From positions 186,001 to 250,000 of the forward strand of contig JAFYNR010000033.1 of NCBI GenBank assembly GCA_017548045.1: a stretch of DNA of 64,000 nt, in the 5' to 3' direction. The stretch comes from Clostridia bacterium. Its GTDB lineage: Bacteria; Bacillota; Clostridia; Oscillospirales; Acutalibacteraceae. Both the position numbers and the translations under genes were made by a program. Below, piece by piece: positions 1 to 64,000 of the stretch (the stretch's first letter is position 1; the number at the start of each line of letters is the position of its first letter). The notes beneath the pieces are model-generated. The model saw only the letters and a list, made by a program, of their open reading frames with translations, was not told the DNA's origin and searched no databases.

Positions 1-1
1 C

Positions 2-2242
<2,241 letters not shown>

Positions 2243-2246
2243 TTAT

Positions 2247-2723
2247 ATGACAAAAACCAATGCTATGCGTCTGCTTGAAGCTGCAAAAATCCCCTTTGAG
2301 GTTATGGAATATGAGGTTGACGAAAATAACCTTTCGGGAGTAAGCACTGCAGAAAAGACGGGTAAAGACCCGTCGCAGATATTCAAAACCCTTGTTTTCA
2401 GCGGCGAAAAGCAGGGCTATGGCGTATGCTGTATTCCTGCCTGCGAGGAGCTTGACCTGAAAAAAACCGCAAAGGCCTTCGGAGAAAAAAAGGTTGAAAT
2501 GCTTCACGTCAAGGATTTGCTGAAGGTGACGGGTTACATCAGAGGCGGATGCTCACCCGTGGGGATGAAAAAGCAGTTTCCCACGGTAATTGACGAAACC
2601 GCAACACTTTTTGATAAAATTTACATCAGCGCAGGTGTGCGTGGCATTATGCTGGGCATTGAGCCAAACGCCCTTGCGGAATATGTAAACGCAAAGCTTC
2701 TTGACGTTACGGTTACGGAGTAA
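2247..2723 (+). CDS. ybaK: YbaK/EbsC-type Cys-tRNA(Pro) deacylase
   Basis: Expected to hydrolyse mischarged Cys-tRNA(Pro) (or a similar aminoacyl-tRNA) in trans, guarding translation fidelity in the cytosol. The 158-residue protein matches YbaK in length and in the motif GYIRGGCSPVGMKKQFPT followed by a conserved VIDETA; KTLVF in the first third is also typical. The start is the ATG four bases after the beta-galactosidase stop; a longer in-frame extension exists but lies inside the upstream gene and has no homology-like content. A weak AAGAAGTGA precedes the start. Probably cotranscribed with the beta-galactosidase gene, which has no evident functional link. A second, divergent YbaK-domain gene is present at 35971-36444. 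Confidence 0.88.
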   Translation: MTKTNAMRLLEAAKIPFEVMEYEVDENNLSGVSTAEKTGKDPSQIFKTLVFSGEKQGYGVCCIPACEELDLKKTAKAFGEKKVEMLHVKDLLKVTGYIRGGCSPVGMKKQFPTVIDETATLFDKIYISAGVRGIMLGIEPNALAEYVNAKLLDVTVTE

Positions 2724-2728
2724 AAATT

Positions 2729-2767
2729 AACGGATTGCATAGAAATTAATCTTTGCAATCCGTTTTT
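2729..2767 (+). terminator. Rho-independent terminator after the ybaK gene
   Basis: An 11-base stem (AACGGATTGCA with TGCAATCCGTT) closes over a 14-base loop and runs into TTTTT. It lies 5 bases after the YbaK stop codon. Confidence 0.75.
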
Positions 2768-2815
2768 CCGTAGTACGTGTATTCTGAAATAATTATAAAA
2801 CAATTTTAATAATTA

Positions 2816-2839
2816 CGCAAGTGCGTATACGCATTTGCG
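2816..2839. promoter_or_regulatory. 24-bp near-perfect palindrome upstream of an XRE gene
   Basis: The core TGCGTATACGCA is a perfect 12-bp palindrome and the flanking CGCAA and TTGCG extend the symmetry to 24 bp with a single mismatched pair. It ends 35 bases before the start of the XRE regulator, a position that suits an autoregulatory operator. No clear -35/-10 pair was found beside it. Confidence 0.5.
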
Positions 2840-2874
2840 AATAAAATTTTACAATGGCTCTGAGGTGAATTGCT

Positions 2875-3117
2875 TTGGCTGTAAAAGATGCTGTTGTAAA
2901 AAGATTTATTGACCTTTGTAACGAAAGAAAAATAAAACCAAATGAACTTGCAACGTTGTCAGGAGTTACTCCGTCAACGGTTTATTCGATGCTCGATGAA
3001 AGCAGACGTGACGTTTCAATATCGGTAATAAAAAAGCTGTGTGACGGTCTTGAGATAACTCTCGGCGAGTTCTTTTCAACGGAAGACTTTGACAGTCTTG
3101 AACAGGAAATAAAGTAA
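2875..3117 (+). CDS. Small XRE-family helix-turn-helix regulator
   Basis: An 80-residue cytoplasmic DNA-binding protein, essentially only a Cro/C1-type helix-turn-helix domain (NELATLSGVTPSTVYSMLDE, with the recognition helix around residues 30-42). No dimerisation or sensor domain is visible. The start is TTG at 2875, chosen because GAGGTG lies 7 bases upstream; no in-frame ATG gives a full domain. A 24-bp palindrome lies 35 bases upstream, suggesting self-regulation (inference). It stands alone between a terminator at 2729-2767 and one at 3117-3148. Targets are unknown. Confidence 0.85.
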   Translation: MAVKDAVVKRFIDLCNERKIKPNELATLSGVTPSTVYSMLDESRRDVSISVIKKLCDGLEITLGEFFSTEDFDSLEQEIK

Positions 3118-3148
3118 AAGGGAGGCAACTATGCCTCCCTTCATTTTT
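3117..3148. terminator. Bidirectional terminator between convergent genes
   Basis: The stem AAGGGAGGCA/TGCCTCCCTT around ACTA is followed by CATTTTTG on the plus strand; the minus strand also has flanking A/T runs. It separates the XRE gene from the convergent glycerophosphotransferase gene. Confidence 0.75.
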
Positions 3149-3171
3149 GCAATTCTTATATCAATTATGCA

Positions 3172-4434
3172 TTAAATCAGAATTTTTTCTTTTTCTTTGT
3201 TTTCTGCACACTGCAAAACTTCGTTTATTATTCTTTCGGTGGATTTTCCGTCGCAGGCACACATATAATCTTGCTTGAAACGACGGATTTTTTCTATATC
3301 AAAATCTGTTTCAAACCTCTTTATTTCTGAAATTATTTCATCTGTATCTGTTACGATTTCGCCCGGCACAAAGCCTTCGTAGCCGAAATAAAAGCTACGT
3401 GCATCCTCATATTCCGCCAGATCGTAGGCGAAGAATATCATAGGTCTTTCCAGCAGGGCATATTCAAAAATCAGCGAAGAATAATCGGTGATAACAATAT
3501 CTGCGGCACAGAGTGCGGTTTCAATGGCAACATCCTTTGAGATATCAAATGCGAATGTACTGCCCTTAATGCTGAATTTTTTTGCTGTCAGCGGATGCTG
3601 TTTTATGAGAAGAACGTAATCATCGCCCAGCTTTTTGTTCATTTCTTCGATTTCCAGCATATTGTTCATATATGATTTGCCTACGGAATTGCCGCGGAAC
3701 GTGGGTGCATAGAGAATTATTTTTCTGCCGTCAATCTGCGGAATTTTTTCGCATATCCTTCTTCGGCTTTCGCTTATAAAATCAGAGTCAAAATAAATAT
3801 CCGTTCTCGGTGCACCGAGGGGCTTTATAACGTCTTCACTGCATCCGAATGCTTCGGCGTAGGCAAAGCTTACCTTGGGTGAGGATACGCAAACGTGAGT
3901 GTAGGTGTTGTGAATGGGATATCTGTCAAGCTCCTTTTTGCTGGCACCCCACTTTTTTTCGGCAGTGGAGTAGCCCCATTTCTTGAATGCACCGCATCCG
4001 TGCCACAACTGAACAACGCTCTGCCCTTCACGGGGCTTACAGGCAAATGCAGGGAAAAAATAGTCCGTAATAAAAAGTGCCCTTGCGGTTGCGTATTCTT
4101 CAAAAAACTCTTTGCAGCAAAAGCATTTTGCAAGTTCGTTAATCCAGAAATTTTTATGTGAATCGGCAAGCTCCGCCTTATTGATAACAACGCAAGAGTA
4201 TCCCTTTTTTTCCAGCTCCGCTTTTACGCAGCGCAGATTGTCGGGCATTTCCTTATAGAGGTGAGAATAAGCAAGAACAACCTTTTTTTCATCAATGGGC
4301 TTATGGGAATATTTCCTCTGATAGTACGGCCACAGCTTATAATAAAGAAAATCTTTTCTTCTCGGTGCAAGCCAGGCACTGAACTTTCTTTTGAAAAGGT
4401 TGTAATAATTATGTACAACAGCTTTAATATCCAT
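3172..4434 (-). CDS. CDP-glycerol glycerophosphotransferase family protein (TagB/TagF-like)
   Basis: The family transfers glycerol-phosphate from CDP-glycerol onto teichoic-acid or other polyol-phosphate chains at the inner face of the membrane. The 420-residue protein has the catalytic C-terminal half of the family: VQLWHGCGAFKKWG near residue 148 (the conserved histidine), LIKQHPLT near 280, and TDYSSLIFEYALLERPM near 318 for CDP-glycerol binding. The N-terminal 60 residues are basic and may be amphipathic membrane-anchoring, as in TagF. The gene stands alone, divergent from the phosphoesterase at 4572. Acceptor polymer cannot be told from sequence; it could also make a capsule or lipid-linked polymer. 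Confidence 0.87.
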   Translation of the reverse strand: MDIKAVVHNYYNLFKRKFSAWLAPRRKDFLYYKLWPYYQRKYSHKPIDEKKVVLAYSHLYKEMPDNLRCVKAELEKKGYSCVVINKAELADSHKNFWINELAKCFCCKEFFEEYATARALFITDYFFPAFACKPREGQSVVQLWHGCGAFKKWGYSTAEKKWGASKKELDRYPIHNTYTHVCVSSPKVSFAYAEAFGCSEDVIKPLGAPRTDIYFDSDFISESRRRICEKIPQIDGRKIILYAPTFRGNSVGKSYMNNMLEIEEMNKKLGDDYVLLIKQHPLTAKKFSIKGSTFAFDISKDVAIETALCAADIVITDYSSLIFEYALLERPMIFFAYDLAEYEDARSFYFGYEGFVPGEIVTDTDEIISEIKRFETDFDIEKIRRFKQDYMCACDGKSTERIINEVLQCAENKEKEKILI

Positions 4435-4517
4435 TTTGATATCTCCTTGACAGTTTGCGACACAATTCGTGCTACTTAAAGTATAGCGGATTATCAGTAA
4501 ATTTCAAGTGCAAATTG

Positions 4518-4546
4518 TTGACACACATATAAAAAAGGAGTATTCT
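4518..4546 (+). promoter_or_regulatory. Sigma-A-type promoter
   Basis: TTGACA, a 17-base spacer, then TATTCT, 25 bases before the ATG of the alkaline-phosphatase-family gene; GGAG within the spacer is unrelated to translation, and GCGGAGG precedes the start codon. Confidence 0.65.
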
Positions 4547-4571
4547 AAAAGAAAAAAATGCGGAGGAAATT

Positions 4572-5372
4572 ATGTCTGATTTATACAGCTCAATCTGCAT
4601 TTCAAGCGTTAAATCAACTGCCTTGAAGCTTGCAGGAATTGAAATCCCCGAGAATATTGAGAATCCAAACCCCGTTGTCACCGCACTTGCTGAAAAAAAG
4701 CTTGGCTCAAAGCCCGTTGACAGGGTTGTAATCTATAATCCCGATGCGGTTGCACTTTGGATTTATCAGAAATACACCGAAATGTTTACAAAGGCGGCTC
4801 TTTGCTCAGACCTTGCACTGCCCCTGCTTTCGGTTATGCCCAGCGTTACACCCGTTTGCTTTGCGTCGATGTATTCGGGAGTTATGCCCGATATCCACGG
4901 CATCAAAAAGTACGAAAAACCCGTGCTGACTGTTAACACGATTTTTGACAGTTACATAAATGCAGGCAAAAAAGCGGCAATCGTTTCCACCGCAAAGGAC
5001 AGCATATCAATGATTTTTCTTGAAAGAGAAATGGATTATTTCATTTATGACACTCCCGAAGAGGTCAATGAAAAGGCTCTCTCACTCATTGATGAGGATA
5101 ATTACGACCTTATCGTTATCTATAACGGCAATTACGACGGAACAATGCATAAGCACGGCCCGGAAGCGGAGGCTTCGCTGAAAGCACTTGAAATGAACGT
5201 AGATTTTTATGCCCGTCTTGTTGAAAAAATCAACACTCAATGGAAAAATCACAGCGTATTCTACGGCTTCTGCCCCGACCACGGCTGCCACGAAATTGAC
5301 GGCGACTGCGGCTCACACGGCCTCGATATGCAGGAGGATATGAACGTTATCCACTTTTACGGAATCAAATAA
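4572..5372 (+). CDS. Alkaline phosphatase superfamily (type I phosphodiesterase-like) protein
   Basis: A 266-residue cytoplasmic protein with no signal peptide. Two metal-site regions of the nucleotide pyrophosphatase/phosphodiesterase group are visible: PSVTPVCFASMYSGVMPDIHG (here the TP...SG..P..HG pattern holding the catalytic threonine) around residue 96, and CPDHGCHE...GSHG near the C-terminus supplying metal-binding Asp and His. A further DG-TMHKHGPE segment near residue 190 also resembles metal-ligand loops. The substrate is unknown; phosphodiester or phosphonate hydrolysis are both possible. The protein is shorter than secreted family members. It has its own promoter at 4518-4546 and ends at a bidirectional terminator. 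Confidence 0.78.
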   Translation: MSDLYSSICISSVKSTALKLAGIEIPENIENPNPVVTALAEKKLGSKPVDRVVIYNPDAVALWIYQKYTEMFTKAALCSDLALPLLSVMPSVTPVCFASMYSGVMPDIHGIKKYEKPVLTVNTIFDSYINAGKKAAIVSTAKDSISMIFLEREMDYFIYDTPEEVNEKALSLIDEDNYDLIVIYNGNYDGTMHKHGPEAEASLKALEMNVDFYARLVEKINTQWKNHSVFYGFCPDHGCHEIDGDCGSHGLDMQEDMNVIHFYGIK

Positions 5373-5413
5373 TAAAAAATGAGCTGTCTGAAAAGACAGC
5401 TCATAATTTTTTT
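5373..5413. terminator. Bidirectional terminator between convergent phosphoesterase genes
   Basis: ATGAGCTGTCT/AGACAGCTCAT closes on GAAA, with A-rich sequence on one side and a T run on the other, so it can act in both directions. Confidence 0.85.
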
Positions 5414-6398
5414 ATACAAGAGGTACGCTGTAGTCGTAAACGGGGTACCATTTTGCGGTGCCGAAGTTTCTTGCTCTGAAAAGAACCTCATCCTCATAAA
5501 CCTCCATCTGGAAGCCCATACCGCCCCAGGGCACACCGTAACGGTTGATAATCATATAGGTGGGAAGATTTATGTAGTTAACACCGTTGATTGTCTCAAC
5601 GCAGGAAAAACCGAATGCTTCTTCAACAAGAGGTCCGTTTATGCCTGTGTGAACGTGGCCGCTGATGAAAAATACGTTTTCATATTTTTCAAGAATTGTC
5701 TGAACCGCTTCGCTGTTGTGGTCAAGACCGCCGTCGGGATAAATAACGTCCTGACCGTTAACACCTTCAACGGGTACGTGACATACAACAAACATAGGCA
5801 GGCCTCTGTCTGCCGCCTCGGCAAGTGAATCATCAAGGAACTGAATCTGTTCGGGTGTCATATCGGGGCAATCCCAGGTATCGTCACCGTCATCGCAGAG
5901 AACAACGAATCTGTAACCGTTGATATCGGTTTTGTAATATGCCTTCTCAATGGGGTCGCCCGTGGGCTTGAGCTCGTTAAAGGTTTTAATAAAATACTGT
6001 CTTGCCTCTTCCTGAGTAATATCCTCAACGTGGCCTACGTCGTGGTTGCCCATTGCAATAACCCAGTTTTCAGCACAGTCGCTTTCGGCAACAATATTGA
6101 AAAAGCTTGCCATTGAAGCACTGTCGCCGTAGTTTGTAAGGTCGCCGGGAACGATAAGCGCATCAATGGTATCCTTTGAGCGTTCAACATCGTTAAGACC
6201 CTGTGCCCAGAGAAGCTCACCGATTGCCCATTCAACGTCAATATGAATATCCGACATAATAGATGCGTTCAGCAGGCAGTTTTCTCTCTCCGTTGCAAGC
6301 TCAAGCGCATCAAAGCTCTTAAGAAATTCGCTTGAGGGGAAAACCGTAAGAAGTGCTGAAACCACAAGTGCTATCGCCTGTTTGATTAAAAGCCACAT
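5412..6398 (-). CDS. Calcineurin-like metallophosphoesterase, probably exported
   Basis: A 328-residue protein that starts with a hydrophobic segment (residues 5-20) acting as a signal peptide or membrane anchor. All metallophosphoesterase blocks are present: SDIH near 50, PGDLTNYG near 87, GNHDVG near 118, VCHVPV near 211 and GHVHTG near 252, giving a complete dinuclear metal site. Substrate unknown; related proteins hydrolyse nucleotides, phospholipid head groups or phosphoproteins. It is the third gene of a minus-strand group with a PHP-domain protein and a hypothetical gene, with a good RBS (AGAGAGGAATTTTAATATG). It ends at a bidirectional terminator. Confidence 0.88.
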   Translation of the reverse strand: MWLLIKQAIALVVSALLTVFPSSEFLKSFDALELATERENCLLNASIMSDIHIDVEWAIGELLWAQGLNDVERSKDTIDALIVPGDLTNYGDSASMASFFNIVAESDCAENWVIAMGNHDVGHVEDITQEEARQYFIKTFNELKPTGDPIEKAYYKTDINGYRFVVLCDDGDDTWDCPDMTPEQIQFLDDSLAEAADRGLPMFVVCHVPVEGVNGQDVIYPDGGLDHNSEAVQTILEKYENVFFISGHVHTGINGPLVEEAFGFSCVETINGVNYINLPTYMIINRYGVPWGGMGFQMEVYEDEVLFRARNFGTAKWYPVYDYSVPLV

Positions 6399-6415
6399 AT
6401 TAAAATTCCTCTCTT

Positions 6416-6964
6416 TTACTCTTTGAATTCAAATTCTTCAATCATATTGCATACCGCCATATCGGTATCAATATAAATTCTTGTGCCGAGTGCTGCATAG
6501 AATTCGTCGTTATCTCGGTCACAAAGCATTGCGTAGTTTTTGCCGATATTTTCTTCAACGTTTCTGTTTTTGCGAACGGAAAGATAATAGAAAGTATAAG
6601 ATGAGCCGTCTGAAATGTTTTCAAAAAGTCCCTGATGAAGCTTTGAAATTTTTGAATACATTGCGTTGATTGCCTGTGACGCAAGCATCTGATGAGGCAG
6701 ATATTTATGCAGTGAAATCTGCGCAGAAAATACCATAAGCGCTCTGAGAAGCCTTACCTCGTTTGTAGTAAGCTTTGATGCATCCTTTGGACAAATACTC
6801 TCAGGCGAAAGGTCTGCAAGCTTTTCGCCGAGCTTTTTTGCCTTTTCCATATTTCCGTTGCTGCGGTAGGTATCCATCAGTAATGCAAGCTCTGCAAGAT
6901 CCGCACCTGCACCTTCTTTTTTCGACGGATGAAAAATTTTAATGTCATCATCGTTGTGTTTCAT
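6416..6964 (-). CDS. Hypothetical protein
   Basis: A 182-residue soluble protein that I do not recognise. The N-terminal 30 residues are polar and charged, residues 30-60 (LMDTYRSNGNMEKAKKLGEK) look like a helical, TPR-like repeat unit, and the rest is predicted mixed alpha/beta. No signal peptide, membrane segment or catalytic motif is visible. It lies between the PHP gene (one base apart) and the metallophosphoesterase gene (17 bases), so cotranslation with both is likely and a role connected to phosphate-ester metabolism is conceivable, but that is inference from position only. Confidence 0.75.
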   Translation of the reverse strand: MKHNDDDIKIFHPSKKEGAGADLAELALLMDTYRSNGNMEKAKKLGEKLADLSPESICPKDASKLTTNEVRLLRALMVFSAQISLHKYLPHQMLASQAINAMYSKISKLHQGLFENISDGSSYTFYYLSVRKNRNVEENIGKNYAMLCDRDNDEFYAALGTRIYIDTDMAVCNMIEEFEFKE

Positions 6965-6965
6965 T

Positions 6966-7829
6966 TTATTTCTCCATTGCCGCTTTCTTTTTCTTCATTT
7001 TATTCTTATAACTCATAAGTGCCTTTAAGTCAGCATCGGGAGTAAGATAATCGCCTATACTGATCTTATTTTTTGAATACATACCCTTGAATTCGGTGCC
7101 GCCGAGAGCAAGCAGACCCTTATCCTTTGCATACTTTTTGAGCATTTCAGTCTGCTCGGGTGTATTATCGGGATGATATACCTCAATTCCGTCAAGAATA
7201 CCCTTTTCGGTCAGTTCTTCCATAAGATCAAAGCAGTTGCTTACTGCGGGATGTGCAAGCACCGCAACACCGCCTGCCTCGTGAATTGCGTCAATAACCT
7301 CAGCCGCATCGGAATATGTAACCTTAACAAGCACGTTTTCGGGGCTTTCGGGTGAGAAAAGCTCATCATAAAGCTCACCGTAAATTCTGTCGGTAAGTCC
7401 GCACTCAAAAAGAGCATGCATAATGTGCTGCTCAAAAACAGCCGTTGCACCTGTTGCACACTTGAGCACAAGCTCAGGTGTGATAGGATATTTGCGGGCA
7501 ATTTTAAGTGTCATAAGCTGACTTGCCTTTTTACGCTGAACAATATTTCTGTGGCAAAGACCCTCAAGTCTGTCGGGACTGTCGCTCAGATAGCAAAGAA
7601 TTTCAACGTTAACCCCTCTTTTGGTATCCGTTGCAGATAACTCAACACCGGGGATAACGGTTATTCCTCTTCTCTCACCGATAATCTTACCTCTGACGGT
7701 GCCTGCCTGACAGTCACGGTCGGTAATGGCGATAGTGGTTATTCCTTTCTTCTGAGCAAGTACAATAAGGTCATCAATACCCATTGAACTGTCTGATAAT
7801 TTTGTGTGACAATGCAAATCTGCCGGCAT
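6966..7829 (-). CDS. PHP-domain protein with incomplete metal site
   Basis: PHP-domain proteins are metal-dependent phosphoesterases. This 287-residue protein starts at the ATG preceded by GAGAGAGGTAATAATT; a longer frame upstream lacks homology. It keeps DLHCHTKLSD (residues 4-13), the glutamate of PGVELS (near 63) and the histidine of VLAHPA (near 200). However, the usual TDHD reads TDRD at residue 38, and the C-terminal GxDxH reads GGTEFKG, so two metal positions are lost. It may bind fewer metals or be a non-catalytic relative. It heads an operon with a hypothetical gene and a metallophosphoesterase. Confidence 0.82.
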   Translation of the reverse strand: MPADLHCHTKLSDSSMGIDDLIVLAQKKGITTIAITDRDCQAGTVRGKIIGERRGITVIPGVELSATDTKRGVNVEILCYLSDSPDRLEGLCHRNIVQRKKASQLMTLKIARKYPITPELVLKCATGATAVFEQHIMHALFECGLTDRIYGELYDELFSPESPENVLVKVTYSDAAEVIDAIHEAGGVAVLAHPAVSNCFDLMEELTEKGILDGIEVYHPDNTPEQTEMLKKYAKDKGLLALGGTEFKGMYSKNKISIGDYLTPDADLKALMSYKNKMKKKKAAMEK

Positions 7830-8025
7830 AATTATTACCTCTCTCTGAAAAAACGCACAATGTCCGAATATACTATAATTATACAACAACAAAATTTTTT
7901 CTGCAAGTATTTTTTGACAGATACGCCCTTATTTGTTCAATAAAATCTTAATTTTCCAATGCGGTATTTTATTTTTTTGAATAATGTGATATAATATTGT
8001 TATTATGGAAAAAAGGAGGGGTTTT

Positions 8026-9060
8026 ATGAAAAAAATTGCCGTAGGATTAAGCGGAGGAGTTGACAGTGCCGCCGCCGCACACATCCTTCTTGAGCAGGGC
8101 TTTGACGTTATGGGCGTTATTCTTCGCCTTAAACCGGAAAATGCTGCCGACGGTGATATATCCGATGCTCAGCGTATTGCGGATAAGCTGGGAATAGAGC
8201 TGCGGGTTGTTGACCGCAGAGAAATTTTCAGAAAATCGGTAATTGACCCCTTTGTTACGGAATATATTTCTGCACGTACACCCAATCCCTGTGTGGAGTG
8301 TAATTATGCAATAAAATTCGGAACAATGCTTAATTATGCACTGGAAAACGGCTGTGACGGAATCGCAACGGGCCACTATTCGAAAATAGAAAAATCAGAT
8401 AGCCGATATCTTCTGAAGCGCAGTGATTCCGCTAAGGACCAGAGCTATTTTCTTTATAAACTTAATCAGTTTCAGCTTTCACATTCAATTTTTCCTCTTG
8501 ACGGCCTTGAAAAGGATTTTATCCGCAGAAAAGCTGAGGAAGCTGGGATTCACGTTGCGGAAAAGCGTGACAGCCAGGAAATATGCTTCGTTCCCAATGA
8601 CGATTACATCGCTTATCTTTCATCATTGGGAATAACTTCACCCAAGGGCAATTTTATTGATAAATCGGGCAATATTCTGGGCAAACATAACGGAATAATC
8701 AACTATACAATAGGTCAGCGAAAGGGTCTGGGTGCATTCGGCAAGCCTATGTTTGTGACTTCAATTTCCGCTGAAAATAATACGGTTACCATCGGAGAAA
8801 ACGGAAGTCAGTATAATTCGGGGCTTATTGCGGATAATCTCAACTTTATTGCCTTTGAAAGGCTTGAAAATTCCATACGCTGTGACGTTAAAATCAGATT
8901 CAGAGCAAAAGAACAGCCTGCAACTGTAACACCAAATGCAGACGGCACGGTTACGGTTATTTTTGACGAACCGCAACGCTCAATTACTCCCGGTCAGAGT
9001 GCGGTTTTCTATGACGGAAATACTGTCATCGGCGGAGGAAGAATAATAAAACAGATATGA
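8026..9060 (+). CDS. mnmA: tRNA-specific 2-thiouridylase MnmA
   Basis: Adds sulfur to uridine 34 of tRNA-Lys, -Glu and -Gln using ATP and persulfide sulfur. The 344-residue protein has the PP-loop GLSGGVDSA (8-16), the catalytic cysteine in NPCVECN (C89), GHYSK and KDQSYFLY, and the second catalytic cysteine in SQEICF (C187), followed by the beta-barrel RNA-binding C-terminus (NYTIGQRKGL). The start at 8026 is preceded by AAGGAGG at ideal spacing; an upstream ATG seven codons earlier overlaps that RBS. TATAAT at 7990-7995 is a likely -10. It ends at a terminator. Together with mnmE, mnmG and thiI elsewhere in the window, it gives much of the wobble-uridine pathway. Confidence 0.95.
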   Translation: MKKIAVGLSGGVDSAAAAHILLEQGFDVMGVILRLKPENAADGDISDAQRIADKLGIELRVVDRREIFRKSVIDPFVTEYISARTPNPCVECNYAIKFGTMLNYALENGCDGIATGHYSKIEKSDSRYLLKRSDSAKDQSYFLYKLNQFQLSHSIFPLDGLEKDFIRRKAEEAGIHVAEKRDSQEICFVPNDDYIAYLSSLGITSPKGNFIDKSGNILGKHNGIINYTIGQRKGLGAFGKPMFVTSISAENNTVTIGENGSQYNSGLIADNLNFIAFERLENSIRCDVKIRFRAKEQPATVTPNADGTVTVIFDEPQRSITPGQSAVFYDGNTVIGGGRIIKQI

Positions 9061-9086
9061 AAAAACCGCCGAAAAGGCGGTTTTTA
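9059..9086. terminator. Terminator between mnmA and a convergent XRE gene
   Basis: AAAAACCGCC/GGCGGTTTTT with a GAAAA loop; symmetrical A and T runs allow termination from both sides. Confidence 0.85.
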
Positions 9087-9284
9087 TTCTTTGATATATT
9101 CAGCAATATCTTCAATACGGCAATTCAGAAATTCACAAAGCTTATTTATGGTCTTTGTTTCGATGTTTTCATTTGCTTTAAGCCTTCTGATTGTCTTACT
9201 GTCGATTCCGCAGTTTTCGCGGAGCTGATAAGTTGAAATATTTTTTTCTTTCATCGTAATCCAAAGTTTATTAAAAACAATCAT
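9084..9284 (-). CDS. Small XRE-family regulator (YozG/antitoxin-like HTH)
   Basis: A 66-residue single-domain protein. The pattern MKEKNISTYQLRENCGID followed by TIRRLKANENIETKTINKLCEFLNC is the compact HTH_26 type of helix-turn-helix. The ATG at 9284 follows a G-rich RBS (GGGGGG). It is divergent from a second mini-XRE gene at 9376, with 91 bases between them holding a promoter and a palindrome. No effector gene adjoins, so a toxin-antitoxin or phage-type function is not supported. Probable local transcriptional repressor. Confidence 0.82.
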   Translation of the reverse strand: MIVFNKLWITMKEKNISTYQLRENCGIDSKTIRRLKANENIETKTINKLCEFLNCRIEDIAEYIKE

Positions 9285-9300
9285 AAATAACCCCCCGATA

Positions 9301-9329
9301 TTGACATATTTTATTATGGGGGTTATAAT
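9301..9329 (+). promoter_or_regulatory. Sigma-A-type promoter of the plus-strand XRE gene
   Basis: Consensus TTGACA, 17-base spacer and TATAAT. The G-rich run in the spacer (GGGGG) and the palindrome immediately downstream suggest regulator binding here. Confidence 0.8.
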
Positions 9330-9341
9330 CTTTTTTATTAA

Positions 9342-9356
9342 GGGGATATAATCCCC
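9342..9356. promoter_or_regulatory. Operator-like palindrome GGGGAT-N3-ATCCCC
   Basis: A perfect 6-bp inverted repeat with a 3-base centre lies 13 bases downstream of the -10 TATAAT, covering the expected transcript start. A related half-site GGGGGTTATAATC covers the -10 itself. Likely operator for one of the two divergent XRE proteins. Confidence 0.5.
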
Positions 9357-9375
9357 ATAGTAAAAGAGGGATTTT

Positions 9376-9594
9376 ATGAATCGGATTATCTCTGAAAAAC
9401 TGAAATTTTTGAGAAATAAAAATAATTTATCTCAAAATCAATTATGTATTAAATTAAATGAAAACGGATGTATTATTAACAGATGTGCTTATGCAAATTA
9501 TGAATTAGGAAAAAGAACTGTTCCTTATAATATTTTAGTTGCACTTGTTAAATTTTACGGTATATCTGCGGATTACATATTAGGTATAAAATAA
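9376..9594 (+). CDS. Small XRE-family regulator
   Basis: A 72-residue Cro/C1 helix-turn-helix protein: LRNKNNLSQNQLCIKLNENG, then CAYANYELGKRTVPYNILVA and a C-terminal DYILGIK typical of single-domain XRE proteins. The ATG is preceded by AGAGGGATTTT. Its promoter (9301-9329) and a palindrome at the start site suggest autoregulation. It closely resembles the gene at 16679-16897 in length and layout. Its base composition is more A/T-rich than its neighbours, which may mean more recent arrival, but a 72-codon gene gives little power. Confidence 0.83.
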   Translation: MNRIISEKLKFLRNKNNLSQNQLCIKLNENGCIINRCAYANYELGKRTVPYNILVALVKFYGISADYILGIK

Positions 9595-9618
9595 AACCGC
9601 CTAAAAGGCGGTTTTTAT
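9593..9618. terminator. Bidirectional terminator, XRE gene / remB
   Basis: AAAACCGCC/GGCGGTTTT with a TAAAA loop directly after the XRE stop codon; it overlaps the end of the convergent remB gene. It is nearly identical to the terminator at 9059-9086. Confidence 0.85.
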
Positions 9619-9887
9619 ACATTATTGAGGCTGTCAACATAATTTGTTCTTTTCAGCAGAGTTGTTGATGAAATCTGCGATATATATACCTTATCTTCAC
9701 CGTTTTTATTTCTGCAGACAATAAAAGATTTTGGCAAATCATAGCATATATTTTCAACAATTCCTGCTTTTTCAGCTTTTGCAAGATAATTTCTTGTGCT
9801 TTTTGAAACGGTGGTTGTATCAAGGTCAAAAATTCCTATGATTTCATCAAAGGTTATAACCTTATCCATACCGAGATGCAGATACAT
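9615..9887 (-). CDS. remB: RemB/YaaB-like DUF370 protein
   Basis: A 90-residue protein of the DUF370 group; in Bacillus the homologue YaaB (RemB) sits next to recF in the dnaA-gyrA cluster and influences extracellular-matrix genes. It begins MYLHLGMDKVITFDEIIGIF, typical of this group, and has no transmembrane segment. It is 3 bases after recF and is the last gene of dnaN-yaaA-recF-remB. In Bacillus gyrB and gyrA follow; here the strand switches instead. Function is known only through the Bacillus relatives; direct DNA binding is likely for RemA but less certain for RemB. Confidence 0.85.
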   Translation of the reverse strand: MYLHLGMDKVITFDEIIGIFDLDTTTVSKSTRNYLAKAEKAGIVENICYDLPKSFIVCRNKNGEDKVYISQISSTTLLKRTNYVDSLNNV

Positions 9888-9890
9888 ATT

Positions 9891-10985
9891 CTACTCCATT
9901 TCTTTGATTTTTCCCTCTTTTACCTCAAAAGCTTTGCCTTTTTTGGAGCGAAGGAGAGTTGACGGGTCACAGCAGGTAATAAATACCTGCCAGTTATCAA
10001 GATAATTGAGGATGAAGGTCTGTCTGCCTTCATCAAGCTCACTCATAACGTCGTCAAGAAGAACGACGGGACATTCGCCCGTTATTTTTTCAATAATCGA
10101 GGCTTCCCCGAGCTTCAATGCAAGTGCACAAGACCTCTGCTGACCCTGCGAGCCGAAAATTCTTGCATCCCTGCCATTAAGATTAAGAACAATATCGTGA
10201 GTATGGGGACCTGCGTTTGTATAAAGCCTTTTTACGTCGGCTTCACGGGATTTTTCTATTTCGGCAACAAGTTTTTCTTTTATCTGTTCTTCATTTATGT
10301 TTTCTTTTGAAAAATCGTAGTAAAACGAGAATTCTTCTCTGCCCGAGCTTATACCTTTGTAAATTTCTGCGGAAATTTCCGAAAGCATTTCAATATAATT
10401 GAGGCGGTACTTGATTATTTTCGCACCTAAATTTGCAAGCTCGGTATCCCACGGTAAAATATAACTGTTTTCAAAGCTTCTTTCTCCGAATTTTTTAAGC
10501 AGTGCGTTTCTCTGGTCAAGCACACGAAGATATCTTGACATAATGACCGCATAATTCGGTTTTATGAGACTCAGTGCAATATCAAGCATTTTTCTTCTTT
10601 CACCGGGTCCGTCCTGAACAAGACCGAGAGTTGACGGTGAAAAAACAACGGCAAAATATTTGCCCATCATAACTCTTGGGGATTCTTCTTTAATTCCGTT
10701 AAGAATAATTTCTTTGCGCTTATTTATTTTCATAACCGCATTTTGTTCACGCTGATGTGAATAAAATTTATTCTCAATTTCAGCTTCATTTTTGCCCTGC
10801 TCAATAAGCTGGGCATTTTTTCTTGCTCTGAAGCTGTAAAATCCCGTCAAAAGCCAAATGCTTTCAATAATATTCGTCTTTCCCTGACCGTTTTCACCGT
10901 AAATAATATTCATTTCGGGATGAGGTTCAAAGGAAATTTCTTCAAGATTTCTGAAATTCCGGGCGGAATGATATTTAATTATCAT
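9891..10985 (-). CDS. recF: DNA replication and repair protein RecF
   Basis: An SMC-like ATPase that binds gapped DNA and loads RecA with RecO/RecR. The 364-residue protein has the Walker A motif GENGQGKT (30-37), the ABC signature FGSQGQQRS near 275 and Walker B VVLLDDVMSELD near 315, with the coiled-coil-like insert between. It has the expected length. The start ATG is 21 bases after the S4-domain gene. Its partner recR lies 1.7 kb upstream in the same orientation. Confidence 0.96.
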   Translation of the reverse strand: MIIKYHSARNFRNLEEISFEPHPEMNIIYGENGQGKTNIIESIWLLTGFYSFRARKNAQLIEQGKNEAEIENKFYSHQREQNAVMKINKRKEIILNGIKEESPRVMMGKYFAVVFSPSTLGLVQDGPGERRKMLDIALSLIKPNYAVIMSRYLRVLDQRNALLKKFGERSFENSYILPWDTELANLGAKIIKYRLNYIEMLSEISAEIYKGISSGREEFSFYYDFSKENINEEQIKEKLVAEIEKSREADVKRLYTNAGPHTHDIVLNLNGRDARIFGSQGQQRSCALALKLGEASIIEKITGECPVVLLDDVMSELDEGRQTFILNYLDNWQVFITCCDPSTLLRSKKGKAFEVKEGKIKEME

Positions 10986-11006
10986 ATTTTCCGCCGCCTT
11001 TCAGAA

Positions 11007-11246
11007 TTATTCTACGTTATAAATTACATTTTCAAACTCGGCACTGTCACCGCTTCTGAGTTTTTTTCCTCTCTGGGTGCAGATTTCACCGTTAACTCTG
11101 ACTTCGCCTTCCTGAATAACAATTTTTGCGTGGCCGCCTGTCTGCACGGCATCGCACATCTTCAGAAATGCATCAAGTCTGATAAAATCAGTGTCGATTT
11201 TTTTATTTACCTGTTTTTTCGGAGCAACTTTAACTTTAATCTTCAT
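11007..11246 (-). CDS. yaaA: S4-domain RNA-binding protein YaaA
   Basis: A 79-residue basic protein consisting mainly of an S4 RNA-binding fold (IRLDAFLKMCDAVQTGGHAK, then GEVRVNGEICTQRGKKLRSGD). In Firmicutes it lies between dnaN and recF and is connected to ribosome (50S) assembly. The N-terminal KVKVAPKKQVNKK tail is extra and basic. Its start codon overlaps the last codons of dnaN by 11 bases, implying translational coupling. Confidence 0.9.
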   Translation of the reverse strand: MKIKVKVAPKKQVNKKIDTDFIRLDAFLKMCDAVQTGGHAKIVIQEGEVRVNGEICTQRGKKLRSGDSAEFENVIYNVE

Positions 11247-12345
11247 TTTTCAGCCTCACGGGAAGAATAAGGAATATAAATTCATCGCCCTGCTTAGGTA
11301 CAATAAGAATGGGAGCAACCGCACCGTTAAGCATAATTCTTACTTCATCGGTATCGCAGACTCTGAGTGCTTCAATCATATACTTATTGTTAAAGCCTAC
11401 CGTGCAGCTTTCGCCTTCAATCTGTGCAGAAATCTTATCGTTTGCAGTACCAAGTGAGGTAATGCTTGAAATTTTAATAAGATTATCTTCAAATACACAT
11501 TTAACAGGACTCTTGATTTTATCGGTGATGATAAGCGACGTTCTGTCGATACTTTCAATAAAGCTCTTTGTATTGACGTTGATTACCGTTTTTGTTGATG
11601 AAGGAATAGCTGCCTTATAGTTAAGAAATTCGCCGTCAAGCAGACGTGAAATAATCTGATAACCGCAAAGCTCAAAAATGATATGTCTTTTGCCTACGCT
11701 GATGGTAACGTTTTCGTCACCGTCCTTCATAAGCTTAACAACCTCAGAAAGAGTCTTTGCAGGAACAACGAAAGAAAGAACTTCACCGCTGTAATCGATA
11801 TTTTCGTTTCTGATTGCAAGACGTACGCCGTCAACTGCAATAAGTCTGATATGATTTTCTTCAATCTCAAACTTTACGCCGGTATGAACAATCTTGCTGT
11901 CCTTAACTGAAACGGAGAAAATTGTTTTTCTTACCATATCCTTCAGAATTTCCTGGCTTACGGTAATGGGATAACCGCCCGATACCGAAGGAAGGTCGGG
12001 ATATTCCTCAGCTGAAATGCCGATAAGAGTTGATTCAAACTCTCCGCAGGCAATAGCCGCAATATTTCTCTGATCGCTGAAAATGCTTACAGTGCTTTCA
12101 GGCAGTTTTCTGAGAGTTTCGCTGAACATATGGGCATTGAGAACAAGTTCGCCTTCTTCTTCAATTTTTGCAGGAATTGAGGTTGTGATGCCCATTTCAA
12201 GGTCATAACCTGTCAGAGTAAGAGTGCCTTCCTTAGCTACCATAAGAATACCTTCAATGGCAGGGATTGCAGTTTTTGACGAAGCTGCTCTCTGAACGTT
12301 CTGGCAGGCTTCTGAAAGTTCGTTTGTGTTGCAATAAATCTTCAT
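11236..12345 (-). CDS. dnaN: DNA polymerase III sliding clamp (beta subunit)
   Basis: The ring clamp that tethers replicative polymerase to DNA. It has 369 residues, the family length, with three clamp folds; MKIYCNTNELSEACQNVQRA is the usual N-terminus, with LPILSN-type SKTAIPAIEGI in the first domain and the C-terminal sequence ILIVPKQGDEFIFLILPVRL where family members end in M(P)MR. The start at 12345 is preceded by AAGGAGGAACAAAA; nine upstream in-frame codons would remove that RBS. The upstream gap holds an oriC-like element instead of dnaA. First gene of dnaN-yaaA-recF-remB. Confidence 0.95.
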   Translation of the reverse strand: MKIYCNTNELSEACQNVQRAASSKTAIPAIEGILMVAKEGTLTLTGYDLEMGITTSIPAKIEEEGELVLNAHMFSETLRKLPESTVSIFSDQRNIAAIACGEFESTLIGISAEEYPDLPSVSGGYPITVSQEILKDMVRKTIFSVSVKDSKIVHTGVKFEIEENHIRLIAVDGVRLAIRNENIDYSGEVLSFVVPAKTLSEVVKLMKDGDENVTISVGKRHIIFELCGYQIISRLLDGEFLNYKAAIPSSTKTVINVNTKSFIESIDRTSLIITDKIKSPVKCVFEDNLIKISSITSLGTANDKISAQIEGESCTVGFNNKYMIEALRVCDTDEVRIMLNGAVAPILIVPKQGDEFIFLILPVRLKNED

Positions 12346-12646
12346 TTTTGTTCCTCCTTGGGTTTTCCACAAAAGGAAAACCTTTCTGATGCCGCTTGCG
12401 GCAAAAAAACAAATTTTTTCTTATTTATGTAAGTAAATAATATCTTAATTATAGTAGTAATAGTAGGGGGTGTTGAAATATGGTATAACCTCGGAAAGCC
12501 TTGAAAACAAAGGAAGATAACGGAAAAATTATTAACTTTATTTTGTGGACAACCACGAGTTTTCAACACGGTAAAATTTTACAAGGTGTAAATGTGGAAA
12601 ACCGAAATGTGGAAAAGTATAAATAAGTGGAAAACTTACGTCGAAT
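12346..12646. other. oriC: Putative chromosomal origin (oriC) element upstream of dnaN
   Basis: This 301-base spacer has no credible gene. Read in the dnaN direction it contains near-consensus DnaA boxes (TTTTCCACA at 12608-12616 and 12593-12601, TTGTCCACA at 12544-12552, TTTTCCACT at 12626-12634), then ATTTCAACA (12471-12479), a C5 cluster, the DnaA-trio run TACTATTACTACTA (12466-12452) and an A/T-rich tract. That order, box, GC cluster, trio, A/T-rich DNA, is the basal unwinding system known from Bacillus oriC between dnaA and dnaN. One more TTTTCCACA overlaps the dnaN leader (12363-12371). No dnaA gene is adjacent: recR is on the other side. Seen: the motifs; inferred: origin activity. Confidence 0.72.
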
Positions 12647-13246
12647 TCAGAGTTCATTTCTGCCTTCCAGAGCACGTATAAGAGTAAATTCATCTGCATA
12701 TTCAAGGTCAGCGCCGACGGGTACTCCGTATGCAAGACGGCTTACGTTGACACCGAGAGGTTTAATAAGCCTTGAAATATACATTGACGTTGCTTCTCCT
12801 TCAACGGTTGGGTTGGTAGCCATAATAATTTCTTTCACCGTATCGTCGGAAAGCCTTAAAAGAAGTTCTTTTATGCATATATCCTCAGGATTAATGTCAT
12901 TCATAGGTGAAATTACGCCGTGAAGAACGTGATAAAGCCCGTTATATTCATGAGTGCGTTCAAGCGCAATAACATCTCTCGGGTCTTCAACAACGCAGAT
13001 TGTTGATTTATCCCTTGACGGTGATGAACATACAGAGCAGATTTCTCCGTCTGTAAGATTACAGCAAACGCTGCAGCGCTTTATGGAGCTTCGTGCGGTT
13101 AAAATTGTATCCGTAAATTTCTGTGCGTCCTCATCGCTCATTGAAAGCATATAAAATGCAAGCCTCTGTGCACTTTTTCTGCCTACGGAGGGCAGGCGTG
13201 CAAACTGTTCAATGAGTTTTTCAAGTGACGGTGTAAAGCCGCTCAT
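12647..13246 (-). CDS. recR: Recombination mediator RecR
   Basis: Acts with RecO and RecF to load RecA at DNA gaps. The 199-residue protein is of standard length, with the helix-hairpin-helix near RLPSVGRKSAQRLAFY (18-33), the C4 zinc finger CSVCCNLTDGEICSVC (58-73) and the Toprim domain (CVVEDPRDV; NPTVEGEATSMY). Its ATG overlaps the ybaB stop by one base, indicating translational coupling in dnaX-ybaB-recR. It ends at the origin-like spacer. Confidence 0.96.
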   Translation of the reverse strand: MSGFTPSLEKLIEQFARLPSVGRKSAQRLAFYMLSMSDEDAQKFTDTILTARSSIKRCSVCCNLTDGEICSVCSSPSRDKSTICVVEDPRDVIALERTHEYNGLYHVLHGVISPMNDINPEDICIKELLLRLSDDTVKEIIMATNPTVEGEATSMYISRLIKPLGVNVSRLAYGVPVGADLEYADEFTLIRALEGRNEL

Positions 13247-13581
13247 CAGAAAAGACCGGGGATTGAAAGGCCGCCTTTGGCTCTTTCCATACCCTTTTCC
13301 ATTGCTTCGTTAGCCTTGCGGATGCTTTCGTTGAAAGCTGAAATAATAAGATCCTGAAGCATTTCAACATCTTCGGGGTCAACAACCTCGGGCTTAAGGT
13401 TAACAGCAGTAACTTCGTGAGCACCGTTAACAATAACTTCAACTGCGCCGCCGCCTACTGATGAGGAAAATTCGGTTTCTTCAACCTCCTGCTGAATTTT
13501 CTGCATATTTTCCTGCATTTCCTGAATTTTTTTCATCATATTGCCGCCCTGCTGAGCGCCGCCGGGAATTCTTGCTTTCAT
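13246..13581 (-). CDS. ybaB: YbaB/EbfC nucleoid-associated protein
   Basis: A 111-residue DNA-binding nucleoid protein found between dnaX and recR in most bacteria. The coiled-coil helix GNMMKKIQEMQENMQKIQQE (13-32) and GGGAVEVIVNGAHEV are typical. It starts 4 bases after dnaX and overlaps recR by one base. Confidence 0.93.
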   Translation of the reverse strand: MKARIPGGAQQGGNMMKKIQEMQENMQKIQQEVEETEFSSSVGGGAVEVIVNGAHEVTAVNLKPEVVDPEDVEMLQDLIISAFNESIRKANEAMEKGMERAKGGLSIPGLF

Positions 13582-13585
13582 ATTT

Positions 13586-15220
13586 TTATCCTCCGTTATT
13601 ATTAAAATTATTTATTTTTGATCTAAGATTTTCCAACGGACTTGTTGCCGTTTTTGGTTTTTCTGTATTGGAAACAGCAATTTTCATTTTTTTGCCTACT
13701 ACCTCAAAAACTGCCCTTGCAAGCTCTTTTGAATGTGTATCTGTACAAATGAAATCAAAAAGAGTGGGATTTTCGGATTGAATAACCAGTCTGCCGTTTT
13801 TGACCAACGCAGTAGAGCTTGCCATAATTCCGAAAAGGGGAATATCGTAAACTCTGATTTTATCAAGTACCTCGGGCCACTGCTCAAAATTACCCTCGGG
13901 AACGGTAATTTCGTTTTCCGCCGCAGGAACAGGAGGTGCCGGGGGAGGCGGTGCTTCCTCAGGTACGGGAGCTTTTGAAACAGGAACAGGTTCAGATTTT
14001 ACTTCGGGCTTCGGTTCAGATTTTGATTCCTGAACAGGAGAAGGTACCTGAACTTTTCCGCTTGAGAGTGCGGCAAGCTTTTCTTCGATTGCATTGATTC
14101 TGTCTTCGAGGGCAACGGAAATTCCTTCACCCGAAGAAGCGGACGGTGCACACATCTTTATAACTGCGGCTTCAAGCTGAATTTTTTTGTTTGCCGCATT
14201 TTTGATATTCTTTGCTGTCTGTTCAAGAACTTCAATACAGGAAAGAATTTTTGAAAGCTTGAGCTGACCTGCTCTTTCTTTTATTTTTTCGAGCTCGTCC
14301 TTTGAACAAACGATTAAGCCTTCACATTCGTTAACGGTTTTTGCAACCATAAGATTTCGGAAGTGAAGTGTAAGCTCAGTGCAAAGGCTGTCAATATCAC
14401 AGGAGTCGCTGTGAAGCTTTGATACAAGTTTAAGTGCGCTTGTAAAATCTCCTTTTGCAACGTATTTGGAAAATGAGAAAAGATGAATTGTTCCCGCAAT
14501 GCCTGCCGCATCACTGACTGCTTCTTCATCAATATCCGTACCCATTGCAAAGCATCTGTCAAGCAGTGAAAGTGCATCTCTCATACCGCCGTCTGCAATA
14601 CGTGCAATAAGGCTTGCGGCATTGGGTGTAAGGTTTACGTTCTCTTTTTCGGAAACATACATAAGCCTTGAGGTAATATCCTCAGGTGCAATGCGTTTGA
14701 AGTCAAAGCGCTGGCATCTTGAAAGAATTGTTGAAGGCAGCTTATGAATTTCTGTTGTTGCAAGTATAAAAATAACGTGTGAAGGAGGCTCTTCGAGAGT
14801 TTTCAAAAGTGCATTGAAGGCACCGATTGAAAGCATATGAACCTCGTCGATAATATAAACTCTGAATTTTGCGTTTGCAGGTGTGAAATTTGCTTCCTCA
14901 CGGAGGTCTCTGATATTGTCAACACCGTTGTTACTTGCGGCGTCAATTTCGATAACGTCAAGAATTGAGCCGTTTTCGATTCCTCGGCAGATTTCACATT
15001 CGTTACAGGGATTGCCGTTAACGGGGTTAAGGCAGTTGACTGCCTTTGAAAGAATTTTTGCACAGGTTGTTTTACCCGTACCTCTTGAACCTGTGAAAAG
15101 GTATGCGTGAGATATTCTGCCGCTTTCAAGCTGGCTTTGCAGAGTTCTTGTAACGTGAGGCTGACCGTAAACATCGCTGAAATCCTTGGGTCGCCATTTG
15201 CGGTAAAGTGCCTGATACAT
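13586..15220 (-). CDS. dnaX: DNA polymerase III gamma/tau subunit
   Basis: Clamp-loader ATPase that opens the DnaN ring; the tau C-terminus links to polymerase and helicase. It has 544 residues from the start MYQALYRKWRPKDF, the universal beginning of DnaX. A frame extending to 15379 runs through the SRP RNA gene and is rejected. Features: Walker A GSRGTGKT (44-51), zinc cysteines in NCLNPVNGNPCNECEIC, DEVHML near 125, SRC motif SRCQRF near 171. A proline/glutamate-rich linker (about residues 400-440) separates the ATPase part from the C-terminal domain. No slippery site for a gamma form was noticed. First gene of dnaX-ybaB-recR, directly downstream of the SRP RNA. Confidence 0.95.
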   Translation of the reverse strand: MYQALYRKWRPKDFSDVYGQPHVTRTLQSQLESGRISHAYLFTGSRGTGKTTCAKILSKAVNCLNPVNGNPCNECEICRGIENGSILDVIEIDAASNNGVDNIRDLREEANFTPANAKFRVYIIDEVHMLSIGAFNALLKTLEEPPSHVIFILATTEIHKLPSTILSRCQRFDFKRIAPEDITSRLMYVSEKENVNLTPNAASLIARIADGGMRDALSLLDRCFAMGTDIDEEAVSDAAGIAGTIHLFSFSKYVAKGDFTSALKLVSKLHSDSCDIDSLCTELTLHFRNLMVAKTVNECEGLIVCSKDELEKIKERAGQLKLSKILSCIEVLEQTAKNIKNAANKKIQLEAAVIKMCAPSASSGEGISVALEDRINAIEEKLAALSSGKVQVPSPVQESKSEPKPEVKSEPVPVSKAPVPEEAPPPPAPPVPAAENEITVPEGNFEQWPEVLDKIRVYDIPLFGIMASSTALVKNGRLVIQSENPTLFDFICTDTHSKELARAVFEVVGKKMKIAVSNTEKPKTATSPLENLRSKINNFNNNGG

Positions 15221-15246
15221 TCCTTTCACATCCTTTGCATATAAAA

Positions 15247-15390
15247 AGAGCATTCCCTTGGTCATATGGCGGTAGGCAGACTGTGGCGCACAAGACTGTC
15301 CGCTTAATGCTGCTCGGTTCACCCGCCTGACATGGTTCACGGTGCCCTGTCGCACAGGACCCACACGCCACATGACCAAAAGAAAGCTCT
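15247..15390 (-). ncRNA. ffs: Signal recognition particle RNA (4.5S-type)
   Basis: RNA core of the signal recognition particle that binds Ffh. The apical domain is unmistakable: GUCAGG, then CGG-GUGA-ACCG with a GNRA-type tetraloop, then AGCAGC forming the symmetric Ffh-binding loop. The two ends pair over more than 15 bases (AGAGC...GGUCAU.UGGCG with CGCCA.AUGACC...GCUCU). The paired body is about 144 nt, longer than the 4.5S RNA of E. coli but far shorter than the ~270 nt Bacillus RNA, so no clear Alu domain is present. A TTGATA-17-TATAAT promoter lies upstream. dnaX follows, the common Firmicutes arrangement. Confidence 0.92.
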
Positions 15391-15413
15391 TCTGCCATTA
15401 TTGTTACCAATAC

Positions 15414-15442
15414 ATTATATAATATAATTATAATAATATCAA
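15414..15442 (-). promoter_or_regulatory. Promoter of the SRP RNA gene
   Basis: On the minus strand TTGATA, 17 bases, TATAAT; a start near 15407 gives a short 5' extension before the paired SRP RNA body. Confidence 0.75.
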
Positions 15443-15565
15443 GTGAAAATTTTATGAAATCCGTTTATTTTAGAAAAAACAGTTGCCTTTTTGCATATAT
15501 TTTTTAACAAAATCAAACTTTTTGAATAAATTGATAATAAATAACCTGACACGGAGGTATAAGAA

Positions 15566-16654
15566 ATGAATGAGGCTTATTTTCTCGGTTCAAGCGGTAA
15601 AAACGGTTTTTTTTCCTGCTTCAATCAGCTTACTCCAAAAATTGAAGGACAGTATACCTACATTATTAAAGGCGGTCCCGGCACGGGAAAATCCTCGCTT
15701 ATGAAAAAAATTGCGGATGAAATGGAAAAAAGGGATATTGAGTGTGAAAGAATTTATTGCTCATCCGACCCGGAGTCACTTGACGGAATTATTTTTCCTT
15801 CGCTTAGGGTAAGTGTTTGTGACGGCACGTCACCGCACACTCTCGACCCTGATTATCCCGGTGCAACGGGAGAAATAATTAACCTTGGCGACTGCTGGAA
15901 TAAGGATATTCTTTTTGAAAATAAAGAAAAGATAATTGAATTGACAGATAAAAACAAAGCCTGCCACAAACGTAGCAGGCGGTTTATTGAATCGGCATTT
16001 TCAATTTTCGGTGACGGTGAAAAAATATGCCGTGACAGCCTTGATGAAGAAAGGCTTATGCGATATGCATCAAGGGTTGCGGGCCGTCATTTCAAAAAAC
16101 CTTCGGGAAAAATAGGCAGCGAAAAAATAAGACTTCTGGATGCAATTACACCGAAGGGATATCTTTTTTTGAGTGATACCGTTAATTCGCTCTGTGATAT
16201 GAAAATTGTGTTTGAGGATGATTTCGGAATTGCCGCATCAAAGCTGATTTCGGAAATACGCTCTTATGCTCTTGCAAGCGGTTTTTCGGTTATTTCAAGC
16301 CCTTGCGTCGGCAGAGAAAAAGCGATCAGACACGTTATAATCAAAGAGCTTTCTTTGGGATTTTTCACGGCGGATAAGCTTTGCAGCCTTAATATTATTT
16401 CCGATAAAAGCGTTAATCTGAAGCGGTTTTATTCCCTTACGGAAATGTCGGCTCATAAGGCCAGAATTACCTTTGCAAGAAAGGCGGCAAACGAGCTTTT
16501 GCACGAGGCGGTATGTGCTTTGAAAATGGCAAAGGATATTCACGATGACCTCGAAAAATGCTACGTTGAGGCCATGGATTATGAAAAAATCAACCTTATC
16601 GGCACCGCACTGATAGAAAGAATCTGGCAAAGCGAATGGTGGAGTGAGGAGTAA
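15566..16654 (+). CDS. P-loop ATPase of the PRK06851 type
   Basis: A 362-residue soluble protein. The Walker A motif GGPGTGKSS lies near residues 37-45 within a RecA/AAA-like context (YIIKGGPGTGKSSLMKKIAD). It begins NEAYFLGSSGKNGFFSCF, which I associate with a conserved Clostridia/Bacillus ATPase family of unknown function. The middle is rich in Lys/Arg/Glu and the C-terminus is helical. No nuclease or membrane segment is seen. It is the only long plus-strand gene in 9.6-36 kb, flanked by the SRP RNA and a convergent XRE gene, and has a good RBS (GGAGG). Function unknown. Confidence 0.75.
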   Translation: MNEAYFLGSSGKNGFFSCFNQLTPKIEGQYTYIIKGGPGTGKSSLMKKIADEMEKRDIECERIYCSSDPESLDGIIFPSLRVSVCDGTSPHTLDPDYPGATGEIINLGDCWNKDILFENKEKIIELTDKNKACHKRSRRFIESAFSIFGDGEKICRDSLDEERLMRYASRVAGRHFKKPSGKIGSEKIRLLDAITPKGYLFLSDTVNSLCDMKIVFEDDFGIAASKLISEIRSYALASGFSVISSPCVGREKAIRHVIIKELSLGFFTADKLCSLNIISDKSVNLKRFYSLTEMSAHKARITFARKAANELLHEAVCALKMAKDIHDDLEKCYVEAMDYEKINLIGTALIERIWQSEWWSEE

Positions 16655-16678
16655 ATGTATAGGTTTTAAAATTTTTGA

Positions 16679-16897
16679 TTACTTGTTTTCAATTTCAGTT
16701 ATGCCGAGAATATAATCTATGGTTGTATCAAAGAACCGTGAAAAAAATATCAGAACATCATAGGGCATTTCGTTTGTTCCGGTTTCATATTTTGAATATG
16801 TTGTTCTCGACATATGTAATCCGTATTCTTTAATTACTTCACAAAGTTTATTTTGTGTTAAGCCTTTTTTCTCTCTTAAAATTCTTAAATTGACCAT
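16679..16897 (-). CDS. Small XRE-family regulator
   Basis: A 72-residue Cro/C1-type HTH protein: LREKKGLTQNKLCEVIKEYG, SRTTYSKYETGTNEMPYDVL, then DYILGI, closely matching the layout of the gene at 9376-9594. GGTGATTTT precedes the ATG. Its promoter (16948-16976) lies in the 110-base region shared with the divergent XRE gene at 17008. Likely autoregulated, targets unknown. Confidence 0.83.
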   Translation of the reverse strand: MVNLRILREKKGLTQNKLCEVIKEYGLHMSRTTYSKYETGTNEMPYDVLIFFSRFFDTTIDYILGITEIENK

Positions 16898-16947
16898 AAA
16901 ATCACCGTGACATTAAATATTATAACCGTATAGTTATTACAAAGAAT

Positions 16948-16976
16948 ATTTTAGTTCGTCCGTGATAGAATGTCAA
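16948..16976 (-). promoter_or_regulatory. Promoter of the minus-strand XRE gene
   Basis: Minus strand TTGACA, 17-base spacer, TAAAAT. A short dyad ATAAC-N6-GTTAT (16922-16937) lies just downstream and could be an operator. Confidence 0.65.
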
Positions 16977-17007
16977 TAACCAAACAGTAATAAAGGCGGT
17001 GAGGTTG

Positions 17008-17211
17008 TTGGCATACTACAAAAGAATAAGAGATTTGCGTGAGGACCACGACCTTACTCAAGCACAGGTTGCGGAATATCTTTCAATGAAGCAGCCTCAG
17101 TATAACAGATATGAAAGAGGCTTGCGTGATATCCCAACGGATGTTCTTATAGCTCTTGCAAAGCTCTACGATACAAGTGTTGACTTCATTTTAGGTCTTA
17201 AAGATGAATAA
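17008..17211 (+). CDS. Small XRE-family regulator
   Basis: A 67-residue HTH protein (YKRIRDLREDHDLTQAQVAE, NRYERGLRDIPTDVLIALAK, DFILGLKDE). The TTG at 17008 is preferred over the GTG at 16999 because AAGGCGG sits 8 bases before it and homologues of this type begin MAYYKRIRDLRE. Divergent from the XRE gene at 16679; followed by a strong terminator. Function as a local repressor is inferred from family only. Confidence 0.82.
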   Translation: MAYYKRIRDLREDHDLTQAQVAEYLSMKQPQYNRYERGLRDIPTDVLIALAKLYDTSVDFILGLKDE

Positions 17212-17248
17212 AACCCGTTATGAGAAATGAACTCATAGCGGGTTTTTG
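17211..17248. terminator. Bidirectional terminator, XRE gene / CAP lipoprotein
   Basis: AAACCCGTTATGAG pairs with CTCATAGCGGGTTTTT across a short AAATGAA loop. Confidence 0.8.
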
Positions 17249-18145
17249 TTAATCACCGAGAAATATCTGTGCCCAGCAAAGCTTGCCGTCGGGGTCGGGA
17301 TCAGGCGCAACACCTATGCCGATTTCGGAAAAATCGGGGTCAAGAATATTCTTCAAATGGGTTTCGGAATTTTTCCAGGCTTCGCAAACGTCAGCGGCGG
17401 TTTCATAGCCCCATCCGATGTTTTCGCCTGCATAGCCTTCTTCAATTCCTGCATCCTTGAGAATTGTGAAGCAGGATTTTCCGTTGGGTCTGCGGTGTGA
17501 ATGGTTGCCTGACCAGGCAATTTCCTCCGCCCTCGCACAGGCAATTTCCGTCAGCCTGTCACTGAGAATAAGAGGCTTTATGCCGTTTTCTTCGCGGTAG
17601 CCGTTGATTATTGAAAAAACAACGTCAATGGTTCCGGAATATATACTCATATTTTCCGTAGCAGCAGGCAGAAGGTCATCAAAACTTGCGTTATAGAAAT
17701 ATCTGTTATAGTATTCGTATATTTCCTGTTTTACAATTACTCCCGTGCCGTCGGTAAAAGTATCAATATAACTTGTCACGCTTCTTCTGCGGAAAACCCC
17801 GTATCTTAAATCCTCCTTGAAGGCTTTTTCAACCTTCTTATAGTAATCAAGCTTACTTTCGTCAAAAAGAGGCAGAGTGGTTGAAGGTGCGGTTGTTGAA
17901 GGCTTTGACGTTGCAGTTGCCACTGTTGTTGTAATAATTTCGGTTATTTTTTCGGTAACCGTTGTTGTTGGGGCAGGTGCTTCGGTTGTGGTAGCCTTCG
18001 TTGCAGTTGTTGAAATTGCCGCAGTTGTATGCACGGCGGATGTGGTTTCAACAAGCGGATTTTCAGCCTTTTTCACCTCTGCACAGGATGTAACGGCTGA
18101 AACCATAACCAGGGCAAGGGCTGCCGATACAATTCTTTTTTTCAT
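17249..18145 (-). CDS. CAP/SCP-domain lipoprotein
   Basis: A 298-residue surface protein. Residues 1-21 form a lipoprotein signal ending VTSC, followed by a Thr/Ala-rich linker to about residue 95. The C-terminal CAP domain (about 175-298) has LTEIACARAEEIAWSGNHSH, RRPNGKSCFTILKDAG and AGENIGWGYETAADV, matching the YkwD-type bacterial CAP fold with its two histidines and two acidic residues. The activity of bacterial CAP domains is mostly unknown; YkwD-like members are linked to spores or cell walls. It lies 12 bases downstream of the histidine kinase gene, so it is possibly part of the same operon and a candidate output of that two-component system. Confidence 0.88.
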   Translation of the reverse strand: MKKRIVSAALALVMVSAVTSCAEVKKAENPLVETTSAVHTTAAISTTATKATTTEAPAPTTTVTEKITEIITTTVATATSKPSTTAPSTTLPLFDESKLDYYKKVEKAFKEDLRYGVFRRRSVTSYIDTFTDGTGVIVKQEIYEYYNRYFYNASFDDLLPAATENMSIYSGTIDVVFSIINGYREENGIKPLILSDRLTEIACARAEEIAWSGNHSHRRPNGKSCFTILKDAGIEEGYAGENIGWGYETAADVCEAWKNSETHLKNILDPDFSEIGIGVAPDPDPDGKLCWAQIFLGD

Positions 18146-18157
18146 TTTGTTTTCACC

Positions 18158-20128
18158 CTATTCTGCAAGGTTAAAGCTCAGAATCGCAATGAATTTTTCT
18201 TCCTTTGCAGAAATTTCAAGGGTTCCACCCTGAAGCTCCGCAAGGCTTTTTGCGATTGAAAGACCAAGCCCGTTACCTTCAGTATGTCTTGAACTGTCAC
18301 CTCTCACGAAGCGTTCAAGCAGTTCGTCGCCTTCAACGTTGATGGGTTTTTTTGAAATATTTGAAACGTACACAAATGCTTTGTTTTCCGATACTTCGAG
18401 TTTTATTTCAAGATCTGTGCCCGGTGCACCATATTTGCAGGCATTATTGAAAAGGTTTGAGAAAATTCTCCAGAGCCATTCACCGTCGCCCATAATGTAA
18501 ACGTCATCATCCGGCATCAATACTCTGGGCAGAATTTCATTTTCTTCAAGCTTAAGCGCAAAGCCGTCAAGAGTCTGATCAATAACAATATTCAGACTTG
18601 TTTTCTCACTTTTTACTTCTATATTTCCCGAGGTAATCTGAGAAACCTCAACAAGATTGTTGGCAAGCACAGAAAGTCTTTCCGTATGCTTTGTAACAAC
18701 GGCGAGATATTCTTTTCTCTGTTCTTCCGTCAGATTATCTCTCTGCAGGAATTCAGTATAGCTTTTTATCGTTGTGAGGGGAGTTTTAATATCGTGGGAA
18801 ACGTTGGTTATCAGCTCATTACGCAGTCTTTCGCTTTTCAGCTCCTGATCAACGGCCTTATGAATTTCTTTCTTTATCTGGTCAAGGTTTTTGCCGTGAG
18901 CGCGGATACTTGAAATAGTCAGCTTCTTTGTGATTTCATCACCGAGAACACCCTGTGCAAGGCGTTGACCTTCTTCTTTAACGTAATAAAGGTTTATGGC
19001 AATCATTGCAAAAACAGGAATTACGATAAGCCTTGTAATGCCCCAGATAATAATGAACATAAGCATTACGGAACGGGGCTGAGCCGATTTATCAAGAATT
19101 CCGAAATAGGTGAGAGCAATAAGAATTGCTGCCTCGGAAAGGAAAAATACGATAATGCCGCCGATAAGCTTTCTGAAAGGAGAAATATCGGTTACTTTAC
19201 GTCTTAAGGTTCTGGGCGTCTTACGCTTGAATTTGCGGTAAATCATATAAATTATTGTGTTTTTATAGATTTTACCCATTTTTACTCTTACCGAAAGAGT
19301 TGTAAGATAGGTCTGAATAACAAGTATTGCCGCAACGCAGGTGAACATAACAACAACGTTGTTAAGAACCATTTCAACGTCAGCCGCCGTGGTCAGGCTT
19401 ATGATAACCCAGGCAACCATAAACAGCATACCCAGCATAAGCGTACAGAAATCCAGCGGAAGTCTGTCAATAATACCGGGCACGATTTCGCCGGTTTCGG
19501 CGTTAATCTCGCCTGCATTGATTGTAAGCAGACAAAGGAAAATAACTATAAGAAGAATACAGAAAAACAAAACGGCAAAAAGCACGTATTTCAGGGAGTT
19601 TGCCGCGGTGATCCAGCGGAAGGCGTGAGTATATTTATCGGATGCCTGCTGATCGTCCTCTGCAATAATAGCGTATGAAAGCCTGACAGGAATAACCGTA
19701 CCGCTGTCATCGGTTGTGATATAATCCGTACTGCCGGTGTAGTTTGTTGATTTTTCAAGCTCATCAAAGGGAATATCACCCTTTGCCGTACTGTCCAGAA
19801 GAATATGGTTTGTTGCGATATCCTTGATTACAAAAACAAAGTTTGAATTTTCTCGGGAAAACTTTTCTTCGTAGTATTTGATTCTGTAAGAGTCTTTATT
19901 TTCGTGAACACAGTTGAAATAATCGATTGCCTGTTCTGAGTCGCTGAGAGAATAAATCTGCACCGCAACGCTTCGCGCCGTGTTACCGTTATCGTTAGGC
20001 TCGTAGAAATTATATTCAAAAAGGTAGTTCATACCCAGAATACAGCCGACTGCCACAACCGTAAGAATAATAAGAAGAATTATTGACGAGGTGCGGTCTG
20101 ATTCGGAACGCATTTGTCCGTTTTTCAC
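18158..20128 (-). CDS. Multi-pass membrane sensor histidine kinase
   Basis: A 656-residue kinase. Hydrophobic segments lie near 15-38, 180-203, 226-248, 254-276, 321-344 and 354-382; residues 40-175 between the first two form an extracytoplasmic domain. The HisKA phosphoacceptor is in NVSHDIKTPLT (H445), followed by HATPase boxes NLFNNACKYG and GNGLGLSIAKSLAELQGG. No HAMP is obvious. Its start overlaps the response-regulator stop by four bases (ATGA), so the two are coupled. The signal is not predictable; the many membrane segments resemble kinases that sense envelope stress or small molecules. Confidence 0.92.
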   Translation of the reverse strand: MKNGQMRSESDRTSSIILLIILTVVAVGCILGMNYLFEYNFYEPNDNGNTARSVAVQIYSLSDSEQAIDYFNCVHENKDSYRIKYYEEKFSRENSNFVFVIKDIATNHILLDSTAKGDIPFDELEKSTNYTGSTDYITTDDSGTVIPVRLSYAIIAEDDQQASDKYTHAFRWITAANSLKYVLFAVLFFCILLIVIFLCLLTINAGEINAETGEIVPGIIDRLPLDFCTLMLGMLFMVAWVIISLTTAADVEMVLNNVVVMFTCVAAILVIQTYLTTLSVRVKMGKIYKNTIIYMIYRKFKRKTPRTLRRKVTDISPFRKLIGGIIVFFLSEAAILIALTYFGILDKSAQPRSVMLMFIIIWGITRLIVIPVFAMIAINLYYVKEEGQRLAQGVLGDEITKKLTISSIRAHGKNLDQIKKEIHKAVDQELKSERLRNELITNVSHDIKTPLTTIKSYTEFLQRDNLTEEQRKEYLAVVTKHTERLSVLANNLVEVSQITSGNIEVKSEKTSLNIVIDQTLDGFALKLEENEILPRVLMPDDDVYIMGDGEWLWRIFSNLFNNACKYGAPGTDLEIKLEVSENKAFVYVSNISKKPINVEGDELLERFVRGDSSRHTEGNGLGLSIAKSLAELQGGTLEISAKEEKFIAILSFNLAE

Positions 20129-20865
20129 GTAACATCTCTCCTTGAAATCTTTTCGGGTACTTTTTTGCTGACCATTTTATATCCGTGCCCCCAGCTTGCA
20201 ATGAGAAGCTCGGGGTTTGCAGGGTCAATTTCAATTTTTTCACGAAGGTGGCGGATATGAACGGTAACCGTGTTTTCCGCACCCAAGGGGTCGTCGCCCC
20301 ACACAAGGCGGTAAATCTGTTTGGGCGGGAATACCTTATCGGTATTTTCCATAAAGAATTTGAGAAGCATCATTTCAGTGGGAGTAAGATTGACGTGCTC
20401 GCCGTTTACGGTAACGGATTTTGCCTCAACGTCAAGCTCGATGCCGCCGTTTCTCAGAATATTCGATTTAGGCAGAGCGTCTGCCGAGCCGCCGAAACGC
20501 ACGTATCTGCGAATCTGCGACTTAACTCGGGCAATAACCTCAACGTGGTTGAAGGGTTTTGTTATGTAATCATCCGCACCAAGATTAAGACCCATAATTT
20601 TATCGGTATCCTGGCTTTTTGCCGTAAGGAGAATAACGGGAATATTGTTACCGTCTTCGCGAAGGCGTGCAAGGGCGTACAGACCGTCCATAACCGGCAT
20701 CATTATATCCATAAGCAAAAGATGAACGTTCTGAGTTTTTATTATGTCAAGAGCCTGACTGCCGTTTTCGGCTTCAATAATGTTATAGTCGTCACTGCCT
20801 GCAAGATATATTCTGAGGGCGGAACGGATATCTGCTTCATCATCGCAAATGAGAATGTTATACAT
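20125..20865 (-). CDS. OmpR/PhoB-family response regulator
   Basis: A 246-residue regulator. Receiver domain: ICDDEADIR, phosphoacceptor aspartate in LLLMDIMMPVMDG (near 51), LLTAKSQ and DDYITKPF. C-terminal winged helix: VNLTPTEMMLLKFFMENTDK, VFPPKQIYRLVWGDD, TVTVHIRHLREKIE. The start MYNILICDDE is chosen because GGAGGTAAATTT precedes it; the frame extends 33 codons upstream through a sequence containing that RBS. First gene of the regulator-kinase-(CAP lipoprotein) set. It is convergent with nothing and lies downstream of the tRNA-Gly terminator. Confidence 0.93.
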   Translation of the reverse strand: MYNILICDDEADIRSALRIYLAGSDDYNIIEAENGSQALDIIKTQNVHLLLMDIMMPVMDGLYALARLREDGNNIPVILLTAKSQDTDKIMGLNLGADDYITKPFNHVEVIARVKSQIRRYVRFGGSADALPKSNILRNGGIELDVEAKSVTVNGEHVNLTPTEMMLLKFFMENTDKVFPPKQIYRLVWGDDPLGAENTVTVHIRHLREKIEIDPANPELLIASWGHGYKMVSKKVPEKISRRDVT

Positions 20866-20941
20866 AAATTTACCTCCCATCCGGTTAGTTACAATCATTA
20901 TAACATCTGACACAGATTTTTTCAATCGGTTTGTATAAAAC

Positions 20942-20973
20942 AAAAAACCTTTGTCCGAAGACAAAGGTTTTTT
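20942..20973 (-). terminator. Terminator after tRNA-Gly
   Basis: AAAAACCTTTGTC/GACAAAGGTTTTT with a four-base loop, two bases downstream of the encoded CCA end of tRNA-Gly on the minus strand. Confidence 0.85.
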
Positions 20974-20974
20974 C

Positions 20975-21050
20975 TGGAGCGGATGACGAGGCTCGAACTC
21001 GCTACCTCCACCTTGGCAAGGTGGCGCTCTACCAGATGAGCTACATCCGC
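20975..21050 (-). tRNA. tRNA-Gly (anticodon GCC)
   Basis: A complete 76-nt cloverleaf: acceptor GCGGATG paired with the 3' CATCCGC, D arm with GCTCATCTGGTAGAGC, anticodon arm CCACC-TTGCCAA-GGTGG giving GCC, T arm GCGAG-TTCGAGC-CTCGT, discriminator T and genomically encoded CCA. Reads GGC and GGT glycine codons. It has its own promoter upstream and terminator downstream. Confidence 0.96.
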
Positions 21051-21063
21051 AACTGCAAGAGAG

Positions 21064-21092
21064 ATTATATCAAAGAGAATTGAAAAAGTCAA
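21064..21092 (-). promoter_or_regulatory. Promoter of tRNA-Gly
   Basis: Minus strand TTGACT, 17-base spacer, TATAAT, ending 14 bases before the tRNA 5' end. Confidence 0.8.
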
Positions 21093-21221
21093 GCCCCAAT
21101 TTAATAATTTTTTGAAATTTTCAAAATTATTATATTACCAATAAAAGGGAATATACATATGAAAAAAGAGCAAATCTGAGGTAGTTATCCCACTTTTACC
21201 ACACGTTGTTAACTTTTTTAT

Positions 21222-21252
21222 GAAAAAAACCGCCCGATTTGATATCGGACGG
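21222..21252 (-). terminator. Terminator after parB
   Basis: On the minus strand CCGTCCGAT/ATCGGGCGG with a short loop is followed by seven T residues, ten bases after the parB stop. Confidence 0.75.
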
Positions 21253-21261
21253 CTGATTACC

Positions 21262-22128
21262 TTATTCCAGCGCGGAAAGAATATTTGCGATTCTTGCAAG
21301 GTCATCTTTGTCGAAAAATGCGATTTCAAGAGTACCGCCTTCTTTTCCGTTTTTGGTGATAACCTTTGCCTTTCTGCCAAGACTGTTATTGAGTGAAAGC
21401 TCAACCTCATCAAAAAAGCTGTTTCTTGAGGGTGCTTTTTTCTTCTCTTTCTTTTCGGCAGAAAGCGACTTAACAAGCTTTTCCGTTGCCCTTACGGAAA
21501 GTGCTTTTGCAACGATGAACTCTGCTGTTGATACAATAAGCTTTTCGTCACTGAGGGAGGCAAGCGCTCTTGCATGACCTGCGGAAAGCTTGTTTTCACG
21601 AATCATATCGAGCACGGCTTCGGGAAGCTTGAGAAGACGGAGTGCGTTTGCAACGGCGGGGCGTGATTTGCCTACACGCTGAGCTGCTTCTTCCTGAGTG
21701 AGATTGAAGTCCTTCATAAGGCTTGCAAAACCGAAGGCTTCTTCAACAGGATTAAGGTCCTCACGCTGTAAGTTTTCAATAAGCGAGATAACTGCGGCTT
21801 CCGTATCCGTAAGTTCTTTTATGATAACGGGTACCTGAGTAAGTCCTGCAATGCGGCTTGCTCTCCAGCGTCTTTCACCTGCAACAAGCTGATATCCGCC
21901 GCCAAGCATAGGGCGTACAAGCAGGGGCTGAAGTACACCGTGCTGTGCGATTGAATCGGCAAGCTCTGAAAGCGCTTCATCGTCAAACTGTTTTCTTGCT
22001 TGTTCTTTGTTTGGCTCAATTTCCATAAGACCCAGCTTTACGGGCTGACCCGCACCGGTTTCTTCAAGTGAGTTATCTAAAAGCAGAGAATCAAGACCTC
22101 TGCCCAGTCCGCTTTTTTTAGGTGCCAT
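21262..22128 (-). CDS. parB: Chromosome-partitioning protein ParB (Spo0J)
   Basis: CTP-dependent clamp that loads at parS and organises the origin region. The 288-residue protein has the CTP-binding GERRWRAS box near residue 75, the HTH region TQEEAAQRVGKSRPAVANAL, and LSAGHARAL. The alanine in ANALRLL and the glycine in AGHARA are the states reported for ParB rather than Noc at specificity positions, so parS recognition is expected. The N-terminal KSGLGRGLDSLL is typical and contains the ParA-stimulating basic patch. Last gene of noc...soj-parB; 10 bases after soj. Confidence 0.95.
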   Translation of the reverse strand: MAPKKSGLGRGLDSLLLDNSLEETGAGQPVKLGLMEIEPNKEQARKQFDDEALSELADSIAQHGVLQPLLVRPMLGGGYQLVAGERRWRASRIAGLTQVPVIIKELTDTEAAVISLIENLQREDLNPVEEAFGFASLMKDFNLTQEEAAQRVGKSRPAVANALRLLKLPEAVLDMIRENKLSAGHARALASLSDEKLIVSTAEFIVAKALSVRATEKLVKSLSAEKKEKKKAPSRNSFFDEVELSLNNSLGRKAKVITKNGKEGGTLEIAFFDKDDLARIANILSALE

Positions 22129-22138
22129 AATTATCTCC

Positions 22139-22906
22139 TTATCTTCCGTTCAGTTTAAGAAATTCATCTGCCAGGTCATTGTATGCGTGAGCGCCCTTTG
22201 AGGATTTGTCGTAATACATAACGGGCTGACCGTAGCTGGGTGCTTCTGAAAGACGCACGTTTCTGGGGATGACGGTTGAATAAACCTTTTTTGGGAAGCA
22301 GCGTTTAACTTCTTCAACAACCTGCTGTGTGAGGTTAAGCTGACCGTTATACATTGTCAGAAGAACGCCTTCAATTTCTATGTAGGGATTGTAAAGACGC
22401 TTTACCGTGCGTACAGTTGAAATAAGCTGTGACAGACCTTCAAGCGCAAAGAATTCACACTGAATGGGAACTATCAGAGTGTCTGCGGCACAAAGACCGT
22501 TAAGGGTGATAAGACCCAGAGAAGGGGGACAGTCAAGAAAAATAAAATCAAACTTATCTTTTATGAGAGCAAGCGAATTCTTCAGCCTTGATTCTCTTTT
22601 CTGAGTTTCAACAAGCTCAAGCTCCGCACCTGCAAGGTCCATACTTGAAGGCATAACAAAAACGTTGTTATAGGGAGTTTCAACGATTGCTTCCTCAGCG
22701 GGGCATCCGCCGATGAGCACGCTGTATGATGATTTCTCAAGACCTCTCTTGTTAACGCCGAGACCGCTTGTTGAGTTACCCTGAGGGTCAATATCCACAA
22801 GCAGAACTTTATATCCCTTGCTGCCCAGTGCGGCAGTAAGGTTAACGGCAGAGGTTGTTTTACCTACGCCGCCTTTCTGGTTGACTATTGCAACGGTTTT
22901 TCCCAA
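22139..22906 (-). CDS. soj: ParA-family ATPase Soj
   Basis: Partition ATPase that works with ParB and, in Bacillus, also regulates DnaA. It has 255 residues with the deviant Walker A NQKGGVGKTTSAVNL (8-22), LVDIDPQGNSTSGLG and the switch II region FLDCPPSLGLITLN. No membrane-targeting C-terminus. A perfect parS lies about 100 bases upstream of its start, between noc and soj. Confidence 0.95.
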   Translation of the reverse strand: MGKTVAIVNQKGGVGKTTSAVNLTAALGSKGYKVLLVDIDPQGNSTSGLGVNKRGLEKSSYSVLIGGCPAEEAIVETPYNNVFVMPSSMDLAGAELELVETQKRESRLKNSLALIKDKFDFIFLDCPPSLGLITLNGLCAADTLIVPIQCEFFALEGLSQLISTVRTVKRLYNPYIEIEGVLLTMYNGQLNLTQQVVEEVKRCFPKKVYSTVIPRNVRLSEAPSYGQPVMYYDKSSKGAHAYNDLADEFLKLNGR

Positions 22907-23007
22907 AATAATCTCTCCCGAATATATAATATATAATGTAATAGATTTTTAAGTACTTTTACAGTATAACACATATATTTTGAAAAGAAAAGACAAAAAT
23001 AAAATAA

Positions 23008-23023
23008 TGTTTCACGTGAAACA
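23008..23023. other. parS: parS site (perfect consensus)
   Basis: TGTTTCACGTGAAACA, a 16-bp perfect palindrome identical to the Bacillus parS consensus, in the soj-noc spacer. ParB loading site. Confidence 0.95.
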
Positions 23024-23105
23024 GCAAGAGGGGCAGGCTTAAACCTGCCCCTCCCGCTGTGGATGTGGGTGTGAAAGAGAAAGATATGGTAAGAAGTTGT
23101 CTGAA

Positions 23106-23936
23106 TTAAGCGGATGTACGTTTTGCTTTTATTACGCAGTTGCCTGTTTTGGGGATGCGGACAATATATTCGATATACTCATCCGTTTCGCTTTTGGCTG
23201 AATCTGCTTCAATTCCTGCTCTGCGCATAGTATCAACAGCATGGTTAAGTGTATTCACAAAAATGCGAACGTCCTTGAAAAGCTTGACGGGCGGCTGTCT
23301 GCGGCGACTGTCACTGTTCAGAATCTGGTCAATAAGTCTTTCAGATTCTTCAACGTTCAGCCTTTTTTCCGATATTATTGAAAGTGCCCGCTGAATCTGA
23401 CTCAGGTTATTCAGCCTGAGTAACGCTCTTGCGTGCCGTTCCGTAAGATTTTCCTGAACGATTTTAAGCCGTATTTCTTCGGGCAGACGAAGTAAGCGGA
23501 GTTTATTTGATACGGTAGGGGGTGCTTTACCGAGCTTTTTGCAAACCTCATCACGGCTCATACCGTATTCATTAATCAGCCTGTCTATTGCTACGGCTTC
23601 TTCGAAAAAACTCAGATCTGTACGCTGTATGTTCTCAATAAGAGCAAAAAGTGCAGATTTGCTGTCGTTCGCCTCCATTATGATGCAGGGGATACGTGTT
23701 ATACCCACAAGCCTTGATGCACGAAGTCGTCTTTCACCTGAAATCAGTTCGTACTGACCCTTTTCGTTCACTCTTACGGCAATGGGCTGAATTATACCGT
23801 TCTGTCTTATGCTCTGTGCAAGCCCTTCAAGTTCATCGAAATCAAACCGTTTTCGGGGTTGATTCGGATTCGGAAATATTTCTTCCTGCGGCACAAGAAT
23901 TATCTGACCGCCGATTTTATACTTGTTGCTTTTCAA
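23106..23936 (-). CDS. noc: Nucleoid occlusion protein Noc (ParB paralogue)
   Basis: ParB-like CTP-dependent DNA clamp that prevents division over the nucleoid. The 276-residue protein has GERRLRASRL near residue 66, the HTH SRDEVCKKLGKAPPTVSNKL and LTERHARALL. The lysine in SNKLRLL and the arginine in ERHARA match Noc rather than ParB at known specificity positions, and gene order rsmG-noc-soj-parB is that of Bacillus. The N-terminus (MKSNKYKIGGQIILVPQEEI) does not look like the amphipathic membrane-binding helix of Bacillus Noc. No full ATTTCCCGGGAAAT-like site was found in the window. It could alternatively be a second ParB with another role. Confidence 0.87.
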   Translation of the reverse strand: MKSNKYKIGGQIILVPQEEIFPNPNQPRKRFDFDELEGLAQSIRQNGIIQPIAVRVNEKGQYELISGERRLRASRLVGITRIPCIIMEANDSKSALFALIENIQRTDLSFFEEAVAIDRLINEYGMSRDEVCKKLGKAPPTVSNKLRLLRLPEEIRLKIVQENLTERHARALLRLNNLSQIQRALSIISEKRLNVEESERLIDQILNSDSRRRQPPVKLFKDVRIFVNTLNHAVDTMRRAGIEADSAKSETDEYIEYIVRIPKTGNCVIKAKRTSA

Positions 23937-24048
23937 ACAGTGAATCCCCCCGCTCGGTTTTGTTGTCTAAATCATAGCACCGAAAGAGGGGATTGTCCAG
24001 TTTAATCGTTCGTCTCAAAACGAAGCAAAACGACAATTCATATTAAAA

Positions 24049-24759
24049 TTAAAGAGGTTTTTTGGCTATCTGTGCAGAGGGTCTTGGGTATTTGGGCGGA
24101 ATTTGCGAAATCTTTTTAATGACAACAAGAGTTCTTTCGCCGCCGTCGGAAAGCGAAAATGACTTTTCTGCAATGATTTTACCGCCAAGAAGCTTTATGG
24201 CAGCCTTTGCGCCGTCAATTTCTTCCTGTGCCTTTGCGGCTTTCATTGCGATAAACAGACCGTTCTGCTTCACAAAAGGCAGGCAGTATTCGCAAAGCAC
24301 GTTCAGCGCCGCAACTGCACGGGAGCAAACAAAATCAAATTTTTCTCTGTATTCCTTACTCTGTCCGGCTTCTTCAGCCCTTGTATGCAGTGTTGTTGCA
24401 ATAAGACCAAGCTCATTTACCGTGTTTTCAACGTATTTCAGCTTCTTTGCAGTGCTGTCAATCATAGTAAGATCAAGGTCGGGACGCATAATCAGAAGGG
24501 GGATACCGGGGAAGCCTGCACCCGTACCTACGTCAAGCACTCTTGCGCCTTCGGGCATCTCTGCGGCAGTGAGTACGGAAATACTGTCTGCAAAATGCTT
24601 GACGGCAATACCGTCGGGGTCGGTTATGGCAGTTAAATTCATTGTTTTATTCTGTTCAACAAGCAGGTCAGAAAGCTTTTCAAATCGGCTTAACTGCTCA
24701 TCTGTCAGTGAAATTCCGAGTCTTTCAGCATCGGAAATCAGCAAAGAGGAATTATACAT
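24049..24759 (-). CDS. rsmG: 16S rRNA (guanine-N7) methyltransferase RsmG
   Basis: Methylates G527 of 16S rRNA using S-adenosylmethionine. The 236-residue protein has the SAM-binding motif [15 protein letters not shown] near residue 73, followed by [15 protein letters not shown], and [18 protein letters not shown]. It ends in the usual basic [17 protein letters not shown]. Overlaps the end of mnmG by 8 bases. Confidence 0.95.
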
Positions 24760-26626
24760 TTATTCCGTTCCTTTCAAGGTAAATAAGTAAAACCGAAATA
24801 TCGGCAGGCGAAACGCCTGAAATTCTTGAAGCCTGACCTACGGTTTCGGGTCTTATTTTGCAAAGCTTTTCAATAGCTTCAAGGCGCAGACCCGTGATCT
24901 GTTTATAGTCAAGGTCCTCGGGCAGACGCTTCACCTCAAGGCGGCGAAGCTCATTTATTTGCATTTGCTGTCGTTTTATGTAGCCTTCGTACTTGATATC
25001 GATTTCAACCTGCTCAAAAATATCATCAGGCAGGTCGGGTCTTGTTGTATCAAAGGGGGTTAAGTCCTTGTATCCAATCTGAGGTCTGCGGAGAAGCTCA
25101 ATCATTTTAAGACCCTTTTCAAGTGCAGATGTTTCACGTGAAACAAGCATTTCATCAATTTCGGGGGTTTTGGGAATTGAAAGATTGGCGACTCTTTCGC
25201 GCTCAGCGGCAATAAATTCAAGCTTTTTAAGAAATTCAGCATATCTTTCTTCGCTTATAAGACCTGCCTTGTAGCCGATTTCAGTAAGACGACGGTCTGC
25301 GTTATCCTGTCTGAGAATAAGACGGTATTCCGAGCGGGAGGTCATCATTCTGTAAGGGTCTGAGCAGCCCTTTGTTACAAGGTCATCGATGAGAGTACCG
25401 ATATATGAGGTGGTGCGGTCAAGAATAACGGGTTCTTTACCCTTGATTTTAAGTGCGGCATTCAGACCTGCAACAAGTCCCTGTGCGGCAGCTTCTTCGT
25501 ATCCGCTTGAGCCGTTGAACTGGCCGGCTCCGTAAAGACCTTCAAAATCCTTGAATTCAAGGGTCTGTCTGAGCGAAAGCGGGTCAACGCAGTCGTATTC
25601 TATGGCATATGCGGTGCGGAGAAACTCTGCATTTTCAAGACCGGGAATACTGCGGACTATTTTAAGCTGAACATCCTCGGGAAGTGAGGAAGATAAACCC
25701 TGCAAATACATTTCATCTGTGTTTGCGCCGCAGGGCTCAACAAATATCTGATGACGTTCCTTTTCCGAAAAACGCACAATCTTATCCTCAATACTGGGGC
25801 AATATCGGGGACCTACGCCGTCAATTTTTCCCGAATAAAGGGGTGAACGGTGAAGATTTTCAAGGATAATACGCTTTGTTTCTTCGCCGGTATATGTAAT
25901 ATAACAAGGCTCCGTGTTGCGGACCTCAATATCTTTTCTGTATGAAAAATGGGTAATTTTCTCATCGCCGTGCTGAGGCTCAAGGCTTTGGGTATCAACA
26001 CTGCGGCGATTGATTCGTGGCGGTGTACCCGTTTTGAAGCGGCGGGTCATAACGCCAAGGTCTTTAAGTGCCTTTGCAAGCTCAACAGAGGGGAACATTC
26101 CGTCGGGTCCGCTGTCATAAGAAACGTCACCGATAAAAACCTTGCCTGCAAGGAAGGTGCCCGTTGCGATAATAACAGCCTTTACACGGTGAAGTGCTTC
26201 AAGCCTTGTTTTAAGAATCCACTCATCACCGTCTCTGCGGATATCAATGATTTCAGCCTGACGGAGATAGAGATTTTCCTGCTTTTCCATAACGGATTTC
26301 ATATAATCCGAATAGGCGCGGCGGTCAATCTGTGCACGAAGGCTGTGTACGGCAGGACCTTTGCCAAGATTAAGCATTCTGTTTTGCAGGGTGTTAAGGT
26401 CGGCGGCAACACCCATTTCACCGCCAAGAGCGTCAATCTCACGGACAAGATGTCCCTTTGATGTACCGCCTATGGAGGGATTGCAGGGCATATTTCCTAC
26501 CCAGTCCAGGTTGATTGTGAAAACCGCCGTTTTGCATCCGAGACGTGCGGCGGCAAGACCCGCTTCAATTCCTGCGTGCCCTGCGCCGATAACGGCAATA
26601 TCAAAATTTTCTGAAATGTATTCCAT
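24752..26626 (-). CDS. mnmG: tRNA uridine-5-carboxymethylaminomethyl modification enzyme MnmG (GidA)
   Basis: FAD enzyme that, with MnmE, modifies wobble uridine 34 of several tRNAs. The 624-residue length is standard. The FAD-binding [17 protein letters not shown] (14-30), [18 protein letters not shown] near 47, and the PCYITYT and YCPSIEDK motifs are present, plus the C-terminal helical domain that binds MnmE. A perfect parS (25130-25145) is embedded in the coding sequence around VSRETS. GTTACT-type RBS upstream is weak. Gene overlaps rsmG. Confidence 0.96.
25130..25145. other. parS: parS site inside mnmG (perfect consensus)
   Basis: TGTTTCACGTGAAACA, encoding part of VSRETS within mnmG; identical to the site at 23008-23023 and 2.1 kb away. 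Confidence 0.95.
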
Positions 26627-26930
26627 AGTAACACCACTTTATAATTATGAATTCGGAATGCACAATTTGAAATTGTTTTTGCAAGCTACCGATTTAAATC
26701 GCTGAAATATATGCTGAGGGATATGGCAAAAGTTTTACCGCGCGCCGTTGAAAAGTGTGGAAAACTTTTTGAAAATCACCTCAAAAACCTCTGCTTTACA
26801 GCCGATGGAAATTTTTGAAACGATGCTCAGTCATTTGGACTTGCGTAATCGTCTGTATCCGAAAATCAGCTTTATTATTCGGAAAAAGCATTAAAAATCA
26901 CGTTTATAATTCTAAATATGAATAATAATT
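26627..26930. other. 304-base spacer between mnmE and mnmG without a detected gene
   Basis: No frame of protein-like composition and no RBS-start pair was found. It contains one DnaA-box-like TGTGGAAAA (26757-26765) and several A/T-rich stretches; no terminator with a T run or known RNA was recognised. Probably holds the mnmG promoter. Confidence 0.5.
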
Positions 26931-28298
26931 TTATTTTCCGACGCAAAATCTTGAAAATACTTCGTCAACAACGGCGGAGGTTGCTTTTTCACCCGTAAGC
27001 TCAAGAAGTGCATCAATAGCGCAATCAGCGCACACATTTACCGCATCAAGAGTCATTCCTCCGTGAATTGCGGCAACGGCATCTTCGATTGAGCTGAGTG
27101 CATTCACGCAGCACTGTCTCTGTCTTTCACTGGTCAGGCAGGCGGCATTGGGATTGAACTCATCAGTGGAGCAAATTTTTGCAACTGCTTTTTCCAGCAG
27201 GTCTCTGCCTTCACCTGTTGAGGCGGAAAGCTCGACAACATACTCAAAAGCATCCGAAATAATTTTTCTGTCGGCGGCAAGCGGGAGGTCTGCCTTATTA
27301 AGAAGTGCAACTGATTTTTTGTCTTTGCACTGATTTATGATATCAAGGTCATCGTTATTGAGAGGCTCACTGCCGTCAAAAACAGCAAGCACAAGCTCTG
27401 CTCTTTCAAGTCGGCGGCGTGCCAGATTAACACCTATATTTTCAACAACGTTTTCGGTATCACGTATACCTGCAGTGTCTGCAACACGCATAATAATTTC
27501 ACCGAGAACAATTTTTTCTTCAACTACGTCACGGGTGGTGCCTGCAATGTCGGTAACGATGGAGCGTTCAAAGCCTGTAAGCAGATTCATCAGCGTGGAT
27601 TTGCCTACGTTGGGCTTGCCGACGATAACGGCATCAATGCCGTCGGTAACGGCACGTCCGCAATCGTAACGGCGGATTATATCTGATAATTCTTTTTTTG
27701 CATTTTCAAATACGGGAAGCATATCTTCGGTGCTTGTATCCTCAATATCCTCATCGGGATAGTCAACCCAGGCGGCAAGCGAAGCACAGACTGAAACAAG
27801 AGATTGTGCAACCTCTTTGATTTCACGGCTCAGACTGCCTTCGAGGGTGTTTAGTGCGGCGGCGGCAGCCTGCTTGCCTGATGCGCCGATAAGCGCCATA
27901 ACACTTTCGGCGGCGGCAAGGTCTATTTTGCCGTTAAGAAAGGCACGTTTTGTGAATTCACCTGCCTCGGCAGGTGCTGCACCTGCATTCAATGCGGCAC
28001 GAAGCACACGCTTTGTAACGTAAAGACCGCCGTGGCACGAAATCTCAGCCACATCCTCACCGGTGTAGCTTCTCGGTGCACGAAAAACGAGGCATACTGC
28101 CTCGTCAAGCCTTTCGCTATTATCATAAACGTTGCCGAAGTGAGCGCAATATCCCTTGCTTTCGGCAACGGATTTACCGCTTACGGACTTAAAAATCTTT
28201 GCCGCAACATCAAGGGCGTTTTCACCTGAAATACGGACTATTCCTATGCCGCCGGGTGCATTGGGAGTTGCAATGGCGGCGATTGTACTGTTATTCAT
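26931..28298 (-). CDS. mnmE: tRNA modification GTPase MnmE (TrmE)
   Basis: Partner of MnmG for uridine 34 modification. The 455-residue protein has the folate-binding N-terminal domain (APNAPGGIGIVRISG), the G domain with GKPNVGKSTLMN near 226, GTTRD, DTAGI and NKADL, and the conserved C-terminal FSRFCVGK whose cysteine is catalytically implicated. The 9-base gap to the MinD-like gene indicates cotranscription with the mre operon. mnmG lies 304 bases downstream. Confidence 0.96.
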   Translation of the reverse strand: MNNSTIAAIATPNAPGGIGIVRISGENALDVAAKIFKSVSGKSVAESKGYCAHFGNVYDNSERLDEAVCLVFRAPRSYTGEDVAEISCHGGLYVTKRVLRAALNAGAAPAEAGEFTKRAFLNGKIDLAAAESVMALIGASGKQAAAAALNTLEGSLSREIKEVAQSLVSVCASLAAWVDYPDEDIEDTSTEDMLPVFENAKKELSDIIRRYDCGRAVTDGIDAVIVGKPNVGKSTLMNLLTGFERSIVTDIAGTTRDVVEEKIVLGEIIMRVADTAGIRDTENVVENIGVNLARRRLERAELVLAVFDGSEPLNNDDLDIINQCKDKKSVALLNKADLPLAADRKIISDAFEYVVELSASTGEGRDLLEKAVAKICSTDEFNPNAACLTSERQRQCCVNALSSIEDAVAAIHGGMTLDAVNVCADCAIDALLELTGEKATSAVVDEVFSRFCVGK

Positions 28299-28307
28299 AT
28301 AAACATC

Positions 28308-29030
28308 CTATTCGCAGATAAGAGGTATTCTCTGACCGGTTATACGCCTTGCAATTCGTGAAAATGCAAGAGTTGACGGTGAATCAGAGGGGGGCTTTTT
28401 GCCTGTAACGGTGCTGAACGATATGTTATAGTCACGGGGCACTACTCCAAGAAGCTGTACGCCCGTTTCATCAATACACTGGTCAATATTGAGAAGTCTG
28501 CGCTTGCATACGGGCTTTACCTCAAACATATTTATGACAAGCCTTACGTCCTCTTTACCCATACGGCGAAGCTCGTCGAAGGCTCTGCCGCAGCTTCTTA
28601 CACAAACGTAATCGGGGGTTGAAACAACAACTGCTCTGTCTGCGGCGGAAGCAGCAAGAATAAAGCCTCTGTCAATGCCTGCAGGAGCATCAAGCAGAAT
28701 GTAATCATAGTCTTTTGCAAAGGACTTAAAAAGCTCGGCGGTCTTTTCGGGAGTAAAGTCATCGCTGAAGCTTCTGGGTGCGGCAAGCAAATCGATTTCA
28801 CCTTTAATGACGGCTTGCTCTGCGGTGCAACGCTCCGTAATGAGGTCGCCCCAATCGAAAACCACCTTTTCCGTAACGTCAAACATTATATCAAGGGAGC
28901 GCAGTCCGATGTCGCAATCAACTGCAAGCACCTTTTTGCCAAGAGATGTCAAAGCCCTGCTGACCCCCGTTACAAACGAGGATTTGCCTGAGCCGCCTTT
29001 TCCCGAGGCAACGAGTATGATTTGTGACAT
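28308..29030 (-). CDS. MinD-like ATPase without a C-terminal membrane helix
   Basis: A 240-residue ParA/MinD-family ATPase. The deviant Walker A is SGKGGSGKSSFVTG (9-22) with signature lysine, and VDCDIGLRSLDIMFD and LLDAPAGIDRGF are MinD-like. MinD proteins carry a C-terminal amphipathic helix for membrane binding after the globular domain; here the protein ends ARRITGQRIPLICE, exactly where the MinD core ends. MinC and MinE genes are not adjacent. The position after mreD-mrdA mirrors Bacillus mreBCD-minCD, supporting a division-site or polarity role. Alternatively a cytosolic ATPase positioning another cargo. Confidence 0.8.
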   Translation of the reverse strand: MSQIILVASGKGGSGKSSFVTGVSRALTSLGKKVLAVDCDIGLRSLDIMFDVTEKVVFDWGDLITERCTAEQAVIKGEIDLLAAPRSFSDDFTPEKTAELFKSFAKDYDYILLDAPAGIDRGFILAASAADRAVVVSTPDYVCVRSCGRAFDELRRMGKEDVRLVINMFEVKPVCKRRLLNIDQCIDETGVQLLGVVPRDYNISFSTVTGKKPPSDSPSTLAFSRIARRITGQRIPLICE

Positions 29031-29042
29031 AGTAAATCTCCT

Positions 29043-31094
29043 TTAGGGTATAAGCACATTTTCCTGCTGAAATGAATCGAGTGTATCGCTCTGACCGTAG
29101 TAATATTCAACGATATCCGCAACAACGGGAGCAACAAATGCACCCGAGGTCATACCTTCGCCTACAACGGCAATGGCGATTTCGGGATTCTCGTAGGGTG
29201 CGAATGCAATAAGAAAACCGTTGTTTATCTTGACGGAAACTCCGCCGATTTTACGGATTTCCTGTGACGTACCTGTTTTTGCGGCAACCTTAACGGGCAG
29301 ATGTGCAAAATATGATGAACAGTAGCCTGTCGTACCTACTTCCAACATACCGCGGCGTACTGTTTCAAGAGTTTTTTCGGATACACCCGTTTCGGCAACG
29401 ATTTCAGCCTCATTTTCAAAAATCGTTTGTGAGTAATCGTAGCTTTTTACCGATTTAACAAAGTGGGTTCTGTATCTTGTGCCGCCGTTTGCAATGGCTG
29501 CACAGTAGTTTGCAAGCTGAATGGGTGAAAAAAGGTTGCCTGCCTGACCGATGGCAGACTGTACGGTATAACCGGGAAGCCATTTCTGATTGAGGGATGC
29601 GCGGTATTCGGGGCTGTCAAGTACACCCGAGGCTTCGCCAAGCTCGCAGCCTGTTTTTGCACCGAGGCCGAAAAGAGTTCTGTATTCATTCATCTTTTCA
29701 ATGCCCAGATTTTTACCGACCTCATAGAAAAAGGTGTTGCAGGATTCGTCGATTGCGTTTACAACGTTAACATATCTTGTCATATGCGACTGCTCGCATT
29801 TGAAATCCTGACCCAGATAGGTATACATACCGCTGCAATAAACAGTGTAGTCCTCGTCGATGAGCCCTTCCTCAAGGGCGGCGATTGCAACGGAGGGCTT
29901 CATTGTTGAACCTGTTGCATAGGTTGAGAGCAAAGCTCTGTTCCAGAGAGGTGAACCGGGTGCAGTGTTGAGCGCGGCGGCATTTTCGCTGTACGTTGAA
30001 ATATCATAGGTGGGGTAGGATGCGCTGGCAAGAATGGAGCTGTCCTTACAGTTGAGAACAACAACCGCACCTGCATTTTCAACCATATTTCCCTTTTTGC
30101 CTGCGTAATCAAGCAGTGCTTTTTCGAGAGCTTTCTGCGCCACTTCCTGCATACCCGAATCAATGGTAAGCACAACGGTGTTGCCCTGAGAGGGAGGGGT
30201 TGTTATTTCAGTGGTATTGTTGCCGTTTTCATCGGTGTAGACGGTTGCTTCGCCGTCGATACCCTTGAGATATTCTTCCATTGCAAGCTCAATACCGCTT
30301 TTGCCGATTAAATCGGTGATTTTATAGCCTTCGCTTTTCTTCTCTTTATATTCATCAGCATCAATGGCACCTATTCTGCCCAGAATGTGAGGGGCAAGGG
30401 TACCGTTTGAATACTTTCTTACGGGGTCAACACGCACGTCAACACCCTTATAGAATTCGCTGTTTTCTTTTATTTTGGCAACAATTTCGTCGGGCACATC
30501 CTGTGCAAAGGTATAGGGAGTGCCGATCTTAAAGTAGATTCGCCTCATTTCATAGCAGACTGAGGCAATTTTCCGTGCATCCTCACGGGAATATTCCTGA
30601 AGAGAATAATCATTAACAAGCTCAAGAAAGCAGTTTTCGGCGGTGGCATATTCGTTAAGGTCCAGCATATCGGGACCTTTCATCTGCTCAATAAGCTTTT
30701 CGCTGTTTTCCTTGTAGGATATGTTTCCGTTTGCGTCAATAACAAGGGGAAGATTATCCTCCCATACCAGCGCATTGCTCTCAAAAAGACGGATAAGGCT
30801 GATTATAATTTCGTTACGCCTTGTCTGCTCTTTGGCTGAGGGAAAATATGCCGCATCAAAAATAATGGAGTAGCCCTGGTCGTTATAGACAAGGGGCTTA
30901 CCGTAGCAGTCAACAATTTCACCTCTGGCGGCAGAGATTGTTGCTGTTTTGGCGGAAACGGATGAGCTGGCGGCATCGTATTGCTCACCCTCAATAAGCT
31001 GAACCTTAACAAGGTCAAATGCAAAAAATACAAGAAAGGCAAGCATTATGCAAACGGATATTATGCGTCTTTTAGGCGTGATTTTAACGTGCAT
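29043..31094 (-). CDS. mrdA: Penicillin-binding protein 2-type transpeptidase (elongasome)
   Basis: Class B peptidoglycan transpeptidase acting with RodA and MreC in cell elongation. The 683-residue protein has an N-terminal anchor (residues 10-30), a pedestal domain beginning AKTATISAARGEIVD, and the transpeptidase domain with STMKP (active serine near 395), SCNTFFYEVG and KTGTSQ. It lies directly after mreD. Length and context fit PBP2/MrdA. Confidence 0.92.
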   Translation of the reverse strand: MHVKITPKRRIISVCIMLAFLVFFAFDLVKVQLIEGEQYDAASSSVSAKTATISAARGEIVDCYGKPLVYNDQGYSIIFDAAYFPSAKEQTRRNEIIISLIRLFESNALVWEDNLPLVIDANGNISYKENSEKLIEQMKGPDMLDLNEYATAENCFLELVNDYSLQEYSREDARKIASVCYEMRRIYFKIGTPYTFAQDVPDEIVAKIKENSEFYKGVDVRVDPVRKYSNGTLAPHILGRIGAIDADEYKEKKSEGYKITDLIGKSGIELAMEEYLKGIDGEATVYTDENGNNTTEITTPPSQGNTVVLTIDSGMQEVAQKALEKALLDYAGKKGNMVENAGAVVVLNCKDSSILASASYPTYDISTYSENAAALNTAPGSPLWNRALLSTYATGSTMKPSVAIAALEEGLIDEDYTVYCSGMYTYLGQDFKCEQSHMTRYVNVVNAIDESCNTFFYEVGKNLGIEKMNEYRTLFGLGAKTGCELGEASGVLDSPEYRASLNQKWLPGYTVQSAIGQAGNLFSPIQLANYCAAIANGGTRYRTHFVKSVKSYDYSQTIFENEAEIVAETGVSEKTLETVRRGMLEVGTTGYCSSYFAHLPVKVAAKTGTSQEIRKIGGVSVKINNGFLIAFAPYENPEIAIAVVGEGMTSGAFVAPVVADIVEYYYGQSDTLDSFQQENVLIP

Positions 31095-31118
31095 ATGCCG
31101 ACCTCCTTTTGTGATTAC

Positions 31119-31640
31119 TTAATATTCTTCGGTGAATTTCTTTTCGATTGCCCTTACAATGAGAAAAAGTATGGGTGTTAAGACGGTTGTGTAAATTATG
31201 CCGGGCAGATAATACCGCAAAAACATAAAAGCGATGCTGTCTGTCTGAGGGATAACAAAATGAAAAATCCAATATATTACATTATATATCAGCGTGGAAA
31301 CGAACGAAAGCAGGGTTGCCGTGACTATGTTGCTTCGCATAACCGTATTAATCAGCGAGCCGCAGCCGAAGCCGATAAAAAGAAGAAAAAGTGCGTTGAA
31401 GCTGGCGCCCGAGGCGAAAATATCCCACAGTGCGCCTGCAAACAGACCGAAAAGCATTCCCCATACGTCCCGTTCATACATTGCAATGCACACCACGCAG
31501 GGAATAAGCAACAAAGCCCTGACACCGAAAAACTGCGGAAACAGACCGTCACCGTTTTGCAGTACGGACAGCAGCAGTAAAATCAGGGCAAGGCATATCC
31601 TGCGGATTATTAACTTCTTATTCTGAGTTTCGATTGTCAT
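31119..31640 (-). CDS. mreD: Rod shape-determining protein MreD
   Basis: A 173-residue integral membrane protein of the elongasome with five predicted transmembrane segments (about 10-28, 35-52, 57-80, 98-125, 137-160) and little conserved sequence, as usual for MreD. The start overlaps the mreC stop by 4 bases, and the order mreB-mreC-mreD is diagnostic. Confidence 0.9.
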   Translation of the reverse strand: MTIETQNKKLIIRRICLALILLLLSVLQNGDGLFPQFFGVRALLLIPCVVCIAMYERDVWGMLFGLFAGALWDIFASGASFNALFLLFIGFGCGSLINTVMRSNIVTATLLSFVSTLIYNVIYWIFHFVIPQTDSIAFMFLRYYLPGIIYTTVLTPILFLIVRAIEKKFTEEY

Positions 31641-32479
31641 TGATTCTGTCCGTCAAAGGATGTAATAATAAAAACGTCGGTAATTTCGGCAAAATCCATA
31701 CCGGGTTCAATAATTGCACTGGCTGAAATATCAACCGTTCCGTCAACAACGTCAACAATATTGCCGATTATAAGGTCACGGGGGAAGATACCGCCTACAC
31801 CTGATGTGCAGACAATACCGCCTGCCGTAACAGCGGTTGATGATGCAAGGCCCGGCATATGGCAGTGGCCTTCCTGCGCGAGGGCAACCGTTGAGGTTAC
31901 GTAGCCCAGATCCCTTGTGCGTACTTCGTATGCGCTGACGTTTACCTTGGGGTTAAGAATGGTATTTACCGTGCACTGCGTGGGAGTGACGGAAGCCACA
32001 ACACCAACAAGATATTTGCCGTAGATAACGGGATCGTTGACTTTTATATCGTGGGCAGAGCCTTTGTTCAGCGTAAACGAACCCATATTATCCGCCGCAT
32101 CCCTGCCGATAATCGCCGCTTCTGCAAAGGTATAATCCGAATGCTCTTCTTTTATGTCAAGGAACTGCTGATAAAACTCATTTTTGTGTCTGAGCTGTTC
32201 ATAATCAACGAGCTGGTCGGTGAGATTATCAATTTTTTTCTGAAGCTCCTCGTTTTCTTTGAGAAGCTCGGATGATGACTTGAAAGAAACGGGGATATCC
32301 GCAAATTCGGAAGCCACGTACGACGAAAGCCGTGAAAGTGGGCCGAAAACTACGCTGATAACACTTGTCAGAGGCGATGAACCGCTTCTTGAAGCAACGG
32401 CAAACACAGAGCCTGCCAACAATGCGGCGGCTATGATTGCAAACATTTTGAATGCAGAGCTTTTCAGAAAGCGGATCAT
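31637..32479 (-). CDS. mreC: Rod shape-determining protein MreC
   Basis: A 280-residue bitopic protein linking MreB to the periplasmic synthases. N-terminal membrane segment (12-30), a coiled coil (about 68-100: SSELLKENEELQKKIDNLTD) and the two beta-barrel C-terminal domain (AAIIGRDAADNMGSFTLNKG; VGVVASVTPTQCTVNTILNP). Between mreB and mreD in one operon. Confidence 0.94.
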   Translation of the reverse strand: MIRFLKSSAFKMFAIIAAALLAGSVFAVASRSGSSPLTSVISVVFGPLSRLSSYVASEFADIPVSFKSSSELLKENEELQKKIDNLTDQLVDYEQLRHKNEFYQQFLDIKEEHSDYTFAEAAIIGRDAADNMGSFTLNKGSAHDIKVNDPVIYGKYLVGVVASVTPTQCTVNTILNPKVNVSAYEVRTRDLGYVTSTVALAQEGHCHMPGLASSTAVTAGGIVCTSGVGGIFPRDLIIGNIVDVVDGTVDISASAIIEPGMDFAEITDVFIITSFDGQNQ

Positions 32480-32496
32480 CGTTAATCTCCTTTAAA

Positions 32497-33513
32497 TCAG
32501 ATGTATTTCTTGTTGCTTGTTATGCTAAGAGAATCGTTTTCAAGGCAAAGACCCGTTCCGTCTGCAACGCAGTCGAGAGGATTCTGAGCGATGATAACGG
32601 GGATTTTTGTTTCGGCTGAGATAAGCTTGTCAAGACCTCTGAGAAGCGCACCGCCGCCCGTGAGCATAATGCCGTGGTCGATGATATCTGCGGCAAGCTC
32701 GGGAGGAGTCTTTTCGAGGGTTGACTTAACTGCGTCAACAATCTGGGAAACGGGGTCGGCAAGTGCTTCGCGGATTTCTTCGCTGGTAACGTCAACGTTC
32801 TTGGGAAGACCGTCCATAAGGTTTCTGCCCTTGATGTTGATTGTGCCTTCGCCTTCGTAGGGATAGGCTGAACCGATTTTGATTTTAATATCTTCGGCGG
32901 TTCTTTCACCGATAAGCAGATTATATTTTTTCTTGATGTAAGAAATGATAGCTTCGTCGAAGTTATCGCCTGCAACTCTTGCGGAGTTTGCGGTAACAAC
33001 GTCACCCAGAGAAATAACCGCAACCTCAGCCGTACCGCCGCCGATGTCAACAACCATACTGCCTGTTGCTTCGCTTACGGGAAGACCCGAACCGATAGCG
33101 GCAGCCATAGGCTCTTCGATAAGGCTTACGTACTTTGCGCCTGCACTCTTTGCGGCGTCGTAAACAGCCTTTCTTTCAACCTCGGTAACACCTGAGGGGA
33201 TGCAGATAAGAACTCTGATTCTTGAGAAGGGAGTTCTCTTTGTTGTTCTCTTGATGAAAGCGGCAATCATTTCCGCGGTGATTTCAAAGTCTGCGATAAC
33301 GCCATCCTTAAGAGGACGTACGGCGGTGATTGAGCCGGGAGTTCTGCCTATCATTTCCTTAGCTTCCATACCCACGGCAACAACTCTGGGAGGGTTGCTT
33401 TTCTGGTCAACGGCAACAACCGAAGGCTCTCTTATAACGATACCCTTACCCTTAACAAAAACCAGGGTATTGGCGGTACCGAGATCTATACCGATATCTT
33501 GTGTAAACAGCAT
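32497..33513 (-). CDS. mreB: Rod shape-determining protein MreB
   Basis: Actin-like filament protein that guides elongation. It has 338 residues with the phosphate-1 motif [20 protein letters not shown] near 6, IGRTPGSI, and phosphate-2 [17 protein letters not shown] near 158, plus adenine-binding [11 protein letters not shown] near 288. Heads the mre section, 22 bases after an upstream lipoprotein gene. Confidence 0.96.
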
Positions 33514-33535
33514 TTTAATTCTCTCCTTATATCAA

Positions 33536-34249
33536 TTATTCTCCGATAAATTCCATTGTGCCGAGGATATCAACGATTTCGTCAATCTGATCCGTCATAT
33601 CTCTGTCAGACGTAATCATACATGAGTAAACGGTTGCGCCGTTTCTGAAAATGATAAAGCCTACGTAAGAGCTGAGAACGTTGAGGTCTTCATCTCTTGC
33701 GCCGGTATCGGCAACGTATACGTATGAAAATTCACCCTTGATATCATCTCTGATGCTTACTTCGCTGGCGCCTGAAACGGAACCGGGATAAAGCGACTTG
33801 ATGTTATTGAGAGCCTTTACCTTTTCTTCTGTAAGCTCAATGGGAGTTTTTTCTTCCGTTGCAGAAATCTTGACAACGTCCTTTGTGCCGTCACGGGTGA
33901 TGATAAGGTCTGCAAAGCTCATCTTGTCTGACCAGCCATTGGGGATAACAAGTGAGAATCTGGGGCATTCGATTCTGTCACCGATAACGAGAGCGTGCTC
34001 GAGAGCAACAGCCTTTGTTTCGTATTCGCCGTTGTCGTCCTTTACGTTTCTGCCGTTTGCGTCGGTAACAAGAACAACAAGGTTGCCTGCCTCATCTCTG
34101 ACAATACCGCCGTTTTCTTTTGTGACTGCGGCGTAGTGGTTGCTTGCGGCGTCAGATACGATACCGCCGCCCTTAACCTTGGGCTTACAGGCTGTGAAGC
34201 AGGTAAGAACGATTATTGCCGTAATAATCAATGCAAAATATTTTTTCAT
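33536..34249 (-). CDS. Lipoprotein of unknown function
   Basis: A 237-residue protein with a lipoprotein signal (TCFTAC, cysteine 20) and a charged beta-rich mature part. Residues 45-75 (NGGIVRDEAGNLVVLVTDAN) resemble a repeated short beta motif. No known domain is recognised. It lies between a carbohydrate kinase and mreB in a tight minus-strand operon (29 and 22 base gaps), so it may be coexpressed with the shape genes; no link is shown by sequence. Confidence 0.8.
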   Translation of the reverse strand: MKKYFALIITAIIVLTCFTACKPKVKGGGIVSDAASNHYAAVTKENGGIVRDEAGNLVVLVTDANGRNVKDDNGEYETKAVALEHALVIGDRIECPRFSLVIPNGWSDKMSFADLIITRDGTKDVVKISATEEKTPIELTEEKVKALNNIKSLYPGSVSGASEVSIRDDIKGEFSYVYVADTGARDEDLNVLSSYVGFIIFRNGATVYSCMITSDRDMTDQIDEIVDILGTMEFIGE

Positions 34250-34278
34250 AGGTTTTGGTCCTTTCTTTGGTTTGCTTC

Positions 34279-35877
34279 TCAGCCGTTGAGAGCCTTGAAA
34301 GCGTTTTTGTTATTTTTGTAAAGAGTTTTGTAGACCTCATAGTTGCGGTCATAAACCTCTTTATTTTTGGGGTTGGGGATAAAGGTTTTCTTAGCAGGTA
34401 TAAGCCTTTTTGCGTGGGAAACGTCTTCGATAACGCCGAGGCCTACCGCCATAATTACCGCCGCACCGACGGCGCCAACGTTCTGAGGGCTGTCAACGGT
34501 TTCAACGGTTCTGTCCGTAACATCCGCAAGAATCTGGCAGGTTACGTCTGAAAGAGCGCCGCCGCCTACGAAGCGGATAACGTTGGAGGTTTTGATTTTC
34601 TTATCCTGAGTTTCGAGGAACCATCTCATATGCATACATACGCCCTCAAGCACTGAACGGATAAGCTCGGTTTTACCCACATCAAGGCTGATGTTGAAGA
34701 ACATACCTCTTGCGTTGGGGTCCTCAAAGGGGCAACGGTTGCCGTGAAGCCAGGGGGTGAAGATAACACCCTGACTGCCTGCGGGAATTTCGTTAACAAC
34801 CTTTGAAAGGTAGTCGTAAAGACTTGTAAATACTGTTTCGGTTGACTGGACAACGTCAGTCTTATCAAGGAAAATGCCGATTTCGTCAAGCGCAAGGTGA
34901 TCCTTTACCCATTCGAGGCATTTGCCTGCGGTTTCAAGCTCAGCAAAGTAGTTGAAGCTGTCCTTCTGTGCACCGATGATTGCGGCAATCATTGCGGATG
35001 CGTCAACAACGCTTTTGTCAACAACCGTTGATACCCAGCCAGAGGTGCCGTTATATACGTGGGTTTCGCCAAGCTCAACGCTGCCTGCGCCTACGCCGAT
35101 AAGTGAAGCGTCGCCGCCGCCGCCGAACACTGCGGTGCCGGGCTTAAGACCAAGCTCAGCCGCCGCTTTTTCCGTAAGACCGCCTACCCAATCGGTTGAT
35201 TCAACGATTTCGGGAAGATGGTCAATATCGACACCGAGAAGCCTGCATATTGTTTTGCTGAAGCCCTCCTTGCCCTTGCGGATGTCATAAAGCAGAGTGC
35301 CGAAGGCGGAGTCTCTCGTCATAACACATCTGTCGGTCATACGGCAGATTATGTATTCCTTAACGTCAAGCCACTTGTAAATGCGCTTGAAATTTTCGGG
35401 CTCGTTTTCTTTGACCCAGTTGTATTTCCATACGGGATCCTTTACGCTGGCGGAAACTGCGCCCGTAATGATAAGCGAAGGAATGAGCTTGAAGATATTT
35501 GCACCTGCAATCTTTATTCCGTATGCAATGCCGTCCTTAATCTGCTTCTTCGCACGCTGGTCCATATAGCTGAAGGCTCTGTGAACAGGCCTGAGGTCCT
35601 TGTCAACAAGCACAAGACCCTGCATCTGTGAGCAGAAGGAAATGCCTTCAATTTGCTCGGGAAGGATGTCGCATTTTGAAAAAACGGTTTTTGTTGTGCT
35701 GCAGATTGCCTGCCACCATTCATCGGGGTCCTGTTCAGCACCGCCGCCGGGCAGGATATAGAGATTATAGCCCTCCATTGCCGCCGCAATAAGCTTAATC
35801 TCGTTTTCGATTTCGAAAAGACAGGTTTTTACGCCGGTGGTTCCGATGTCGTACGCAATAACATATTTTTTGCCCAT
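34279..35877 (-). CDS. FGGY-family carbohydrate kinase (xylulokinase-like)
   Basis: Phosphorylates a sugar or polyol with ATP. The 532-residue protein starts IAYDIGTTGVKTCLFE near residue 6 (phosphate-1 motif), with QMQGLVLVD and the ATP site GGGALSDVTCQILADVTDRT. The length is typical of FGGY. Best subgroup fit is xylulokinase or a related glycerol/rhamnulo-kinase; the substrate cannot be fixed. Start at 35877 because TCAGGAGGACGAA precedes it; the longer frame has no homology. It heads the minus-strand run ending at mnmE. Confidence 0.9.
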   Translation of the reverse strand: MGKKYVIAYDIGTTGVKTCLFEIENEIKLIAAAMEGYNLYILPGGGAEQDPDEWWQAICSTTKTVFSKCDILPEQIEGISFCSQMQGLVLVDKDLRPVHRAFSYMDQRAKKQIKDGIAYGIKIAGANIFKLIPSLIITGAVSASVKDPVWKYNWVKENEPENFKRIYKWLDVKEYIICRMTDRCVMTRDSAFGTLLYDIRKGKEGFSKTICRLLGVDIDHLPEIVESTDWVGGLTEKAAAELGLKPGTAVFGGGGDASLIGVGAGSVELGETHVYNGTSGWVSTVVDKSVVDASAMIAAIIGAQKDSFNYFAELETAGKCLEWVKDHLALDEIGIFLDKTDVVQSTETVFTSLYDYLSKVVNEIPAGSQGVIFTPWLHGNRCPFEDPNARGMFFNISLDVGKTELIRSVLEGVCMHMRWFLETQDKKIKTSNVIRFVGGGALSDVTCQILADVTDRTVETVDSPQNVGAVGAAVIMAVGLGVIEDVSHAKRLIPAKKTFIPNPKNKEVYDRNYEVYKTLYKNNKNAFKALNG

Positions 35878-35970
35878 TTCGTCCTCCTGAAAACTGATGC
35901 ACCGCATCATTGTGATTATAACCCTTCAAGGGATTTATTTCTTTAAGTAACTGTGACACTGAAGTAAAAT

Positions 35971-36444
35971 TTATTCGGGAAGCCTGCAGGTATCAATCCA
36001 TTCCTTTGCCTTTGAAGCAGTGAAAAGCTCGTCGCAATTCAGCTCAACCGCACTGCTTGCACTGCCTGCCGCAGGGAAAACCGTTGAAAATCTATGCATT
36101 GAGCAGTCAAGGTAAACTTCTACGTTTTCCTTCACCGCAAAGGGACACACACCGCCGACAGCGTGGCCTACAAGCTCAACCGCTTCTTCGGGGGTCAGCA
36201 TTTTTGCCTTGAAGCCGAATTTATCCTTGAACTTGCGGTTGTCGATTTTTGCGTCCCCTGCCATAACAATCAGAAAAGCCGCACCGTCGGGTGTTTTGAA
36301 TGAAAGGGTTTTTGCGATTCTTGCAGGAATAACACCCACAACCGCCGCCGCAAGCTCAACCGTTGCGGAGGATTCCGAAAATTCGGCTACCCTGCCCTCC
36401 AGACCGAAGCTGCGCAGATATTCACGCACCGACTCAACCGACAT
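35971..36444 (-). CDS. YbaK/ProX-type aminoacyl-tRNA deacylase
   Basis: A 157-residue YbaK-domain protein of the ProX/YeaK group, expected to hydrolyse mischarged tRNA. The motif GGVCPFAVKENVEVYLD is characteristic and the C-terminus has SSAVELNCDELF. It diverges from the YbaK at 2247-2723, so it is not a duplicate. The ATG at 36444 is supported by GGAAGG; a 13-codon longer form exists upstream. Transcribed alone, separate from the kinase gene by 93 bases. Confidence 0.87.
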   Translation of the reverse strand: MSVESVREYLRSFGLEGRVAEFSESSATVELAAAVVGVIPARIAKTLSFKTPDGAAFLIVMAGDAKIDNRKFKDKFGFKAKMLTPEEAVELVGHAVGGVCPFAVKENVEVYLDCSMHRFSTVFPAAGSASSAVELNCDELFTASKAKEWIDTCRLPE

Positions 36445-36585
36445 TTTTTCACGACCTTCCGAATTCAAGGCACAAGTATACACTATTACCCTATTATAGA
36501 GATATTATAATTACTTTTTATCCGAAATACAAGAGAAATTTATAATAAAATACAAATTTGTTACACTATTGTCACACTTTTGTAA

Positions 36586-36614
36586 TTGATACCTGCGGAA
36601 ATTTGTGGTATACT
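36586..36614 (+). promoter_or_regulatory. Sigma-A-type promoter
   Basis: TTGATA, 17-base spacer, TATACT; 34 bases before the ATG of the WG-repeat/SH3 protein, at the divergent strand switch. Confidence 0.65.
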
Positions 36615-36648
36615 CAAACCACAAAGTAAAATCAAGGGGTGTTTGCGG

Positions 36649-37938
36649 ATGAAAAACATCAAATTCAAAAAGAAAAAAAGAGTGCCCAAGGCTCTGATTG
36701 CCGCAGTATGCGTTGTTGTGACGGCGGTTATCGTTGCGGCAGGCTTTCTTATTGCGGATAAACTGATAAATAAAAACGACAAGCCCGAAGAAAATAAAAA
36801 TTACACCTTTGCAACCGAAGGCTTTGAAAATATTACCGAGGTGAAAAGCCTTAACGAAGCAATGGCTGTTTTCACCGACGGTCAGACAGGCAAAAAAGGT
36901 CTTATGACCTTCGGCGGCAGGATTACCGAAAATGCGGAGCACAACAGCTTTTCAGTATGCAGTGACGTGTGGCGCAATTACCGCTATATTGTTGAAAGCC
37001 CCCGTTCTGAATATCTTCTGCTTGCCGACGTCGAAACGGGAACCGTTACCTCAAGGCAGTATCACGGCCTGCAGACTCCCGAACGTATCCCCTGCTGGAA
37101 CGAAACCGCAAAGCATCTTGCCTGGACAGACGGCGCAGGCTATGCGGGAGAAGTGAAAACAAGCGAGCTGAAGCTGGAAAACGGACTTTATCCCGTTGCA
37201 AATTCAACCAAAAGCGATGCAAAATACGGCTATATCGGCAGAAGCCTGCGCCTTGAAATTGCAATGCTTTATGAAAATGCGTCTGATTTTTCAGACGGTA
37301 TGGCGGCTGTAAAAAAGGACGGTAAATGGGGCTACATAAACGAAGGCGGCGTTACGGTTATTCCCTTTGATTTTGAATCCTGTGCCGCGGCGGATGTGAC
37401 GGGTAAAGATTGCTCGTTCAGCTTCAGAGGCGGCCTTGCTCCCGTATGCAAGGGCGGAAAATTCGGCATCATCAACAAAAAAGCCGAAACCGTTGTGAAC
37501 TTTGAGTTTGACGCAATTCTTCCCGGTGAAAACGGTTCGTATATCGCTTGCAAAAACGGTGTGTGGGGAATATTGACTATTGATGAAAACCTTCTTGCCG
37601 CCCAGACCACGGCACCCTCAACCGCGGCAACAAATATCTCAAGCGAGCCTGCACTTGCAAAGGGAACGTATATGATTAAAACCTCGGGCAGTGTACTTAA
37701 TATGAGATCTGCCGCAGACCCCAACTCATCCGTTATTGCCAAGATACCCAACGGCACGGTGCTGACGGTTACAAAATCCGTAACGGGCTGGGCTTATGCA
37801 AAATATAACTCATTTTCAGGCTGGGTAAGCGCAGATTTCCTTGTTGAATACAAAGAACCTGCAACCTCAACACCCTCAACTGCTGCGGCAACCGCAAGCG
37901 TATCCCAAACAATGTCAGCCTCTGCGGCAAACTCTTAA
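36649..37938 (+). CDS. Membrane-anchored WG-repeat and bacterial SH3 domain protein
   Basis: A 429-residue protein with a basic start (KNIKFKKKKRVPK), one membrane segment (15-38), then WG-type repeats: SDGMAAVKKDGKWGYINEG near 212 and LAPVCKGGKFGIINKKAE near 265. A bacterial SH3 (SH3b) domain follows after a Thr/Ala linker, with GSVLNMRSAADPNSSVIAKI near 340 and GWAYAKYNSFSGWVSADFL. The end is Ser/Thr/Ala-rich. Both domain types bind ligands or cell wall; the role is unknown. The start is the ATG with AAGGGGTG upstream; earlier in-frame codons lie within the promoter. Confidence 0.88.
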   Translation: MKNIKFKKKKRVPKALIAAVCVVVTAVIVAAGFLIADKLINKNDKPEENKNYTFATEGFENITEVKSLNEAMAVFTDGQTGKKGLMTFGGRITENAEHNSFSVCSDVWRNYRYIVESPRSEYLLLADVETGTVTSRQYHGLQTPERIPCWNETAKHLAWTDGAGYAGEVKTSELKLENGLYPVANSTKSDAKYGYIGRSLRLEIAMLYENASDFSDGMAAVKKDGKWGYINEGGVTVIPFDFESCAAADVTGKDCSFSFRGGLAPVCKGGKFGIINKKAETVVNFEFDAILPGENGSYIACKNGVWGILTIDENLLAAQTTAPSTAATNISSEPALAKGTYMIKTSGSVLNMRSAADPNSSVIAKIPNGTVLTVTKSVTGWAYAKYNSFSGWVSADFLVEYKEPATSTPSTAAATASVSQTMSASAANS

Positions 37939-37977
37939 AATCTTAATGTTTTCTTAATAATTAATTTCGGTTTTTTG

Positions 37978-38006
37978 TTGACTTGAAGGAAAATATGGTT
38001 TATACT
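37978..38006 (+). promoter_or_regulatory. Sigma-A-type promoter of the ydcF leader
   Basis: TTGACT, exactly 17 bases, TATACT; about 120 bases before the ydcF start codon and just upstream of a structured leader with an intrinsic terminator. Confidence 0.75.
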
Positions 38007-38012
38007 GTTGAA

Positions 38013-38108
38013 GTGTGGTAGCGATATCACATATCTGCATTTGTGAGCAACAATGTCAGAGCCATCCGATAAAAGACGGAGAACGGTATACGTTCTCCGT
38101 CTTTTATC
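38013..38108 (+). ncRNA. Structured leader RNA or small RNA with intrinsic terminator
   Basis: From the predicted start, about 96 nt can form a hairpin GTGGT-N6-ATCAC, a second hairpin CATTTGT-GAGCA-ACAATG, and then a strong terminator (AAAAGACGGAGAACG/CGTTCTCCGTCTTTT) 18 bases before the ydcF start. The layout promoter, two hairpins, terminator, gene fits a transcription-attenuation leader. I recognise no known riboswitch class by its conserved core. An independent small RNA is the alternative. Confidence 0.5.
38070..38108 (+). terminator. Intrinsic terminator in the ydcF leader
   Basis: A 15-base perfect stem (AAAAGACGGAGAACG with its complement) around GTATA, ending in TTTT; the ydcF RBS follows at once. 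Confidence 0.8.
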
Positions 38109-38126
38109 TTTATAAGGAGAAATAAA

Positions 38127-38789
38127 ATGAAAATTATAAAGAAAATTTTTGCCCTTATGATTTGTGCGGCGCTTCTGTGCGGAATCGGTGTGCTGGGCAT
38201 TGATTATTACGTTGTGAAAAGCACGGAAAAATATATTCTCACACCCGAAACCGCAGGAGAGGGCTATGACTGCATACTTGTTCTGGGTTGCGGAGTTTAC
38301 GGCGATACCCCCAGCCATATGCTTGAAGACAGACTTCTGCAAGGCATTGAGCTTTACGAACTGGGTGCAAGCGAAAAAATGCTTATGAGCGGTGACCACG
38401 GCAAAGAAAACTACGACGAAGTCAACGTTATGAAGGATTTTGCCGTTGAGAGAGGCGTCAGCGCCGAAAATATTTTTATGGATCACGCAGGTTTTTCGAC
38501 CTACGAAAGTATGTACCGCGCCAAAGAGATTTTCACTGCGGAAAAAATTCTTATCGTCACCCAGGATTATCACCTGCACAGAGCGATTTACGATGCCCGT
38601 GCAATGGGAATTGAAGCATACGGCGTTGCGTCAAATCCCAGAACCTACGCAGGCCAGCTTTACAGGGATATCAGAGAAATTCTTGCAAGGAACAAGGATT
38701 TTATATATTGTATCGTCAAGCCCGAGCCTACGTATCTGGGCGATGAAATTCCCGTTCAGGGCAACGGAAACGTAACCAACGACAAATAA
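38127..38789 (+). CDS. YdcF/SanA-like DUF218 membrane protein
   Basis: A 220-residue protein with one N-terminal membrane segment (residues 7-27), then the DUF218 fold: ILVLGCGVYGDTPSHMLEDR near 50, LLQGIELYELGASEKMLMSG and the C-terminal QDYHLHRAIYDARAMG. The family includes E. coli SanA (vancomycin sensitivity) and YdcF; its biochemical activity is unresolved, with envelope roles likely. AAGGAGAAATAAA precedes the ATG. Expression probably passes through the attenuator at 38013-38108. A gene of glycoside-hydrolase type follows 16 bases downstream. Confidence 0.88.
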   Translation: MKIIKKIFALMICAALLCGIGVLGIDYYVVKSTEKYILTPETAGEGYDCILVLGCGVYGDTPSHMLEDRLLQGIELYELGASEKMLMSGDHGKENYDEVNVMKDFAVERGVSAENIFMDHAGFSTYESMYRAKEIFTAEKILIVTQDYHLHRAIYDARAMGIEAYGVASNPRTYAGQLYRDIREILARNKDFIYCIVKPEPTYLGDEIPVQGNGNVTNDK

Positions 38790-38805
38790 GATTGGAGAAC
38801 ATATT

Positions 38806-40746
38806 ATGAGAAAAAGACAGGTACACCTTGATTTTCACACCAACGGCACTTTGCCCGTAGGCAAGGATTTTTCAAAGGAGCAGTTTCAGGCGGCTTTGAA
38901 GGAAGGTCACGTTGACTCAATAACCGTGTTTTCAAAGTGCCATCACGGCTGGTCTTACCATCCTACCGAGGTAAATGAAATGCACCCCGGTCTTGATTTT
39001 GACCTTCTGGGTGCACAGCTTGAAGCCTGTAAGGAGATTAACGTTAACGCTCCCGTCTATATTTCGGCAGGCTATGATGAAAAAGAATATCTGAAGCGCC
39101 CCGAGTGGCGCTGGCGTCATTCTCCCGATAAAAAAGAGTGTGAGGAATACGAAAACGAGGTTCATTTTCATGTTCTTTGCTTCAATACGGGCTATCTTGA
39201 TTTTCTCTGCAGTCAGATTGAAGAGGTTATGCAGAAGTATAATCCCTGCGGAATTTTCCTGGATATCATTGCCGCAAGGGAATGTTATTGCGATAAGTGC
39301 GTTGCAGATATGAAGGCGCTGGGTATGGATATTGAGAATGAGGACGACAGGCAGAAATTTGCGGTTATGACCCTCAACAAGTATCTCGCGGCAACCAATG
39401 CCGCCGTAAGAAAATACAGCGACACAGCAACAATTTTTCATAATACGGGTCATATTCCCAAGGGCAACCATAAATTTATTGAAGCCAATACACACCTTGA
39501 GCTTGAAAGCCTCCCCACAGGCGGCTGGGGCTACGATCACTTCCCCCTTTCGGCGGCGTATGTCCGCACCCTCAAAGACGTTGAATACCTTGGAATGACG
39601 GGTAAATTCCACCAGAGCTGGGGTGAATTCGGCGGCTTCAAGCATCCCAATGCGCTGATTTACGAAACCTCTCTCAGCGTTGCCAACGGTGCAGGCTGTT
39701 CAATCGGTGACCAGATGCATTCGCTGGGTGAGATGAATATGTCAACCTACGGGCTTATCGGAAAGGCATACTCCCTTATTGAAGAAAAAGAGCCCTGGCT
39801 TGACGGCGCTGTTAACGTTGCGGATATTGCCGTGTTAAGTGAGGAAGCGGTTACGGGACACCGTGACAGCTATGCGGATATCGGCGCAAACCGTATGCTT
39901 CTCGAAAAAGGATATCTTTATAATTTTGTTGATATGAAAGCCGATATTTCGGGCTTCAAGGTGCTTATTCTTCCCGATATGAAGGATATTCCCGATGAAA
40001 TGATTGAAAAAATCAAAGCCTTTGCGGCAAAGGGCGGAAAGGTTATTGCAAGCGGCGATGCGCTTGTGAAGAACGGCGAATTTTTCCTTGACCCGGGTGC
40101 TGTATATGCAGGCAAAAATGAGCTTGCACCTACGTACCTTATCCCCTGCTACGAAACCGTAAACGGTATGACGGAATACGTTATGCGATGCGGTTTCAAT
40201 AAAATCAGCGTAACCGACGGCAGGGTTTTTGCAAATATGCAGAATCCCTATTTCAACAGAACTCTTGAGCATTTCTGCTCCCATATGCACGCACCCAACA
40301 ACCCCGGTTACGTGGGTGCAGGTGCGGTAATCAAGGGCAACGTTGCATATATCGGCTGGGATATTTTTACCGCTTATGCAAATCTTGGTCATATTTATTT
40401 CAAGGAGCTTTTTGAATATGCGGTCAGTGAAATGCTGGGTGACGGCGCAACCGCCCGTGCCGCTATGCCCGACAGAGGCGTTATGACTTACACAAGGCAG
40501 GAAAAGGAAGGCAGAAATATTATGCATCTGCTTTATGCACACACCACCGTCAGAGGTAAAAGCACCGAGGTTATTGAGGATACCGTGCCTCTTTACAATG
40601 TTGAATGCAGTGTGAAATGCAGTGAAAAGCCCTCGGAAATAAAGCTTGTGCCCTCGGGCGAAAGGCTTGATTTTGAATATACCGACGGCAGAGCATATTT
40701 CACCGTGCCTAAGGTTGACATTCATCAGATGGTTGAAATTAAATAG
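38806..40746 (+). CDS. Hypothetical glycoside-hydrolase-like protein (GHL6/beta-galactosidase trimerisation type)
   Basis: A 646-residue protein without a signal peptide. The N-terminal TIM-barrel part begins QVHLDFHTNGTLPVGKDFSK and has CGIFLDIIAARECYCDKC near 148, typical of the hypothetical-glycoside-hydrolase-6 group; the middle (about 360-480: ADISGFKVLILPDMKDIPDE) matches the beta-galactosidase trimerisation (glutamine-amidotransferase-like) domain. It acts probably on an intracellular oligosaccharide; substrate unknown, and the catalytic residues are not confirmed. It could also be an alpha-L-fucosidase-like enzyme. ATTGGAGAACATATT precedes the ATG. It lies 16 bases after ydcF. Confidence 0.85.
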   Translation: MRKRQVHLDFHTNGTLPVGKDFSKEQFQAALKEGHVDSITVFSKCHHGWSYHPTEVNEMHPGLDFDLLGAQLEACKEINVNAPVYISAGYDEKEYLKRPEWRWRHSPDKKECEEYENEVHFHVLCFNTGYLDFLCSQIEEVMQKYNPCGIFLDIIAARECYCDKCVADMKALGMDIENEDDRQKFAVMTLNKYLAATNAAVRKYSDTATIFHNTGHIPKGNHKFIEANTHLELESLPTGGWGYDHFPLSAAYVRTLKDVEYLGMTGKFHQSWGEFGGFKHPNALIYETSLSVANGAGCSIGDQMHSLGEMNMSTYGLIGKAYSLIEEKEPWLDGAVNVADIAVLSEEAVTGHRDSYADIGANRMLLEKGYLYNFVDMKADISGFKVLILPDMKDIPDEMIEKIKAFAAKGGKVIASGDALVKNGEFFLDPGAVYAGKNELAPTYLIPCYETVNGMTEYVMRCGFNKISVTDGRVFANMQNPYFNRTLEHFCSHMHAPNNPGYVGAGAVIKGNVAYIGWDIFTAYANLGHIYFKELFEYAVSEMLGDGATARAAMPDRGVMTYTRQEKEGRNIMHLLYAHTTVRGKSTEVIEDTVPLYNVECSVKCSEKPSEIKLVPSGERLDFEYTDGRAYFTVPKVDIHQMVEIK

Positions 40747-40753
40747 TAAAAAT

Positions 40754-40787
40754 GAAAGGCTTGTTTCATTATGAAACAAGCCTTTTC
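40754..40787. terminator. Bidirectional terminator, GHL6 / PBP gene
   Basis: GAAAGGCTTGTTTCAT pairs with ATGAAACAAGCCTTTTC; 7 bases after the plus-strand stop, before the end of the convergent PBP gene. Confidence 0.85.
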
Positions 40788-40788
40788 G

Positions 40789-42153
40789 TCAATTATTTTT
40801 AAGAAAATACTGTATCACCTTATTGCTTACGGTTGAGGCAATGCCCGAGCCGTAGCCTCCGTGCTCAACGATGCAAACAACCGCCAGCGGCAGGTCGCTT
40901 CTCTGTGAATAGCCCACAAACCAGGAATGGCTTTTTGCGCCGTCAACCTGTGCAGTGCCCGTCTTTCCGCACATCTGCAGATTTTCAAATTTCCAATCAC
41001 CGTATTTATTTTCAACGTTGGAACGGAGTAAATCGTTCAGCTTCTGTGCGGTTTCGGGCAGAATTTTAACCGTCGTTTCGGGCACTCTGCCGATTATTTC
41101 GGAAACCGTGCCCAAGGATTTTATTCTGTCGGGTGCGAGGCCGTTGCCGCCGTTTGCGATTGCTCCCATAATACTCAGAAAATGGCAGGGATTAACAAGG
41201 GTCGTGCTCTGACCGATGCCTGCCCAGCCAAGCTCCGATTTGCTTTTGGTATCGGGCTCAAAACGGCTTTTCGTAAGTCTGATTTCCTTGGCGTAAAGCT
41301 GAGTATTGAAGCCCATTGCTTCGGCGGTTGCTTTAAGCTTTGCCGCGCCAAGCTCAACGGAGATTTCCGCAAAGGCACAGTTGCAGGATTCATTCATCGC
41401 CTTTTCAAAATTCACTTCGCCGTGAACTCCGTTACAGATAACCTTGCCGTCGTCGGTTTCGTATTCACCGTCACACTCGAAAGTGCGGGAGTAAATATCG
41501 GGAATATTTTCAATGGCGCAGGCGGCGGTTACGATTTTCATAATCGAACCGGGTGTGTAAATGCCCGAAATCACCTTATCAAGGAACACGCCGCTGTATT
41601 TTTCATTTGTCAGCAGGTCCTCGGGCTTATTTTCAATATCGTAGGTGGGCTTTGAAACACTGCAAAGAAGCTCGCCCGTTTTGTAGTTATAGACGGCAAT
41701 CGCACCGTTGTAATCCCCCAATGCATTATAAGCGGTTTTGTTTGCTTCGCTGTCAATGTTGAGATTTATGTTTGTGCCCGTGCCTGTCTGCTTCAGATAA
41801 TAAATGCCCTCAATACGGCTGTAGCCCGAAAGAGTGTCACGGTAAAGATAATGGGTACCCGTCGAAATGTACCCTGCGGTATCGCCCACAACGTGAAGCG
41901 TTGCCTTGCGTACCGTTGAATTCTTTGCAAAAACACGCTCGTTGTCACTGCTTGCGGCCAGGGTTGTTCCTTTTCTGTCGTAAATGGTGCCTGCGTTGAC
42001 GATTGTACCGCCGCTGTAAATATGGCGGTTTGCTTTGTTTGATGCCCACTCGGCGCCGTTGAGCATAATGCTCACAACAAGAACGGTAACGCCTGCAATA
42101 AAGGCAATAATAAGTGCATAAATTATGGCGGCACGCCTTGCCGTTATTCTCAT
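40789..42153 (-). CDS. Class B penicillin-binding protein (FtsI/PbpA-like)
   Basis: A 454-residue transpeptidase, short compared with 650-750 for FtsI/MrdA, resembling PbpA that pairs with FtsW/RodA. N-terminal anchor (residues 9-30), a reduced pedestal (NAGTIYDRKGTTLA), then the transpeptidase: SIMK motif in TPGSIMKIVTA near 200, SCN in NESCNCAFAE, and KTGTAQ near 400, so all three active-site motifs are present. Overlaps the SEDS gene by four bases (ATGA), implying a two-protein synthase complex. Active serine intact. Confidence 0.92.
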   Translation of the reverse strand: MRITARRAAIIYALIIAFIAGVTVLVVSIMLNGAEWASNKANRHIYSGGTIVNAGTIYDRKGTTLAASSDNERVFAKNSTVRKATLHVVGDTAGYISTGTHYLYRDTLSGYSRIEGIYYLKQTGTGTNINLNIDSEANKTAYNALGDYNGAIAVYNYKTGELLCSVSKPTYDIENKPEDLLTNEKYSGVFLDKVISGIYTPGSIMKIVTAACAIENIPDIYSRTFECDGEYETDDGKVICNGVHGEVNFEKAMNESCNCAFAEISVELGAAKLKATAEAMGFNTQLYAKEIRLTKSRFEPDTKSKSELGWAGIGQSTTLVNPCHFLSIMGAIANGGNGLAPDRIKSLGTVSEIIGRVPETTVKILPETAQKLNDLLRSNVENKYGDWKFENLQMCGKTGTAQVDGAKSHSWFVGYSQRSDLPLAVVCIVEHGGYGSGIASTVSNKVIQYFLKNN

Positions 42154-43442
42154 TTTGCGTCGCCTCCCTTTACTGTCGGAGGATTAACCTTCCTCGAAGC
42201 CGTTTTTTTGACTGCAATATCGGGCTTTGGCGGAGAGAAGGGTGCGCCTGCCGCACGGATATACGCAAGCAGACCCCAGGAGCAGAGCATACTTGAACCG
42301 CCTCGGCTGACGAAGGGTAGGGTAACGCCCGTCAGAGGAAGCAAATCCGTTATGCCGAAAACGTTCAGCGAAAGCTGGAAAAGAAGCATACCTGCCGATG
42401 CAACGGCGGCGATTGCATAGAATGTTGAAGCCGATGATTTTGCAGATTTTATTGCAAAAAGCGCAATGCCCGCAAAGCTTAAAAGCACGGCAATGCCCAG
42501 AATAAGACCCATTTCTTCACAGATAAGACCGAAAACAAGGTCGGTTGATGCCGCATAAACGTCACGGAGTTTGCCTTCACCGAGACCGAGACCGAAAAGT
42601 CCGCCGCTTGACGTGTAGATAAGCACCCTCGCCTGTTGATAGCCCGTTGAATCAATGTAATCCCACACGTGGCGGTAGGCGGCAAATCTGTTGGCAACGT
42701 AGGGCTTGAAATAGATGACAAGCATCGCACCCATAAGCGCAACGGCACAGATAAGCACGATTGTGCGTATGTTGCCCGACCTCATAAATGCAATGAGAAT
42801 GAATGTAAAGAAGAAAATCAGTGCAGTGCCGAAATCCTTCATAAGGAAAAGCGCACCCACACAGCCCAGTGAAAAAATTATGTATTTCGTAAGGCTCGTT
42901 ACGGAAAGAAGCTTGTCGAGAGAAACCGCACCTACAAGGATGAATGCGATTTTTACAAGCTCGGAGGGCTGAATCGAGAAAAATCCAAGGTCAATCCAGT
43001 TGAGCGTGCCGTTGACCGTTTCCGCAAGCACAAGGTTTGCCGCAAGCACTGCAACCGAGCCCACGGCGGCAGGGTAACGGAGTATGCCTGCAACGTGAAC
43101 GTCCTTTATCAGCAGAAGCATCACAAGATAAACCGCAAGACCCAGACCGATTGCAATAAGCTGTTTTAACGCATAGCTTTCGCTGAAGCTTGCACATACC
43201 GTAAGACCTATGCCCGAAAGGAAGAAGGCGATTGCCTCAAGCTCAAAGTAGTCGTTATCCGTCACAAGGTTGCCGATGAGCATATAAAGCCATTCGGCGG
43301 CAATGTAGCCGAAGAAAATATAAATCGTTGTAAGGCTGGGTTCTTCCTGCCTGCAAAGCACGCAGGCGGCGCAGATAAGCTGAAATGCAGTCATAAGAAA
43401 CAGAACGGTCACCTGGTTGAAACGGTTTGCTTTTTTAGTCAA
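42150..43442 (-). CDS. SEDS-family glycosyltransferase (FtsW/RodA/SpoVE type)
   Basis: Polymerises lipid II; a 430-residue integral membrane protein with about ten transmembrane segments. The motifs LNWIDLGFFSIQPSELVKI and LFMKDFGTALIFFFTF carry the conserved SEDS residues, and GVTLPFVSRGGSSMLCSW is the C-terminal signature. A TTG start at 43442 is chosen because AAGGAGGTGA sits 7 bases upstream; the more upstream ATG at 43493 would hide that RBS. Coupled to a short class B PBP. Assignment to division, elongation or sporulation is open. Confidence 0.9.
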   Translation of the reverse strand: MTKKANRFNQVTVLFLMTAFQLICAACVLCRQEEPSLTTIYIFFGYIAAEWLYMLIGNLVTDNDYFELEAIAFFLSGIGLTVCASFSESYALKQLIAIGLGLAVYLVMLLLIKDVHVAGILRYPAAVGSVAVLAANLVLAETVNGTLNWIDLGFFSIQPSELVKIAFILVGAVSLDKLLSVTSLTKYIIFSLGCVGALFLMKDFGTALIFFFTFILIAFMRSGNIRTIVLICAVALMGAMLVIYFKPYVANRFAAYRHVWDYIDSTGYQQARVLIYTSSGGLFGLGLGEGKLRDVYAASTDLVFGLICEEMGLILGIAVLLSFAGIALFAIKSAKSSASTFYAIAAVASAGMLLFQLSLNVFGITDLLPLTGVTLPFVSRGGSSMLCSWGLLAYIRAAGAPFSPPKPDIAVKKTASRKVNPPTVKGGDAK

Positions 43443-43518
43443 AGGCTCACCTCCTTGTAAGTGAGTTACAGTCTGTAATATATTATACCTCATATTATTA
43501 ACGTGTTCAAGATGTTTG

Positions 43519-43547
43519 TTGACAATGTAATGTGCCGAGGGTATAAT
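43519..43547 (+). promoter_or_regulatory. Sigma-A-type promoter
   Basis: TTGACA, 17-base spacer, TATAAT (extended by the preceding G); about 50 bases before the start of the substrate-binding lipoprotein. Confidence 0.85.
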
Positions 43548-43599
43548 AATTGTGTCTGTTCAGAAAATAATACCTAAATAATAACGGGGGATGAACAAA

Positions 43600-44592
43600 A
43601 TGAAAAATTTCAGAAGAATATTTGTCCTGCTTATGGCGGCGGTTATGCTGTTTTCTCTGGCATCCTGCAAGGATAACACCGATAACGGCGAAACTGTTCC
43701 CGAAGAAACAACAAGCTATATCAGAGAAAGCAAAACCCGAATTGCCGTGCTTGACGGTATTGATGCTCTGGGTACTGCAAAAATAAAGCTCAGCCGTGAT
43801 TACGCTTACACCGTAACAACCTGCGGCAGTGCGGAAGAAATTATGAATACGGTTACCGAAGGCAAGGCAGACCTTGCGGCGCTCCCCCTTGACCTTGCGG
43901 CAAAGCTTTATAACTCCACAAACGGCGAAGTGAAGATTATTGCCGTCAACGTTCTCGGTGCGGTTCACCTTCTGACCGGCGACAGCGGCGTTACAAGCCT
44001 TGCGGATATCAAGGGTAAAACCGTTTATGCAACGGGTAAAGGCGGTTACTGTGAATATTTCATCAACGCTGTTCTTACGCAGAACGGAATCGACCCCGAG
44101 AAGGATGTTAAAATTGAATACAAGGAGCAGGATGAGCTTACGGCCCTTGCTCTTGACGGCACTGCAAAGCTCTGTTTTGTTCCCGAACCCTATGCTACAA
44201 GGATTGTCAGAGAAAACAAAGAAATGAAGCGACTTGTTGACCTTAACGGCCTGTGGGAAAAATCAACGGGCACAAAACCCGTTCAGAGCGTTGTTATTGC
44301 AAGAACGGAATACATTGAGAAGAATCCCGAATATATCGAAACCTTCCTTTTCCATAATGAGGTTTCGCTTAATTATCTCGGTTCGGAGGATAATCAGGGA
44401 ATAAACTTCCTTAGTGAAAACGGATACTTTTCATCCTTTGATCTGGCGGCGGCAACTGTTTCTGCCAGCAACCTTGCTTTTATGAAGGGTGAGGATATGA
44501 AGCCCTTAATCAAAGGCACCTTTGAAGCATTTTACGCCGTTGACCCTGATTCGGTGGGCGGAGCAATTCCCGATGACGGTATTTTTTATTGA
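43600..44592 (+). CDS. ABC transporter substrate-binding lipoprotein (NMT1/SsuA-like)
   Basis: A 330-residue lipoprotein (signal with SLASC, cysteine about 19 from the second ATG). The mature part fits periplasmic binding protein type 2: IAVLDGIDALGTAKIKLSRD, ADLAALPLDLAAKLYNSTNG, LADIKGKTVYATGKGGYCEY near 147 and LCFVPEPYATRIV. The NMT1-type group takes up thiamine precursors, sulfonates or nitrate; no permease or ATPase gene lies nearby. The ATG at 43600 is preferred over 43591, because the GGGGG RBS abuts the first. Followed by 227 bases without a gene. Confidence 0.9.
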   Translation: MKNFRRIFVLLMAAVMLFSLASCKDNTDNGETVPEETTSYIRESKTRIAVLDGIDALGTAKIKLSRDYAYTVTTCGSAEEIMNTVTEGKADLAALPLDLAAKLYNSTNGEVKIIAVNVLGAVHLLTGDSGVTSLADIKGKTVYATGKGGYCEYFINAVLTQNGIDPEKDVKIEYKEQDELTALALDGTAKLCFVPEPYATRIVRENKEMKRLVDLNGLWEKSTGTKPVQSVVIARTEYIEKNPEYIETFLFHNEVSLNYLGSEDNQGINFLSENGYFSSFDLAAATVSASNLAFMKGEDMKPLIKGTFEAFYAVDPDSVGGAIPDDGIFY

Positions 44593-44712
44593 GTTGTGAT
44601 TATGCACAAAACAGAACGGTGCTGTTTGTAACACTTGACGAACACAGGACAAGCGAGTAAAAAATTCACGGCAAATCAAAGGAATTTTGTGCTTGCAAAG
44701 ATAATTTTTTGC

Positions 44713-44741
44713 TTGCATTTGAAATAATTTTATACTATACT
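44713..44741 (+). promoter_or_regulatory. Sigma-A-type promoter
   Basis: TTGCAT, 17-base spacer, TATACT, about 80 bases before the next lipoprotein start. The leader (44758-44785) can form a GCACC/GGTGC hairpin. Confidence 0.65.
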
Positions 44742-44819
44742 TATCCTGTACGAGGTTGCACCAAAATATGATAAATTTTTCGGTGCGGCGATACATAAGA
44801 CATTTTAGGAGGAAAAATT

Positions 44820-45716
44820 ATGTCAAAGAAAATTCTTGCAATTCTCCTCGCAGCAGCTATGCTCTTCGCATTTGCAGCTTGCGGCGACGACACAACAGGC
44901 GAAACCACAACCACCACAGCAGCAGAAGAAGTAACAGACGAAGCTCCCGTTGAAGAATCAACAGATGCTCCCGCAGTTGACACCTCAGACGTTTCGGAAG
45001 AAGAGACTTCGGCAGAAGCTCCCTCAGAAGAAGATCCCTCAGCAGCAGAGTCAACAACAGAAGCAGCTGCAGCAACTATGCCCGAAGGCAAGGAAGCTAT
45101 CGTTGAATATTACAACACTGCTATCAACAACGCAAAGAAAAACTCAAAGAGCATTCACTCAAACTATATGAAGCATGCAGTTGCAGGCGAAATCACAGGT
45201 ATCCCCAAGGCACTTGATTCAGTAGGCCAGAGCCTTATCAAGGATAATATGGGCGAAGATGACAGCAAAAAGAACGTAACCTGGACATCGGCAGCAGATA
45301 AGAACGCATTCTTCCCCGTTGAAGGTGAAAGCTATGCAAGCAAGCTTACAGCAGCTGACGTTAAGAATGCAACCGTTACAGAAAAGAACGGCAAGTGGGA
45401 AATCAAAATCACAACCGTTGCTGACGGCAAAGCATCAGACTATACACACGGCAAGGGTCATGCTACAAAGGCATTCAACGCTGTTCTTCCCGGCATTATT
45501 GACGGTTACATCCCCGGCATTGCAAAGAGCCTTTTCAGCGTTGGTACAGTTTCAACAGCATATCCCTCAAGCACAGTTGTAGTTACCGTTGACCCCGCAA
45601 CAGGCAACGTAACACACGCTAACTATATGCTTTACTGGACCCTCTATATCCCCCTGAGCGGCACAGACGTTGTTCTTCCCTTCTCAACAGAGAACGACTA
45701 CAACATCAACTGGTAA
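44820..45716 (+). CDS. Lipoprotein of unknown function, highly expressed codon pattern
   Basis: A 298-residue protein. Signal (SKKILAILLAAAMLFAFAAC) ends at a lipobox cysteine; residues 25-85 are an acidic, Thr/Ser/Glu-rich linker, and the C-terminal part (95-298) is a soluble domain I do not recognise (AIVEYYNTAINNAKKNSKSI, GKWEIKITTVADG, VTVDPATGNVTHANYMLYW). The codons GCA, ACA and TCA dominate, unlike most neighbours that use GCC, ACC and TCC, but similar to ribosomal protein genes here; this suggests strong expression. A strong RBS (AGGAGG) and own promoter precede it. An abundant surface lipoprotein is plausible; function unknown. Confidence 0.85.
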   Translation: MSKKILAILLAAAMLFAFAACGDDTTGETTTTTAAEEVTDEAPVEESTDAPAVDTSDVSEEETSAEAPSEEDPSAAESTTEAAAATMPEGKEAIVEYYNTAINNAKKNSKSIHSNYMKHAVAGEITGIPKALDSVGQSLIKDNMGEDDSKKNVTWTSAADKNAFFPVEGESYASKLTAADVKNATVTEKNGKWEIKITTVADGKASDYTHGKGHATKAFNAVLPGIIDGYIPGIAKSLFSVGTVSTAYPSSTVVVTVDPATGNVTHANYMLYWTLYIPLSGTDVVLPFSTENDYNINW

Positions 45717-45727
45717 GTTATTGATTG

Positions 45728-45751
45728 GGTGACCGTCGTAAGGCGGTCACC
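45728..45751 (+). terminator. Hairpin after the lipoprotein gene, weak terminator candidate
   Basis: A perfect 8-base stem GGTGACCG/CGGTCACC, 12 bases after the stop codon. The U tract is missing, so it may serve as a 3' stabilising stem instead. Confidence 0.4.
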
Positions 45752-45792
45752 ATTCTTGCGTAAAAAATAATACATAAAAAAGGTGATTTATT

Positions 45793-46365
45793 ATGAAAAA
45801 GGAAGTTCTTGTTGAAACTTCAGCACGTCACGTACACGTAAGCCGTGCAGACCTCGACGTTCTTTTCGGCGAAGGCTACGAGCTTACTCACAAAAAAGAC
45901 CTTTCACAGCCCGGTCAGTATGCCTGCGAAGAAAGAGTAGCAGTTGTCGGCGCAAAGGGTCAGTTCCCCGGCGTTTCAATTCTCGGTCCCATCCGCCCCT
46001 CAACACAGGTTGAGCTTTCACTCACAGATGCAAGAAGCATTGGCGTTGTTGCTCCCGTAAGAGAAAGCGGCGACATCGCAGAGTCGGGCACCTGCAAGCT
46101 TGTAGGCCCCAAGGGTGAGGTTGAAATCGCTTGCGGCGTTATCTCCGCAAAGAGACACATCCACGCAACTCCCGCAGACGCAGAAAAATACGGTCTTGAA
46201 GACAAGCAGATTGTATGCGTTAAGGTTGAGTCAGACGGCAGAAGCCTTATTTTTGACGACGTTGTTGTAAGAGTTAACCCCAACTTTGCACTTGCAATGC
46301 ACATCGATACAGACGAATCCAATGCCGCAGGCGCAAAGCCCGGTATGATGGGTGAAATCCTCTAA
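45793..46365 (+). CDS. pduL: Phosphate propanoyltransferase PduL
   Basis: Converts acyl-CoA and phosphate to acyl-phosphate and CoA. The 190-residue protein has the PduL duplicate fold: SARHVHVSRADLDVLFG near 12, QYACEERVAV, AKRHIHATPADAEKYG near 122 and MHIDTDESNAAG near 166; the metal-binding His residues are all present. Elsewhere PduL is found in microcompartments, but no shell or diol-dehydratase genes lie here and no encapsulation peptide extends the N-terminus (it starts KKEVLVETSARHV). A standalone phosphotransacylase for acetate or propionate formation is likely. It ends at a terminator. Confidence 0.95.
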   Translation: MKKEVLVETSARHVHVSRADLDVLFGEGYELTHKKDLSQPGQYACEERVAVVGAKGQFPGVSILGPIRPSTQVELSLTDARSIGVVAPVRESGDIAESGTCKLVGPKGEVEIACGVISAKRHIHATPADAEKYGLEDKQIVCVKVESDGRSLIFDDVVVRVNPNFALAMHIDTDESNAAGAKPGMMGEIL

Positions 46366-46380
46366 TTACATAGCTTTTCA

Positions 46381-46408
46381 AGGACAGCTTCGGCTGTCCT
46401 TTTTCTTT
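46381..46408 (+). terminator. Terminator after pduL
   Basis: AAGGACAGC-TTCG-GCTGTCCTT followed by TTTCTTTT, a classic intrinsic terminator. Confidence 0.9.
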
Positions 46409-46539
46409 TGAATTCCGAATTTGTTAATATTTATTCCCATATTTATTAAATTTCATATTGTATCATTGCTATATCCGCATTAAAAACTGCGACATATAAT
46501 GTGAGTGAAAAGGCAAAAACCTCCGTGCGAAAAAATATA

Positions 46540-46568
46540 TTGCAAGTGGGGGAAAAATAGTGTATAAT
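46540..46568 (+). promoter_or_regulatory. Sigma-A-type promoter of the sulfur-transfer operon
   Basis: TTGCAA, 17-base spacer, TATAAT; about 50 bases before the start of the cysteine desulfurase. Confidence 0.75.
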
Positions 46569-46618
46569 GTTTTAAATATGATTATAATGGGTGTAGTGCC
46601 GACAGAGGAGATTTTCAG

Positions 46619-47755
46619 ATGATGTGTGCCTATTTTGATAACAGTGCAACAACGGCGCCTTGCTGTGAGGCGGTCAGTGCCGTTGCGGATGCAATGACAA
46701 AGTGCTGGGGCAACCCTTCATCCCTTCACAGAGTGGGCAACGAAGCCAAGACCTTGCTGGATGAATCAAGGGAAGCGATTGCTTCAAGGCTTTCCTGCAA
46801 ACCCGAAGAAATCTATTTCACGTCGGGCGGAACAGAAAGCAATAACCTTGCCCTTTTCGGCGCCGCATACCAGATGAGGCGCATGGGCAGAAGAATTGTT
46901 TCAACAAGCATTGAACATTCCAGCATTGACGATACTCTCAGCCGCCTTGAAGCAGACGGCTTTGAGGTTATCAGACTTAAAGTTGACAGCTACGGCAGAA
47001 TAAATGAAAAGGACCTTTATTCTGCGGTTAATTCAAATACAATTCTCATTTCAATGATGCTCGTTAATAACGAGGTGGGTACGGTAATGCCTGTGCAGGC
47101 GGCAAAGCGTGCGGCAATGATGGCGCGCTCACCTGCCCTTATTCACTGCGATGCTGTGCAGGCATTCGGCAAAATGCCCGTCAAACCTCAGGCTCTGGGT
47201 GTTGACCTTATGACGGTAAGCTCCCATAAAATCCACGGTCCCAAGGGTGTAGGAGCAATTTATATCCGCAAGGGTGTAAAAATCAAGCCCCGTACTCACG
47301 GCGGCGAGCAGGAAATGAAAATCAGACCCGGCACGGAAGCTATGCCTGCCATTGCAGGCTTTGCGGCGGCGGCAAGAGCCTTGCCCGACCCGCAGAAGGA
47401 GCTGGAGCATATCAGAATGCTTCGCGACTATATGGTTTCAAGGCTTGAGGCTATGGGAGATATCGTTATCAACTCCCCTGCCGATGCACTTCCGTATGTG
47501 ACAAATATTTCGGTGCTGGGCATAAAATCCGAGCCTATGCTCAACTTCCTTTCGGAGAAGGGCATATGCGTTTCAAGCGGCTCGGCTTGTTCAAAGGGAA
47601 AGAAAAGCCACGTGCTTACGCAGATGGGTCTTGACCGCAGAAGGCTTGACAGTCCTCTGCGAATCAGCTTTTCAAGATTTACCACCATTCAGGAAATTGA
47701 TGCGCTTCTGCTTGGCATAGCAGAGGGCAAAAAGATAATCAGGTCGGCAGACTGA
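46619..47755 (+). CDS. Cysteine desulfurase (NifS/IscS type)
   Basis: PLP enzyme that strips sulfur from cysteine for delivery to ThiI and other acceptors. The 378-residue protein begins CAYFDNSATTAPC, has the PLP lysine in VSSHKIHGPKGVGAIY near 203 and the active cysteine in SSGSACSKGKKSHV near 324. Directly upstream of thiI (18 bases), as nifZ-thiI in Bacillus, so its main task is probably tRNA 4-thiouridine (and maybe thiamine) sulfur. Two alternative starts (46619, 46622) differ by one codon. Confidence 0.94.
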   Translation: MMCAYFDNSATTAPCCEAVSAVADAMTKCWGNPSSLHRVGNEAKTLLDESREAIASRLSCKPEEIYFTSGGTESNNLALFGAAYQMRRMGRRIVSTSIEHSSIDDTLSRLEADGFEVIRLKVDSYGRINEKDLYSAVNSNTILISMMLVNNEVGTVMPVQAAKRAAMMARSPALIHCDAVQAFGKMPVKPQALGVDLMTVSSHKIHGPKGVGAIYIRKGVKIKPRTHGGEQEMKIRPGTEAMPAIAGFAAAARALPDPQKELEHIRMLRDYMVSRLEAMGDIVINSPADALPYVTNISVLGIKSEPMLNFLSEKGICVSSGSACSKGKKSHVLTQMGLDRRRLDSPLRISFSRFTTIQEIDALLLGIAEGKKIIRSAD

Positions 47756-47773
47756 GAATAAACGGAGAGTAAA

Positions 47774-48949
47774 ATGAAGGAAATAATTCTTATCAAAAAC
47801 GGAGAGCTTGCCCTTAAAGGTCTTAACAGAAGAACCTTTGAGGATATGCTCGTGAAGAATATGCGCCGCAGACTTGAGAGCGCAGGCAAATTCAAGTTTA
47901 CTATTGCACAGTCAACAATCATTGCAGAGCCCGGGAACGAAAACGTTGATATGGACGAAGCTATTGAGCGTGTTGGCAAGGTTTTCGGAATTGCGGGCTT
48001 TTCAAGAGCTGCTGCGGTTGAAAAGGATATGGAAACCATACTGAGAAGCGCCGAAGAATATCTGGCTCCCCAGCTTCTCGGTATCAGAAGCTTCAAGGTT
48101 GAGGCGAAGCGCTCGGATAAAAAATTCCCCCTTACGTCCCCCGAAATCTGCAGGGAAACGGGCGGCTATCTTCTGCGGAAGTTCCCTCACCTTATTGTTG
48201 ACGTTCATAATCCCGATCTTGTTGTTACCGTTGAAATCAGAGATACTCACGCTTATATTCACGGTAATCAGATAAAGGGTGCAGGCGGTATGCCCACGGG
48301 CTCCGCAGGCAGGGCAGCCGTGCTTATTTCGGGCGGTATTGACAGCCCCGTTGCCGCATATATGATGGCAAAGAGAGGGCTTGAGCTTATTGCGGTTCAT
48401 TTTGCGTCACCTCCCTACACCAGCGAAAGAGCAGAGCAGAAGGTTCATTCACTTCTCAGACAGGTCAGCAAATATTCGGGCAGAATAACTCTCTGGGTTG
48501 TACCCTTTACGGAAATTCAGGAGCTTATCAAGGATAACTGCCCCGAGGATATATTCACCGTCATTATGCGCCGTATGATGATGAGAGTGTCGCAGATTAT
48601 TGCAACAAGAGATAAGGCAGGCGCACTTATCACGGGCGAAAGCGTGGGTCAGGTTGCGAGCCAGACTATGCCTGCCATTGCCTGCACCGACGCAGTTTGC
48701 GAAATGCCCGTTTTCCGTCCGCTTATCGGTATGGATAAGGACGAGGTTGTTGCCATTTCAAGAAAAATCGAAACGTTTGATATATCAATTCTTCCCTATG
48801 AGGATTGCTGTACGGTATTCACGCCCAAGCATCCCAAAACAAAGCCCACTCTCGATTACGTTGAGGAGTGCGAAAAGGCGCTTGACGTTGACAGACTTGT
48901 TGAGGAAGCGGCAAAGAATGCAAGATTTGTGCCCATAAGTGCTTATTGA
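47774..48949 (+). CDS. thiI: tRNA 4-thiouridine synthase ThiI
   Basis: Forms s4U8 in tRNA and, in some species, thiamine sulfur. The 391-residue protein has a THUMP domain (about 60-165), the PP-loop SGGIDSPVAAYMM near 182, and a C-terminal part ending before any rhodanese domain; the shorter form fits a persulfide taken directly from the neighbouring desulfurase. It starts 18 bases after the desulfurase gene with GGAGAGTAAA. Confidence 0.95.
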   Translation: MKEIILIKNGELALKGLNRRTFEDMLVKNMRRRLESAGKFKFTIAQSTIIAEPGNENVDMDEAIERVGKVFGIAGFSRAAAVEKDMETILRSAEEYLAPQLLGIRSFKVEAKRSDKKFPLTSPEICRETGGYLLRKFPHLIVDVHNPDLVVTVEIRDTHAYIHGNQIKGAGGMPTGSAGRAAVLISGGIDSPVAAYMMAKRGLELIAVHFASPPYTSERAEQKVHSLLRQVSKYSGRITLWVVPFTEIQELIKDNCPEDIFTVIMRRMMMRVSQIIATRDKAGALITGESVGQVASQTMPAIACTDAVCEMPVFRPLIGMDKDEVVAISRKIETFDISILPYEDCCTVFTPKHPKTKPTLDYVEECEKALDVDRLVEEAAKNARFVPISAY

Positions 48950-48971
48950 TTGACTGAAAGGAGAAAAGGAA

Positions 48972-50210
48972 ATGTCTGTTTGCGAAATTCTTTCCGTAGG
49001 TACGGAAATTCTTCTCGGAGATATTCTCAACACCAATTCAAGATATCTTTCTGTTGAGCTTGCAAAGCTGGGCATTTCCGTCCTCAGACATACAACCGTA
49101 GGTGACAATGCCGAAAGGCTTGCCGCCGCACTGAAAACCGCACTTGAAAGAAGCGATATCGTTATTGCCACGGGAGGTCTCGGCCCTACGCAGGATGACA
49201 TTACAAGAGACGTGTGCTGTCAGGTTATGGGCTGTGATACGGAGCTTGACTGCGGTATTGCAGATAAAATCAAGGCATATTTTGAATCGAAAAACATCGA
49301 AATGCCTGAAAGCAATCTCAGGCAGGCATACGTGCCCAAGGGTCAGACCGTTTTTGAAAACAACAACGGCACCGCACCGGGTATCGGAATAAAGAAAGAC
49401 GGCAAATGCGTTGTTATTCTTCCGGGTCCGCCTTACGAAATGGCGCCGATGTACAGAGAAAGCGTTGTGCCCTTCCTCAGCGAATATGCCGAGGGAGCTA
49501 TTGTGTCACACACTGTGAGAACAATGGGTATCGGTGAAAGTGCAATGGCGGAAATCTGTGCGGACTTGCTTGAAAAAGAAAATCCCACCGTTGCGCCATA
49601 TGCCAAAAAGGGAGAGGCTCTTCTCCGTGTAACCGCTAAGGCAGAGAATACCGACGAAGCGGAAGAGCTTTGCAGACCCGTTATTGATGAAATCAGAACA
49701 AGGCTCGGCGGTTATGTATACGGAATTGACAGCGAAAGCATTGAAGAAAGAGTTGTTCAGCTTCTCAAAGAGAAAAAAATGATCGTTGCAACGGCTGAAA
49801 GCTGTACCGCAGGCTATATTGCCAAAAGAATAACCGATTTTCCCGGTACAAGCAACGTTTTCGGTTGCGGTGCGGTAACCTATTCCAACGAAATCAAGCA
49901 GAAGCTGCTTGGCGTAAAGGCAGAAACCCTTGAAGCATACGGTGCTGTCAGCGAGCAGACCGCAAGAGAAATGGCGGCAGGCATACGCCGCGTATCGGGT
50001 GCGGATATCGGAATTGCAGTAACGGGTATTGCCGGCCCCGGCAGTGACGGCACAAGCAAGCCTGTGGGCTTAAGCTACGTTGCCCTTGATGCGGATGATA
50101 TGCAGGTTTGCGAAAAGGTCGAAACAGGCAGAAACGACAGAGAATATAACCGCTACGTTACGGGCTCCCGTGCCCTTAACCTTGCGAGAAAATACTTGGA
50201 GGATAAATAA
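48972..50210 (+). CDS. cinA: CinA-family nicotinamide-nucleotide amidase / MoCF-domain protein
   Basis: Competence/damage-inducible protein CinA, a two-domain enzyme: N-terminal MoCF-type domain (CEILSVGTEILLGDILNTNS; ATGGLGPTQDDITR) linked in some species to ADP-ribose pyrophosphatase, and C-terminal NMN deamidase with TAESCTAGYIAKRITD near 273 and GIAGPGSDGTSKPVG near 353 (catalytic Ser and Lys region). 412 residues, the standard length. Follows thiI by 22 bases. A degenerate paralogue-like segment occurs at 53347-54350, 3 kb downstream. Confidence 0.95.
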   Translation: MSVCEILSVGTEILLGDILNTNSRYLSVELAKLGISVLRHTTVGDNAERLAAALKTALERSDIVIATGGLGPTQDDITRDVCCQVMGCDTELDCGIADKIKAYFESKNIEMPESNLRQAYVPKGQTVFENNNGTAPGIGIKKDGKCVVILPGPPYEMAPMYRESVVPFLSEYAEGAIVSHTVRTMGIGESAMAEICADLLEKENPTVAPYAKKGEALLRVTAKAENTDEAEELCRPVIDEIRTRLGGYVYGIDSESIEERVVQLLKEKKMIVATAESCTAGYIAKRITDFPGTSNVFGCGAVTYSNEIKQKLLGVKAETLEAYGAVSEQTAREMAAGIRRVSGADIGIAVTGIAGPGSDGTSKPVGLSYVALDADDMQVCEKVETGRNDREYNRYVTGSRALNLARKYLEDK

Positions 50211-50212
50211 GA

Positions 50213-51193
50213 ATGAATAAGAAGGTTGCTGTAATCCTTACGGCGGTTTTTGCGGCAGCTGCCGTGCTTTTCACCGTGCTTGCCGCCGTGAATTTCACTA
50301 AAAAATCCGACGAAGGAATTATCAACAAAGAAACAGCGGGGCTTGTTCTTGCCGAAGGTGTTGAAGACGATGCCGTAAGCGCAGAGCTTGACGGTGTGAA
50401 GTCAAACGCAATGAAGGCTCAGACTCAGTATCCCGAGGGTATTCTTGAAGAACTCAAGCAGGCATATGCAATCAATAACGACCTTGCGGGCTGGCTTTCG
50501 ATTCCCGGCACCGAAATGGATACCGCAGTGCTTCTGGGTGATGACAACAGCTATTACCTCAAAAAGGATTTTTATAACAAAACTACTTACGAAACCTCAG
50601 CGGATAACTACGGCAATATTTATCTTGATTACCGCTGTCTGCCCGACCATCTTTCAAAAAATATGGTTATCCACGGCCACACAACGGGCAAATCCGACGG
50701 CGTACCCAAGCAGGCATTCCGTTCACTCTATGATTACAGAGATAAGAACCATTTCATCGAAAATCCCATCATTAAATATAAGACGCTGACAGGTGAGTAT
50801 ACCTACAAAATCTGTGCCGTTTTTCTTTCCAACACTCAGCCCAAGGATGATAACGGTTATTTCTTCAACTACATCTATCCCGATATGGGGGATAACAATA
50901 TGGTTGGTTACATTGAGCAGGTGAATCAGCGCAAGCTTTATGATACCGGAGTTTCACTTGAACCCACCGACAAGATAATTACTCTTTCAACCTGCATTTA
51001 CGACTACGGCAAAAACGTTGATACAAGGCTTGTTGTTGTGGGCAGACTTCTTCACGAGGGCGAAAGCGAGGAGATTGATGCGTCGCTTGTCAAGGATAAC
51101 CCCGATTACCGCAGACCTCAGGTGTGGTACAACGCAAAGGGTAAAACAAACCCCTACAAGAATGCCGAAAAGTGGCAGCCCAGCCCCAACTGA
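50213..51193 (+). CDS. Class B sortase
   Basis: Cysteine transpeptidase attaching proteins to the wall or to each other. The 326-residue protein has an N-terminal membrane segment (5-26) and the sortase fold with catalytic histidine in MVIHGHTTGK (H156), cysteine in ITLSTCIYD (C261) and arginine in VDTRLVVVGR (R272), all in the usual spacing; the CAVFLSNTQPKDDNGYFFNY loop is SrtB-like. Only 2 bases after cinA and 44 before the next sortase, so cotranscribed. No LPXTG or NPQTN substrate lies in the window. Confidence 0.93.
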   Translation: MNKKVAVILTAVFAAAAVLFTVLAAVNFTKKSDEGIINKETAGLVLAEGVEDDAVSAELDGVKSNAMKAQTQYPEGILEELKQAYAINNDLAGWLSIPGTEMDTAVLLGDDNSYYLKKDFYNKTTYETSADNYGNIYLDYRCLPDHLSKNMVIHGHTTGKSDGVPKQAFRSLYDYRDKNHFIENPIIKYKTLTGEYTYKICAVFLSNTQPKDDNGYFFNYIYPDMGDNNMVGYIEQVNQRKLYDTGVSLEPTDKIITLSTCIYDYGKNVDTRLVVVGRLLHEGESEEIDASLVKDNPDYRRPQVWYNAKGKTNPYKNAEKWQPSPN

Positions 51194-51237
51194 TTTGAAA
51201 ATTATCTGAAATTCAGTATAAATACGGAGGAATTGTT

Positions 51238-53196
51238 ATGGCAAACGATAACGAAAAGAAGCCTTCATCACTGCCCGAAGGGCTCAGCTCAATCGCAGAC
51301 GATGAGGCGATAACCGAAATCAATCTTACGGATTTTCTTGAGGAAAGCTCCAAGGCGGCGCCGCTTTTTGAGGGCTTTCACGAGGATATTGAAAACACGG
51401 AAAAAAGCATTGAAAGCGAGCTTCAGAGCCTTTATGACGATATTGTGGGCAGCGGTCCCGAGGTTATTGTGCCCAAGCCTATGTCCGTTCTTACCGCAAG
51501 TGAGGCGGAGCCTGCAAAAATTGCGCTTTCAGACCCTCAGCTTCCCGATGACGGTGAGGCTTCATCCCTTGATGATTTGTGGATGAATCCCGAGGATTAT
51601 TATGACGAGGAAATACCTGTTGTTTCTCTTGATGAGGACGAGCCCGACGTGTACGAAATGTCGGAGCAGGAGCCCTTTGAAGAAGAAACAGCCGATGAGC
51701 CTGAAACGGGTGCGGATTCTGCAAAAGACGACATTTTCAGTATGATTGATATGCTGAAGGCGGATTCCGACGGTGAAACGGGCTTCGGCGATATTCTTTC
51801 TGAAATCGAAGCAAACGAAGGCATTGCAACGGTTGATACGGAGCTTTCCGTTGCGGCAAGCCTTGTTACAGACCCTGCCGCATATGAGGAAGACGAATCC
51901 GTATGGGAGCTTCCCGAGGAAGAAGCAGAGGCGATTCCCGAGGTACCTGCAGAGGAAGTGTCCGCAACAGAAAATACGGAAGATAAGGTTGACACCGACA
52001 GCGATGAATTTCAGAGAGAGCTTGCAATTCTTCTGGGTGATGCAGTGCCCGAAGAAAAGCCCGAAGCGCCTGCAGGCTTTGTGATTGACATTCCCGATGA
52101 CGGCAACGATTATGAAGCGGCAGCGGCTCAGCCCGAAAAGCTTTATGAGCCCGAGCCCATGAGCAGCGGAATTACCTATATGACCGAGGAAGAATTCGAG
52201 GCAAAGGAAGCGGAGAAAAAGGCGAAACGCAAGAAGGAGCCTAAGGAGGAAAAGCCCGAAAGCAAGGCGGCAGGCATTGTGAGAAAGGTTGTTCTCGCAA
52301 TTTCGGCAATTACCATTGTGGTATGCTCGGCGATTATCGTTAACACGTATATCGTTCAGCCTCTTATGTTCCGCAAAACCGCACAGCAGGTTGCAGATCA
52401 GATGAGCGAAAACATCAGCCAGCACGACCAAACGGCAGTTGTTGATTCACGCCTTGAAAGTGAGTTCCCGGGCGTTGAGTTCCCCGAGGGAATGCTTGCA
52501 AAGTACGGTCAGCTTTATGCCGCAAACAATGATCTCAGAGGCTGGATTTCAATAGACGGTCTTGACATCAACTTCCCTGTGGCACAGGGTATAGATAACG
52601 ATTATTACCTTGAGAAGGATATTTACGGCAAATATACAATGTACGGTGTACCCTTCTTTGATTACAGAATGACGGATTTCCGAAATCTTCATAGGAACAA
52701 CGTTATCTACGGTCACAATATGCGTTCCGATGATTACATTTTCGGCAATCTTGAAAACTACCGTACCATTGAGGGCTTTAAGAACGCACCTGTTATTGAA
52801 TGTAATACCATTTACGGCGACTACACCTGGTTTGTCTATGCCGTATTCATCACAAACTCAGACCCCAAGGATGATAACGGATATCTTTTCCCCTATAACT
52901 TTATCGACATTTCAACAGCCAAGTTTGAAGGCTACATTGATGAAATCGATAAGCGTAAGCTTTACTCAACAGGCGTTGACATCAACGTAAGTGATAAGAT
53001 TCTGACCCTTTCAACCTGCTGTTACGACTTCAATGAGGCAAGGCTCGTTGTTGTTGCCAGACTTAAACGTGACGGTGAAAGCGTCAGCGTAGACACCTCA
53101 AAGGCAATCGAAAATCCCAATCCCAAGTATCCCCAGGCATACTATGATGCAAACAAAAAAGCGGTTAATCCCTATGCACAGGATGCCCGCTGGTAA
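51238..53196 (+). CDS. Class B sortase with long acidic cytoplasmic extension
   Basis: A 652-residue sortase about twice the usual size. Residues 1-345 are an acidic, low-complexity cytoplasmic region (runs of D and E; SLDDLWMNPEDYYDEE near 110) ending in a basic KAKRKKEPKEEK stretch, then one membrane segment (350-372), then a complete SrtB domain with H493 (VIYGHNM), C594 (LTLSTCCYD) and R602 (EARLVVVAR). Catalysis looks intact. The N-terminal region has no recognised domain; short DILSEIEAN/LAILLGD elements recur. A similar acidic disordered tail occurs in the protein at 58882. Function of the extension is unknown. Confidence 0.9.
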   Translation: MANDNEKKPSSLPEGLSSIADDEAITEINLTDFLEESSKAAPLFEGFHEDIENTEKSIESELQSLYDDIVGSGPEVIVPKPMSVLTASEAEPAKIALSDPQLPDDGEASSLDDLWMNPEDYYDEEIPVVSLDEDEPDVYEMSEQEPFEEETADEPETGADSAKDDIFSMIDMLKADSDGETGFGDILSEIEANEGIATVDTELSVAASLVTDPAAYEEDESVWELPEEEAEAIPEVPAEEVSATENTEDKVDTDSDEFQRELAILLGDAVPEEKPEAPAGFVIDIPDDGNDYEAAAAQPEKLYEPEPMSSGITYMTEEEFEAKEAEKKAKRKKEPKEEKPESKAAGIVRKVVLAISAITIVVCSAIIVNTYIVQPLMFRKTAQQVADQMSENISQHDQTAVVDSRLESEFPGVEFPEGMLAKYGQLYAANNDLRGWISIDGLDINFPVAQGIDNDYYLEKDIYGKYTMYGVPFFDYRMTDFRNLHRNNVIYGHNMRSDDYIFGNLENYRTIEGFKNAPVIECNTIYGDYTWFVYAVFITNSDPKDDNGYLFPYNFIDISTAKFEGYIDEIDKRKLYSTGVDINVSDKILTLSTCCYDFNEARLVVVARLKRDGESVSVDTSKAIENPNPKYPQAYYDANKKAVNPYAQDARW

Positions 53197-53346
53197 AATA
53201 TTATGAAGGCATATTTCCGCCGATACTTCGTCAAACTCACTTGTAATATCCGTATGTTACTTCAGTGAATTTTCCATGTCTTGGCGCAAATCTGTGCTTC
53301 ATAACTGAACAAAGTATTTATTTGAAGAAAAGAAACGGAGTTTTAT
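53197..53346. other. 150-base spacer after the second sortase
   Basis: No convincing gene or terminator; only a 21-codon ORF at 53203 without RBS. A GAAAAGAAACGGAG RBS for the next gene lies at the right end. Confidence 0.4.
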
Positions 53347-55623
53347 ATGAAAAGAAAGGTGAGCCTGCTTACCCTCTGCGCCCCGTCGGTGCAGAACGGG
53401 TCGGCATATATCGAGCAAAAGCTCAGGCAGTTTTATCCCGATACGTCCGCCGAGGATTACGGTGACTCTGCCTCTTTTGCCCAAGCTGTTGCAAAGCGTG
53501 CCTGCGAGGGCGGCATTATTGTTGCGGCTGTACCCACTTCAGTTTTTCCCGAAGCAAAACTCCGTTTGCTTAAGCTTTTTTCTTCGAAAATTGTCAGAAG
53601 CAGTGCAATAGCTTCTGCCTTGCAGGGTAATCTTCCCGATGGCTCAAAAGAGAAGGATATCCACAGCGCCGTGCCCGAAAAAGCGAAGGTTTTCGTTTCT
53701 GAAGACGGACTTTATTCCGCTTTTGCAAAAGAATTGGGCGAAGGCATAATTGTGGTTATGCCTCTTGAAGAAGAAAGGGCGGCGGCAGTATTTGCCGCAG
53801 GGCTTGATGCGCTTTTCGTGAAAGCATTTCCCGTTGCGAAGCCCAAAAAATCTGCTATGGAGCAGGTCAGAGAAAGCATATGTGCCGTTGCCGTAAGCGG
53901 CAAAACCGTTGCTGTTTCACCCTGCGGCAGTGCAAAGGCGCTTCTTTCGGTAATCACTGCGGTGCCTGAAAGCGAGGAAGCGTTTATTCCCGACTCAACC
54001 GTGAAGGAAGCGGTTGAGGGCGAGAGTGCAGAAGAATACTTAACTCAGAGTGCGAAACTTTCAAAGGAAACAACCGAAGCGGATTTCGGTGTTTCCGTTT
54101 CCGATATTACTGCCGACGGTAACGGCGAAAACTACGTGACGGTTTGCGTTGCGGATTCAAAGGGCGCAAGGGCTGCAAGGATTTTTGCCCTTCCCGGTGA
54201 AGGCGGCAAGCAGCTTATTGCGGCGGCTGTGATAAAGCTTTGTTCGATGCTTGAAGAAGTGACGGGCGGTGCGGGCATAGTTATTCCCCGTGCAGCCGAA
54301 AAGAATGACGGCAGGAAAATGGCACTCATAACAGCCCTGTGTGCCGTTGTGCTTGCGGCAGTAATCTGCCTTGCAGCGGCAATTATTATGGGCAGTGAAT
54401 ATACGAAGGCGTCCTACGCCGATTCAGGCAACGGCAATATTGCGGAGGAATCCACTCTTGCGCAGCAGGAGGAAGAATATTACGGCGGCAGCGGTCTTGA
54501 AGGCGAGGATATGGGTCTTGTTATTTTCCCCGAAGAATCCACGCTCATGTCAACAGAAAGCGTAACCTCCGCAACCCTTACCGAAAAGGTGACGAATCTG
54601 CTTACCACGATTGCCGCAACGGTAAAAACAACCAAGGCAACCACCACGGAAAAGCAGACTTCCACCACAACCAAGGCGGCAACTACAACAACCACCAAGG
54701 CAACGACTACTCAGAAGCCCACAACAACAAAGCCCGAAACAACAACGAAGAAGCTTGCCGAAACAACTACGCAGAAGGCTTCGGAGGGTACGACGGGCAC
54801 CGTAAGCGGTAAGTTTGTATTCAAGGTTTACGGCTACGGTCACGGTGTAGGTATGAGCCAGCACGGTGCCCTTGAAATGGCGAAAAACGGCAGTAAGTAT
54901 GAGCAGATTCTGACTCATTATTATCCCGGAACAACGATAAAAGAGGATACCGCAACACCCGAAACCGTTAATTACGGCGGTGCGGATATCCCGCTTATTG
55001 AATATATCTGCAGAACCACAAAAAAGGAAATGGGATACAGCAGTGCAGGCAAGGAAGCCGTAAAAGCCCAGATGGCGGCGATTTATACCTATGCAAAACA
55101 CAACAATTTTGTTGTGAAGTCAAGCCAGCACGCATATGATTCGGGCTTTGCTTTTGAAGGCACCGAAATCCACAAGACCTGCCTTGAATATCTGGGAATG
55201 GCAACCGCTGAGGACAAGCCTGTTGCAAAGTTCGTTGATTATAACGGTGCGGCGGCCAATACGGTTTATTTCTCCACCTCCGCAGGTAAAACCGCGGCGG
55301 CATCAACTGTATGGTCGGCAAACACGTATCCCTACCTGGAAGGCGGTATTTCAAGCCCCGAAAACCCCAATCCGTCGGAATTTGAAATTTCCGCAGAGGA
55401 TTTCAGAAAGCTTGTCAATGCATATAACGACGAAATTGTTCTGGGAGATAATCCTGCTCAATGGTTAACCGTTGTTGAGCACGATAAATGCATAAGCGAA
55501 AACTGCGGCTACGTTACCGCCATAAAGGTTGGCAATGCTCAGATGAAGGGCAATGCCTTCCGCACGGGGCTTATGAATTACAAAATCCGTTCACATTGCT
55601 TTACGGTTACATATGTTGCATAA
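53347..55623 (+). CDS. Membrane protein joining a degenerate CinA-like part to a permuted SpoIID domain
   Basis: A 758-residue protein. Residues 1-160 resemble the MoCF domain of CinA, and 170-312 the CinA C-terminal domain (ADFGVSVSDITADG where CinA has ADIGIAVTGIAGPG), but the catalytic TAESCTAG is replaced by VAVSPCGSAK, so this half is probably inactive. A membrane helix spans 325-348, then a Thr/Lys-rich linker to about 485. The extracellular domain begins YGYGHGVGMSQHGALEMA (495-512) and YEQILTHYYPGTTI, normally the C-terminal end of SpoIID, then IEYICRTTKKEMGYSS (E561, aligning with the SpoIID catalytic Glu) and EAVKAQMAAIYTYA, ending GNAFRTGLMNYKIRS. This order is a circular permutation. 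Lytic transglycosylase activity is inferred. Confidence 0.85.
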   Translation: MKRKVSLLTLCAPSVQNGSAYIEQKLRQFYPDTSAEDYGDSASFAQAVAKRACEGGIIVAAVPTSVFPEAKLRLLKLFSSKIVRSSAIASALQGNLPDGSKEKDIHSAVPEKAKVFVSEDGLYSAFAKELGEGIIVVMPLEEERAAAVFAAGLDALFVKAFPVAKPKKSAMEQVRESICAVAVSGKTVAVSPCGSAKALLSVITAVPESEEAFIPDSTVKEAVEGESAEEYLTQSAKLSKETTEADFGVSVSDITADGNGENYVTVCVADSKGARAARIFALPGEGGKQLIAAAVIKLCSMLEEVTGGAGIVIPRAAEKNDGRKMALITALCAVVLAAVICLAAAIIMGSEYTKASYADSGNGNIAEESTLAQQEEEYYGGSGLEGEDMGLVIFPEESTLMSTESVTSATLTEKVTNLLTTIAATVKTTKATTTEKQTSTTTKAATTTTTKATTTQKPTTTKPETTTKKLAETTTQKASEGTTGTVSGKFVFKVYGYGHGVGMSQHGALEMAKNGSKYEQILTHYYPGTTIKEDTATPETVNYGGADIPLIEYICRTTKKEMGYSSAGKEAVKAQMAAIYTYAKHNNFVVKSSQHAYDSGFAFEGTEIHKTCLEYLGMATAEDKPVAKFVDYNGAAANTVYFSTSAGKTAAASTVWSANTYPYLEGGISSPENPNPSEFEISAEDFRKLVNAYNDEIVLGDNPAQWLTVVEHDKCISENCGYVTAIKVGNAQMKGNAFRTGLMNYKIRSHCFTVTYVA

Positions 55624-55626
55624 ATT

Positions 55627-55659
55627 AAAGCTGTTTCACAAAAGTGAAACAGCTTTTTT
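55627..55659. terminator. Bidirectional terminator, SpoIID-like gene / spoIIE
   Basis: AAAGCTGTTTCAC/GTGAAACAGCTTT with an AAAA loop and a TTTTTT run; it sits directly between the two convergent stop codons. Confidence 0.9.
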
Positions 55660-57950
55660 CATATTTCCTCTGCAACGGCGGTAATGACGGTCATATCGTC
55701 AAACCGTTCACCGCAGCGCTGTCTTGCGGAGTCAACAACATTCTGTGAAAATCCGCTTGCGTCTTTTTTGCCGAAGGCCTTGATTTCGTCTTTAAGCCAG
55801 CCGTTTCCGCAGCCCAGTATACCGTCGCTTACCATAACGAGAGCGTCGCCGCCGTGAAGCTTGAGAGTGTATTTACTGAATCTGACCTTACTCAGAATTC
55901 CCAGAGGTGTTGAGGAAATCTCAACCGTGCGTATTCTGCCCTGGTTTGTGTAGAATGAAGGTGCAGCGCCTGCTTTGTAAAGTACGGTGCTTCCGTCAAA
56001 AAGGTCGATTTCCGCAACGTCGAGGGTAGAAAGCGATTCGTCGTCGGATTTTACGGAAAGGGCGGAGTTCGTTATGCTCAGAGCCGAATCAAGGCTGACC
56101 CCTGCCCTTACGAGCCTTGAAAAAAGCTCAACGGTCATTGTTGAATCTATTGCCGCCCTGCCGCCTGTACCCATACCGTCGCTGAGAATGATATATGCCT
56201 TTGAATCGGTCTGAAAGCATTCGAAGTAATCGCCGCACAGCTTCTGATTGCCGCAACTTGCGGCGGCGGAGCCGATGCGGACTTTATAAAGCTCTTTACG
56301 CAAAAAAACAAGCTCCTTTCCCTCGGAAAGAATTCTGATTTTCGGAGGATTCAGCATTACCTCAAGCTCCTTTGAAAGGGCGGCGGTAAGCTGTGAAAGG
56401 CTTGTGGATGGAGGAATTTCCGTAACGGTGCAGGTGAGCCTCAGCACTCCCGAAAGAGGCTGAATACAGCTTGCTTTTATCACCTCAAAGCCCTGCTCCG
56501 AAAGCACCCTTGCGGCGCATTTTTCTTTGCCGAAAAGCACCTGAGCACCCTTGCTCAGATCTTCGGAAAGCTCACGCAGAAGGGCGGCGGTCCAGTCAAA
56601 CTGACCGCAGGCAAGAGCTCTGTTGCGAGCTGAATTTGCCTGCAGGGCATTGACCGCATTCCTTGTGGCATATATTCTGTTAAAGCTGTCTGCAAGACGG
56701 GGCACACAGGGGCATTTCATATTGAAATCAGAGGAGAAATCCTCTGCGCCTATTTCATCGCCAGCTGCAAGCTTTTCCAGCACGGCGGCAAAATCCCCGT
56801 TTTCGGGGCAGAAGGTATCCTTCAGACGGCATTGGGAGCATACTCTTTCACGTACGCGCATACAAACCATAACGTCGCTTGCGGGCGAAAGGGCTTCAAT
56901 GCCTTTTGAAACGTTTGCAACGCACTCCGAAACCGAGCCGACGGCCTTTGCGGCTTCCATAAGTCTTTCACCGGCACAGCCGAACTCGAAATCGATTCTC
57001 TGCGCCTTGGGGTTCAGAATGTTGCTTCTGACCCGCGAAAGCTTTGCTTTGGGAATAACCGCAAATATGAATGCCGCCGATGCCGCTTCCGCAAACACGC
57101 AAAGCCCCTCGCTTGTGCCGTCAAGCAAGGCGGCGATACCCGACGTAAGAGTGAATACGACAGCGCACACAATTTGCCCCTGCTTTGAAAAAATTCCCGA
57201 TAAAAGGCCGCATATTCCGTAGCATATGCTTAATGCAACTCCAGTGCCCGATACGGCTATGCATCCGCCTACCGCAATGCCTGCAATACTGCCTCCCGAA
57301 CGGCTGAAAAGGTATGCGGCAGTCAGAATGACAAAGCAGCCGAAAAACCTTGCAGGTCTGAACCCCATAAGCGAAAGCTCAGATGAGCCTAAAAGCAGGG
57401 TGCACAGGCTTGCAACAATGCACACCAGGCTGTGGTTATCCAGCATATAGGGGCTTCGTCTGTTTCTTATGCAGTCGGCGGTGCCCGAATAAAATGTTAC
57501 AGAAGCGGCACACAGCAGGCTTGTGCATATGATGAGCATAAAATCCGCCATATTCGGCAATTCTGCAAGCATAATGCTCACAGAGCATAAAAAATGAAGT
57601 GCAAAAACGGCAACGGAAAGTATGAGCCGTCGGTTTTTACGCAGACCGGTTCTTTCCATAATATAAACGGTACCTGATATCGCCGCAACGGGGATTACCG
57701 TACAGAGCATCTCTCCTGCTGAAAGACGCAGAGCGCCGCCCAGAATACCTCCTGCCGCCGCACAGAGAAGCTCAAGCCCTCTGCAAGCGGCGCAAAGACC
57801 GATACTCAGCGGTATTCTGACAGAAAAAAGTCCTGCACCCGAAAGAATGAAGCTGCTCACGAAATAAAGAGCACAGGTAAGAATCCGTACTCCCCTTTCC
57901 CAGAGAATATCGGCAGGGTCGTCGGCGGATATAATTTTAGGCTTTTCCAT
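55659..57950 (-). CDS. spoIIE: Stage II sporulation protein E (SpoIIE)
   Basis: Membrane serine phosphatase that activates sigma-F in the forespore by dephosphorylating SpoIIAA. The 763-residue protein (827 in Bacillus) has about ten N-terminal membrane segments (residues 15-300), a regulatory middle region with cysteine pairs CSQCRLKDTFC, and the PP2C phosphatase at the C-terminus with ILSDGMGTGGRAAIDS near 575 and LVMVSDGILGCGNG near 720; the metal-binding aspartates are in place. The start is supported by GGAAAGGA. A TGNCGAA-type Spo0A-box-like heptamer lies 40 bases upstream. Its presence indicates sporulation ability. Confidence 0.94.
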   Translation of the reverse strand: MEKPKIISADDPADILWERGVRILTCALYFVSSFILSGAGLFSVRIPLSIGLCAACRGLELLCAAAGGILGGALRLSAGEMLCTVIPVAAISGTVYIMERTGLRKNRRLILSVAVFALHFLCSVSIMLAELPNMADFMLIICTSLLCAASVTFYSGTADCIRNRRSPYMLDNHSLVCIVASLCTLLLGSSELSLMGFRPARFFGCFVILTAAYLFSRSGGSIAGIAVGGCIAVSGTGVALSICYGICGLLSGIFSKQGQIVCAVVFTLTSGIAALLDGTSEGLCVFAEAASAAFIFAVIPKAKLSRVRSNILNPKAQRIDFEFGCAGERLMEAAKAVGSVSECVANVSKGIEALSPASDVMVCMRVRERVCSQCRLKDTFCPENGDFAAVLEKLAAGDEIGAEDFSSDFNMKCPCVPRLADSFNRIYATRNAVNALQANSARNRALACGQFDWTAALLRELSEDLSKGAQVLFGKEKCAARVLSEQGFEVIKASCIQPLSGVLRLTCTVTEIPPSTSLSQLTAALSKELEVMLNPPKIRILSEGKELVFLRKELYKVRIGSAAASCGNQKLCGDYFECFQTDSKAYIILSDGMGTGGRAAIDSTMTVELFSRLVRAGVSLDSALSITNSALSVKSDDESLSTLDVAEIDLFDGSTVLYKAGAAPSFYTNQGRIRTVEISSTPLGILSKVRFSKYTLKLHGGDALVMVSDGILGCGNGWLKDEIKAFGKKDASGFSQNVVDSARQRCGERFDDMTVITAVAEEI

Positions 57951-58128
57951 GATTTTTTACAGTCCTTTCCTTTGATATCTACATTTTATATTCGTCAAAA
58001 AGCAAATACTGTCAGTTGCTGAACGAAAAACACAAAAATTTTCTGTAAAAATACTGATAATACTGTTCATTTTTATTTTTTTATGATATAATAAACCGAA
58101 TATAGTAAAATCAGGAGGAGTCTGCTCA

Positions 58129-58872
58129 ATGGAAATGCAAAACGAAAAGCAGGGTCTTATAATAGGAAGGAATGCCGTTGCCGAGGCACTCAAAAGCGGC
58201 AGAGCAATCGACTGTCTGCTTGTTGCCAAGGGTGAAAGGGGCGGCTCCGTGGGCAAAATTATCGGTCAGTGCCGTGACAGAGGCATTGTTGTCAAAGAAA
58301 CCGATAAAAGAAAGCTTGATAAAATCTGCGAGGGTGAAAATCATCAGGGTGTTGCCGCTTGGGCGGCGGTGCACGAATATTCTTCAATCGAGGATATTCT
58401 CGCAAATGCCGAAAGCAAGGGTGAAGAACCCTTTGTAATTATCTGTGATGAAATCGAAGACCCTCATAATCTGGGCGCCATAATCAGAACGGCGGATGCC
58501 TGCGGCGCTCACGGCATAATCATTCCCAAGCGCAGAGGTGTTGCTCTGACCTATGCAGTAGGTAAGGTTTCGGCAGGCGCGGTTGAATACGTACCCGTTG
58601 CAAGGGTGTCAAATCTGCCAAACACCATTGAAGAGCTTAAGGAAAAGGGCTTCTGGGTTTACGGTGCGGATATGGACGGTAAGCGCTGGGATGAGCAGGA
58701 TTATTCGGGCAAGGTTGCCCTTGTGGTCGGCTCTGAAGGCAAGGGTGTAAGCCGTCTGGTAAGAGAAAAATGCGATTTCGTGGTTTCTCTGCCTATGAAA
58801 GGAAAGATAAACTCCCTCAACGCTTCCGTAGCGGCTGGAATTTTAATGTATGAAATTGCAAAAAACAGGTAG
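58129..58872 (+). CDS. rlmB: 23S rRNA 2'-O-methyltransferase RlmB (TrmH/SpoU family)
   Basis: Methylates G2251 of 23S rRNA. The 247-residue protein has an L30e-like N-terminal substrate-binding domain (ending GVAAWAAVHEY) and the SPOUT knot with DEIEDPHNLGAIIRTADACG near 105, LVVGSEGKGVSRLVREKCD near 203 and IPMKGKINSLNASVAAGI. CAGGAGGAGTCTGCTCA precedes the start. The large membrane gene begins a few bases after its stop, so they are cotranscribed. Confidence 0.93.
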   Translation: MEMQNEKQGLIIGRNAVAEALKSGRAIDCLLVAKGERGGSVGKIIGQCRDRGIVVKETDKRKLDKICEGENHQGVAAWAAVHEYSSIEDILANAESKGEEPFVIICDEIEDPHNLGAIIRTADACGAHGIIIPKRRGVALTYAVGKVSAGAVEYVPVARVSNLPNTIEELKEKGFWVYGADMDGKRWDEQDYSGKVALVVGSEGKGVSRLVREKCDFVVSLPMKGKINSLNASVAAGILMYEIAKNR

Positions 58873-58881
58873 GTGAATGAA

Positions 58882-61704
58882 TTGAGCGATTATCTGAACA
58901 ATACTTTGGGCGATGAGATAGATGATATTCTTGCCCAGGTAAGAAATTCAAATCAGACCTTGGAGGAGGAGCCCTCCAAAACCTGGTCGCTGGATGACAT
59001 CGACAGGCTGATTGCTCAGTCCAACGGCGAGGAATACGTACCCGCACCCAAAAAGGCACCCACACCTGCGGAGGATTTCGAAAGAATCCTCAGCCGTGAG
59101 TTTGACACGGGAATCTTTACCGTAAGACCTATGGATGAGGTTCCCTCAAAAACCGAAATGCAGGATATTTCTTCAACCTCGGGAGAGGATGAGGTTGACG
59201 GCCAGGAAACCTTCTTCGACGGCTCGGAGGAGGAAGATTTCGACGAATCGATGTTTGAAATCGAAACGGTTATCGTGCCCGAGGATATTCCTCAGCCCCA
59301 CGCAATGTTTGCCTGGCAGGAAGCTGAAAAAGAGCCCGAAAAGCCCGAGGATGAACCTGCCCAAGTGAAGATGTTTTATGAGGACGAAACCACGGTCATA
59401 GATTTATTTGCCCCCAAGCAGGAAGAAAAGAAGGAATCCGAAAACAAAATAGATTACAGAACCCGTTTCTTTGAAAAACTCAAGATTGAAAATACCGTTG
59501 AGATGGATCCCGTGCAGACAGGTCCCATTGACAGGTCGGGTATAGTTGTTCAGAAATCGGATGAGCAGGCGGAAAGCGGCCTTGAGGCTATGCCCAGAAT
59601 TCTTGCCGCAGAGGATGCCAAAAGTCTTGACGATGAGAAAACCCGTATAATGGAAGCGGTTGGCAGAGCCGAAAAGAAAATATCCGAGGCAGGCAATGAC
59701 GTAGAGGGTCAGATAATGCTGACGGGATTTGAGGATATTCCCGAAGAAACTCTGCCTGAGCAGAGCCACGAATTTGACGTTGAGGCACAGCTTTCCGAGA
59801 AGCGCAGGCAGAGAGCAAAGAACTTCAAGCTTATTGATGCCCTTGACCTTGACGAAGATTTTGAAGGCGATTTTGAAGCGCCTCCCGAAGACAGAGAAAA
59901 GAAGGAAAAGAAGCGGAAAAAGAGAGAAAAAAAGCAGGTCCGTGCGGCGGAAGAAAAGACCGTCGCAAAGGAATATGAATCACCTGCCGAGCGTTCTTCA
60001 ATGCACACACTTCTTACCGAAAAAAGTGCCGGGGCAACCAAAGGGCTTATCATTGCAGGTGCGGTTGAACTTCTTGTAATCATAATCAACCTTATCCCCG
60101 TGCTTGCCGAAAAGCTTGCTCTTGAGACCGAGGTTTTCATAGCGGGATCAGCACCTATGTGTGTTATCAACGCGGTTCTTATTATCGCGGCGGCGGCAAT
60201 CAACAACGTGCGCTTTGTTGACGGACTTATCGGTATATTCAAAAAGAATATTACTGCGGATACGGCGGTCAGCCTTTCGCTTGCAATCGCCCTTGTTCAG
60301 AATATGCTGGCAGCATTCGTCGGTGGCAACGAGGTAGCCACAACCGTATTCTCTGCGGCGGCGGTAGGTGCGGTGCTTATAAGTAAAATTGCTGAGAAAA
60401 TGGATGCACAGCGCACTCTCTCCAACTTTGAGGTATGCGTCTATAAATACGAACATAATATGTATGCGGTTCATCCCTTTGAGAATGAATCCGAAATTTT
60501 CGAGCTTGGCAGAGGTCTTATGATGGGTAATGCGGATTTGCTTTATTCGTCAAAGGTTGCTTTCCCTGCTGAATTTATGAAGAATTCCGAAGCGGATGCT
60601 ACGGATAAAAAGCTTATCCGTATTCTTGTTCCTGCGGCACTGGGTGCGGCGGCGGTTGCGGCAGTAGCTGCGGGTATCGTTGAAAAAAGCGTTATGGCGG
60701 CATTTTCCGCATTTGCAGGCACATTCTGTATTTGTTCACCCGTGCTTGCCTCGATTATTCCCGCGTTTATTGCAAGAATCGCAAATCACGGGCTTAACGT
60801 AACGGGAACCATGATTTCCGGTATCGGTGCGGCGGAAGAAACCGCAGGTGCAAATGCCGTTGTTATGGACTGTGCCGATATATTTGACCGTTCACAGTGC
60901 ACAATGCACGGCATGAAGGATTTCAAGACCATCAGAATTGACGATGTTCTTCTTTATGCGGCGGCACTTGTCATCAAGTCAGGCGGACCTCTCAGAGAAA
61001 GCTTTGAGCAGGTTGTTGACGGTAAACCTGACCTCCTTCCTCCCGTAAAAGAGCTTGTTTATGAAGATAAGCTGGGTATTTCGGCAAGAATTCACGGTCA
61101 GAAGGTGCTTCTTGGTAACAGAAATCTGCTTATAAACCACAGCGTAGAAATGCCTGACGGCATTTCTGAGGATAAATATACTCACAGCGGCAGAAAGGTT
61201 ATGTACCTTGCGGTTGCAGGCAAGCTTGCGGCACTGTTTGTTGTCAGCTATGCGGTTGATAAAAATCTTGAACCTTATTTCAGACTTCTTGAAAGCAACG
61301 GAATTCAGGTGCTTGTGAGAACAAATGACGTTAATGTTACAGAGGAGCTTATTTCAAAAAGCTTCGGTCTGCCTCAGGAAACGTTCAAGATTCTTTCCTC
61401 TGTTGCAGGCAAACTTTTTAAACGCAGAAGGGATGCGGTTTGTGACAGACTTCCTGCCAAGATTGTTCACGACGGTACGGCTTTTTCAATGCTCAGAGCT
61501 GTTGCGGCATCTTGCAGCATAACATCTCAGGCGAAGCTGGGTTCCGTGGTTCAGATAGTTCTCAGCGCTCTGGGCTTTGTGCTCAGCCTCGTGATTTACT
61601 GCACGGCAAACGGACCTGTATTCAACGGAATTACGGCGGCGATTTTCCTTGCGCTTGGATTTGCGGTGTCGGCAGGTATACTGTTTCTTCGGAAAATAAA
61701 ATAA
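58882..61704 (+). CDS. Pseudo P-type ATPase with long acidic N-terminal region
   Basis: A 940-residue membrane protein I have not seen described. The first 370 residues are acidic and disordered with a basic end (KKEKKRKKREKK). Then come membrane segments near 388-410, 420-445, 460-482, 487-505, 582-604 and 606-630, an internal soluble part, and two C-terminal segments near 888-910 and 914-936, the layout of P1B metal pumps. The order CIC, then NHGLNVTGTMISGIGAAEE and VVMDCADIFDRS matches the CPC...DKTGTLT path of copper pumps, but DKTG reads DCAD, and the GDGxNDxPAL position reads VHDGTAFSML. TGDN is also lost. So pumping is unlikely. TTG 58882 is preferred (AGGTG six bases upstream) to GTG 58873. 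Confidence 0.75.
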   Translation: MSDYLNNTLGDEIDDILAQVRNSNQTLEEEPSKTWSLDDIDRLIAQSNGEEYVPAPKKAPTPAEDFERILSREFDTGIFTVRPMDEVPSKTEMQDISSTSGEDEVDGQETFFDGSEEEDFDESMFEIETVIVPEDIPQPHAMFAWQEAEKEPEKPEDEPAQVKMFYEDETTVIDLFAPKQEEKKESENKIDYRTRFFEKLKIENTVEMDPVQTGPIDRSGIVVQKSDEQAESGLEAMPRILAAEDAKSLDDEKTRIMEAVGRAEKKISEAGNDVEGQIMLTGFEDIPEETLPEQSHEFDVEAQLSEKRRQRAKNFKLIDALDLDEDFEGDFEAPPEDREKKEKKRKKREKKQVRAAEEKTVAKEYESPAERSSMHTLLTEKSAGATKGLIIAGAVELLVIIINLIPVLAEKLALETEVFIAGSAPMCVINAVLIIAAAAINNVRFVDGLIGIFKKNITADTAVSLSLAIALVQNMLAAFVGGNEVATTVFSAAAVGAVLISKIAEKMDAQRTLSNFEVCVYKYEHNMYAVHPFENESEIFELGRGLMMGNADLLYSSKVAFPAEFMKNSEADATDKKLIRILVPAALGAAAVAAVAAGIVEKSVMAAFSAFAGTFCICSPVLASIIPAFIARIANHGLNVTGTMISGIGAAEETAGANAVVMDCADIFDRSQCTMHGMKDFKTIRIDDVLLYAAALVIKSGGPLRESFEQVVDGKPDLLPPVKELVYEDKLGISARIHGQKVLLGNRNLLINHSVEMPDGISEDKYTHSGRKVMYLAVAGKLAALFVVSYAVDKNLEPYFRLLESNGIQVLVRTNDVNVTEELISKSFGLPQETFKILSSVAGKLFKRRRDAVCDRLPAKIVHDGTAFSMLRAVAASCSITSQAKLGSVVQIVLSALGFVLSLVIYCTANGPVFNGITAAIFLALGFAVSAGILFLRKIK

Positions 61705-61719
61705 AATTTCAAAAAACTC

Positions 61720-61748
61720 TTGACAAACCCTCGTGTATAGGTTAAAAT
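61720..61748 (+). promoter_or_regulatory. Promoter of the infC-rpmI-rplT operon
   Basis: TTGACA, 17-base spacer, TAAAAT, 15 bases after the preceding stop codon; the structured leader follows. Confidence 0.85.
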
Positions 61749-61754
61749 AGCTTG

Positions 61755-61893
61755 CACAATAAAGCAGAGCAGGTTTGGCTCTCACCTTCCGGGGAATGTC
61801 CTGAGTCGGTCAATAGTTTCTTTTTAATCGGGCTTTTGCGCCCGTATGAAGCGTTGATTATGCGAGGTCAGGGATTCCTGCCCTCGCTTTTTT
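61755..61893 (+). ncRNA. infC-rpmI-rplT leader (L20-type autoregulatory leader)
   Basis: About 140 nt of structured 5' leader with pairing between GGTTTGGCTCTCACC-type segments and the hairpin GGGCTTTTGCGCCC, ending in a strong terminator. Firmicutes infC operons use such leaders, where ribosomal protein L20 acts on transcription attenuation. Position, promoter and terminator support the assignment; the exact L20-binding core was not verified. Confidence 0.7.
61862..61893 (+). terminator. Attenuator/terminator in the infC leader
   Basis: GCGAGG..CAGG pairs with CCTG..CCTCGC around GATT and is followed by TTTTTT; the infC RBS follows 10 bases later. Confidence 0.85.
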
Positions 61894-61918
61894 ATTACAC
61901 TTTTGGAGGTGCTTTAAC

Positions 61919-62437
61919 ATCAGCAGCAAAGAACAGCAAATCAATGAGGAAATCCGTGACAAAGAAGTAAGAGTTGTTACAGATGACGGCGAGCAGCTGG
62001 GCATTATGTCCGCAGCAGAGGCTCTTAAAATTGCCGAAAGCAAAAATCTTGACCTTGTTAAGATTGCTCCCATGGCAAAACCGCCCGTATGCAAAATTAT
62101 GGACTACGGCAAGTTCCGATTTGAGAAGGCAAAGAAAGAGAAAGAAGCAAAGAAGAATCAGAAGACCATCGAAATTAAAGAAATCAGACTTTCTCTTAAC
62201 ATTGATACCCACGATTTTGACACAAAAATCAACCACGCACGCAAGTTCATTGCGGCAGGCAACAAAGTTAAGGTTTCCATTCGTTTCAGAGGCCGTGAAA
62301 TGGCTCATCCCGAGCTTGGTCTTACCATTATGAAACGCTGTGCGGAGGCTATGGCTGATTGCGCAGGTATCGAAAAGCCCGCTAAACTTGAGGGCAGACA
62401 GATGCTGATGTTCCTGGCTCCCAAAAGCTCAAAGTAA
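61919..62437 (+). CDS. infC: Translation initiation factor IF-3 with an AUC start codon
   Basis: Prevents premature subunit joining and checks the start codon. The family N-terminus SSKEQQINEEIRDKEVRVVT lies upstream of the first ATG (62006), so the gene must begin earlier; the frame has ATC at 61919, 9 bases after GGAGG. IF-3 genes typically use rare starts (AUU, AUC, AUA), which gives IF-3 feedback on its own translation. The 172-residue protein has PVCKIMDYGKFRFEKAKKEK and the C-terminal FRGREMAHPELGLTIM. First gene of infC-rpmI-rplT. Confidence 0.94.
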   Translation: MSSKEQQINEEIRDKEVRVVTDDGEQLGIMSAAEALKIAESKNLDLVKIAPMAKPPVCKIMDYGKFRFEKAKKEKEAKKNQKTIEIKEIRLSLNIDTHDFDTKINHARKFIAAGNKVKVSIRFRGREMAHPELGLTIMKRCAEAMADCAGIEKPAKLEGRQMLMFLAPKSSK

Positions 62438-62469
62438 AAATGTTTTAAATTTCTAAGGAGGAAATACCA

Positions 62470-62667
62470 ATGCCTAAAATCAAGACTCACAGTGGTGCAA
62501 AGAAGCGCTTCAAGCTTTCAAAGAACGGCAAGCCCATGCGTGCCCATGCTTACAAATCACACATTCTCAACAAGAAGAACACAAAGCGTAAGAGAAATCT
62601 TCGTAAGACAACTGTTGCTGACGTTACAAACTGCAAGCAGATCAAGCGTCTTGTTCCTTACAAATAA
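62470..62667 (+). CDS. rpmI: 50S ribosomal protein L35
   Basis: A 65-residue basic ribosomal protein, [20 protein letters not shown], ending [11 protein letters not shown]; correct length and place. AAGGAGGAAATACC precedes the start. Confidence 0.97.
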
Positions 62668-62721
62668 TTCAGGAACTTTGTAAACAACCATCACAGATAA
62701 GATTTAACGGAGGATATTAAA

Positions 62722-63078
62722 ATGGCACGTATTAAAGGCGCTATAATGACTCGTAAGAGAAGAAATAAGGTACTCAGACTCGCTAAGGGCTACTACGGCT
62801 CAAAGAGCACACTTTTCAAGACAGCTAAGCAGGCTGTTATGAAGAGCGGTAACTATGCATACATCGGCAGAAAGCAGAAGAAGAGAGATTTCCGCCGTCT
62901 TTGGATTACCCGTATTTCAGCTGCTTGCCAGGCAAACGGCATGAACTACTCAACATTCATCAACGGTCTCAAGAAGGCAGAAATCAGCCTTAACAGAAAG
63001 ATGCTTGCTGAAATCGCAGTTTCAGATCCCGCAGCTTTCACTGCACTTACCGAAAAGGCAAAGGCAGCTCTCAACTAA
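62722..63078 (+). CDS. rplT: 50S ribosomal protein L20
   Basis: A 118-residue ribosomal protein and translational/transcriptional regulator of its operon. It begins [20 protein letters not shown] and has [20 protein letters not shown] and [33 protein letters not shown] precedes the ATG. Last gene of the operon. Confidence 0.97.
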
Positions 63079-63092
63079 TCATAGAGTTAATC

Positions 63093-63125
63093 ATCAGAGA
63101 TGTGGCGTTTTGTTACATCTCTGAT
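63093..63125 (+). terminator. Hairpin after rplT
   Basis: ATCAGAGATGT pairs with ACATCTCTGAT across an 11-base loop, but only a short mixed T run follows, so it is a weak terminator candidate. Confidence 0.45.
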
Positions 63126-63251
63126 TGTGCTTATTAAGCCTGTGTCTGTCACGGGTATATTGTGTTTTTTCAGCGGAAAATTTTGCTTTTTTCGACAAAA
63201 AACAACATATAAAAGGTATCAAATATTTAAACTATATAGTGTGAAAATATT

Positions 63252-64000
63252 ATGGAAAAGATAACCTCAAGAAGCAACGAAAAAATAAAATATGCCGTCC
63301 GTCTTGGAGAAAGTGCTTCGCTCCGAAAAGAGGCAGGGGAATTTTTTCTCGAAGGCGCACGGCTTTGCTTTGACGCCGCACAGACAGGCGTTGAAATAAA
63401 GCAGGCGTTTTTCACTGCAAAGGCAATGTGGAAGTACGAAGATTATGTGAAAGAGATAACCTCAAAATGTGCCGAATGTTATGAAATCGGTGCTGAGGTA
63501 TCTCAGAAGCTTTCAGATACCGAAAACGCACAAGGTGTATTCTGCATTTGCTCGATGAAGCCGAAAAGAGATAAGGTAACACTTAAGCCCCACGGCAAAT
63601 ACATCGCTCTCGAAAATTTGCAGGACCCCTCAAATCTGGGTGCGGTTTGCAGAAGCGTTGAGGCAATCGGTCTTGACGGTCTTATCGTCAGCGGCGGCTG
63701 TGATATCTATAACCCCAAGGCGCTTCGTGCGGCTATGGGCTCATCCCTGAGAATGGATGTTACGGTGTGCGATGACCTGAGTGAAATTCTTGATCTTGCA
63801 CATGCTCTGGGAATGCAGACGCTTGCTTCGGTGCCAAGGAATACGGCAACTGATATCCGCAGGGTTTCAATGGACGGCGGTGTCATCTGCTGCGTAGGCA
63901 ACGAGGGCAACGGACTTTCCGAAAAAACCATCGGTCAGTGCACGAAGCAGGTGGTTATTCCTATGAGCGGCAGGGCGGAATCCTTCAATGCATCTGCTGC
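63252..64000 (+). CDS. SpoU/TrmH-family RNA 2'-O-methyltransferase (3' truncated)
   Basis: Runs off the window end; 249 residues are visible. N-terminal L30e-type region (EFFLEGARLCFDAAQTGVEI), and SPOUT motifs ENLQDPSNLGAVCRSVEAIG near 118, VGNEGNGLSEKT near 218 and IPMSGRAESFNASAA at the end. It resembles the 23S rRNA methyltransferases of the TsnR/YsgA type and is distinct from rlmB at 58129. The ATG at 63252 lacks a strong RBS. The last coding motif, NASAA, indicates that only a short C-terminal piece is missing. Confidence 0.9.
   Translation, partial: MEKITSRSNEKIKYAVRLGESASLRKEAGEFFLEGARLCFDAAQTGVEIKQAFFTAKAMWKYEDYVKEITSKCAECYEIGAEVSQKLSDTENAQGVFCICSMKPKRDKVTLKPHGKYIALENLQDPSNLGAVCRSVEAIGLDGLIVSGGCDIYNPKALRAAMGSSLRMDVTVCDDLSEILDLAHALGMQTLASVPRNTATDIRRVSMDGGVICCVGNEGNGLSEKTIGQCTKQVVIPMSGRAESFNASA

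Follow-up and report, generated by a model that had tools for sequence, protein, structure and literature searches.

The gene at positions 53347 to 55623 (+ strand) of the 64,000-nucleotide stretch of DNA analysed here (the window) encodes a 758-aa protein whose SpoIID domain is, judged by its sequence, a circular permutant of the TIGR02669 family and not an ordinary member of it. We regard it as highly probable that this permutant has retained the SpoIID fold and the catalytic glutamate, is likely to cleave peptidoglycan, and is tethered by a different strand. With more reserve, we favor the view that the permutation is a recurrent and reversible character, as one orthologous gene occurs in both orders, at least two changes are found on the tree of a part uninvolved in the permutation, and the canonical order in one genome (G267) was probably regenerated from pieces of the permuted clade. 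The features of the gene and its surroundings were as follows.

46619..53196, + strand: conserved upstream neighbors, namely genes for a class-V aminotransferase, ThiI, CinA and two class B sortase-like proteins (family matches, synteny)
53347..55623, + strand: whole gene, 758 aa, with a degenerate CinA domain, a membrane segment, a Thr-rich linker and the permuted SpoIID domain; locus conserved in relatives
53347..54276, + strand: putative N-terminal cytoplasmic domain, a degenerate CinA homolog, residues 1 to about 310 with an approximate boundary (hhalign profile match to CinA)
54322..54393, + strand: predicted membrane-spanning segment, residues 326-349 (hydrophobic stretch; N-inside topology presumed)
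54544..54798, + strand: Thr/Lys-rich linker, about residues 400-484 (sequence)
54802..54948, + strand: relocated piece, equivalent to the canonical C-terminal SpoIID piece, residues 486-534 (92.5 bits in a two-piece HMM scan whose profile contains the window protein's own row; 5i1t 283-328)
54838..54861, + strand: GHGVGMSQ motif, residues 498-505 (located in the sequence)
54949..54972, + strand: 8-residue connector, residues 535-542, bridging the former C- and N-termini (two-piece HMM scan)
54973..55617, + strand: canonical N-terminal and middle SpoIID part, residues 543-757 (285.6 bits in the same scan, own row included; 5i1t 67-273)
55027..55029, + strand: candidate catalytic glutamate E561 (aligned with C. 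difficile SpoIID E101; invariant in 31/31)

The swapped order of the pieces, which the first-pass annotation had read from the open reading frame, was confirmed: GHGVGMSQ at residue 498 precedes E561 (within KKEMG), EAVKAQ from residue 570 and IRSHCF from residue 747. When residues 485 to 758 were compared with the PDB using phmmer, two stretches were matched in swapped order relative to 5i1t (full-sequence E-value 2e-19), residues 4-49 of this 274-residue domain corresponding to 5i1t 283-328 and residues 67-265 to 5i1t 67-273; the SpoIID structures of C. difficile (5i1t, 5txu) and B. anthracis (4rwr) have the opposite piece order to that of the window domain. The TIGR02669 (SpoIID/LytB) model gave 114 bits for the whole protein and 105.2 bits for the domain, exceeding the curated cut-off of 83.3, but the match consisted of two stretches in reverse order, so that the N-terminal piece does not come first. 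Scores for the Pfam model PF08486 were just under its gathering score of 23 (19.3 bits for the whole protein, 22.5 for the domain), and the stage II sporulation protein D equivalog TIGR02870 reached 100.3 bits against a cut-off of 234.75. A domain model can read a circular permutant as two partial hits.

The circular permutation inferred in the first-pass annotation finds support in the two stretches matched in swapped order, in a rotation test (with a canonical profile built without the genus g98 and G267 sequences), in a predicted fold and in an order that is common to a whole clade of homologs. The structure prediction for the domain was confident and matched the SpoIID fold; the aligner used is sequential and leaves the relocated 50 residues without three-dimensional superposition, these being placed by the sequence together with the confident compact model. 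The connector between the old termini had a median length of 10 residues in the permuted rows (range 7-30, n=64 rows). The window genome, a draft of 68 contigs that is 85.7% complete, also encodes an ordinary canonical-order SpoIID of 320 aa (L001/L039). On another of its contigs (C27; L038:2270-3616) a 448-aa protein was found in which a shortened SpoIID-like domain is followed by three peptidoglycan-binding domains.

The draft status of the window genome could raise the suspicion of an assembly or gene-calling artefact, but the order, the reading frame and the locus are alike in many independent genomes, which refutes this explanation for the permuted form and leaves it a negligible probability. 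Both circumstances that the first-pass annotation had named as speaking against a permutation were likewise excluded: the window protein has a single C-terminal piece and thus no second GHGVGMSQ copy, and an assembly join in the gene is contradicted by the identical order in domains that are 93% (L006) and 68% (L007) identical and in tens of other genomes.

Two close relatives were obtained in a genome-contig scan, those of Oscillospiraceae bacterium SIG555 (SVOC01000008.1, 93%) and of a water deer cecum genome (JAGAOT010000022.1, 68%). Within the same family some match at 1e-5 was obtained in 261 of 300 genomes, and a contiguous match spanning 240 or more of the 274 residues in at least 51 genomes from 21 of 135 genera; in the 47 of these 51 genomes for which the order was checked (G207, G222, G224 and G287 were left out) it was permuted throughout. 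The order-level search (394 genomes, E-value 1e-30) yielded a contiguous match in only four genomes, one of them, G486, lying outside the family. In its genus, g237, 38 of 40 genomes matched with one stretch each, and all 13 fetched loci were permuted. At the level of the class, a single query at 1e-17, which is possibly too weak for g237-like forms, found two of 391 genomes, namely the window's own and G1002 (a 77% complete draft), and at the level of the phylum a profile at 1e-45 found the window's own genome alone among 299. The 80 viral loci kept of 86 contained no permuted open reading frame (58 were canonical and 27 had one piece only), and the plasmid search returned partial matches in four records, none of them covering 80% of the query.

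Two side observations were made in the course of these searches. The glutamine codon following GHGVGMS in the viral loci was TAG in 5 of 59 motif occurrences (L248:3560-4360, L281, L294, L295 and L316), and never TAA or TGA; the 267-codon frame of L248 stays open if TAG is read as glutamine, pointing to putative TAG-reassigned phages. Dockerin type I domains were found in two permuted SpoIID proteins, at L037:922-2364 and L091:126-1700 (the latter over and the former under the Pfam cut-off), suggesting that such proteins may attach to cellulosome-like complexes.

The proposal that E561 is the retained candidate catalytic glutamate was borne out by its alignment with the experimentally tested E101 (full-length chain 5txu) and by its invariance in 31 of 31 permuted domains. 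Also invariant among these 31, which were chosen by a pattern requiring most of the GHG-motif letters (all fetched loci used had the motif, and no row was lost), were Q91 of the domain and G-x-G-H-G-V-G-x-S-Q. PMC6221140 reports for C. difficile SpoIID that E101A abolishes both the activity and the complementation of sporulation, that the protein is inactive in the assay without SpoIIP, and that it binds zinc through H134, C140, H145 and C146, a motif reported there from C. difficile only. This motif is incomplete in the window domain, where both histidines are opposite a histidine whereas the two cysteines are opposite a lysine and a gap. Since neither the predicted fold nor the catalytic glutamate has been lost, the domain most likely acts as a lytic transglycosylase that would cleave the glycan strands of peptidoglycan as SpoIID does.

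It is, by comparison, unlikely that the SpoIID domain has become a catalytically dead module that binds the cell wall. The gene family may be open to drift, as 27 of the 31 rows of the canonical-order genus g98 lack the histidine of GxGHGVG, and the CinA-like half of the protein is itself degenerate; the permuted rows, however, keep the glutamate in all 31 cases and this histidine in all 79 (one of them read by eye because the pattern had caught another stretch), the latter being present also in 48 of 49 other canonical rows. Given the loss of the histidine, the activity of the g98 proteins may be weakened or altered.

For the N-terminal half, a profile of 15 CinA-like-half members was aligned with a profile of 10 CinA members using hhalign, which gave a probability of 98.8 and an E-value of 1.3e-16 over 298 columns, compared with a probability of 0.3 for a ThiI control profile, and we take this half to be a distant homolog of CinA. 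Residues 1-327 matched no Pfam family at an E-value of 0.01, the CinA, MoCF and CinA_KH models included, and PF02464 was matched by one of the 15 members (E-value 0.0076). The places of the CinA hallmark motifs GGLGPT, AESCTAG and TGIAGP are occupied by other residues in the hhalign alignment, and this half is therefore probably not an enzyme of the CinA kind. A true cinA gene is located three genes upstream, suggesting a possible duplication followed by decay. In genome G123 a second CinA-like paralog of 541 aa (L137:5353-6975), likewise lacking a Pfam match at 0.01, lies directly before the fused permuted gene.

The CinA-like half was found in 77 of 300 genomes of the family (1e-12), and the spans of the two halves were counted by hand among the matches listed. 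In 30 of the 77 both halves occurred in one frame of 713-874 aa, 26 being permuted (25 order-checked and G224 judged by its span) and 4 canonical. A separate CinA-like open reading frame shortly upstream of a separate permuted SpoIID frame on the same strand was found in 15, and in the 14 of these pairs that were fetched for their adjacent coordinates the SpoIID frame was permuted in every case. Both halves were present but apart in 6 (G014, G015, G133, G222, G228 and G287), and 2 were partial or cut by a contig end (G273, G163). The fusion and the adjacency link SpoIID to a degenerate CinA protein in many genomes and suggest that the CinA-like half and the permuted SpoIID often work together. 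The remaining 24, which include G050 and its frame of 1064 aa, had no permuted SpoIID among the matches listed; the partnership is therefore not universal, and the CinA-like half also occurs without the permuted domain.

Taken together, the gene product would be a single-pass membrane protein with a cytoplasmic half that is a CinA homolog stripped of its hallmark motifs and, outside the membrane, a Thr-rich linker bearing the truly circularly permuted domain, a lytic transglycosylase of the SpoIID type; compared with the SpoIID proteins of C. difficile and Bacillus anthracis, the CinA-like half and the Thr linker are additions. The short connector, 8 residues here, would join the old termini, and the chain would now open immediately ahead of GHGVGMSQ, in the loop that connects the final two strands. 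The linker-tethered enzyme would then cut glycan strands outside the membrane, the permutation sparing the active site while shifting the tether, and the cytoplasmic half might bind a ligand or partner and control the placement or turnover of the enzyme. The expectation in the first-pass annotation that a relocated terminus alters both the termini of the fold and its membrane orientation stands in its first part, as the tethering strand differs, but not in its second: the SpoIID domain stays C-terminal to the predicted membrane segment at residues 326-349 and to the Thr-rich linker, as in the canonical-order members.

The genomic context was compared across 16 loci. The order upstream of the window gene is aminotransferase-ThiI-cinA-srtB-srtB, the window sortases scoring below the class B equivalog cut-off, and cinA with at least one class B sortase-like gene was located upstream in 14 of the 16 loci. 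These comprised 10 permuted and 4 canonical loci, the latter being L132 (G267) and L133, L134 and L143 (genus g98), with the limits that L006 begins at cinA, L007 begins in ThiI and the cinA of L144 is cut by a contig end. In L137 the second CinA-like gene is situated between the sortase and the target gene, and the other two loci, L142 and L145, carry shorter permuted variants without this neighborhood. Because the cinA-sortase neighborhood is common to both, the canonical and permuted proteins at this locus are orthologs; the canonical proteins of g98 and G267 share the CinA-like half, the membrane segment, the linker and the locus with the window protein and differ in the canonical arrangement of their SpoIID pieces. 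Of the 39 genomes of genus g98, 37 matched, and all 31 order-checked rows were canonical, and in genus g87 the fused gene was permuted in 10 of 11 genomes and canonical in G267 alone. Both orders of a cell-wall enzyme domain are thus represented at a single orthologous locus in the same bacterial family, and even in the same genus.

Of the standalone cinA at the g98 locus, only the C-terminal domain of 158-159 aa is left (3/3 loci: L133, L134, L143). Convergent to the permuted SpoIID gene of the window, a divergent SpoIIE-like protein is encoded at 55659-57950 on the - strand (280.7 bits against a cut-off of 490.8); it recurs only in L006 among the 16 loci compared, several of which end soon after the gene.

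For the phylogenetic analysis of the SpoIID domain the rows were rotated, 7 duplicate rows being removed before a quick tree of 121 rows was inferred and 37 more being thinned before a careful tree of 84 rows. The 84-row tree requires five changes of order, at least three of which are forced by well-supported branches, and the 121-row tree four, with three forced. G267 (L072/L132) was nested within permuted rows, together with L022 (99/84*) and in groups of 5 and of 28 rows (99/90*); its placement outside the permuted rows was rejected (p 0.0073), the odd order of G267 having been noticed before the tree was built. The neighboring CinA-like domain offers an independent tree for the history of the permutation, and in a tree of that half only, G267 again fell inside genus g87, in a 5-row group (98/91*). 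A single clade of all canonical rows was rejected on this tree (p 2.2e-8), a grouping that was specified with the SpoIID tree already known; the tree has some long branches, and two genomes are entered twice (L135/L152 and L141/L035). Permuted g87 proteins were the nearest sequences to both SpoIID pieces of G267, and an insert common to G267 and several permuted g87 proteins was found in no other canonical row. An origin of the C-terminal piece of G267 from a canonical SpoIID was rejected, the best other-order row (G267's own canonical SpoIID left out) having 56% over 50 columns compared with the 77% and 73% of permuted g87. Misassembly of G267, although this is one draft genome, is unlikely, as the contig around the gene is 30.9 kb long and has its neighbors in place, and the pieces are joined in frame at the boundaries of the domains.

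The simplest history is a permutation in an ancestor followed by a return to canonical order in the G267 line; a relic status of G267 would mean that its close relatives had been permuted several times independently. We consider it fairly probable that the gene underwent one or more permutations and then became canonical again in this lineage, probably by tandem duplication and deletion of the outer pieces. The canonical order of G267 at a ThiI-cinA-srtB locus where its relatives are permuted, its nesting in both trees, the kinship of both its pieces and the insert all argue for this, as does the permuted fused gene in the 10 other genomes of g87. On the other side, the reversed form comes from a single draft genome, no tandem intermediate (CNC or NCN) was found among the open reading frames of the fetched loci, the viral ones included, and the exact sister of G267 within g87 is weakly supported in the CinA-half tree (83/28). 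Genus g98 could either have kept the ancestral canonical order or be a second case of reversal, its placement outside the permuted rows not being rejected (p 0.212). Whether the permuted form itself had separate beginnings in three groups, namely family f1, the f26 genus g237 and genus g133 (L080), is a different matter, and we hold such independent origins to be somewhat doubtful. The changes of order on the careful tree and the position of g237 in a well-supported group (100/97*) of otherwise canonical proteins would favor them, but no rejection was obtained for a single clade uniting all permuted rows, g98 and G267 (p 0.137), or for a clade of g237 with L080 (p 0.297), and the cut sites of the pieces correspond throughout. 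The reversal proposed for the G267 line complements the reading of the window domain as a true permutant and does not compete with it.

As a rule, circular permutants in nature come to notice only when the event lies far in the past; here the origin, reversibility, and cost or gain of a permutation are open to direct comparison. Natural circular permutation is known in general, for instance from the cpRAS GTPases described in PMC2430557, in which motifs are rotated and the fold is kept as here, the fold itself being a different one. Among the literature searched, most subscription papers being outside its reach, no case of a permuted SpoIID and nothing on the reversal of a circular permutation was found; a search for SpoIID LytB with Ruminococcus likewise returned nothing, and SpoIID with dockerin returned unrelated work only. 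A chlamydial SpoIID homolog (PMC6635528) and the SpoIID and C. difficile assays (PMC6221140) are in print. Further downstream in the window, a 943-aa protein encoded at 58873-61704 matched the P-type ATPase model only weakly, at 43.1 bits where the cut-off is 1316, and no Pfam family at an E-value of 0.1, and may possibly be a degenerate P-type ATPase.
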